IMG/VR virus record: IMGVR_UViG_3300033144_001553
Location: 1 to 28,064 of that record
Length of the DNA stretch: 28,064 bases
Source: a virus
Reading direction: 5' to 3' (one strand)
Shown: one piece after another, positions 1 to 28,064 of the stretch
How positions within the stretch are numbered: the first letter of the stretch is position 1
How the letters are laid out: each line of letters begins with the position of its first letter
Translations under genes and position numbers: made by a program
Notes under the pieces: model-generated
The model's database searches: none
What the model saw: only the letters and a program-made list of their open reading frames with translations
What the model was told of the DNA's origin: nothing

Positions 1-1128
1 CCAATCAGACTTATAGAAGTCATAACCTCTTCTAAATCCTGTGAATCCTAGGTTAAGTGCCATTTCTTTCTCATTGTCAAAAAGACCATAAGATACACCA
101 CCTGCTGCATTAGATGACTGCTGAGAAAGCATATCGTCAATGTCGAAAGAGAAATCTCTATCTACAAATACAACATTCTCTTCAATAGCACCTTGCTTAT
201 CAAGTCTAGAAATGATAGAATCCCAATCAGCTAAAGTAGTTGGATTTCCTCCACCCCAAATGTTACCTCTGTTTTCTACTGCGTAGAAGATACCATCTGA
301 ACCTTTGTTACCTACCATCTCAGCACCTGCTACTGCTTGAGTAGCTGCACCTGAAGTATTACCTGCAGGAACTGCTTCAATCATTGCAGTCTCTAGATAG
401 TCATCAAATCTCAATCTAGTTTCGTGCTCAGACTTCATATACCATAAGTATCCATTTGCTCCATTTTCAGTTGTTACTTCAACCCATCCAATCTGTGCCA
501 TATCAGAACCTGATACTGCATATTTATCTTTAATGATAATTGGAGAGTTTTCAAAGATGAAGTCATCAGCTTCTAGAGAATCTTCCATTCCTACTGTTCC
601 TTTTCTGAATTCAGAACCGTAGATGAACATTGTAAACTCAAGACCTGCTCCTGCTACAGGAAGACCATTGTTGTCATAAAATGCAACGCTTACTGTCTTA
701 GTAGCATAATCAACTTTAGTTACTACTGCTTTAGCTGAACCACCACCTGCATTATCAGAGATATATACAGTTTGTCCTTTTCTAATAGCGATACTGTTAC
801 TTGCACCGAAAGCAGGGTTACCTGCATCACCGATAACAAAGTCAGCTTCGTCAGCATTAATTAATGCCGCAGTTGTACACTTTACATATTTAGTATGCAA
901 TCTTCCTTGTTCTGCCCATTTAATAAGGTCAGAGTTAGATGGCATTTCTGCACCTACCATTCTTAGGAAGGATGCGATTGTTCTATTACCATATCTTTCA
1001 AATTCTTTTTCATAAGTATCAGGTAGATACTGATTCAAGAAATCAAAATTAGTAATGTAGTTAGACTTCAACGGCACTCTTTGTGCACTTGGTTGTAAGT
1101 CAAAACCGGGTACGTTTAATACACTCAT
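1..1128 (-). CDS. Major capsid protein (partial, C-terminus outside window)
   Basis: Open frame of 376 codons running off the left edge; it starts at the ATG at 1128 (MSVLNVPGFDLQPSAQ). It would form the icosahedral shell. The assignment rests mainly on position: it is last in a minus-strand series of terminase, portal and scaffold-like protein, the usual order in tailed phages. The N-terminus (residues about 20-60, with YEKEFERYGNRTIASFLRM) is helical and followed by beta-rich, Gly/Ala/Asp-rich sequence, as in HK97-fold capsids. It starts 26 bases after the scaffold-like gene, so it is probably co-transcribed with it. The stop is not seen. A different abundant head protein is the main alternative. 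Confidence 0.75.
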   Translation of the reverse strand, partial: MSVLNVPGFDLQPSAQRVPLKSNYITNFDFLNQYLPDTYEKEFERYGNRTIASFLRMVGAEMPSNSDLIKWAEQGRLHTKYVKCTTAALINADEADFVIGDAGNPAFGASNSIAIRKGQTVYISDNAGGGSAKAVVTKVDYATKTVSVAFYDNNGLPVAGAGLEFTMFIYGSEFRKGTVGMEDSLEADDFIFENSPIIIKDKYAVSGSDMAQIGWVEVTTENGANGYLWYMKSEHETRLRFDDYLETAMIEAVPAGNTSGAATQAVAGAEMVGNKGSDGIFYAVENRGNIWGGGNPTTLADWDSIISRLDKQGAIEENVVFVDRDFSFDIDDMLSQQSSNAAGGVSYGLFDNEKEMALNLGFTGFRRGYDFYKSDW

Positions 1129-1153
1129 TTTTTAATTTTTTAGTTTAACAATT

Positions 1154-2308
1154 TTACTTTTTATTACTCCTAATCTTTAAACCCCTACCGTGGTCGGTGT
1201 TTATAGATTTTATTTGCATACCTGATTTTGTACTTCCAACTTCCGGAGCGGTACGAGTAGTCATATTTACATTTTTCAACTTTCTCATTTGCTCATCTGC
1301 TGCTGCAGACTTACCCTGCTCATAAAAGAATTTAGCAAACTTTTCAGGATGCATTGCCATTGCTAGTGACCTGTGGTAACCTTCTGCGTTTTTAAGAGAA
1401 CCATCTTCTTCCTGATACTTTTCTATAAAAGTAGAAGGATTAGAATGAACTTTTAATAACTCATCAGCATCACCGGGTGAAAAGTAAACTTTGTTATCGT
1501 CTAGCGTAAACTCAAAACCTTTGAACTCACTGAATACATTGTTTGTTTTTTCTAGATAAACTTCCCTCGCTCTTGAGTTCCGTTCACCGATTGTCTTCGC
1601 TTCAGCTATATATTGCTTATATGCCTTGTATTCTTCTGTTTCAGTTTCAGGATTAGACTCCCTGTTCGACTCGAGAGGGACCTTATATAATTCCTGTTGC
1701 TTAACAAAATAATCTTTGGCTTTAGCAATAGTTTTTTTCTTTGCTAATTTAATTTTTCTAATTTGCTTTTCATCATCAATATCTTCATCGTATTGATAAT
1801 CTTCCATAAGGTCTGTGATGTCTTCAGCATCTAAACCTTTTTCGGTTGCAGTTAGATATTCTCTTAGCAATCTATCGGGTTCCATTTCATCATAGTTTTT
1901 TTGCATCTTTGCAAAATCCTCAAATCCACGACCCGTTTCTTTTTTGTATTTAAGATACTTAGCTACATCTTCAGGTAGAGGTTTTTCCTCTCTCTGTTGA
2001 TTTAACTCGTCAAGAGACTTATACTCTTTGCCGTATCTATTACCAATATATTTAAGAACGTCTTCCTCTTTTAACTCAGAGGATTGAGTTTTAATTTCTT
2101 CTTGTGGAACTTGCTTCTTCTCAGCTTCAGGTTCCGGTTTCTTTTCTTCTGTCGTTGTGGTTTCTACTTTAGTAGACTCAACAACCTTCTCTTCTTTTAC
2201 AGGAGATTCTCCTGTTGTATTTTCTTTATGTTTGTCCAACAATTCTTGTTCAACTTGTTGTACAGACTTTTCTTCAGTCGCTCCGACTTCTTTTACTTTT
2301 ATTTCCAT
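1154..2308 (-). CDS. Putative head scaffolding protein
   Basis: 384 residues, very rich in Glu and Lys, with a low-complexity N-terminal 85 residues (VKEEKVVESTKVETTTTEEK type) and predicted helical, coiled-coil-like stretches after that. No catalytic motif is recognised. It lies between the portal and the capsid gene, where scaffolds (or scaffold/protease fusions) are usually encoded; this placement and the acidic, helical composition are the basis of the call. The C-terminus turns basic (KSGMQIKSINTDHGRGLKIRSNKK region), as scaffold C-termini that bind capsid protein often do. A TAnnTTTG box lies 24 bases upstream of the ATG at 2308, suggesting a separate promoter for scaffold and capsid. 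Confidence 0.6.
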   Translation of the reverse strand: MEIKVKEVGATEEKSVQQVEQELLDKHKENTTGESPVKEEKVVESTKVETTTTEEKKPEPEAEKKQVPQEEIKTQSSELKEEDVLKYIGNRYGKEYKSLDELNQQREEKPLPEDVAKYLKYKKETGRGFEDFAKMQKNYDEMEPDRLLREYLTATEKGLDAEDITDLMEDYQYDEDIDDEKQIRKIKLAKKKTIAKAKDYFVKQQELYKVPLESNRESNPETETEEYKAYKQYIAEAKTIGERNSRAREVYLEKTNNVFSEFKGFEFTLDDNKVYFSPGDADELLKVHSNPSTFIEKYQEEDGSLKNAEGYHRSLAMAMHPEKFAKFFYEQGKSAAADEQMRKLKNVNMTTRTAPEVGSTKSGMQIKSINTDHGRGLKIRSNKK

Positions 2309-2331
2309 ATTTAATTAAATTTAATTTTATA

Positions 2332-2339
2332 CAAAGTTA
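2332..2339 (-). promoter_or_regulatory. Bacteroidetes-type -7 box (TAACTTTG) upstream of scaffold-like gene
   Basis: On the minus strand the sequence reads TAACTTTG, matching TAnnTTTG of the Bacteroidetes sigma-ABfr promoter. It ends 24 bases before the ATG at 2308, in an AT-rich intergenic gap of about 60 bases. No clear -33 TTTG was seen at the usual distance. Confidence 0.6.
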
Positions 2340-2367
2340 CACAAAAAATAATATACTTTTAGACAGG

Positions 2368-4803
2368 CTATCTCGGGTTAAACTCAGCTAAATCAAAACC
2401 ATCCAAACTATCTTCATTAGATTCAAAATTCATTGGAGGTAGATTGTTTTTACGCTGATTAATTAATTTAGACTGCTCACTATTAGCTTGAGATATACGT
2501 TGAGACTTTGCCTTTTCCCTTTGGTCTTCCCTAGCTTGTAATCCTTGAGCATCCATCTGTCTTAATTGCATATTAATTGCAAACTCTTCCTGCATTAATT
2601 GAGACTTCAACATTGCTTCTTGTTTCATTTTTTCTATTTCAAAAGCAATATCTCCTTGTCTAAATTGTAATTTAGCTTGAGTTTCCATTTGCAACTTTTG
2701 CTGATTAGCTTGTATAGTCATTTCTTGTTGCTTAATCATTTGTTGAGATTTCATAGCTTGTTGTTGCATAGCCATTTTTTCTTCTCTTTCTTGCTTAGAA
2801 ATTCGCTTCATTTTTAAAAGCTGATTAGCAAGTTTCATATTTTTTATCTCACGAATGTCAATTGCATCTTCAAGATTAATATCCCCTTTAGATAAAGCCA
2901 TTTGAATATTTTGCTCTAGTTGTGCTTTTTGTTCCTCATCAGGAGATAGTTCAATAAATATTCCAAAATCATAAATATACAAGTCTGCTATATCACCAAG
3001 TATAGATACATTGTATTTACCAATTTGATTTATAAACTCTTCCTTAAAATCTGAGTACTGTAAAATATCTGCAACTCTATAGGTTATAGCTTCAGATAGA
3101 CTTTTATATATAAATAATCCTGCTTGTAGTATGTGTCTTGTGGCTACATTAGAATTTAATGCCGCCATTTTTTGTAATCCAACTAAAGAGTTAGAGTCAG
3201 GCATACTAGCATCTCTTGCTTCATTAAGACCTGTAACAGTTCTTATTTGGTTTAAATAATGATTATAATTAGTAATAAGCATCTGAGTTTTAGATGCTCC
3301 TGAATTTGAAGTTAATTCTTTAATTGGAACTTTACCTTGATTATAATCACCATCTTGAGTATAACTTCTACCGATTACACTACCTGTTTGAAAATATAGT
3401 CTTAAAGCATCTTCAGGATTGTATGCATTTCCATTACCTAAGTCAACCTCACCTAAACCATCGGCATCAATAAATACACCATCAGGTACTACTCTTGAAA
3501 TAACTTGTTGTAGTTTTAAATGTGTTACTTGAATTAAATCTGCAAAAGGAACCATACGTCTAACTAAAGACTCAATAACTCCTTTATACATTCTTGGAGC
3601 ATTAGCTACATAATTAGGTATAGCGTGTTGAGTAGCAGATTGTGGTCTAACCATATTCTCCATTAGTTTCCATTGTAAAAGAATATTGGTTCCCATAACC
3701 ATAACACCCTCATACCAAACATCTATGGTTTTTGATTCTTTGGTGAAGTTTCCTTCATCCATCATTTCAGCAGGTGGATTGAAATTATCATCTTTTTCAA
3801 TCATACTTACATTACCATTATCTTTTACTTTTCTTTTATAAACAACTTTTTTTGTTGTTTTATAATTAAAGTACATAACGGTTGCAGTATCTTTATAAAA
3901 GATATCGTTTTGATATGCTTGTGCATTATTATAATAATCATACCAACTCTGAGAATATTGAGATATCTCATCTAAATCTTCATTAGTTAAAGTTGGGTCA
4001 ATCTTTTTTAATTCTATAATAGGAAGAGTTTTAATCTCACCCCAATAAAAACAATCTCTAAAGTAAGGGTCTTCAGTATAACTATATACTATATTAGCAG
4101 GGTCTACATAACTAATCTTTACTCCATCACCCGGTAAAAATTCGTGCTTTGCAACTGCAATACCTAAAACAGTCATATCATAATCTAGTCTTTTTCTAGT
4201 ATCATCATATTTATTAGCTTCAAATAAAGTACTGATTGCTTCTTCTTCAGCTATTTCTATTGCAGGTTTATAATTTAATTGCATATATAACTTCAACTCT
4301 TCGTCAGAATTAGGAAGTTCTTCAGGCTCTACTGTAAAAGGATTAGCACCTGTTTTCTTTTGTATAGTTTCAAGCATAGGTTTTGCGACCATTTGTCCCT
4401 CCACCATTTGTTGGTACTTGCTTCTTTTAGATTGTGATAATGCATCTTGAGCGAAAGCTTTAGGTACAAATTCTCTACTCTGCATTCCGTTGACTACAAT
4501 GTCAACAAACTTAGGCAATACAGGAACAGGTGTCCAATCTAAATTTAGATAAGACAAATCTCCATCTATTGCTAATTCATTTTTATATTTGGCTACTGAC
4601 TGTTCTCCTCTTGCGTATAATCTGAGTCTATGGAAATCTCTCCATTGATTATAATACCTACAACTATTTCCATCTCTTTTAAACCATTCATATTGAATAG
4701 CCTGTCCGATTTGTAAACCAAATTCGTCAGTAGCTTTTTCTGAATCTGAAACAAATTGACTAGGAAATCCTGTAGATGATATGTTAATGTCTACTTTCTT
4801 CAT
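2368..4803 (-). CDS. Portal protein
   Basis: 811 residues, long for a portal, as in crAss-like and related Bacteroidetes phages. It should form the dodecameric DNA entry ring at one capsid vertex and dock the terminase and neck. The N-terminal half carries a portal-like pattern (residues about 85-110 with YLNLDWTPVPVLPKFVDIVV, then GMQSREFVPKAF). Residues about 640-790 are Gln/Met/Lys-rich coiled coil (repeated MQQQAMKSQQMIKQQE type), matching the helical C-terminal barrel/crown of long portals. The start codon overlaps the TerL stop by 4 bases (ATGA), so the two are translationally coupled. A weak TAACTTTG box inside the end of TerL could give extra transcription. Confidence 0.85.
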   Translation of the reverse strand: MKKVDINISSTGFPSQFVSDSEKATDEFGLQIGQAIQYEWFKRDGNSCRYYNQWRDFHRLRLYARGEQSVAKYKNELAIDGDLSYLNLDWTPVPVLPKFVDIVVNGMQSREFVPKAFAQDALSQSKRSKYQQMVEGQMVAKPMLETIQKKTGANPFTVEPEELPNSDEELKLYMQLNYKPAIEIAEEEAISTLFEANKYDDTRKRLDYDMTVLGIAVAKHEFLPGDGVKISYVDPANIVYSYTEDPYFRDCFYWGEIKTLPIIELKKIDPTLTNEDLDEISQYSQSWYDYYNNAQAYQNDIFYKDTATVMYFNYKTTKKVVYKRKVKDNGNVSMIEKDDNFNPPAEMMDEGNFTKESKTIDVWYEGVMVMGTNILLQWKLMENMVRPQSATQHAIPNYVANAPRMYKGVIESLVRRMVPFADLIQVTHLKLQQVISRVVPDGVFIDADGLGEVDLGNGNAYNPEDALRLYFQTGSVIGRSYTQDGDYNQGKVPIKELTSNSGASKTQMLITNYNHYLNQIRTVTGLNEARDASMPDSNSLVGLQKMAALNSNVATRHILQAGLFIYKSLSEAITYRVADILQYSDFKEEFINQIGKYNVSILGDIADLYIYDFGIFIELSPDEEQKAQLEQNIQMALSKGDINLEDAIDIREIKNMKLANQLLKMKRISKQEREEKMAMQQQAMKSQQMIKQQEMTIQANQQKLQMETQAKLQFRQGDIAFEIEKMKQEAMLKSQLMQEEFAINMQLRQMDAQGLQAREDQREKAKSQRISQANSEQSKLINQRKNNLPPMNFESNEDSLDGFDLAEFNPR

Positions 4804-7028
4804 CTAATAATTTCGCTTATTGTACCTTTATTACTATACCTTGCAAAGTTAACCTTTATTTTTGAAACTTTTTGCCTTGGTATATATAGGTGTTTCTGAC
4901 AAGCCATAATCGCTAAACCCGAGGAAATACTAGCATCATACTTTGTTCTATTGCTAATGTCAAATTTTGCCCAATCCTCTAAAGTTCTTGTGAAAATGCA
5001 ATCACCCATTTCATTATTTTGTTTCATTCCTATATTTGCATCTATATAAGATTCAATTGCAGAAGCGTGTGCTTGTTTTACCGCTTCACTTGAGTTAGGA
5101 ATACCACCCAATTCTCTTTCTGTTTTTGATAATTTGTTATAGTGTTTATCAGGTCTATTTAAACAAAAATTTCTATATCCTCTATTTTTAAAATGATATA
5201 ACAATCTAGGTTTATTGTTTTCTATTAATATTGGCATACCATAAAACACACAAGCTTTTAATACATCTTCAAAAAATATCTCTGCAGTTTGTGGTCTAGC
5301 AATATATTCTAAAAAAAATTCATTACTTGGAGCGTCATCCATATTAAACATAGTTAATCCGTGTAATGCTCCATTAGAACCACCACCACCTACAGTCCCT
5401 GATATATCATAACTATCACACCCAAATGCACCTATGTGTTTATTACCCGGTGATTTTTTACCGTTTATGTTTTCTACTCTGTTTTGTAAATTTTTTGAAG
5501 GAGTCCAAGAAACATAAAATCTACCTCTTTGATTTGGAGTAAATTCAACCTTAGAATCTTTTATACCATTCTTCCAAACCAAATCTCCTCTAGTCAAATG
5601 ATGGTCTATAATTAATGAATCATTATAATCTATCTGTTGATATATTTTAGTTAGATTAAATATTGATTGTTTGCTCTCATCTCTAAATGCGTGAGATTCA
5701 GTTCTAGGAAATTGTCTATAAAATTCATTTAATGCATCAGGGTCTTTCTTTAAAGATTCAACCTCGTTATTCCAATAGTTAACTGCACCTTGATATATGG
5801 TTTCTCCATCAATTCCTTCTACTCCTTGTTTAGGATTTTCAAATACAGGCATTCCATATTTATCTATAAACCCTTCCATATTCCATTCCATTGGGATGAA
5901 AAGTGAATACATACCGCTTTTGGTTTGACCATTAGCGTTTCGTTTTAATACATTAGAATTATTGTATAGACTTTTAAAGTTGTCACCCCCTTTGTCTAAA
6001 GCATTTGAGGTTGAACCCATCATACATTTTCCAATAATTTTACTACCAAGACGTAGACAGGTTTTGGTTACCCTCCAATTATTTAAAATATTATTAGGCT
6101 TTATCCATTTACCACTTTCATCGTGAACCAATAACAAAAGTTTTTCTCCATCATAAGAGTTGTCATCTGTGTTCTTCCAATCTATTGTGGTGTCTAATCC
6201 ATACAACTCATCATTAGTTGTATCGTACATATTTTTTTTAGTTATCTTTGCAGCCGGAATCCTAAAAGCTAATTCTGTTTTAGGTTTATCCATACCATCC
6301 ATAATAGGCTTAAAGAAGAATGGCAATCTGCTATTGATTGGAACAACTTTATCTGTAAACATTTTTTTTGCATCTGAACCCGTCTTAGACAGTATGCCAA
6401 CTCTTGAATCTTTAGCTAGAGTACCTGTGTTTACACACTCAGAAGAAGACATAAAAGAAAAACCTGAACGTCTTATTTTTAAATAAATCATTCCAAAGCT
6501 TCTTCTGTCAGCCTTACAAGCTTCCCAATAAATAAACAATAATCTATTAGCTTCTCTAAAATCAGGATAACCGACATCAATAGATGTCCATTGTAAATAC
6601 ATATAATGTGCTCCTGTTATGTAGGTAGAGATACCGTTTGATTTATACCATAAACCTTGTTCTCTTCTATCAAACTCTTCTTCTATATAATCAACCCATC
6701 TGTCTTTAAATTCTGAAGACATTTCATTCCATTGAAATATAGATTGAATTTTAGATAAAGCTTTTGGCAGTTCTTGTCTTTCCCAATATTGTTCTTCTTT
6801 TTTTGAGTGTCTTTGAAGACACTTTTTAGGCTCTAATGGTAATGCAATACTTAGTCCTTGAATTGAAATTATATCTCCTATTTGTCCGCTTTTAGATATG
6901 ATAACAATATCATACTTTGAATCATACCCGTATTCCCACGTTTTAGCCTTGTTCTTAGACGTTAAAACATTTTTTGGTACAATACCCTCAAGTACTTGAT
7001 ATAATTTATTTAGACCTTCTTTCTGCAA
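4800..7028 (-). CDS. Terminase large subunit (TerL)
   Basis: 742 residues. It is the DNA-packaging motor: an N-terminal ATPase threads DNA through the portal and a C-terminal RNase H-like nuclease cuts the concatemer. Seen in the sequence: a deviant Walker A at residues 186-192 (RRSGFSF), Walker B plus catalytic Glu at 297-304 (LLLLVHDE), a coupling-type motif GSTSN at 338-342, PRTESHAF at 441-448 as in many TerL linkers, and a first nuclease acidic motif around D538/D541 (GCDSYDISGT). The frame overlaps the upstream small gene by 23 bases and the portal by 4. One copy of the 16-nt repeat lies in the 5' part (codons about 69-75, read as C-L-Q-R-H). The call is firm. Confidence 0.9.
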   Translation of the reverse strand: MQKEGLNKLYQVLEGIVPKNVLTSKNKAKTWEYGYDSKYDIVIISKSGQIGDIISIQGLSIALPLEPKKCLQRHSKKEEQYWERQELPKALSKIQSIFQWNEMSSEFKDRWVDYIEEEFDRREQGLWYKSNGISTYITGAHYMYLQWTSIDVGYPDFREANRLLFIYWEACKADRRSFGMIYLKIRRSGFSFMSSSECVNTGTLAKDSRVGILSKTGSDAKKMFTDKVVPINSRLPFFFKPIMDGMDKPKTELAFRIPAAKITKKNMYDTTNDELYGLDTTIDWKNTDDNSYDGEKLLLLVHDESGKWIKPNNILNNWRVTKTCLRLGSKIIGKCMMGSTSNALDKGGDNFKSLYNNSNVLKRNANGQTKSGMYSLFIPMEWNMEGFIDKYGMPVFENPKQGVEGIDGETIYQGAVNYWNNEVESLKKDPDALNEFYRQFPRTESHAFRDESKQSIFNLTKIYQQIDYNDSLIIDHHLTRGDLVWKNGIKDSKVEFTPNQRGRFYVSWTPSKNLQNRVENINGKKSPGNKHIGAFGCDSYDISGTVGGGGSNGALHGLTMFNMDDAPSNEFFLEYIARPQTAEIFFEDVLKACVFYGMPILIENNKPRLLYHFKNRGYRNFCLNRPDKHYNKLSKTERELGGIPNSSEAVKQAHASAIESYIDANIGMKQNNEMGDCIFTRTLEDWAKFDISNRTKYDASISSGLAIMACQKHLYIPRQKVSKIKVNFARYSNKGTISEIIR
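4844..4851 (-). promoter_or_regulatory. Possible internal -7 box (TAACTTTG) upstream of portal gene
   Basis: The minus strand reads TAACTTTG within the last codons of TerL, about 41 bases before the portal ATG. It matches TAnnTTTG, but lies inside coding sequence, so it could be chance. Confidence 0.25.
6807..6822 (-). repeat. 16-nt hairpin repeat, copy 1 (within TerL gene)
   Basis: Perfect copy of GTGTCTTCAAAGACAC on the minus strand, the sense strand of TerL. It is flanked by A and T that extend the inverted repeat to 18 bases. The reading frame (C-L-Q-R-H) differs from the V-S-S-K-T frame used by the other in-gene copies, so the conservation is of nucleotides and not of protein. Confidence 0.9.
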
Positions 7029-7329
7029 ATCCTTGTTTTGTATCAGTTTTTTTCGCTCCCCTTTCTAAAGATTCAATAGCTTCTTTCTCTGCTTCTATTC
7101 TATTTAAAATTTCAAAAGCATCAAAGATTGCTAATTTCTTTGTAGCTGCCGCATTCTTTAATCTATCAGCAGACAAATCATCTTCAGGGTCGTGTTTAAT
7201 TATCGCTTCCTTCGCCACCTTTATCAGTTGTTCCACTGCTCTGTGACCTGCTTCTATTATTTTTAATTTTATTTCTTTTGATTTCATTTTTAATTCTTTT
7301 CTTTTTTCTGATTGGAAAATTACTTCCAT
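7006..7329 (-). CDS. Putative small terminase subunit or terminase-associated small protein
   Basis: 107 residues from the ATG at 7329; an internal ATG at 7287 (MKSKEIKLKIIEAGHRAVEQ) gives 93 residues and may be the true start, because the first 14 residues are poorly structured and Lys-rich. The rest is helical and charged (residues about 15-85). It lies directly upstream of TerL and overlaps it by 23 bases, the usual place for the small subunit that recognises phage DNA. No helix-turn-helix could be identified with confidence, so the role is inferred from position and size only. Confidence 0.55.
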   Translation of the reverse strand: MEVIFQSEKRKELKMKSKEIKLKIIEAGHRAVEQLIKVAKEAIIKHDPEDDLSADRLKNAAATKKLAIFDAFEILNRIEAEKEAIESLERGAKKTDTKQGFAERRSK

Positions 7330-7393
7330 CGTGCTCGTTCCATTCGTCTTCCCAAAAAATATAACTCATATGTAATTTAGATATAGTTCTCAA
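7196..7393 (-). CDS. Uncertain short overlapping ORF
   Basis: A frame of 65 codons from a TTG at 7393, or 57 from an ATG at about 7369 (MSYIFWEDEWNEHDGSNFP), overlaps the N-terminal half of the putative small terminase gene in another frame. The first 25 residues look protein-like and fill the gap between the neighbouring genes; the remainder is low-complexity Lys/Arg/Asn sequence expected from a shadow frame. It may be a short real protein, or the two frames may once have been one gene split by a frameshift. Low certainty. Confidence 0.25.
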   Translation of the reverse strand: MRTISKLHMSYIFWEDEWNEHDGSNFPIRKKKRIKNEIKRNKIKNNRSRSQSSGTTDKGGEGSDN

Positions 7394-7953
7394 AGTATCA
7401 TTGTTATTTGATGGTCAAACATTCTATAAAGTTTTTCTCCATCAACATTAAACTCATATTCACTTTCAGGTTTGTAACACACCTTAACTCCTTTTGTAAC
7501 CCCTTTTGATTTTAAATATTCATTAGGATATTTTATAATTCCAATCAAAGGTTCTTCACTTAATGGTTTATAAATATAAGAATCTTCTACCGGTGCAGGT
7601 TTTATAAAACAATATCTATTTATTGCATTCCATTCTATACCATTATGATATGCATAATATTGTTCTTCATCTATAAAAAACAAATCGTCTTTAAAATAAC
7701 TTTTCCCACTTTGAATCTTTCCTTGCATATCATTATAATATTTAAAAACATTATGATGGACAAGTAGGGTGTCACCTTTTTTTATTGGTCCACTATAATT
7801 AAGGGGAAGTTCTATAACTTTTGCTTTTCGATTAGAGAACCTATGGTCCTCTTGAGATGTACTTAATATAAAATCAATATCTCCGTAAGTTTTGGTATTA
7901 TCGTACCTTTTACCTTTTAAAGGCTTTACGATAAAAGATGTTGGTGATTTCAT
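7390..7953 (-). CDS. Tandem GroES-like fold protein (putative)
   Basis: 187 residues not assigned by a simple motif, but the sequence reads like two consecutive co-chaperonin (Cpn10) beta-barrels. First repeat: FIVKPLKGKRY (7-17), IKKGDTLLVHH (57-67), LFFIDEEQYYAY (91-102). Second: RYCFIKP (113-119), IGIIKYPNEY (137-146), VTKGVKVCYKPESEYEFNVDG (152-172) and a terminal Y-R-M-F-D-H-Q-I-T-M-I-L resembling the GroES ending 'DGEEYLILREDDILAVI'. The equivalent of the GroEL-binding mobile loop is not obvious. It sits at the head of the terminase genes, away from the true groES-like gene at 19947-20204. It could be an assembly factor or a structural protein that reuses the fold. The fold call is an inference by eye. 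Confidence 0.5.
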   Translation of the reverse strand: MKSPTSFIVKPLKGKRYDNTKTYGDIDFILSTSQEDHRFSNRKAKVIELPLNYSGPIKKGDTLLVHHNVFKYYNDMQGKIQSGKSYFKDDLFFIDEEQYYAYHNGIEWNAINRYCFIKPAPVEDSYIYKPLSEEPLIGIIKYPNEYLKSKGVTKGVKVCYKPESEYEFNVDGEKLYRMFDHQITMIL

Positions 7954-7961
7954 AATTTAAT

Positions 7962-8147
7962 TTATGAGCCACAACCAATACAATCTATATATGAATCAGT
8001 TGGCTTGACTCCATTTAATTTCATTTTAATATTATGGATTTTATCTGCAAGTTCCATTTCTTGCTCAAATGTTAGATTGGGTTGTTTCTTTTGTTCTGTA
8101 TAAATTTCAAGTTGTTCTTGTAACAACTGATTGGCTAAATCTGACAT
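7962..8147 (-). CDS. Small hypothetical protein with C-terminal CxxC
   Basis: 61 residues: a Gln/Glu/Leu-rich helical body (LANQLLQEQLEIYTEQKKQ) and a C-terminal tail ending DCIGCGS, whose CxxC could bind metal or form a disulfide. It is spaced 3 bases from the upstream gene and 8 from the downstream one, so it is part of the fibre-to-terminase transcription unit. No family is recognised. Confidence 0.65.
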   Translation of the reverse strand: MSDLANQLLQEQLEIYTEQKKQPNLTFEQEMELADKIHNIKMKLNGVKPTDSYIDCIGCGS

Positions 8148-8150
8148 TCA

Positions 8151-8375
8151 CTAAAAGTTTATATTGTATTCAATAGATATAGGCATAGTACTTGTGAACT
8201 CTTTCCACAATAAAATTTCTCCATCACTCTCTATATAAATTAATATAGAATCTCTTTCTATATCATATTTAATTAAATGAATAACATAGCTTCCATTCAA
8301 TATTACTTGACCTACTAAATAATGCATTGCACCCGATTTATAGTCAGGTCCTACTGAAATCTTTCTAATATCCAT
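8151..8375 (-). CDS. Small hypothetical beta-rich protein
   Basis: 74 residues (MDIRKISVGPDYKSGAMHY...), alternating hydrophobic/polar pattern typical of a small beta protein, without Cys pairs or membrane segments. Its ATG overlaps the stop of the preceding fibre gene by one base (TAATG), so translation is probably coupled. The N-terminal KISVGPDYKSGAMHY region feels familiar from marine phage structural regions, but no function is known to me. Confidence 0.65.
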   Translation of the reverse strand: MDIRKISVGPDYKSGAMHYLVGQVILNGSYVIHLIKYDIERDSILIYIESDGEILLWKEFTSTMPISIEYNINF

Positions 8376-10396
8376 TACACTAATTTATGAATAGCAACCC
8401 ACGAACCCGGAGCAGTAGGCATACTTGCAACATTAGTTGCTACAGTTTGAATTCTACATTGCAGACCTGATACTGTTCCAAGTAGATTTAATCTATCTCC
8501 ATCATTTGTAACAGTTATTGGGAAACCAACTTCCCAACCACCTGCGATTGCATCACTAATTTGATGAACCCAAGTTTGTAAATATGGATTACCATTTACT
8601 ACTGCAGTAAACATTGCATATTGAGTTGTGATGTCTTGGTTAGCCATATTAATACCAAAGTTTACAAAATAATTTCCGGGAGTTACAAAGATAATATCTC
8701 CTGTACTTGTGATTTGTACGTCAGCAGTAGTTTGTCCCTTACCAAAAAGTATTGTTGTTGCTACAGTTGGTTGCATTGATTGAGTAGCATTTTCTACATC
8801 CTCAATAACTTTTGTCATAGCCATAGGTGTACTATTGACTGTAACTGCACCTATACCTGAAGGTGGACTAATACTTACATTTGTTCCCGGAACAATTTGA
8901 GTTACTCCACCACCTCCTGATGGAACTTCCCATTGTGTTTGAACCTCTGAACCATTAATACTTTTAACTGCTAATACTTGAGATTGTAGAGTTGGTACTG
9001 TTTCAGGTAAAATTATTTCTTGTTTTGCACCCTGAGCAGGAGCCAATAAAGTCATTGTTTCAGGACTACCTTTTCCTGCACCTGTTTCTAGTTCAATTTT
9101 ACCACCTAAAGTTGAACCGTTTCCTTCAACCCTTAAACATCCTTCTTGACTTGTTGGAGCAGCAGATTTACCTAATGTTAGTTTAGCATAACTTGAATCA
9201 AAAGTTAATCCTACATAAGCACCAAATGCACCATTATCATTAAATTGAACTTGTCCATCAAGACCTGCAGGACTTCCTGTTCCACCTGCAAAATTAATTA
9301 CAGTTGGACTACTAGAGTTATCCATAGTAACACCTGAACCTGTAAACTCAAACAATCCTGATTCTGTAGTATTACCAACCTTAATGCTATTTACTGTATT
9401 AACTGATTGAGCACTTATAGTTAAAGTTTTAACACCTTGTGCATCAGTATTTACTGAACCTGATAGACCTGAACCTATAGTTACTTTATCATTCCAATAT
9501 CCGTTTTGAGTATCTGCCGCATCTATTTTAAATTTATCATCAGCACCACCACCACCTGATGGGGTTGGTATCCAATTTAATTGACCGTTACCATCGTTTT
9601 CTAAAATGGTATTTGTACCCCCTTGCTTTTGTGGGAAATGAATATAATAATCATCACTTGCTTCTTGTGTAGTACAACCTGCTAAGTGTACATAGTTACC
9701 TGCTCTATGTTCTACTGCTGCATTACCATAATTAATAGCATCACCTAGACCATAAGTATCGAGAGTTACCTGACCGGCTTTCTCCTTTCCACCTAGAGTA
9801 TGTTCTGAAAAATCAGTACCCAATACATAAGTATTGTATTGATTCCCTTCAAACACACCACCTGTTCCGTGATACTGAACATCTTGAGGTGCACCTCCCG
9901 GTGTACCACCACCACCTGTTCCATTGGCTGCTGCAGTAATAATACCTTGAGCATTAACAGTTATGTCAGCATTGGTATAAGTTCCTGTTACACCTTGGTC
10001 AATTAAGTTAAAATCAAATGTTCCCGAATTGCTTCCTTGAATAACTAAGTCATTAGACTTAAATGTCAATTGGTCTTGATTTTCATCAATAGTTTGAGTT
10101 GTACCTGAATTACCTGTTACATCAAATTTACTTAATCCACCACCACCAATAGCTGAACCATCAATAGTTATGTCGGTACCGGAAGCACTAATAGTAATGC
10201 CTCCTGTACCTAGTAAAGTAAGTTCTCCTGTTAATGTGTTTAGTGACTGAACGGAAAGACCTCCACCCGGTACTAACGCAAGAATATCTCCAATCCTATA
10301 ATTTTTTGTAATCAACTCATTATCGACATCAGTACCTATTACTTTGTCGTTAATAGTTGGTATTGCATCTACAGGGTATGTTGCTATTCTTGCCAT
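8375..10396 (-). CDS. Tail fibre/appendage protein with C1q-like end
   Basis: 673 residues, Gly/Thr/Ser-rich beta repeats. Residues 1-45 (MARIATYPVDAIPTINDKVIGTD) match the N-terminus of the 14585-15334 protein (MARISTYPIDTELVGADKWIGTD), so the two share an attachment domain by duplication. The middle holds fibre repeats such as GTYTNADITVNAQGIITAA, which recur in the 12449-14563 protein. The last about 140 residues (ILFGKGQ... GNYFVNFGINMAN ... GSWVAIHKLV) look like a C1q/TNF-type jelly roll, often receptor-binding. It probably acts outside the virion in host attachment. No intramolecular chaperone motif is evident. Confidence 0.75.
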   Translation of the reverse strand: MARIATYPVDAIPTINDKVIGTDVDNELITKNYRIGDILALVPGGGLSVQSLNTLTGELTLLGTGGITISASGTDITIDGSAIGGGGLSKFDVTGNSGTTQTIDENQDQLTFKSNDLVIQGSNSGTFDFNLIDQGVTGTYTNADITVNAQGIITAAANGTGGGGTPGGAPQDVQYHGTGGVFEGNQYNTYVLGTDFSEHTLGGKEKAGQVTLDTYGLGDAINYGNAAVEHRAGNYVHLAGCTTQEASDDYYIHFPQKQGGTNTILENDGNGQLNWIPTPSGGGGADDKFKIDAADTQNGYWNDKVTIGSGLSGSVNTDAQGVKTLTISAQSVNTVNSIKVGNTTESGLFEFTGSGVTMDNSSSPTVINFAGGTGSPAGLDGQVQFNDNGAFGAYVGLTFDSSYAKLTLGKSAAPTSQEGCLRVEGNGSTLGGKIELETGAGKGSPETMTLLAPAQGAKQEIILPETVPTLQSQVLAVKSINGSEVQTQWEVPSGGGGVTQIVPGTNVSISPPSGIGAVTVNSTPMAMTKVIEDVENATQSMQPTVATTILFGKGQTTADVQITSTGDIIFVTPGNYFVNFGINMANQDITTQYAMFTAVVNGNPYLQTWVHQISDAIAGGWEVGFPITVTNDGDRLNLLGTVSGLQCRIQTVATNVASMPTAPGSWVAIHKLV

Positions 10397-10399
10397 TTT

Positions 10400-10660
10400 T
10401 TATTTTACTTTTTCTAAAGTCTCTTTAGGATTTTTAGTAATCTCTCCTGTCTTTGGATTGATTACGGCATCCTCACCGTACTTTGTAGTTAATTCCTTTT
10501 CGACTACTTTATAGTCTTCTTTTACTTTGTCGATATTATCAACAATTTGTCTTTGTTGCAAAACCACATCCCCAAGTTGCATTTTCAATTGGTTAAATGC
10601 GTTAAGCATTGATTGAACTTGAGTGAGTTCTTTTTCTGTTAATTTTTTACTTTTTGCCAT
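10400..10660 (-). CDS. Small coiled-coil protein
   Basis: 86 residues, almost all helix: heptad-like pattern over residues 8-60 (ELTQVQSMLNAFNQLKMQLG, VVEKELTTKYGE), then a short DPKTGEI-like tail (NPKTGEITKNPKETLEKVK). Located between two fibre genes, 4 bases before the next gene, with its own TAnnTTTG promoter 30 bases upstream of the ATG. It could be a fibre assembly chaperone or a trimerising structural piece; nothing decides between these. Confidence 0.65.
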   Translation of the reverse strand: MAKSKKLTEKELTQVQSMLNAFNQLKMQLGDVVLQQRQIVDNIDKVKEDYKVVEKELTTKYGEDAVINPKTGEITKNPKETLEKVK

Positions 10661-10689
10661 TTGATTTATATTTAATTATTTATTAGTTA

Positions 10690-10697
10690 CAAAGATA
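10690..10697 (-). promoter_or_regulatory. -7 box (TATCTTTG) upstream of 10660 gene
   Basis: Minus strand TATCTTTG, 30 bases before the ATG at 10660, in the about 57-base AT-rich gap after the collagen-like gene. Same sequence as the boxes of groEL and of the 22555 gene. Confidence 0.65.
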
Positions 10698-10717
10698 GTA
10701 AATTTTCATTTAGATTA

Positions 10718-12445
10718 TTACTTCGCACACAATGCAAGATTAAATCTATTCCCGTCTGCTAGGGTAACAGTAGCACAACCACTTTTAGTGTCAACATCTA
10801 TTCTGTCTATTGTGGTATCTCCTTGACCATCAAAGTCTACAGGGAACTGTGGTCCTGTTGGACCCGTAGGACCTTGTGGTCCTTGTGGTCCCGTTGCACC
10901 CGTATTACCGGTTTTCCCCTGTGGACCTTCAGGTCCTGTCGAACCTGTATCCCCTTTTTTTCCTTCAGGTCCCTGTGGACCTGTAGGACCTGTTGGTCCC
11001 GTACTTCCTGTATCCCCTTTTACTCCTTGGGGTCCTTGTGAGCCTGTATCACCTTTAGGTCCCTCGTCTCCTTGGTCACCTTTAGGTCCTTGGGGTCCAA
11101 CACCTCCTGTTGACCCTGTATCACCTTTAGGTCCCTGTGGACCTACTCCTCCTGTATCACCTTTAGGTCCCTGTGGACCTACTCCTCCGGTTGCACCTGT
11201 ATCTCCCTTAGGTCCTTGCGGTCCTTCAGGACCTACTCCTCCGGTTGCACCCGTGTCTCCCTTAGGTCCTTGCGGTCCAACTCCACCGGTATCTCCGGTT
11301 TTCCCTTGTGGTCCTTCCGGTCCTTCCGGTCCTTCCGGTCCTTGTGGACCTTGTGGACCCGTACTTCCGGTGTCTCCCTTAGGTCCTTGCGAACCGGTAT
11401 CTCCCTTATCTCCTTTAGGACCTTCCGGTCCTGTTGCTCCAATATCTCCTTTAGGTCCCTGTGGTCCGGTGGCTCCTGTGTCTCCTGTTTTACCCTGTGG
11501 TCCCTCAGGTCCCTCGGGTCCCTGTGGTCCCGTACTTCCTGTATCTCCTTTGGGTCCTTCCGGTCCAACTGCACCTGTATCTCCTTTCGGACCTTGAGGT
11601 CCTGTAGAACCCGTGTCTCCTTTATCGCCTTTTGCACCTGCCGGACCTTGTGGTCCAATAGGTCCCGTAGCACCTGTGTCACCGGTCTTACCCTGAGGAC
11701 CTTCCGGTCCCTCAGGACCTGTTGCTCCTGTGTCGCCCTTAACTCCTTGAGGACCTTGAGAACCTGTATCACCCTTTGGACCTTGAGAACCTGTGTCCCC
11801 CTTTGGTCCTTCAGGACCTTCCGGTCCTTGTGGTCCTTCAGGACCCGTTGGTCCTGTAGCACCTGTATTTCCTGTTTTTCCTTGAGGACCTTCATCACCT
11901 TGGTCTCCCTTTGGACCTTGAGGTCCTTGAGGACCTGTTAGTCCAATAGGACCTTGTGCACCTGTATCTCCTTTTACTCCTTGGTCACCTTGTTTTCCTT
12001 GAGGTCCTTCAGGACCTGTTGGTCCTGTAGCACCGGTATCTCCCTTATCTCCCTTACCTCCCTGAGGTCCTTGTGGACCTTCGGGACCTTCGGGACCTTC
12101 AGGACCGGTTAAACCTATTGGTCCTTGTGGACCTGTAGCACCGGTGTCACCCTTATCACCTTTATCACCTGTTTTTCCTTGTGGACCTTGTGGACCGGTT
12201 GCTCCCGTTAAACCAATAGGACCCTGAGGTCCTGTTGCTCCGGTATCACCCTTGTCACCTTTGGGACCCTGAGGTCCTGTATTAGTTGGCATAGTAACGG
12301 AGTTACCATCACTAATAGTAAGGGTTTGTCCGCTAACTGTTAAAGATTGTTTTGGAATGAAGGCACCTGTGTCCAAACTCACCCCATCAACTTTTATGTC
12401 GGTAGAAACTGAGATTGGTTCCTTAAACTCAATGTATGATGCCAT
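10718..12445 (-). CDS. Collagen-like fibre protein
   Basis: 575 residues. After a 56-residue non-collagen N-terminus ([20 protein letters not shown], probably the attachment domain), residues 57-533 are 159 consecutive Gly-X-Y triplets with no interruption, dominated by [15 protein letters not shown] and GDK; a 42-residue C-terminal domain follows ([19 protein letters not shown]...[17 protein letters not shown]) with two Cys. It should form a rigid triple helix over 130 nm long if fully folded, held by the terminal domains. Phage collagen-like fibres lack prolyl hydroxylation, and charged triplets (GDK, GPK, GPE) would stabilise the trimer. The DNA is highly repetitive, so length changes by recombination are likely. 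Confidence 0.95.
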
Positions 12446-12448
12446 TTA

Positions 12449-14563
12449 TTAGCCTATTTTTTGAATCATATAATTTAATGCTGATACTCCCGGATTCTTA
12501 GCTACTGAAATATCTACAATGTTTACAGTGCTTCTAGCAATTTTCACTTCCACATTGTCATACGGAGATGTGTTACTATAAACTTGAACCATAACATTTC
12601 TTGTTCCAAAGTTGTGAGTAATTTGCCAACTTGTAGCATTTCCGATTGTACCTGTCTTTTCTCTTGCAGTTTGACAAGAAACAACTTCTGTACAGAAACT
12701 ATTTACTTGTGATGCATCAATTGCAATAGTAACATCTGATGCTCCTGTAACAAGACCTTTATCGTCTACAGTTATTTGTGATACTGTATCTGATGCTCCG
12801 TATGTTGCTGCTTTTACTCCTGAAGCCGGTATGCTTACTGCTCCTGCAGTAACGCTTAGTCCACCTGCAGTTGGGAAGTTAGCAATACCTTGAACAGTTG
12901 CAGTTGCAACATCAATGTTTTTGTTAATCTCTGTCCAATCTGCTGCACTTGTAGGATTGTCTACATTAGCAATAATTAAATCACCAATCTCTAAAGCAGG
13001 ACTCCAAAATCCTGGAGGATTTCCTGTACCACCTTTGGTTACTGCATAAGTAAATCCTTTCTTAGTTGCGGAACCTGTTGGTGCTGCAGTTGTTGCATCA
13101 TATCCACCTTGATAGATTAATGAACCTGAACCTGCAAATGTAGTGTCTACATAATTTTTTGTAGATGCATCTTGTGCTGACGTTGGGTCAGCCATATCAA
13201 CAATCTTCTTACTATTCATATCCAAGTTTCCACTCGGATTAGCAAAATCATTTAGCTTAATATCACCAATTACAACTTGACCATTTGCACTACCAAAGCA
13301 TCCTGCTAAAGTATCTTTAGTAGGGTCTATATCACTTTTCGGTGCATCTAGTTCACATAGGTCTAGATTTATTGTTACTTTACCTGTAGCACTTGCCACC
13401 GTATCAATACCTGTGCTTCCTAAAATACTTAATGTGTCGCCATCTCCAATTGATTGAGGAGTACCCGAATCACCTGAAGCTTTAAAAGAATCCATTGTTC
13501 CCGGAGCACTTCCGTTTGTAACAGATGTAATGTGACCCGTTGCGTTTGTAACAATTTGTGACGGGTATGTATATGTACCTGCAGTTCCAAAAGAATCGTG
13601 GTCTAGGGTTACTGTATCGTTAGCACTTACTGTTCCTGTAAGAGCAGTACCACCACTAATTGTAACTGTTTGACCATCAGTAACTGTTTCTGCATTACCC
13701 TTATCTGAAGTTAAATCAAATGAAGACATTGTTCCTGCTCCACCTGAAGCTGCTGCAGTTACTCTACCATACTTATCAACTGTAATGTCTGCTGAAGTAT
13801 AAGAACCTGCAGTTACACTTGTTGTAGCTAAATCTGCATCTACTGTTAATGCAGTAGAAGCATCCCACACAATAGTTCCTCCTGCAGAAGCGAATGTTAC
13901 ACCATTACCTGAAGCAACTGCAAATGAGTTTTTACCATCACTAATATCAAACCCTGCGAATCCTGCAGGAATAGTTGCCCAAGTTCCGTCACCTTTTAAA
14001 TACTTAACATTGTCTGCTGCTGCCGGTGCAGGTACTGCACCTTTAGTTCCTGCAGCCGTACCGTTTGCACCTGTAAAGGTATTAATACCAATAGCCGGTG
14101 AAGTACCTCCACTTGAAGTTATTGGTAAAGTTCCTGATACTCCTGTTACTGTACCTGTGTTAGCAGTGAAAGGTAAGTCTTGTACTGCAGCATAATTAAC
14201 AACATTCTTTGAATCTGAATAAATAATGTGTGCCTCTAAAGGAACAACTGTACCTACTAAATTGGTTGCTGATAAAATAATATTTTGTGCCGTAGCATAG
14301 TCAGGACTAATTGTTATTGCACCTGTTGTGGAAGATACACTAAGACCTTTACCTGCAGATATACTTGTTACACCACCTTGACCATCTAAAGCAATCCATC
14401 CTTTAGTAGTACCTGCGTAATATTTAAAAACTTGCAGTGTACTGTCATAAAAAAACTGACCTTCTCCTAAAGCAGTTGTTGGGTTACTTGTAAGATTTTG
14501 AGCAAGGACATTAGTCATTTCTAATCCTGTCAAATCTATCGCATCTAAAAATCTAATTGCCAT
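12449..14563 (-). CDS. Long beta-repeat tail fibre protein
   Basis: 704 residues, Thr/Ser/Ala/Gly-rich. N-terminal domain MAIRFLDAIDLTGLEMTNVL with GEGQFFYDSTLQVFKYYAGTTKGW (residues about 30-55), a type of attachment module common in Bacteroidetes phage fibres. The central part has phage-fibre repeats: KYLKGDGTWATIP and several of the form YTSADITVDKYGRVTAAASG (also YTYPSQIVTNATGHITSV). The C-terminal about 60 residues (SWQITHNFGTRNVMVQVYSN...) form a distal head shared in style with the 14585 protein (NWVINHPLEKFPSVSVV). It is followed after 3 bases by the collagen-like gene and preceded by the short fibre gene, so all three are co-expressed. Confidence 0.8.
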   Translation of the reverse strand: MAIRFLDAIDLTGLEMTNVLAQNLTSNPTTALGEGQFFYDSTLQVFKYYAGTTKGWIALDGQGGVTSISAGKGLSVSSTTGAITISPDYATAQNIILSATNLVGTVVPLEAHIIYSDSKNVVNYAAVQDLPFTANTGTVTGVSGTLPITSSGGTSPAIGINTFTGANGTAAGTKGAVPAPAAADNVKYLKGDGTWATIPAGFAGFDISDGKNSFAVASGNGVTFASAGGTIVWDASTALTVDADLATTSVTAGSYTSADITVDKYGRVTAAASGGAGTMSSFDLTSDKGNAETVTDGQTVTISGGTALTGTVSANDTVTLDHDSFGTAGTYTYPSQIVTNATGHITSVTNGSAPGTMDSFKASGDSGTPQSIGDGDTLSILGSTGIDTVASATGKVTINLDLCELDAPKSDIDPTKDTLAGCFGSANGQVVIGDIKLNDFANPSGNLDMNSKKIVDMADPTSAQDASTKNYVDTTFAGSGSLIYQGGYDATTAAPTGSATKKGFTYAVTKGGTGNPPGFWSPALEIGDLIIANVDNPTSAADWTEINKNIDVATATVQGIANFPTAGGLSVTAGAVSIPASGVKAATYGASDTVSQITVDDKGLVTGASDVTIAIDASQVNSFCTEVVSCQTAREKTGTIGNATSWQITHNFGTRNVMVQVYSNTSPYDNVEVKIARSTVNIVDISVAKNPGVSALNYMIQKIG

Positions 14564-14584
14564 AATTCTTTTTTTTTAATTTAT

Positions 14585-15334
14585 TTAATTTAAATAAGCC
14601 TGTCCTGAGAAAGCCGCATTAAATGTTAAGTTTATTGTTTTATTATCTATATAATCTACTGTACAAATCACCTCTTGACCACCTGAATCAACTACAGATA
14701 CTGATGGAAATTTTTCTAGTGGATGGTTTATAACCCAATTTAATGAAGGTGTTCCTTGTGTAAATACAAAAGTTTTATCCCCACCACTTGCACTAGGATT
14801 ATATGTCAACAAAGATATGAAATAATCTTTAGTGTTTTGAAGGCTTCCGTTTGTAGCCAAAGGTGATAAACCTATATCCCAAAATCCCGGATTGTTCTGT
14901 CTTGCAACCGCACTGTCCCAAGTGTATATTCCATATTTACTTATGTCATCTGTATTTGAAATAAGTACTATGGAGTTTACAAGTGCACCTGTATAAAAAT
15001 CAGAAATATCTGCAGGTGGTGCCTGACTAGCATACTTTAATGAATATGAACTAAGGACAAAACCTGATATTGAATCAAACGGAACAGTCTCTCCCTCATT
15101 CGGGTCAAATGATATACTGCCTAGTTTTCTGCTTTTTGCTCCTTGATTATAAGCTACCGCTTGAAATCTATACCTTAAAGTTTGAGAATCAACTGATGCA
15201 GTGGTGTTAATCCAATCTGCAACTGCCGATAAAGTAAAGTTCTTTGTAGCGTTCTTATTTGTGGCATCTGTTCCTATCCACTTATCTGCTCCAACTAATT
15301 CTGTATCTATCGGATATGTAGATATTCTAGCCAT
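14585..15334 (-). CDS. Short tail fibre protein
   Basis: 249 residues. N-terminal MARISTYPIDTELVGADKWIGTD is paralogous to the start of the 8375-10396 fibre. The C-terminus (residues about 190-249: NWVINHPLEKFPSVSVVDSG, CTVDYIDNKTINLTFNAAFSGQAYLN) is the common phage fibre distal domain pattern 'W-x-I-x-H-x-L-...-P-S-V-x-V-x-D'. It is the first gene of the fibre operon, with a TAnnTTTG box 24 bases upstream of the ATG. Likely a baseplate/tail-tip fibre contacting the host surface. Confidence 0.75.
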   Translation of the reverse strand: MARISTYPIDTELVGADKWIGTDATNKNATKNFTLSAVADWINTTASVDSQTLRYRFQAVAYNQGAKSRKLGSISFDPNEGETVPFDSISGFVLSSYSLKYASQAPPADISDFYTGALVNSIVLISNTDDISKYGIYTWDSAVARQNNPGFWDIGLSPLATNGSLQNTKDYFISLLTYNPSASGGDKTFVFTQGTPSLNWVINHPLEKFPSVSVVDSGGQEVICTVDYIDNKTINLTFNAAFSGQAYLN

Positions 15335-15357
15335 TTATATAAGTTTTTTTTATGTTA

Positions 15358-15365
15358 CAAAGTTA
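15358..15365 (-). promoter_or_regulatory. -7 box (TAACTTTG) upstream of fibre operon
   Basis: Minus strand TAACTTTG, 24 bases before the ATG at 15334; same spacing as at the scaffold-like gene and at groEL. It falls in the 49-base gap between the holin-like gene and the fibre operon. Confidence 0.65.
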
Positions 15366-15383
15366 ATGAAAAAAAAGAAAGGA

Positions 15384-15779
15384 TTATTTTTTTGTCTCTG
15401 AATAAGACTTCATCATTTTCTCTCCTGTTCTACCTATAACATAACCACCTATACCAATTTGTAATAAGTTCCAGAATTCATTTTCTAACTCAGGTATTTT
15501 CAAATCAAATAAAGGTGCAACAAACTTTACATAGATTACTATAAAACCAAAAGCTAACATTAATATTGGTCTCCAACTTCTTTGTAACCAATTACCTTTT
15601 GCTTCTGTAACTATGATTTCTGTTTGCATTTTTTGCAACTCTAATTCTTTCTGAATTAAAATTTGCTTAATAGCATTCTCTGCTATTATTTTCTCTTCTT
15701 TAGATGTAAAGAGTTTGTCAAGACCTCCCATTATGTCTTTGACTACACTACCTCCGAACCATTCAACTATTTTTTTCAT
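15384..15779 (-). CDS. Holin-like membrane protein
   Basis: 131 residues: an amphipathic N-terminal part (residues 1-60), the signature EAKGNWLQRSWRPILML (59-75) seen in the phage/GTA '3TM holin' family, a membrane segment at 71-91 and a second, Gly-rich one at 102-117, then a short basic tail. It would permeabilise the inner membrane to release or activate the endolysin. It overlaps the amidase gene by 17 bases, forming a lysis cassette. Confidence 0.75.
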   Translation of the reverse strand: MKKIVEWFGGSVVKDIMGGLDKLFTSKEEKIIAENAIKQILIQKELELQKMQTEIIVTEAKGNWLQRSWRPILMLAFGFIVIYVKFVAPLFDLKIPELENEFWNLLQIGIGGYVIGRTGEKMMKSYSETKK

Positions 15780-16200
15780 ATTCCATTTCGCTTATGTACC
15801 TATACTCTTCGGTAGCATCAAAACTTGGACAAGCTTTATTAGCAAAATCTCTATGACCGTGCACTACACTATCAGTATGTATGGCTTTTAAAGTTAGTAA
15901 TAAGGACTCAAGACTGTCCACTTGCTCTTGAGTTCTAGTATCTTTTGGGGTCTTTCCATCAGATTCAACACCCCCTATATAACAAATTCCCAAACTGCTT
16001 CTATTGTACTGTTTACAATGAGCACCGGGAACATTATCTTCTCTACCTTTTTTAATTGTACCGTCTAGGTAAATGACGTAGTGGTATCCCACATCTCTCC
16101 ATCCTCTTCCATTAACGTGCCAATCTTTTATTGTATCTATTGTGATGTGTTGACCTTCACGAGTTGCAGAGCAATGAACTATAAGTTTATCAATCTTCAT
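15763..16200 (-). CDS. N-acetylmuramoyl-L-alanine amidase (endolysin, Amidase_2)
   Basis: 145 residues, the size of T7 lysozyme. It cuts the bond between N-acetylmuramic acid and L-alanine in peptidoglycan. Zinc ligands and catalytic residues line up with T7 lysozyme: H9 (IVHCSAT), Y39 (GYHYVI), H116 (VVHGHRDF), K122 and C124 (NKACPSF). GICYIGG (71-77) is also typical. No signal peptide is present, so it needs the holin. Its start overlaps the stop of the small membrane gene upstream and its end overlaps the holin gene: a compact lysis cassette. Confidence 0.92.
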   Translation of the reverse strand: MKIDKLIVHCSATREGQHITIDTIKDWHVNGRGWRDVGYHYVIYLDGTIKKGREDNVPGAHCKQYNRSSLGICYIGGVESDGKTPKDTRTQEQVDSLESLLLTLKAIHTDSVVHGHRDFANKACPSFDATEEYRYISEMEYEKNS

Positions 16201-16369
16201 TTTTCTTTTTAGACTCCTTGTTAAGCAAGTACCACCTTTGAGCCGTATATCCTACTGATAAGACTAACAAAGTAATCTTTAATATCATATCTATATGCGA
16301 CATCGAAATCGCAAGGGTACTTATATTTAATAAGTACATTTTAATGTCACCCATCCAATTATTTATCAT
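16190..16369 (-). CDS. Small single-span membrane protein, lysis-associated
   Basis: 59 residues from ATG at 16369 (MINNWMGDIKMYLLNISTLA), with a hydrophobic span at about 28-42 (MILKITLLVLSVGY) followed by QRWYLLNKESKKKNED, a basic cytoplasmic-type tail. An alternative start is the ATG five codons in. It overlaps the amidase start by 11 bases in another frame, typical of coupled lysis genes. It could be an antiholin, a second holin or a release factor; the sequence does not decide. Confidence 0.7.
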   Translation of the reverse strand: MINNWMGDIKMYLLNISTLAISMSHIDMILKITLLVLSVGYTAQRWYLLNKESKKKNED

Positions 16370-16439
16370 TACTAATGTAGTTATACATTATCGTTACGTC
16401 ATCTCCCATTGTAGATGTTTGTGTCCAAAATGCTTTCAT
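16359..16439 (-). CDS. Possible 26-residue micro-protein
   Basis: ATG at 16439 gives MKAFWTQTSTMGDDVTIMYN and six more residues, ending in a TAA that overlaps the start of the small membrane gene. The frame continues upstream without a stop as far as the TAA of the 16476-16967 gene, so it would also be made as a 38-residue C-terminal extension if that TAA were read through. It fills an otherwise empty gap of about 100 bases. Confidence 0.35.
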   Translation of the reverse strand: MKAFWTQTSTMGDDVTIMYNYISNDK

Positions 16440-16475
16440 ATTCTTATTGATATAGCTATTCCTAATGTCTGCATA

Positions 16476-16967
16476 TTACCAAAGTGCTATAATTTCTTTT
16501 GCATCCGTACCTGTCGACCATATCTTTTTTACTTGAACGGGTACAAATCCTACAGGCATATTTGATAAAGTAACTTTACTTCCTCCAATTGTTGTAACAG
16601 TTAGGTTTCCTGAAACACCTACATATAATACACAACCATTGTTAGCATCAGATGCTCCACTATCTTGACCGGCAGGATAAATAATATACTCATCCCCAAC
16701 CCCTAACATAATATCACTATTTAAAAGAAGAGTTGTGTCATCTGCTACTTGTAAAACTGTTGCAGCACTTCCTAGAGTTTTATTATATACTATATCTCCT
16801 GTGGCTACTTTTGTTTTTACAAAGCTAACTCCTCCTTGGTCAATTAGCTTATCAGTCGCTACTGCGGTAGTTGTACCTTCGACTGTATCTCCGGGAAATG
16901 GAACATTAGCATTGTTCGATGGAATTACTCCCACTGCAATATATCCTTGTAATTTTTGATAACTCAT
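16476..16967 (-). CDS. Putative virion decoration/structural protein
   Basis: 163 residues, Gly/Val/Thr/Ala-rich, almost all beta, with PGDTVEGTTTAVATDKLIDQ (residues 25-44) and a C-terminal part GCVLYVGVSGNLTVTTIGG ... PVGFVPVQVKKIWSTGTDA that I associate with small head-decoration or tail proteins of marine phages. No enzyme motif. It lies between the small-protein cluster and the lysis cassette. The role is an inference from composition. Confidence 0.6.
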   Translation of the reverse strand: MSYQKLQGYIAVGVIPSNNANVPFPGDTVEGTTTAVATDKLIDQGGVSFVKTKVATGDIVYNKTLGSAATVLQVADDTTLLLNSDIMLGVGDEYIIYPAGQDSGASDANNGCVLYVGVSGNLTVTTIGGSKVTLSNMPVGFVPVQVKKIWSTGTDAKEIIALW

Positions 16968-16972
16968 ATCTA

Positions 16973-17128
16973 TTATTTTTTATAAGGAAATTTGTCATTC
17001 AACATTCTTTTCCTTTTTCCACACCCACAGTCTTTATTTAATGCTTTTGCTCCTGCATCAACAATTTTTTTGATTCCGGTTGCAGTTGTTATTTTCTCTA
17101 TTGTATCTCCTAAACCTTTTGATTTCAT
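16973..17128 (-). CDS. Small CxC protein
   Basis: 51 residues from ATG at 17128: MKSKGLGDTIEKITTATGIK, then an Ala/Lys helix and DCGCGKRKRMLNDKFPYKK. The DCGC-x-KRK-x(n)-FPY arrangement recurs in small phage and plasmid proteins in my experience, but its function is unknown. The start overlaps the upstream gene stop by 4 bases (ATGA). It lies 5 bases before the decoration-like gene. Confidence 0.75.
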   Translation of the reverse strand: MKSKGLGDTIEKITTATGIKKIVDAGAKALNKDCGCGKRKRMLNDKFPYKK

Positions 17129-17274
17129 TTTGATTCTTTTTTACACATACATTGTGCGACAGGACATTCGTTTACGTCAATGATTAATTTTGAAATTAAC
17201 CAATTCCATTTACAACAAAGCTTACACCAAACCTTTTGCATCCACATTCCTAACCTTACCAATAACTTACCCAT
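17125..17274 (-). CDS. Small Cys-rich protein
   Basis: 49 residues from ATG at 17274. Two cysteine clusters (WCKLCCKW at about 19-26 and ECPVAQCMCKK near the C-terminus) enclose a hydrophobic helix (NWLISKLIIDV). The six Cys could coordinate zinc or a metal cluster. It overlaps the next gene by 4 bases (ATGA). No homologue is recognised. Confidence 0.65.
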   Translation of the reverse strand: MGKLLVRLGMWMQKVWCKLCCKWNWLISKLIIDVNECPVAQCMCKKESK

Positions 17275-17275
17275 C

Positions 17276-17476
17276 TTAAAAGTTATGTTTTACAACTTTA
17301 AGATTGTTGTTATGGTAACATCCTTGTGCAGAAGACTTGTTTCCTGAGTATGCTCTTTTACCTGAAGCTTTCTCCATCCCTTTAGATTCGTTTCTACGAG
17401 ATTTTAGTGATTGAGACTTCTTTCCGTTTCTTGCTCCTAAAGACTCATCGAGTCTTGAATTATATCCTTGTTTCAT
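17276..17476 (-). CDS. Small basic protein
   Basis: 66 residues, strongly basic and Ser/Asn/Gly-rich (MKQGYNSRLDESLGARNGKK, RRNESKGMEKASGKRAYSGN). The 'MKQGxNxRLDESLGxRNG...RRxESKGMEKAxGxRAYSG' pattern looks conserved from other Bacteroidetes phages, though I cannot name a family. Highly charged, probably disordered; it may bind DNA or be packaged. A TAnnTTTG box lies about 20 bases upstream. Confidence 0.7.
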   Translation of the reverse strand: MKQGYNSRLDESLGARNGKKSQSLKSRRNESKGMEKASGKRAYSGNKSSAQGCYHNNNLKVVKHNF

Positions 17477-17496
17477 TTTTAAATATTTTTATTCTA

Positions 17497-17504
17497 CAAA
17501 TATA
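17497..17504 (-). promoter_or_regulatory. -7 box (TATATTTG) upstream of 17476 gene
   Basis: Minus strand TATATTTG, 20 bases before the ATG at 17476, placed immediately after the stop of the preceding gene. Same octamer as the two plus-strand boxes of the right arm. Confidence 0.55.
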
Positions 17505-17798
17505 CTAATATTTTCCTTGTCTATTTTTTGGTGAGGATTTTGTAGAACCACCCTTACCTGCCCATAGTTTTTTACAACTCCAATACCTAGCGGTTAGTTT
17601 AGATTTTGCAGTTCCGCACTTATGTCTAGCCTTAAAAGACTTTCTTGCAGCAGAAGAATAATTATGACCATAACCCTTTGCACCGAAATGAATTAGCTTT
17701 TCTTTTCCGTTTTCACAAGCCTTAACCATTTTCTTTTTACCGGGTCGTGTGCTTGGTCTTACCGAGTTACACTTCATATTTTTTTTACTCACTGCCAT
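17505..17798 (-). CDS. Small basic Cys-containing protein
   Basis: 97 residues, about one third Lys/Arg. The core is FGAKGYGHNYSSAARKSFKA followed by RHKCGTAKSKLTARYWSCKK: Cys residues spaced about 15 apart within a basic stretch ending in W-S-C. This 'ARKSFKARHKC...KLTARYWSC' pattern is widespread in marine phages and large DNA viruses in my experience; it is of unknown function, probably nucleic-acid-binding or virion-associated. Overlaps the upstream stop by one base. Confidence 0.75.
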   Translation of the reverse strand: MAVSKKNMKCNSVRPSTRPGKKKMVKACENGKEKLIHFGAKGYGHNYSSAARKSFKARHKCGTAKSKLTARYWSCKKLWAGKGGSTKSSPKNRQGKY

Positions 17799-18205
17799 TA
17801 TTTCTTTTTACTTGCGGTTACTTTACTTTCTCCTTTTGTAACTATAACATCTGTATCGGTTACATCAACCTGCATTGGGTCATCTTCTTTGTCAGATAAC
17901 TCTTTAATTAAACTTTTAATTATTTCTAACTCAGGTTTTTCTTCTTTTTCTTTTGCTCCAACTATATGTTGTAGAATACCTATAAGAGCCATAGCTGCAG
18001 TTGATACAAGACCTATAACTGCAGTAAGTGCACCACCTTCTAAAAACTGAGAACTTATAACACCTATTACAACTAATATAGTTATATAGTTAATAGCATT
18101 CTTACCTAAGTGTTTAGAAGCTATTTCTTTTGCAGTTGACTCTGCGTGTATTTTATCAATCTCAATTTTTGCTAGTATTTCCTCTTTTAATTTTTCTTTG
18201 TTCAT
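17798..18205 (-). CDS. Two-span membrane protein, possible second holin
   Basis: 135 residues: amphipathic helix (1-33), membrane span 38-53 (NYITILVVIGVISSQF), short loop FLEGGA, span 57-79 (GALTAVIGLVSTAAMALIGILQ), then a charged acidic/basic tail ending KGESKVTASKKK. A helical hairpin with a charged tail is the layout of class II holins, but many phage membrane proteins share it. It overlaps the next gene by one base (TAATG). Confidence 0.65.
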   Translation of the reverse strand: MNKEKLKEEILAKIEIDKIHAESTAKEIASKHLGKNAINYITILVVIGVISSQFLEGGALTAVIGLVSTAAMALIGILQHIVGAKEKEEKPELEIIKSLIKELSDKEDDPMQVDVTDTDVIVTKGESKVTASKKK

Positions 18206-18305
18206 TCCTTATTTCCTTAAGTTCTTTATATGATGCTATCCAATCATTAGGCAGTCTGTTTCTGTTGTATTGTTCAACAAACCATTTATGAGTTCGGTTT
18301 AGCAT
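18162..18305 (-). CDS. Short ORF, 47 residues
   Basis: ATG at 18305 gives MLNRTHKWFVEQYNRNRLPN, then DWIASYKELKEIRNEQ and a basic tail. It fills the 80-base gap between the flanking genes and overlaps both ends of them in other frames (18-20 bases upstream, 44 downstream). The amphipathic, tryptophan-containing first 34 residues look protein-like; the remainder overlaps the membrane-protein gene. Confidence 0.45.
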   Translation of the reverse strand: MLNRTHKWFVEQYNRNRLPNDWIASYKELKEIRNEQRKIKRGNTSKN

Positions 18306-18579
18306 TCCTTTTTTTTCTAGTTCTCTTAGTTACATCTTTAAGAAGTCTTTCTTCCATACGAGCAACTTTTATTTTTAAATCAGTATTCTCTAAAATTAAT
18401 TCATCAATCTTAGATTCTAAATCTTCGATTTTATTTTTTAACTCATCAATCACCTTTAAGGATAATTGGTCAAGCTTATCACCCTCTCTTTCATTTTGGT
18501 CCATCTTCTTTTTTATAATTGACCAAATCTCTTTTACACCGAAAGCAGACAGAAGTGCTATGAGTAAACTATTTTCCAC
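18286..18579 (-). CDS. Membrane-anchored coiled-coil protein
   Basis: 97 residues: hydrophobic N-terminal segment 4-20 (SLLIALLSAFGVKEIWSI), a basic stretch, then a long coiled coil of about residues 27-80 (KVIDELKNKIEDLESKIDEL, ENTDLKIKVARMEERL) and a very basic C-terminus. The topology (N-terminal anchor plus coiled coil) resembles inner-membrane spanins or phage anchoring proteins, but no outer-membrane spanin partner was recognised. It starts at the stop of the preceding gene with one base shared. Confidence 0.65.
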   Translation of the reverse strand: MENSLLIALLSAFGVKEIWSIIKKKMDQNEREGDKLDQLSLKVIDELKNKIEDLESKIDELILENTDLKIKVARMEERLLKDVTKRTRKKRNAKPNS

Positions 18580-18944
18580 TACTTTCTTCTTCTTCGTCTA
18601 AGAGCAGAAACTTTTTTTCCACCTGCACCTTGCTTACCTATCCTAGCTTTTTCAGCTTGTTTCTTTTTTAAAGTACCTCTTGACATTTCCGATTTTGTTA
18701 CCGGTGTCTTTGAAGACACTCTTTTAGATGGTCTGCAGTATTCGCTTCTACCTCCCGTGCCACAAGGTTTACCTGTTCTAGTATCTACCCACTTTTCCTT
18801 TCCCCATCTTTTGAGGTTAGAACCGGCTTTAGATTTTTTTACTTTGCCTTTCTTCTTTCTACACTTTGCAGTAGCCTGTGCTGCTCTAGCCGACCACTTG
18901 CCGTAGCTTTTCATTACTTTTCTATAACACGCATCTTTTGGCAT
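18579..18944 (-). CDS. Basic DUF5872-like protein
   Basis: 121 residues, strongly basic, with KKSKAGSNLKRWGKEKWVDT (residues about 37-56) and GKPCGTGGRSEYCRPSKRVSS; the KWGKEKW-like core with TRTGKPCG is reminiscent of DUF5872 proteins of phages and giant viruses (recalled, not searched). The C-terminus is Lys/Arg-only (ALRRRRRK). Four Cys may bind zinc. The V-S-S-K-T residues are encoded by a perfect copy of the 16-nt repeat. Likely a nucleic-acid-binding virion protein, as an inference. Confidence 0.7.
   Translation of the reverse strand: MPKDACYRKVMKSYGKWSARAAQATAKCRKKKGKVKKSKAGSNLKRWGKEKWVDTRTGKPCGTGGRSEYCRPSKRVSSKTPVTKSEMSRGTLKKKQAEKARIGKQGAGGKKVSALRRRRRK
18704..18719 (-). repeat. 16-nt hairpin repeat, copy 2 (within basic protein gene)
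   Basis: Perfect GTGTCTTCAAAGACAC on the minus strand, sense for the 18579-18944 gene, read in the V-S-S-K-T frame. Flanking bases are A and C, so the inverted repeat does not extend beyond the core. Confidence 0.9.
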
Positions 18945-19066
18945 TACCTTCCTTGTCCTCTATATTTTTTCTTATACTTAACTTGACCTTTACTAGCATT
19001 CTTATTATGAGAATGAGATTTTCTTTTAGTCTTAGTATATGTAGATACGTTAGCTTTCCTAGCCAT
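18944..19066 (-). CDS. Very small basic protein, 40 residues
   Basis: MARKANVSTYTKTKRKSHSH and 20 more residues, mostly Lys, Asn, Ser, Gly (ending KKKYRGQGR). Both ends overlap neighbours by one base (TAATG), which strongly supports translation of this frame. No family is recognised. Its high basicity fits the adjacent cluster. Confidence 0.7.
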   Translation of the reverse strand: MARKANVSTYTKTKRKSHSHNKNASKGQVKYKKKYRGQGR

Positions 19067-19194
19067 TACTTTTTATTTCCACATTTAACATATACACTAT
19101 TTGCAATTTGCTTATTAGATGGTAATCCAAATTTTTCAGGCTTACCTTTCATAACTTTGTTTGCTGCCGTAAAGTATGGTTTTAAGTTTTTCAT
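19066..19194 (-). CDS. Very small protein, 42 residues
   Basis: MKNLKPYFTAANKVMKGKPE, then KFGLPSNKQIANSVYVKCGNKK. Its ATG shares one base with the stop of the 19194-19499 gene and its stop shares one base with the next start (TAATG at both ends), giving a tightly coupled string of short genes. One Cys; no function recognised. Confidence 0.7.
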   Translation of the reverse strand: MKNLKPYFTAANKVMKGKPEKFGLPSNKQIANSVYVKCGNKK

Positions 19195-19499
19195 TATGCT
19201 CTATAGCTTCTACCTTTTTTCTTTCTTGCAATACGAGTTCTTGATTTACCGAGACCGGTTCCACCAAAAGCTAACTTGCTACCGCTTGAAGTTCTTCTTT
19301 CTCCATTTGGTTTCTTTTCCCATTTAACTACATCTTTCTTTTTAAATGTACTTAAATCAGTAGTAGCCTTTTTTAATTTCTCTGCTCTTTCCTTTGCTTT
19401 TTCAGCATTGGTCTTTTTATCTTCTTCAGTAGCTTTATCAATTTTTGCTTTAGCTTGGCAGTCTTTTAATTTCTGTCCTGTTAATCCTTCGCAACTCAT
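19194..19499 (-). CDS. Lys-rich helical protein, first of the left operon
   Basis: 101 residues. Starts MSCEGLTGQKLKDCQAKAKI, with C3 and C14; residues about 15-55 are a continuous Lys/Glu/Ala helix, followed by VKWEKKPNGERRTSSGSK and a basic tail GLGKSRTRIARKKKGRSYRA. Transcribed from one half of the divergent palindromic promoter at 19517-19535. No family is recognised. Confidence 0.65.
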   Translation of the reverse strand: MSCEGLTGQKLKDCQAKAKIDKATEEDKKTNAEKAKERAEKLKKATTDLSTFKKKDVVKWEKKPNGERRTSSGSKLAFGGTGLGKSRTRIARKKKGRSYRA

Positions 19500-19516
19500 A
19501 TTGGAATATTTATTAT

Positions 19517-19524
19517 TATCTTTG
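19517..19524 (+). promoter_or_regulatory. Plus-strand -7 box of divergent promoter pair
   Basis: TATCTTTG, 25 bases before the ATG at 19550. It forms the left arm of a perfect inverted repeat with the minus-strand box at 19528-19535 (TATCTTTG-CTA-CAAAGATA). Confidence 0.65.
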
Positions 19525-19527
19525 CTA

Positions 19528-19535
19528 CAAAGATA
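19528..19535 (-). promoter_or_regulatory. Minus-strand -7 box of divergent promoter pair
   Basis: Minus strand TATCTTTG, 28 bases before the ATG at 19499. Only three bases separate it from the plus-strand box, so two RNA polymerases could not open both at once. Confidence 0.65.
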
Positions 19536-19549
19536 TTAAATTTAATTGA

Positions 19550-19981
19550 ATGCCTGATTACTTGAAATATTGGAAGGTTGTTCGATATTACATCAAATCA
19601 AAATACGATTTAACAACTGCAGATTTAGATATGTTGATGTTTCTCAAGTCTGAGAAATACTTTAGTAAAGACGACTTCGATGAGTTTAATGAACTGCTTA
19701 GTTGGGATAAGAATCGTTTTGAAAGTTTAAGAGAGAGAGGTTGGATAGAAGTGTTTAGAAAAAGAAAAGGTAAGAAGAAAGCTATATACCAACTATCTTA
19801 TAAAGCATCTAGAGTTATATCATCTATATATAAAAAATTAGAAGGAGAAGAAATATCTGAATCAAAATCAAACAATCCTCTCTTCCTAAAAAATATAGGA
19901 TATATGGACACTGTATTTAGGAACTATATTAAAAAGCTTAACAAAGCTATAAGACAACAACGACATCTCTCTCAGAAATAA
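19550..19981 (+). CDS. Winged-helix (MarR-like) transcriptional regulator
   Basis: 143 residues, the only plus-strand gene within the left block. Helical N-terminus (MPDYLKYWKVVRYYIKSKYD, DLDMLMFLKSEKYFSKDDFD), then a helix-turn-helix-like part (FNELLSWDKNRFESLRERGW) and a winged segment with basic wing (IEVFRKRKGKKKAIYQLSYK); the C-terminal helices may dimerise. This matches MarR-type proteins and is a conserved phage type in my recollection. Divergent from the small-protein operon across a palindromic promoter, it is well placed to repress or switch that operon. Its 3' end overlaps the groES-like gene tail to tail by 35 bases, so its mRNA is antisense to the groES end. Confidence 0.75.
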   Translation: MPDYLKYWKVVRYYIKSKYDLTTADLDMLMFLKSEKYFSKDDFDEFNELLSWDKNRFESLRERGWIEVFRKRKGKKKAIYQLSYKASRVISSIYKKLEGEEISESKSNNPLFLKNIGYMDTVFRNYIKKLNKAIRQQRHLSQK

Positions 19982-20204
19982 CTGTATAAGTTTCTTCTTC
20001 AATTATTAAAGTATAACCGGCTCTTGAATCGTAAAATATAATTTTACCTGAATCAATAACACTTACATCTGTTCCGGGTGCTATTACTTCCCCCTTCTTA
20101 TATCTAATGTTACTCGTGTCTTCCGCAGAAAGTAATAGACCTGATTCAGTCTTTACTTCTTCTTTAATCTCTTTTATTAAGATGTACTTACCTATTGGCT
20201 TCAT
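19947..20204 (-). CDS. groS: GroES-like co-chaperonin
   Basis: 85 residues against about 97 in bacterial GroES. It caps the chaperonin ring. Recognised by the N-terminal strand PIGKYILIKEIKEE, the hydrophobic mobile loop TESGLLLSAED (19-29) that binds GroEL, KGEVIAPG (37-44), a shortened roof region, and the ending IIEEETYTVISERDVVVVL. It lies downstream of groEL and a small gene, overlapping the latter by 17 bases, the reverse of the usual host order. Phage co-chaperonins (T4 gp31, RB49 CocO) adapt GroEL for capsid folding. Confidence 0.85.
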   Translation of the reverse strand: MKPIGKYILIKEIKEEVKTESGLLLSAEDTSNIRYKKGEVIAPGTDVSVIDSGKIIFYDSRAGYTLIIEEETYTVISERDVVVVL

Positions 20205-20349
20205 TATATGATTTCTGTTTTTTAGTTAGGTACTTATCTTCTTTTAAGTCCTTTATATAGAATCCTTTCTTTTTTAACAATCTAATTGCTTTCTCAATTC
20301 TTTCTTGTTCTTGTCTATAGTGTTCAAATATTTGATTATAAATTGGCAT
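20188..20349 (-). CDS. Small helical protein between groEL and groES
   Basis: 53 residues from ATG at 20349: MPIYNQIFEHYRQEQERIEK, then AIRLLKKKGFYIKDLKEDKY and a basic end. An amphipathic helix followed by a short beta-type element. Its start is 17 bases after the groEL stop and its end overlaps groES by 17 bases, so it belongs to the chaperonin operon. Function unknown. Confidence 0.65.
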   Translation of the reverse strand: MPIYNQIFEHYRQEQERIEKAIRLLKKKGFYIKDLKEDKYLTKKQKSYNEANR

Positions 20350-20365
20350 TGTATTAGGTTTTAAA

Positions 20366-21961
20366 TTAATTTTTATCCTCGTAAGTCCTAGCCATTGTTA
20401 TAATAGCATTGGTAGAAAGAATAGTTACTGCTACAGACACTGCGTTCTGCAATGCCGACTTAGTTACTTTTAACGGGTCAATAACACCCAACTTATACAT
20501 ATCTCCCCACTTGCCTTCTTTTACATCGAACCCATTATTATATCCGATTTTGTTGCTTTCAACAGAAGCCTCATATTGACCTTCATATTTTATTCCTGCG
20601 TTCTCCCATATTTGTTTTAAAGGAGCACGAAGTGCTCTCGCTAAAATTTGTTTAGCTACAGTATCATCACCTATATTATAAGACTCTTGCATTAAAGCTG
20701 AACCACCACCCGGAAGTATACCTTCTTCTAAAGCTGAACGTACTGCACATACTGCATCATCAATCCTATCATAAAGTTCTTTTTGTTCTAGGTCAGTTTG
20801 ACCTCCAACATAAATAACACCTACACCACCTGTGAGTGTTGCAATCCTTGATAGTATAAACTCTGCATTGTTTTTATCTGATTCTCTTTTGTGTGCTTCT
20901 TTTAATTCTTTAATTCTTTTATAGATTTCGCCATCTCCAATAACATCATCTTTAATGATGACGGTTGAGTCACGACCAACTATCACCTTAGCACAGTGAC
21001 CCAAATCTTCTAACGTCATCAAGCTTAAATCATCACCGGTCTTTTCACTATAGTAAGTGGCACCAACACTTAAAGCAATGTCTTGCATTAGTTCGTGTTG
21101 TTTGTATCCAAATGATGGGGGTCCAATAGTACAAAGCTTTAATCCGTTCTTCATTACATTCGCAGCTAGAGTGTTTGTTACATTAGCTGAGGTTGGTGCA
21201 ATAATTAATAATCTTTTGTTTTCTGAGATTACAGGTTTTAAAACATTCTCTATGTGTAGTAGGTTTTCAATAGGTGCATCACTAACTAGGATATAACAAT
21301 CTTCTAGTATACACTCATCTTTCTTTTGGTTGTTTACAAACAAAGGTGATTCATAACCTCTTTCAACCTTTAGTCCGTTTGTAGATTCATAATATGTTTC
21401 TGATGTTTGAGACCTATCAATAGTAACCAATCCGTTTATACCTACCTTTTTATATACATCTGATATAATAGCACCCAACTCTTTATCGTTGTTTGCTGAT
21501 ATAGTAGCAACGTCTTTTAATTTTTTTTGTGTAACTTTTGTCGATTTCTTTTTTAAGTTATCGCATACAGTTTCTGTTAGAGAAACTAATTCTCTTAATA
21601 CTGATGTTTTATTTTCAGTTATTAGTTCTGCTCCTGCTTTGACTAAAGCTTCTGTAAGAACAATTGCAGTTGTGGTTCCATCACCTGCTGAGGTTGCAGT
21701 TCTTTCTGCTGCCTCCTTCATCATCTTCACCGCAAGGTGTTCGGTTGGGTCTAATAGTGCAACGGACTTAGCTACAGTTACTCCGTCTTTAGTTACTGTT
21801 ATTCCGTGTGTGTGTTGTGGGGATTCAATTAAAACTGTTTGACCGGCAGGTCCTAGCGTAGACTTTACTGCAGAAGATAATGTTTCAATTCCTTTGTATA
21901 GTTTTTTTCTACCCTCTTCATTGAACAATAAGTTCTTTGGAGTATATCCTATATTAGACAT
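20366..21961 (-). CDS. groL: Phage GroEL-like chaperonin
   Basis: 531 residues, near the 548 of E. coli GroEL. ATP-dependent folding chamber. ATPase motifs are intact: LGPAG (36-40), TKDGVTVAK (57-65), GDGTTTA (93-99), and the late DDAVCAVRSALEEGILPGGGSAL with the Asp matching catalytic D398. The apical domain is divergent. The C-terminus stops at ARTYEDKN and lacks the Gly-Gly-Met tail that lies within the bacterial cavity. Expressed from a TAnnTTTG promoter 24 bases upstream, with a small gene and groES. Chaperonins encoded by phages are uncommon (Pseudomonas phiKZ-like EL is a studied case); here it presumably folds capsid or long fibre proteins. Confidence 0.93.
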   Translation of the reverse strand: MSNIGYTPKNLLFNEEGRKKLYKGIETLSSAVKSTLGPAGQTVLIESPQHTHGITVTKDGVTVAKSVALLDPTEHLAVKMMKEAAERTATSAGDGTTTAIVLTEALVKAGAELITENKTSVLRELVSLTETVCDNLKKKSTKVTQKKLKDVATISANNDKELGAIISDVYKKVGINGLVTIDRSQTSETYYESTNGLKVERGYESPLFVNNQKKDECILEDCYILVSDAPIENLLHIENVLKPVISENKRLLIIAPTSANVTNTLAANVMKNGLKLCTIGPPSFGYKQHELMQDIALSVGATYYSEKTGDDLSLMTLEDLGHCAKVIVGRDSTVIIKDDVIGDGEIYKRIKELKEAHKRESDKNNAEFILSRIATLTGGVGVIYVGGQTDLEQKELYDRIDDAVCAVRSALEEGILPGGGSALMQESYNIGDDTVAKQILARALRAPLKQIWENAGIKYEGQYEASVESNKIGYNNGFDVKEGKWGDMYKLGVIDPLKVTKSALQNAVSVAVTILSTNAIITMARTYEDKN

Positions 21962-21984
21962 ATTATATTAAATTAAAGTTTGGT

Positions 21985-21992
21985 CAAAGATA
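21985..21992 (-). promoter_or_regulatory. -7 box (TATCTTTG) upstream of groEL operon
   Basis: Minus strand TATCTTTG, 24 bases before the groEL ATG at 21961. Same octamer as the boxes at 10690, 19528 and 22573. Confidence 0.65.
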
Positions 21993-22075
21993 GTAAATAT
22001 TTTTATCTTAGCCTTATTATTCTTTATGTTTAACTTTCGTCTAAATTACAATATTACAATAATTCTCTTTCTATA

Positions 22076-22092
22076 TAGTAGTAGTAGTAGTA
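22076..22092. repeat. (TAG)5 microsatellite
   Basis: Five TAG units plus TA in the noncoding 264 bases between groEL and the tRNA. The rest of that gap is AT-rich, with a tandem ATAAAACAACAT repeat (about 22188-22210) and a CAACAT-TGCT-ATGTTG hairpin at 22205-22220 just before the tRNA; no gene is evident. Confidence 0.7.
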
Positions 22093-22225
22093 TTGAGACT
22101 TTAATATACTCTATCTATGATAGAACTTTTTTTAACATTTCAACATAAAAAAAGATAAAGTATTAGTAATCAGTAAGTTAGAAAAAATAAAACAACATAT
22201 AAAACAACATTGCTATGTTGATAAT

Positions 22226-22299
22226 GCACCTATAGCTTAATTGGATAAAGCAACTGCCTTCTAAGCAGTAGAGTCTAGGTTCGAGTCCTAGTAGGTGTA
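22226..22299 (+). tRNA. tRNA-Arg (anticodon UCU)
   Basis: 74 bases folding as a cloverleaf: acceptor GCACCTA with TAGGTGT (G-U first pair), a D arm TAGCTTAATTGGATAAAGCA, anticodon stem ACTGC/GCAGT with loop CTTCTAA (anticodon TCT, reads AGA), and T arm CTAGG-TTCGAGT-CCTAG. The discriminator is A; CCA is not encoded and must be added. AGA is the dominant Arg codon in the genes of this window. Whether it has its own promoter is unclear; no TAnnTTTG is seen at close range. Confidence 0.92.
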
Positions 22300-22300
22300 C

Positions 22301-22330
22301 AAAAAAAAAGAGACGGTAATCAGCCGTCTC
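22301..22330 (-). terminator. Rho-independent terminator of the 22361-22555 gene
   Basis: On the minus strand: GAGACGG-CTGATTA-CCGTCTC (7-bp stem, 22310-22316 with 22324-22330) followed by nine T (22301-22309). It lies 30 bases after the stop of the gene. For plus-strand transcripts from the tRNA it has the stem but no T run. Confidence 0.8.
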
Positions 22331-22360
22331 CTTCCCATCAATCAATCAAATCAAAATCAA

Positions 22361-22555
22361 CTACATTCTGTAGAAGCCTTTTCTACCCTCAGCTAATTCA
22401 ATTCCGTCTGCCATCATATCAACCTTCTTGGCTCTTCTAAATGACTTTCTTAATTGTGCTGCTTGAGCAATTCCTGTGATTCCATCAGGTCTATCGTTTA
22501 TAAGTCTACCGTCTTTGACTCGTAGACCCCCCATACTTTGAAATTTCATTTTCAT
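22361..22555 (-). CDS. Small hypothetical protein
   Basis: 64 residues: MKMKFQSMGGLRVKDGRLIN, DRPDGITGIAQAAQLRKSFR, then a basic helix and DGIELAEGRKGFYRM. Monocistronic: its own -7 box at 22573-22580 and its own terminator at 22301-22330. Rich in Gly, Arg and Lys; no family is recognised. Start chosen for the 18-base distance to the -7 box; a second ATG lies two codons in. Confidence 0.7.
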   Translation of the reverse strand: MKMKFQSMGGLRVKDGRLINDRPDGITGIAQAAQLRKSFRRAKKVDMMADGIELAEGRKGFYRM

Positions 22556-22572
22556 ATCTAATGCGTTTTGTA

Positions 22573-22580
22573 CAAAGATA
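22573..22580 (-). promoter_or_regulatory. -7 box (TATCTTTG) of the 22555 gene
   Basis: Minus strand TATCTTTG, 18 bases before the ATG at 22555. A run TTTTTTG (22581-22587, minus sense) lies right upstream of it. Confidence 0.65.
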
Positions 22581-22743
22581 CAAAAAATTTTATCAGTTAT
22601 ATAGAACCATCGGGTAATATATAGTGCACGGCTGCGGCACCCCTTTCGGAAACCGATATTTTTTTGGCAAACCGATTTCGTTTTTCTCGGTGCAGTCCGA
22701 TTTTTTTAGCTTTTTGTTTGACTACCTGTCTACCTGTAGCTAC

Positions 22744-22775
22744 AACAGGGAACGAGTCACTGCTCGTTCTCTGTT
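22744..22775 (+). other. Strong 13-bp hairpin
   Basis: AACAGGGAACGAG (22744-22756) pairs with CTCGTTCTCTGTT (22763-22775) around a 6-base loop, with one G-T wobble. It is not followed by a clear T run, so it is not a standard terminator. A structured RNA or a protein-binding cruciform are the possibilities. Confidence 0.75.
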
Positions 22776-22828
22776 ATACGTTTACCTTCCCTTAATCCGT
22801 AGCCATTTAGCTACGTTCTAAGCTACGT

Positions 22829-22844
22829 TTGTCTTCAAAGACAC
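22829..22844 (+). repeat. 16-nt hairpin repeat, copy 3 (15/16)
   Basis: TTGTCTTCAAAGACAC, differing from the consensus only at the first base, in the noncoding control region, plus orientation. Followed by TTTTAT. Confidence 0.75.
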
Positions 22845-23009
22845 TTTTATAAACTAAAAAAGAAAACTTAATCTCTCAGAGAGTTAAGGTTATGTCTGTG
22901 CGAAGATTTTAGTACTTAAACAAAACTTAGTAATTGTACGAGAATTTGACCGCCAACAGAGAGAACAAAAACTTTCTTAAGAATTAGACAATAATTAAAC
23001 AAAATTTAG

Positions 23010-23017
23010 TATATTTG
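23010..23017 (+). promoter_or_regulatory. -7 box (TATATTTG) of the right-arm operon
   Basis: TATATTTG, giving a leader of about 80 bases before the ATG at 23102. An upstream TTAGAC (22984-22989) is also found ahead of the box at 26454. Confidence 0.65.
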
Positions 23018-23049
23018 TCATCAAAGGGGGAGTTAAAAACTAGAGAAAA

Positions 23050-23087
23050 CGACCCTAAGTCGCTGAGAGTCAGCGAGTTAAGTAACT
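23050..23087 (+). other. Leader with mutually exclusive hairpins
   Basis: In the 5' leader of the 23102 gene, CGAC-CCTAA-GTCG (23050-23062) competes for bases with TCGCTGA-GAG-TCAGCGA (23060-23076), which abuts AGTTA-AG-TAACT (23076-23087). Such alternatives can act as a switch or as binding sites. It matches no riboswitch or ribozyme that I know. Confidence 0.5.
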
Positions 23088-23101
23088 AAAAATCAAATAA
23101 A

Positions 23102-23746
23102 ATGAGTGAATTACTAAGTATCGAGTCAGCATTTCTGAATAGTTCGGAAATTAAGACTGCTCTTAATCTCACTGAAGTGAGACGAGTGCAAAGGAGCATA
23201 AACAATGCACACAAATCTAAATTCAATCACACTACGAAGTTATCGAAGTTGATTGGGAATGCAGTTCGTTGGTTTGAATCTGAAGAGGGACAAGAGAAAA
23301 TGCGTGAAGAGGGAATCGAATGGAGCAAAGCCGAATTCGGTCAGAAGACTTTCGGATATCAAAAATCTTTCTTCTACAAGCTAGTGAAAGTAGCTAACCT
23401 AGATGAAAGAATTCTAGATGCATTTAACCAAAAATGTGATGAGATTGGAACAGATGCAAATCGTTCAATTGCGGGTCTTCTTGAATTCTCAAGAAACATT
23501 GACCTTGATGCTATCGAAGTTAACGAAGATGCTACAGAAGAAGAAATTGCTCAAGCAGAGCAAGAAGTTATCGAGTCTACTGAAGTAGAGCAAGAGAGAA
23601 CAAATTACTTGTTCGTTATGACTTACAAAAATCCTCAAGGAAATAACCTATCGGTTAGAATTGATGATAGCGGTAATGTTAGCGGTAATAACCTAGAAGA
23701 AATTGCAAATGCAATTCAATTCTTACAACAATCAATTAATCAATAA
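23102..23746 (+). CDS. Hypothetical early protein, possible DNA-binding
   Basis: 214 residues, first gene of the right arm. Residues 18-55 are basic and helical (TALNLTEVRRVQRSINNAHK), 56-115 contain FESEEGQEKMREEGIEWSKA and EFGQKTFGYQKSFFYKLVKV with helix-turn-helix-like character, recalling a type of plasmid/phage regulator or replication accessory protein. An acidic linker (about 140-165, EVNEDATEEEIAQAEQEVIE) and a small beta C-terminal domain (YLFVMTYKNPQGNNLSVRI) follow. Likely acts on DNA, but this is inference. Promoter at 23010 and a structured leader precede it. Confidence 0.65.
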   Translation: MSELLSIESAFLNSSEIKTALNLTEVRRVQRSINNAHKSKFNHTTKLSKLIGNAVRWFESEEGQEKMREEGIEWSKAEFGQKTFGYQKSFFYKLVKVANLDERILDAFNQKCDEIGTDANRSIAGLLEFSRNIDLDAIEVNEDATEEEIAQAEQEVIESTEVEQERTNYLFVMTYKNPQGNNLSVRIDDSGNVSGNNLEEIANAIQFLQQSINQ

Positions 23747-23749
23747 TCA

Positions 23750-23765
23750 GTGTCTTCAAAGACAC
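23750..23765 (+). repeat. 16-nt hairpin repeat, copy 4
   Basis: Perfect GTGTCTTCAAAGACAC, starting 4 bases after the stop of the 23102-23746 gene and 18 bases before the preferred amidoligase ATG. Its first three bases are a GTG that an ORF caller may take as the start of the next gene. Confidence 0.9.
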
Positions 23766-23782
23766 AAAAAACCACAGATAAA

Positions 23783-24730
23783 ATGATAAACGAAATCACA
23801 TACACAAATTCAAACGAATCTCAGAGAGGAAGAATGTCTCGTTACCATTCTTCTCCTCAGCCAAGAGAGATGCACAAAGGTGCTAAGAATACTGATATCG
23901 CAAATCTAAAGACTACCAAAAAACGTAATCTTTTAATAGATGAGAATGGAGACCACAAATCGAAGTTCACTATCGGTATTGAAGTTGAAAAGAACAGATT
24001 AAGTTCTAGAGCAGTGACTGAATATCCTTTGTTCAAAGGATTTGAAAGAGATAGTTCTTGCGGTTATGAAGCTATAACTAATATCTTACCATTGCTACCT
24101 AGCGGTAAATGGAGAAACAAAGTTTTCAATATGATGTTTGAAGCTAGAAAAATTATTGAAGACCAATACTCTCCAAGTGACTACAGATGTGGTGGTCACG
24201 TTACATTAGGTGTTGAGGGAATGAATGGTCAACAGATTATGAAAGCAATCAGAAAAAATTGCGGAATCTTACATTCTTTATTCTTTAAAAGACTTAAGAA
24301 TGGATATTGTAAAAACAATCTAACAATGCTACCATACGATGAGGAAATGATGAATGGTGGCGGTAGATACCAATTCTGTCTAGATAAAGGTAATCTAATC
24401 GAGTTTAGAGTTGTATCTCGTTTCCAATCGGTAAAGCAGATGATGAGAAGATACGAGTTGTTCTATGAGTTACTTGACTTTTCAATTAACAATCCAAATG
24501 GAAACCACAATACATTCCTTAAGAAAATTACTCCAATCGTTAAGTCTATGTACAATGGCGATATGGACAAGGTAAACGAAAAACTTGAGTTGGCTAAGAC
24601 ATTTAGAAAAATGATATTGACCAACAAAGTAAGTAGACCAATCATTGACTATGTTGACCCAATGCGAAGACTTGATGCACAGAAGTGGTACGACAGAGAG
24701 TTACTCAGAAATGGGTACAGAGCAATCTAA
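23783..24730 (+). CDS. Putative amidoligase (carboxylate-amine ligase, glutamine-synthetase-like fold)
   Basis: 315 residues from the ATG at 23783; the in-frame GTG at 23750 lies in the 16-nt repeat and is less likely. Amidoligases (PF12224 type, described by Iyer and colleagues) use ATP to join a carboxylate to an amine. Seen: FTIGIEVE (62-69, metal-binding Glu), ERDSSCGYEA (88-97), CGGHVTLG (136-143), GGGRYQF (192-198) and IEFRVVSRFQ (206-215), in family order. Substrate unknown. The same operon arm carries a glutamine amidotransferase fused to gamma-glutamylcyclotransferase, families often found with amidoligases. The gene ends 11 bases before the hairpin and hammerhead. Confidence 0.75.
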   Translation: MINEITYTNSNESQRGRMSRYHSSPQPREMHKGAKNTDIANLKTTKKRNLLIDENGDHKSKFTIGIEVEKNRLSSRAVTEYPLFKGFERDSSCGYEAITNILPLLPSGKWRNKVFNMMFEARKIIEDQYSPSDYRCGGHVTLGVEGMNGQQIMKAIRKNCGILHSLFFKRLKNGYCKNNLTMLPYDEEMMNGGGRYQFCLDKGNLIEFRVVSRFQSVKQMMRRYELFYELLDFSINNPNGNHNTFLKKITPIVKSMYNGDMDKVNEKLELAKTFRKMILTNKVSRPIIDYVDPMRRLDAQKWYDRELLRNGYRAI

Positions 24731-24736
24731 TCTAAA

Positions 24737-24766
24737 AGGGGTAGTGTCTTCAAAGACACTACTCCT
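24737..24766 (+). other. Extended 13-bp hairpin around the 16-nt repeat
   Basis: AGGGGTAGTGTCT (24737-24749) pairs with AGACACTACTCCT (24754-24766) around loop TCAA, one G-T wobble. No T run follows, so it is not a plain terminator. The last paired base is the first base of hammerhead stem III, so this hairpin would sit near the 3' end of the upstream RNA after self-cleavage. Confidence 0.8.
24744..24759 (+). repeat. 16-nt hairpin repeat, copy 5
   Basis: Perfect GTGTCTTCAAAGACAC in the intergenic region after the amidoligase gene, extended by flanking GTA/TAC and further pairs. Confidence 0.9.
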
Positions 24767-24816
24767 CTGTCTGAGGATGAGTGTCCTCACTGATGAGTTC
24801 AAAAGAACGAAACAGA
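24766..24816 (+). ncRNA. Type III hammerhead ribozyme
   Basis: Self-cleaving RNA between the amidoligase gene and the 24845 gene. Stem III TCTGT/ACAGA (24766-24770 with 24812-24816, open end); cleavage triplet GTC with scissile C at 24771; stem I TGAGGA/TCCTCA (24772-24777 with 24784-24789), loop TGAGTG; core CTGATGA (24790-24796); stem II GTTC/GAAC, loop AAAA (24797-24808); core GAAA (24809-24812). Layout is the same as the tobacco ringspot satellite ribozyme. All invariant core positions are present; loops I and II could make the tertiary contact needed for fast cleavage. Predicted cut is after 24771, giving a 2',3'-cyclic phosphate upstream. I found no second copy, so a circular RNA is unlikely. 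Confidence 0.93.
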
Positions 24817-24844
24817 AACTTTAATTAATTTAAATACACACAAA

Positions 24845-25081
24845 ATGAAAAATCAAATCAGAAATTATGCAGAAACAATTGTTTATGTATCAGTAACATT
24901 AGGAGTCTTCTCAATGGTAGGCAGACTATTAGTCCACATTATTTTTAACGATGCTAGAATGCTATTACAGAGCGTTAGCGGAGTAGTATCAATGCTAGTT
25001 GTATGTGCATTCTTATTGTTCTGTATGTATGCAACAAGTCTACTTATTATAGCTGACATAAAAGAGAGACACAATGCATAG
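24845..25081 (+). CDS. Small two-span membrane protein
   Basis: 78 residues: spans at about 11-33 (TIVYVSVTLGVFSMVGRLLV) and 44-69 (VSGVVSMLVVCAFLLFCMYA), short basic C-terminus DIKERHNA. First gene after the ribozyme, so its mRNA would begin with a 5'-OH at 24772 if cleaved. Helical-hairpin membrane proteins in early phage regions can be superinfection-exclusion or membrane modifiers, but nothing here identifies it. Confidence 0.65.
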   Translation: MKNQIRNYAETIVYVSVTLGVFSMVGRLLVHIIFNDARMLLQSVSGVVSMLVVCAFLLFCMYATSLLIIADIKERHNA

Positions 25082-25244
25082 TGAGAGACAACACTACTAC
25101 AAAGTTAGATATGCAGGTAAGCTAATTAAAGTCTTACCTGCTCATTCTAAATGGGAGGCAATCGACAGAATTTACAATGAAAACATTGGAAGATACAAGT
25201 GGATTGTAAGAGAAAAATTTACTGCAGTTAAATCTAAAAATTAA
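25074..25244 (+). CDS. Small hypothetical protein, 56 residues
   Basis: From ATG at 25074, overlapping the membrane-protein gene end by 8 bases in another frame: MHSERQHYYKVRYAGKLIKV, LPAHSKWEAIDRIYNENIGR, YKWIVREKFTAVKSKN. Short beta-helix-beta look, basic. Fits the gap between neighbours exactly (next ATG 5 bases after the stop). No family is recognised. Confidence 0.6.
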   Translation: MHSERQHYYKVRYAGKLIKVLPAHSKWEAIDRIYNENIGRYKWIVREKFTAVKSKN

Positions 25245-25248
25245 AATT

Positions 25249-25605
25249 ATGTATAAAGTAACATTACAATTCGATACACATAAGATAACTTATGGAACGA
25301 ACAGAGGGCAGTGGGTCTTGACTAAAGAGTTCAATGACCTGAAACACTGCAACAATTTTATAGACTATATATGCCGAACCAAAGGTTATAGCTTAGATGA
25401 ATTATGGTACGAATCAGGATACCCTTTTAAAGAGGGAGATGATTATTGGACAATCGAAAGCGGAACGAAGTTGGTGCGGTCTTGTTGGGATGACCAATCA
25501 GAAGAATTGTTTGACCCGAACAAAATATATTTCACTAGCGAAAAAAGAGCAGAGGAATATAAAGAGAGTATGAAAGATGTAACAATCATAAATCTAAGAC
25601 AATGA
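25249..25605 (+). CDS. Hypothetical protein
   Basis: 118 residues (MYKVTLQFDTHKITYGTNRG...): beta N-terminus, WVLTKEFNDLKHCNNFIDYI helix, acidic middle (YPFKEGDDYWTIES), C-terminal FTSEKRAEEYKESMKD. Two Cys in the middle. Overlaps the transglycosylase gene by 4 bases (ATGA), so co-translated. No recognised domain. Confidence 0.65.
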   Translation: MYKVTLQFDTHKITYGTNRGQWVLTKEFNDLKHCNNFIDYICRTKGYSLDELWYESGYPFKEGDDYWTIESGTKLVRSCWDDQSEELFDPNKIYFTSEKRAEEYKESMKDVTIINLRQ

Positions 25606-26120
25606 AAAAATTAATATTTATATCAGCATTATCTGTGGTTGGATATGTGGGTAGTGATGTGTCTTCAAAGACACTAACTATCCAAGCAGAAGAAGTTCAA
25701 AAGACAGACTCTGTTCTAGTGGTACGGGAGGAAGTAATTCCTCCCAAGCCATTGGCGATAGACACATTGCTAGTCGCAATGATGTATGTAGAATCTAGAC
25801 TAGACTCAACGGCATATGCAAAGAACGAAAATGCCGTAGGAGTTTTGCAGATAAGACCAATAATGGTTAGAGAAGTAAACAGAGTTCTAAAAAAGATGGA
25901 CAAGGAAGAAAGATATACATTGGAAGACCGATGGAGTTTAGTGAAGTCAGTCGAGATGTTTAATATCATCCGAGACTATCACCACAAAGACTCAAGCTAT
26001 GAAACCATAGCAAGATGTTGGAATGGTGGAAGGAGAGGTGATAGAAAAAAATCTACACTTGTGTATTGGGAACGAGTACAAATACAAATAAATAATATCA
26101 ATCAAATTTTAAATAAATAG
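25602..26120 (+). CDS. Secreted lytic transglycosylase (SLT-like)
   Basis: 172 residues. Signal peptide at residues 1-20 (MKKLIFISALSVVGYVGSDV). The mature part has the SLT signature LLVAMMYVESRLDSTAYAKN (56-75) with catalytic Glu at E64 and the typical VGVLQI (83-88), then a helical body and ARCWNGG. It cuts the glycan strand of peptidoglycan, leaving anhydro-MurNAc. Being exported and in the early arm rather than the lysis cassette, it may help DNA entry, exclude other phages or remodel the wall. Residues V20-T24 are encoded by a copy of the 16-nt repeat, just inside or at the signal-peptide junction. Confidence 0.78.
   Translation: MKKLIFISALSVVGYVGSDVSSKTLTIQAEEVQKTDSVLVVREEVIPPKPLAIDTLLVAMMYVESRLDSTAYAKNENAVGVLQIRPIMVREVNRVLKKMDKEERYTLEDRWSLVKSVEMFNIIRDYHHKDSSYETIARCWNGGRRGDRKKSTLVYWERVQIQINNINQILNK
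25659..25674 (+). repeat. 16-nt hairpin repeat, copy 6 (within transglycosylase gene)
   Basis: Perfect GTGTCTTCAAAGACAC in sense orientation, read as V-S-S-K-T near the N-terminus of the transglycosylase. Flanks (GAT before, TAACT after) are unlike other copies. Confidence 0.9.
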
Positions 26121-26122
26121 TT

Positions 26123-26422
26123 ATGACAAACAAAGAACAAATAATCAAAGAGTTAAGAAGAAGAAAGCAGATAGCTAGAGACACTCAAGCTATAGGCAGA
26201 GAAAGATACCTAGCTACACTCATAGAGGGTGTGAAGAATGAATTCAAACCTGCGTATGACGATGAGGGAAAAAAGTTTAGCACCTGCTTTGACAGTATGG
26301 AACTAAGCGGAAACTTTTCAATGCAGTTGAGTTGGTGGAATAATTTTGCAGACTATGTGCAAGAACATAGAAACACTTGCTACAACAATGCTTGTGAATA
26401 CGCAGATGAAAAAGAAATATAA
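26123..26422 (+). CDS. Hypothetical protein
   Basis: 99 residues: basic helical N-terminus (MTNKEQIIKELRRRKQIARD), then a segment with several aromatics (NFSMQLSWWNNFADYVQEHR) and two Cys (NTCYNNACEYADEKEI). Starts 2 bases after the transglycosylase stop, so co-transcribed. No domain is recognised. Confidence 0.65.
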   Translation: MTNKEQIIKELRRRKQIARDTQAIGRERYLATLIEGVKNEFKPAYDDEGKKFSTCFDSMELSGNFSMQLSWWNNFADYVQEHRNTCYNNACEYADEKEI

Positions 26423-26424
26423 GA

Positions 26425-26444
26425 TTAGACTTGCGTATGTCTAA
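26425..26444 (+). promoter_or_regulatory. Inverted repeat, possible operator
   Basis: TTAGAC (26425-26430) and GTCTAA (26439-26444) with 8 bases between, centred about 20 bases upstream of the -7 box at 26454. Position fits a regulator site overlapping the -33 region. Confidence 0.45.
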
Positions 26445-26453
26445 ATTTTGTCT

Positions 26454-26461
26454 TATATTTG
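26454..26461 (+). promoter_or_regulatory. -7 box (TATATTTG) of the GAT-II/GGCT gene
   Basis: TATATTTG within TATATTTGTCCAATC, about 64 bases before the ATG at 26525. Both this and the 23010 box read TATATTTGTC. TTG at 26431-26433 may be the -33 element. Confidence 0.7.
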
Positions 26462-26487
26462 TCCAATCAATTATTAATCAGAGGTCT

Positions 26488-26503
26488 GTGTCTTCAAAGA
26501 CAC
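26488..26503 (+). repeat. 16-nt hairpin repeat, copy 7 (5' leader)
   Basis: Perfect GTGTCTTCAAAGACAC in the untranslated leader of the GAT-II/GGCT gene, 22-37 bases before its ATG. Nearby GAGG (26481) and CCTC (26505) could extend the hairpin across mismatches. Confidence 0.9.
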
Positions 26504-26524
26504 TCCTCACAAATCAAATTAAAT

Positions 26525-27598
26525 ATGTGCGTAATTATTATTAAGCAGAAAAACAATGTGATGACTGAAGAGATAGCCAAGACATCATCACGAATCAATC
26601 CTCACGGATTGGGAATCATTTGGCTAGATACTTTTGAAGTCGAGTATCACAAATCAAAAGACTATCGTAAGCTACTAACCAAGCGACCATTCATTGCACA
26701 CTTTAGATATGCAACAAAAGGTAAAATCAACAAAGCCAACACGCATCCATTCATATGTGGTAACAACAAAGATGAATACCTAATGCACAATGGTACTATT
26801 AAAGGTATGGGTACAGATGAATGTTGTGATAGTAAAGAGTTAGCTTGTCACTTAGGTAGCATTAATCGTAGAGATTGGAAAAAAGAATTGGAGCAGTATG
26901 ACTCACGATTTGTTTCAATCAATGTGCGTACTCGTTCATTTCAAATCTACAACAGAAATCTATATACTTATCGAGATGGCATTTGGTATTCCAAAGCCAA
27001 TGTATTACAAGACAATCTTATCGCAGTGTATGGTACACTAAAGAAAGGTTTCGGTAACTACTATTCATACCTAACTAATGCAAAGCATTTAGGTAGAGGT
27101 AAGACTCAAGACAAGTATCCTTTGTTGGTTGAGGGGTTACCTTATATGGTAGACAAAAAAGGTGTGGGTCACAATGTAGTGGTTGATGTATTTAAAGTTA
27201 GCGATATGCAACTAAAGAACATTGACCAACTTGAAGGACATCCACGTTGGTACAAACGAAAGCTAATACCAATCAAGTTAAAGAATCGTACACTTAATTG
27301 TTGGTTGTACTTTAATCCAAAGGATGTAACAAACAAAGAGTATCACGAATCTTTTGAAAGAACTATTCAGCCAAGAAAATTATTTACGTTTGAAGATGTT
27401 CAGCCAAGTTATGATACCACTGAGTATCACGAGGCAATTGATATAGGTTGGGATGATAATGACTTTCCTACAGACCAAACACCTACCTGCGTAGATTGTT
27501 TCAATGACTTGGAACACGATGCATTCCACAACTATTACTGCTCATCTTGTGGTGGTTGGTTTAAAGAAGATGAGGTTTTAAAATTTAATCAAGAATAA
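26525..27598 (+). CDS. Class II glutamine amidotransferase - gamma-glutamylcyclotransferase - zinc ribbon fusion
   Basis: 357 residues from the ATG at 26525. This start puts Cys at residue 2, the N-terminal nucleophile of class II amidotransferases; upstream in-frame codons (from a TTG at 26459) lie in the leader. Domain 1 (1-150): C2, R61 (RYATKG), N72-H74 (NTHPF), H88-N89-G90 (LMHNGT), D102; it hydrolyses glutamine to give ammonia. Domain 2 (165-285): YGTLKKGFGN (169-178) and catalytic E237 in QLEGHPRWY, the AIG2/GGCT fold that cleaves gamma-glutamyl amides to 5-oxoproline. C-terminus (320-345): CxxC...CxxC zinc ribbon. Such fusions accompany amidoligases; the amidoligase at 23783 is a likely partner. 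Own promoter and 16-nt hairpin in the leader. Confidence 0.88.
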   Translation: MCVIIIKQKNNVMTEEIAKTSSRINPHGLGIIWLDTFEVEYHKSKDYRKLLTKRPFIAHFRYATKGKINKANTHPFICGNNKDEYLMHNGTIKGMGTDECCDSKELACHLGSINRRDWKKELEQYDSRFVSINVRTRSFQIYNRNLYTYRDGIWYSKANVLQDNLIAVYGTLKKGFGNYYSYLTNAKHLGRGKTQDKYPLLVEGLPYMVDKKGVGHNVVVDVFKVSDMQLKNIDQLEGHPRWYKRKLIPIKLKNRTLNCWLYFNPKDVTNKEYHESFERTIQPRKLFTFEDVQPSYDTTEYHEAIDIGWDDNDFPTDQTPTCVDCFNDLEHDAFHNYYCSSCGGWFKEDEVLKFNQE

Positions 27599-27620
27599 TA
27601 ATCAATAAAAATAAAATCAA

Positions 27621-27881
27621 ATGAAAGCAAAAATCATACACCGTAGTGTATACTACAAGACAACAGAAGTAGAAATAGAAATACCAAAAGACATAGATGA
27701 ATTTGATATTCAAGACTATATAAATGACAATGAACATTTGTGGGTTGACAAGATTGACAAACAAATGTCAGAGGCAGAGTATGAATATGGATTTGGTATG
27801 GACTCTAAAGCAGATTGGACAGACAAAGACCAACCTTGTGAATGGAGATATGAAGTGAATGGATTTGGAGGACACCTATAG
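27621..27881 (+). CDS. Hypothetical protein
   Basis: 86 residues: MKAKIIHRSVYYKTTEVEIE (two strands), PKDIDEFDIQDYINDNEHLW (helix), then acidic, ending DKDQPCEWRYEVNGFGGHL. Strongly acidic overall. 22 bases after the fused amidotransferase gene, same strand. No family is recognised. Confidence 0.65.
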   Translation: MKAKIIHRSVYYKTTEVEIEIPKDIDEFDIQDYINDNEHLWVDKIDKQMSEAEYEYGFGMDSKADWTDKDQPCEWRYEVNGFGGHL

Positions 27882-27906
27882 TATTAATCAATTAAATTAA
27901 ATAGAA

Positions 27907-28064
27907 ATGAAAAATGAAATTATAAAAAAGTTAAGATACTTAAGAGACAACACACCTTGTGATGAAGAATCTACAAATTGTGGTTGTGAAAAGTTTGATG
28001 AGATAATAGATTTAGTAGACCAATTAGATTTAAAAGAATCATCAAGCGAAGACTTGAGACAAGA
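27907..28064 (+). CDS. Hypothetical protein (partial, C-terminus outside window)
   Basis: Starts MKNEIIKKLRYLRDNTPCDE at 27907 and runs off the right edge: 52 codons seen. It contains ESTNCGCEKFDEIIDLVDQL: three Cys (TPCDE, NCGC) possibly metal-binding, followed by an acidic helix. Spaced 25 bases from the previous stop. Confidence 0.6.
   Translation, partial: MKNEIIKKLRYLRDNTPCDEESTNCGCEKFDEIIDLVDQLDLKESSSEDLRQ

Follow-up and report, generated by a model that had tools for sequence, protein, structure and literature searches.

A phage locus linking a divergent amidoligase-like ligase to a glutaminase-cyclotransferase fusion: a predicted compact variant of a known phage cassette

Do two genes from the early arm of a phage, one amidoligase-like and the other fusing a glutaminase to a gamma-glutamylcyclotransferase (GGCT), work together, and if so, on what? 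The window, by which we mean the whole 28-kb stretch of DNA analysed (28,064 nucleotides), is a phage fragment with divergent arms. The minus-strand arm carries terminase, portal, tail and GroES/GroEL-type genes together with an Amidase_2 endolysin and a holin, and a tRNA-Arg precedes the start of the plus-strand arm. The ligase and fusion genes sit in the early arm, apart from the structural genes; regulatory-type repeats are also found there. An earlier note had placed the pair at positions 23783-27598, and these limits are right, the first being the ATG of the ligase and the second the stop codon of the fusion.

The window terminase shares 73% identity with that of a Manatee Spring podovirus contig and about 45% with those of elemo-group Flavobacterium phages; phages of Cellulophaga, Tenacibaculum and Maribacter gave matches as well. 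Since two MAG contigs carrying the fusion also come from Cytophagales and Flavobacteriales, the host of the phage is most likely a Bacteroidota bacterium. A cellular origin of the fusion was considered and rejected: in a 296-genome sample of the phylum of the Cytophagales MAG (G021), the fusion was present only in a phage-sized contig of G021 itself, and two other genomes had a stand-alone GGCT.

The fusion gene (26525..27598, plus strand) encodes 357 amino acids arranged as a GAT-II glutaminase domain (residues 1-162; 26525..27010), a GGCT domain of the gamma-glutamylamine cyclotransferase (GGACT) type (residues 163-283; 27011..27373) and a zinc-ribbon-like CxxC-x13-CxxC element at the C-terminus (C322, C325, C339 and C342; 27479..27595), all on the same strand. 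Class-II (Ntn) glutaminases require a Met-Cys start. Indeed, translation from the ATG at 26525 (ATG-TGC) gives MCVIII, and all relatives whose 5' end is intact begin with MC; the TTG at 26459 was rejected as a mechanical ORF start only. Pfam recognizes both enzymatic domains (PF06094 GGACT, E 7.7e-21; PF13230 GATase_4, E 2.7e-6). The AF2 model of the whole protein is mediocre (pLDDT 66, pTM 0.41); its second domain matches mouse GGACT with a VIA Z of 16.7 over 120 residues at 2.4 A, and its first matches E. coli GlmS (VIA Z 8.1) and the GlmS glutaminase domain (7.7).

Catalytic residues missing on alignment had been named beforehand as the result that would refute the assignment; they are intact. 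The glutaminase-site residues C2, H59, R61, N89 and G90 are invariant in all 94 non-redundant covered sequences, and D102 is present in 93, the remaining one having a gap, so that the N-terminal Cys following Met, the Arg, the Asn-Gly oxyanion motif and the Asp of class-II glutamine amidotransferases are all in place. The cyclotransferase site, with its YGTL motif and catalytic Glu (Y169-G-T-L172, E237 and Y243), is likewise invariant (94/94) and aligns with Tyr7-Leu10, Glu82 and Tyr88 of the mouse GGACT active site (PMC2954230). The earlier reading of this gene as a fused glutaminase and gamma-glutamylcyclotransferase is thus borne out by Pfam, structure and invariant residues. Its description as a single-chain fusion with a C-terminal zinc ribbon stands as far as the single chain and the four Cys are concerned, these being kept in 90/90 sequences that reach the C-terminal part; the ribbon family match itself (PF13453, Zn_ribbon, E 0.17) is weak and suggestive at most. 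Judged from these sequence features, the fusion is predicted to liberate ammonia from glutamine and to cut off gamma-glutamyl groups.

The partner gene (23783..24730, plus strand) encodes a 315-aa protein that we assign as a divergent carboxylate-amine ligase of the glutamine-synthetase (GS) fold. Its start is the ATG at 23783; a longer ORF from a GTG at 23750 was rejected, because several relatives have GTC there and only the later Met is common to them. Profile searches came back empty: Pfam and PHROGs gave nothing significant for the window ligase, PDB sequence searches with the single sequence or a profile gave nothing, and the PF12224 profile at its curated cut-off matched neither the window ligase, nor 20 relatives, nor anything in 17 related records. 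Three independent lines nevertheless place the protein with the PF12224 amidoligases as a homologue too divergent for that profile. The AF2 model (pLDDT 76) has the GS-like beta-sheet fold of carboxylate-amine ligases; its matches among viral proteins (E 1e-5 to 1e-3) are mostly amidoligases where they carry a name, and the PDB fold matches listed are GS, the Pup ligase PafA, the deamidase Dop, YbdK, GmaS and glutamate-cysteine ligase (GCL), with scores (Z up to 7.4 over 186 residues) that are moderate taken alone. In hhalign, the ligase family aligns with PF12224-positive phage amidoligases at E 9.9e-6, bringing together the TIG-E-E, D-S...E, CGGH, YC..N and EFR motifs. Lastly, a bridging sequence, the second ligase of contig L108 (L108:5007-6212), connects the two groups, with matches of 6e-15 to the window family and 1.9e-5 to the PF12224 set. 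We therefore rejected a mis-called ligase, since the fold search, hhalign and the bridge outweigh the empty HMM results. The label 'PF12224-like' used previously holds for fold, motifs and homology, but not in the sense of a match to the PF12224 HMM.

Residues E67, E69, E88, D90, E96, H139, E207 and R209 of the ligase are invariant or nearly so in the covered sequences of about 100. It should be noted that its CGGH[V/I][T/S] motif lacks the second His of the canonical HxH, which we counted against an amide-ligation reading. Both the ligase and the fusion genes have dN/dS values of 0.08-0.21, indicating purifying selection.

The earlier note had let its proposal hang on whether the two genes occur together in relatives, and they do. 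Searches with either protein, together with phage records, yielded 101 distinct contigs, of which 86 match both proteins, on the same strand and at a median distance of 1.8 kb; the remaining 15 are mostly contigs truncated close to the gene they lack, and two (L043 and L044) are records added for comparison. Ligase and fusion are both found in 85 of the 86 contigs holding both regions. The exception is L108: it encodes two ligases and a GAT-II whose tail is rich in Cys, and its 61-kb record contains no GGCT at all. The linkage extends to a second phage lineage, C75C1-like (OQ984151 and its IMG/VR relatives L203 and L213-L223), in which a GAT-II-GGCT fusion without the ribbon lies downstream of a true PF12224 ligase (1e-19 to 8e-30) in nearly every long-enough contig; in L214 and L223, which start 1.2-1.5 kb upstream of the fusion, no ligase was found in that stretch. 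As evidence for function, the presence of one type of fusion next to either of two ligase clades is better than synteny within a single lineage.

The genes between the pair are far less constant. The ligase and fusion are not adjacent, being separated by four small ORFs. One of these encodes a small putative membrane protein (24845..25081, plus strand) seen in 8/86 contigs and lying outside the conserved core. Another is a putative secreted or membrane-anchored lytic transglycosylase (SLT; 25602..26120, plus strand; PF01464 at E 0.002, below the cut-off), which occurs between the pair in only 10/86 contigs; an operon-wide peptidoglycan theme was rejected as a core feature on these grounds. A gene directly upstream of the ligase (23102..23746, plus strand), for which no Pfam or PHROG family was matched, has a homologue near the pair in 82 of the 86.

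How does this locus relate to known phage systems? A 'peptidoglycan modification cassette' has been described in RIO-1/PSA-HP1-, LUZ24- and phiEco32-like podoviruses (Iyer et al. and Hardies et al. 2013, as cited in PMC5498523), consisting of an amidoligase, a GAT-II and a GGCT, usually with an ATP-grasp ligase, and reaching seven genes in RIO-1-like phages (PMC5498523). In LUZ24-like phages a COOH-NH2 ligase, an amidoligase, a GAT-II, an ATP-grasp enzyme and a GGCT are all separate genes (PMC3890496), as we also found for the same enzyme set in the LUZ24-like phage Rembedalsseter. Compared by way of the citing papers, the window resembles the podovirus cassette in having a GS-fold amidoligase, a GAT-II and a GGCT in one early-gene cluster, but differs in that GAT-II and GGCT form one chain with a ribbon, and in that its ligase falls below Pfam detection. 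It also differs from the LUZ24/RIO-1 form in that no accompanying ATP-grasp enzyme or second COOH-NH2 ligase was found: COOH-NH2_lig (PF14395), RimK (PF08443) and homologues of the Rembedalsseter ATP-grasp protein were all absent from 20 related contigs of 51-66 kb, a search that covered the RimK and Rembedalsseter types and no other ATP-grasp families, in contigs that may miss a few kb.

Other phages have parts of the set. OM43 phages have a ligase and a GAT-II (PMC10580990); in Arthrobacter cluster AL phages a GGCT adjoins the amidoligase (PMC5513430); and in mycobacteriophage Marvin an amidoligase-like gene (gp105) is likewise followed directly by a GAT-II (gp106), but without a GGCT domain. 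The C75C1-like lineage shares the GAT-II-GGCT fusion beside an amidoligase and differs in its bona fide PF12224 ligase and the missing zinc-ribbon tail, whereas mammalian GGACT (A2LD1) shares fold and active-site residues with the window's GGCT domain, which is distinct in being fused to a glutaminase. The window pair is thus a compacted variant of the published phage cassette and not a new kind of system. The amide or gamma-glutamyl pathway proposed in the earlier note is sensible and fits this literature (PMC5498523, PMC10580990), but as a variant of a published cassette, not as a new pathway. Ligase and GAT-II appear to form the core, as in L108, Marvin and the OM43 phages, and the GGCT to be an accessory; since the L108 ligase is accompanied by a GAT-II and no GGCT, the core reaction does not depend on the latter. 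The removal of gamma-glutamyl groups by GGCT, previously put forward as a step of the pathway, keeps an intact GGACT-type site and looks accessory.

The half-reactions are established enzymology: a GS-fold ligase uses ATP to join a carboxylate to an amine, a GAT-II domain liberates ammonia from glutamine, and GGACT turns gamma-glutamyl-amines into 5-oxoproline and a free amine. We consider it probable, from what the two sequences encode, that the genes form a compact phage amide-ligation cassette, whose predicted product is most likely an amide or gamma-glutamyl-amine linkage on an acceptor. The ligase would activate a carboxylate with ATP and then couple it to an amine, the GAT-II domain would hydrolyse glutamine to provide ammonia (and glutamate) for this coupling, and the GGACT-type domain would convert gamma-glutamyl-amines to 5-oxoproline and free amine, either to strip off a transient gamma-glutamyl cap or to provide the ligase with a free amine. 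The genetic linkage of the three activities suggests that they converge on one product; the passage of ammonia or amine from fusion to ligase and the order of the steps are inferred. The acceptor would most plausibly be some component of the host envelope, altered early in infection. A more daring version, which we think rather unlikely, is that the fusion is a bifunctional amine-liberating enzyme with two sites cleaving gamma-glutamyl-amides (NH3 from glutamine and R-NH2 from gamma-glutamyl-R), feeding a minimal, ATP-grasp-free GS-fold ligase that adds a small amine to a carboxylate of the host envelope or a host protein, a previously undescribed covalent modification that would block competing phages.

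Several more specific readings of the target can be weighed. The acceptor may, somewhat doubtfully, be host peptidoglycan, with stem-peptide carboxylates amidated or capped so that the wall-degrading entry and lysis enzymes of competing phages fail (superinfection exclusion). This is the hypothesis published for the parent cassette (PMC5498523; PMC10580990 citing Iyer 2009). The Amidase_2 endolysin and holin of the late arm, and the lytic transglycosylase between the genes, would fit such a target, the latter being discounted by its rarity among relatives. An enzyme of the GGACT type requires its gamma-glutamyl group to carry an unblocked alpha-amine. In stem peptides the D-Glu is N-acylated, which rules out the stem itself as a substrate of the GGCT domain; a cassette directed at the wall would need its GGCT step to operate somewhere else. 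That the genes merely tune glutamine, glutamate and gamma-glutamyl pools during infection (a gamma-glutamyl cycle), with no macromolecular target, is unlikely: all three activities do belong to gamma-glutamyl or carboxylate-amine chemistry and lone GGCT genes are scattered across many phages, but the strict linkage of ligase and GAT-II, and the fact that two divergent clades of ligase accompany the same fusion, suggest a dedicated product.

We think it very unlikely that virion proteins or phage DNA bases are modified with amide or amino-acid groups. Amidotransferase-containing pathways serve base hypermodification in some phages, which gives this reading a precedent, but the genes between the pair include no conserved dedicated substrate protein, and a search of 22 related records, confined to the thymidylate-synthase-fold hydroxymethylase (PF00303), found none; DNA hypermodification via thymidylate-synthase homologues was rejected as a result. 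Counter-defence, in which the fusion would remove gamma-glutamyl or amide marks made by the host and the ligase would re-modify a host defence component, agrees with a location in the early arm at a distance from the structural genes and alongside regulatory-type repeats, but this analysis brought up no known host system of that sort and we hold the idea to be highly improbable.

Predictions of phage amidoligase cassettes go back to 2009, according to the papers that cite the original work, and the literature searched contained no experimental test of the product and no knock-out paper. The two-protein version described here is the simplest form for reconstitution in vitro and is conserved in a large group of phages whose hosts are probably Bacteroidota. 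The GGCT-less L108 and the second lineage with its canonical ligase provide natural comparisons for the role of each domain.

The near-palindrome TGTCTTCAAAGACA, which forms the core of the longer GTGTCTTCAAAGACAC, is present in seven exact copies across the window, compared to a chance expectation of about 0.5 matches even with two mismatches allowed. The copies are oriented with the direction of transcription, two on the minus strand (window 6808 and 18705) and five on the plus strand (22830, 23751, 24745, 25660 and 26489). Those in the early arm, which carries the amidoligase-like ligase and the GAT-II/GGCT/zinc-ribbon fusion, are spaced 829-994 bp apart, with one copy immediately 5′ of the ligase ATG and another immediately 5′ of the fusion ATG. 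The core also occurs in 66 of the 86 related contigs matching both gene regions, with TTAA and TCGA as variants of its centre; this recurrence with centre variants suggests that it is a candidate operator of a dimeric regulator. The near-palindrome is also predicted to be foldable as an RNA hairpin, and no match to it was found in Rfam.

On its minus strand, the window encodes a GroEL (20366-21961; PHROG chaperonin groEL, 2e-132) together with a GroES-like co-chaperonin (7390-7953; 5.6e-20). The early arm contains a putative SLT-like transglycosylase (25602-26120) whose N-terminus looks like a signal or anchor, while the late arm carries the Amidase_2 endolysin and the holin.

Among relatives, the ligase gene of one locus (L018, 407-1276) is interrupted by a single in-frame TGA stop, the rest of the frame being conserved, consistent with either a pseudogene or a sequence error. 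The ligase of MW202828 (L042) has an additional N-terminal region of 245 aa (12179-12913), without a Pfam match. A third relative, L108, encodes two GS-fold ligases and a GAT-II with a Cys-rich tail (4995-8888), with no accompanying GGCT. L108 links the window family to PF12224 as an intermediate, and provides a natural case lacking GGCT.

Follow-up and report, generated by a model that had tools for sequence, protein, structure and literature searches.

A type III hammerhead ribozyme directly behind a hairpin at a phage gene junction, where some related phages carry tRNA-like elements in its place

The DNA analysed here, called the window throughout, is an IMG/VR virus record of 28064 bases. 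Judged from sequence comparison, the phage is a relative of phages of Flavobacteriia: the terminase shares 73% identity with that of MW202828.1, 45% with those of the elemo phages and 33-38% with those of Cellulophaga and Tenacibaculum phages. The junction of interest and the associated features of the window are the following:

6807, 18704 (-), 23750, 24744, 25659, 26488 (+): copies of the 16-mer GTGTCTTCAAAGACAC (pattern search)
23750-23765 (+): GTGTCTTCAAAGACAC hairpin core with no ribozyme, at the junction before the amidoligase-like gene (pattern search; junction sequence)
23783-24730 (+): upstream gene, 315 aa, amidoligase-like fold (conserved ATG in relatives; alignment; predicted structure and its matches)
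24738-24765 (+): 12-bp hairpin with loop UCAA, abutting stem III of the hammerhead (minimum-energy fold; structure conserved before other hammerheads)
24766-24816 (+): type III hammerhead ribozyme (direct reading; RF00008 match; covariation in relatives)
24845-25081 (+): downstream gene, small hydrophobic protein of 78 aa (ORF list; similar ORF after the hammerhead in close relatives)
26459-27598 (+): ORF with two domains, a class-II glutamine amidotransferase domain and a gamma-glutamyl cyclotransferase domain (GGACT; PF06094, E 7.7e-21)
26488-26503 (+): GTGTCTTCAAAGACAC hairpin core before the gamma-glutamyl-cyclotransferase gene (pattern search)

For the upstream ORF, the most likely start is the ATG at 23783, as opposed to the GTG at 23750, which sits inside a hairpin. 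Its product had been called a putative amidoligase in a first-pass annotation made from the sequence alone, a name that finds support at the level of the fold only: the predicted structure (pLDDT 76, pTM 0.80) resembles those of viral proteins annotated as amidoligase (E 4e-6 at best) and, to a small degree, the glutamine-synthetase/YbdK fold in the PDB (best E 0.01), whereas the sequence gave no match in Pfam or PHROG, nor in a sequence search of solved structures. The downstream gene opens with the ATG at 24845, 28 nt past the ribozyme. Further along, the true start of the ORF at 26459-27598 may be the ATG after its hairpin. In relatives this gamma-glutamyl-cyclotransferase gene marks a further frequent hammerhead junction, with a hammerhead often directly 3' of it, and PF06094 was present in 8 of 10 upstream genes sampled at hammerheads (a sample picked by gene length); no ribozyme follows the gene in the window. 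Bacteroidota-type promoter boxes are no more frequent than expected by chance and were not used as operon evidence.

Read directly from the plus strand, the hammerhead has all invariant core bases and its helices follow the type III order. Stem III (UCUGU/ACAGA, 24766-24770 with 24812-24816) comprises 5 bp including A15.1-U16.1 and leads to C17 at 24771, 3' of which the cut is predicted, in agreement with the site proposed in the first-pass annotation. Stem I (UGAGGA/UCCUCA, 24772-24777 with 24784-24789) comprises 6 bp, plus U-G, and carries the loop UGAGUG; it is followed by the CUGAUGA core box (24790-24796), by the 4 bp of stem II (GUUC/GAAC, 24797-24800 with 24805-24808) with the loop AAAA, and by the GAAA core box (24809-24812). 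A covariance search with the Rfam hammerhead III model, which had been suggested as a check, gave a clear match from 24764 to 24818 (+; 47.5 bits, E 1.4e-9 in a permissive search of 351 nt with RF00008) that nevertheless falls one bit below the curated gathering threshold of 48.5 bits, at which the element is not reported. This is an effect of the short loop II, which has 4 nt where the model expects eight, and no structural feature is absent; a standard Rfam search therefore misses this hammerhead. Since the loose core pattern (CTGATGA...GAAA) alone occurs in the window no more often than chance could explain (2 times against 0.65 expected), the proof rests on the stems and on comparative data, and these confirm a complete type III hammerhead at 24766-24816, for which self-cleavage is predicted.

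The comparative data come from a search of viral contigs for the upstream gene family, which yielded 28 loci; in 23 of them a hammerhead stands directly after the gene. Across the 18 distinct relatives 98.9% of the pair cells are paired, and 65 double changes compare with 18.6 in shuffles, while sliding the pairing by one column in these copies lowers the paired fraction to about 40%. The matches of a covariance model built from the 18 copies (R1) place hammerheads in 26 of 29 records. For 109 distinct relatives, 97.4% of the cells are paired, with 436 double changes against 109 in shuffled sequences and a covariation score of 0.71 against 0.22, all in an alignment that was fitted to the covariance model and whose counts lean towards it. 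While the stems vary, loop I (UGWGUR) and an A-rich loop II are retained; 78 of 105 sequences have UGUGUG, UGAGUG, UGUGUA or UGAGUA as loop I despite the varying stem I. Such constancy bears on a possible contact of loops I and II, of the kind that allows hammerheads to cut fast at low Mg2+.

Phage hammerheads had been described in the first-pass annotation as known from sparse examples, a view that must be given up: a single strict hammerhead pattern matches 73 stretches in viral contigs, and the covariance model yields 156 matches at E <= 1 in 90 loci. One hammerhead lies in the window and one to four in related records by the covariance-model search; many of these phages carry 2-4, the maximum in the second record set being four per genome. 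In most cases the element is intergenic on the sense strand, about 20-40 nt past a stop codon and 20-30 nt before an ATG, which bears out the placement first read from the window. HNH endonuclease genes adjoin the hammerheads of L122 and L142, and likewise that of L134.

A second feature of the junction is the hairpin that abuts stem III. The 45 nt upstream of 120 hammerheads fold with a mean of -14.2 kcal/mol (mean z -2.9), as opposed to -2.6 kcal/mol (z 0) for the 45 nt downstream; in 88% of the 120 the upstream structure is more stable than -6 kcal/mol. Of the 106 hammerheads with so strong a structure, 88 leave 0-2 nt between it and stem III. From one phage group to another the sequences of the structure are unrelated (GTGTCTTCAAAGACAC cores, GGGGGTCGCAAGACCCCC and GGGAGCTTCGGCTCCC among others), so that the structure is conserved and the sequence is not. 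The window holds six copies of the 16-mer GTGTCTTCAAAGACAC where 0 are expected; they always follow the local gene orientation and occur between as well as within genes. In L012, L080, L108, L119 and L125, ATCCTRAGCAWGAT...AAACTGCTY, which could fold as a pseudoknot, precedes the hammerhead in place of a strong hairpin.

Comparison of the orthologous junction reveals that a structured element follows the upstream gene in all 28 loci, although it is not always a hammerhead: besides the 23 hammerheads there are three tRNA-like elements, here called mini-tRNAs (L021, L026, L028), and two copies of a third motif (L014, L020). In L027 and L029 a mini-tRNA stands before the upstream-gene homologue and a hammerhead after it. 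The mini-tRNAs and the copies of the third motif, at this junction and elsewhere, were located as follows:

L021:2933, L021:3916, L026:4006, L027:2915, L028:2920 and 3930, L029:2898 (+), L068:3292 (-), L226, L228, L229: mini-tRNAs, intergenic
L014:3946-4012, L020:3983-4040, L082:1385-1440 (+), L172:2680-2745 (-): third motif

The mini-tRNAs consist of an acceptor-like stem of 6-7 bp, joined by a short linker to a T arm whose loop reads TTCGANT, and most lack the D and anticodon arms. They are intergenic, mostly straight after a GTGTCTTCAAAGACAC-type hairpin, and were not reported by ARAGORN or Rfam. A fixed-rule scan for them matched real sequences, including ordinary tRNAs, whereas 557 kb of Markov-shuffled sequence yielded no hit. 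No two of the twelve mini-tRNAs compared share an acceptor stem; the stem strands pair at 97% of positions with their own partner and at 41% with swapped partners, the stem boundaries having been drawn by eye. A helix of acceptor stem and T arm is a minimal substrate of RNase P, and by analogy the mini-tRNAs would be cut by RNase P in these phages. The third motif combines a variable 9-bp stem, an AGAAAC hexaloop and, behind these, AUUUGGUGGU, which pairs with an upstream ACCA. It had no Rfam match at E <= 0.05 (L014, L020) or at E <= 0.5 (L082, L172), and a relaxed scan for it returned 44 stretches with one further convincing copy only (L172).

The swap of ribozyme and tRNA-like element at one orthologous junction is comparative evidence that RNA cutting is the function selected there. 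The earlier proposal that the hammerhead cuts a polycistronic mRNA thus gains comparative ground from the exchange of processing-type elements, with cleavage itself predicted from sequence. We tentatively extend this to a standard module at mRNA ends, shared by these phages and made up of a hairpin and a cutter, in which the hammerhead, a minimal tRNA mimic that host RNase P/Z would cleave and the AGAAAC/AUUUGGUGGU motif, maybe a further self-cleaving or processing RNA, would be interchangeable at one junction; so broad a scheme is conceivable, if somewhat less probable than not.

For the window itself, our main reading, to which we assign a probability of roughly 0.7, is that the self-cleaving type III hammerhead forms one half of such a hairpin-plus-cutter module. 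Sitting past the stop codon of a gene within a presumed co-transcribed block, the hammerhead would cut the transcript 3' of C24771. The upstream mRNA would then end in the stable hairpin, followed by a tail of 6 nt that bears a 2',3'-cyclic phosphate, an end that should slow 3' exonucleases, and the downstream mRNA would open with 5'-OH-UGAGGA held in a stem-loop, which should spare it any decay dependent on a 5' phosphate. As a result, decay and dosage would be set separately for the amidoligase-like message and for the genes behind it. The strong hairpin found right before stem III in 88% of the 120 cases, with none downstream, counts for this module. The first-pass annotation had seen the ribozyme as separating amidoligase expression from the downstream genes; the cut between cistrons fits, while the abutting hairpin suggests that the upstream mRNA is given a protected end and not that the messages are merely uncoupled. 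The window hairpin may, however, serve folding rather than protection.

That last point belongs to an alternative in which the ribozyme does cut and the selected job lies on the 5' side: the 5'-OH, or the clipping of a leader, would protect the downstream mRNA, and the hairpin would mainly stack on and stabilise the short stem III. The 0-2 nt spacing in 88 of 106 cases fits coaxial stacking, the hammerhead of the cultured elemo phages lies in the leader of an operon's first gene, and in L142, L122, L113, L094 and L091 the hammerhead stands immediately 3' of a TAAATA box resembling a T4-type late promoter. Yet in nearly all cases of this phage group a stop codon and a hairpin precede the hammerhead, the mini-tRNA replacements would not be expected to leave a 5'-OH, and stem III forms without need of a strong hairpin, which together make a purely 5'-sided role unlikely.

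Variants among the relatives raise the question of whether, in this lineage, a once-useful hammerhead has begun to decay or has little activity left and no longer serves a role. Loss of a core base in a close relative that keeps both neighbouring genes, a finding that the first-pass annotation had named as refuting its reading, was encountered once, as A9 to U in L009, and L011, L012, L015, L018 and L019 have U-U at 10.1-11.1, so that activity may differ among relatives or have been lost. N17 and 10.1-11.1 vary in two phases, which points the same way. We nonetheless regard decay as improbable, as compensated covariation of the stems over 109 distinct sequences and the intact core of the window hammerhead are not products of decay. 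As to the two-phase variation itself, C17 goes together with G10.1-C11.1, and A or U at position 17 with a mismatch, mostly U-U (17/3 versus 6/30 outside the search pattern, kinship uncorrected); because the first data set was biased by the search pattern, the association was recomputed for these counts without the sequences found by that pattern.

More improbable still is that the hairpin acts as a transcription terminator and the hammerhead is its by-product. A GC-rich hairpin of 12 bp just past a stop codon would suit a terminator, but the hairpin is followed by UCUGUCUGAGG, which has no U run, and it is absent from the terminator scan; moreover, a good promoter is lacking between the hairpin and the next gene, and the core and stems of the hammerhead are conserved. 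An intrinsic terminator was thus ruled out for want of a U run. Membership in a small mobile or circular RNA of the retrozyme or satellite kind, elements in which this sort of hammerhead is common (PMC7761336), can be dismissed, as the window has a single copy at a fixed place between orthologous genes and with no flanking repeat unit.

Among known systems, the type III hammerhead of the tobacco ringspot satellite (RF00008) shares with the window element the core, the stem order, the stem lengths, the 6-nt loop I and the 4-nt loop II. The window element differs in lying between protein genes of a DNA phage, in the strong 5' hairpin abutting it and in its loop sequences. In tRNA punctuation, a tRNA marks the site between cistrons at which host enzymes such as RNase P cut operon mRNAs. 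The mini-tRNA replacements would likewise mark an intercistronic cut for host enzymes, but here the tRNA is reduced to acceptor and T arm and stands at the ribozyme site of sister phages. In phages and prophages, hammerheads flanking genes, sometimes several per genome, were described by Perreault et al. 2011, who proposed that long phage RNAs are cut into shorter mRNAs; gene-flanking phage hammerheads of other systems cut in vitro and some of them in E. coli (PMC3088659). The window and its relatives resemble these in their sense-strand, intergenic copies and in having several per genome, and differ in host, being Flavobacteriia-type phages as opposed to phages of Proteobacteria and others; the available part of the same report mentions neither an upstream hairpin partner nor a tRNA-like exchange (PMC3088659). 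Theta ribozymes of gut phages are likewise self-cleaving RNAs for RNA processing in Caudoviricetes, although they have an HDV-like fold and are tied to tRNA 3' ends and not to mRNA junctions (PMC10879173). A search of open-access papers turned up neither the hairpin-plus-cutter layout nor an exchange of hammerheads and tRNA-like elements, and within that literature both look new. The purpose of phage hammerheads was left open in the 2011 report, and the swap at one junction bears on it. If our main reading is correct, the hairpin-plus-cutter layout represents a compact natural design by which a polycistronic mRNA is turned into protected pieces.

Hammerheads also occur in cultured phages. A DNA similarity search with the window hammerhead against annotated phages gave no match, and the covariance model picked up the cultured-phage elements. 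All 68 of 68 Flavobacterium elemo phage records share a hammerhead stretch, which scores 38 bits in NC_055853.1 (E 3.8e-9 for that genome) and forms part of the leader that precedes the first gene in an operon running leftward. Cellulophaga phage phi19:3 probably carries a hammerhead of another type:

L203:468-530 (-): type I hammerhead of Cellulophaga phage phi19:3, fully paired, stem I including the gp051 stop codon

This assignment is less certain, since the type III model sees part of the element only (26 bits), Rfam returns a weak type III match and the folding energy is unexceptional compared with shuffles. With hammerheads in cultured elemo phages, and probably in phi19:3, the question of what these ribozymes do becomes testable in infected cells. 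The same hammerhead pattern also matched 19 stretches from contigs of bacterial genome assemblies (L206-L224), many of them labelled Patescibacteria.
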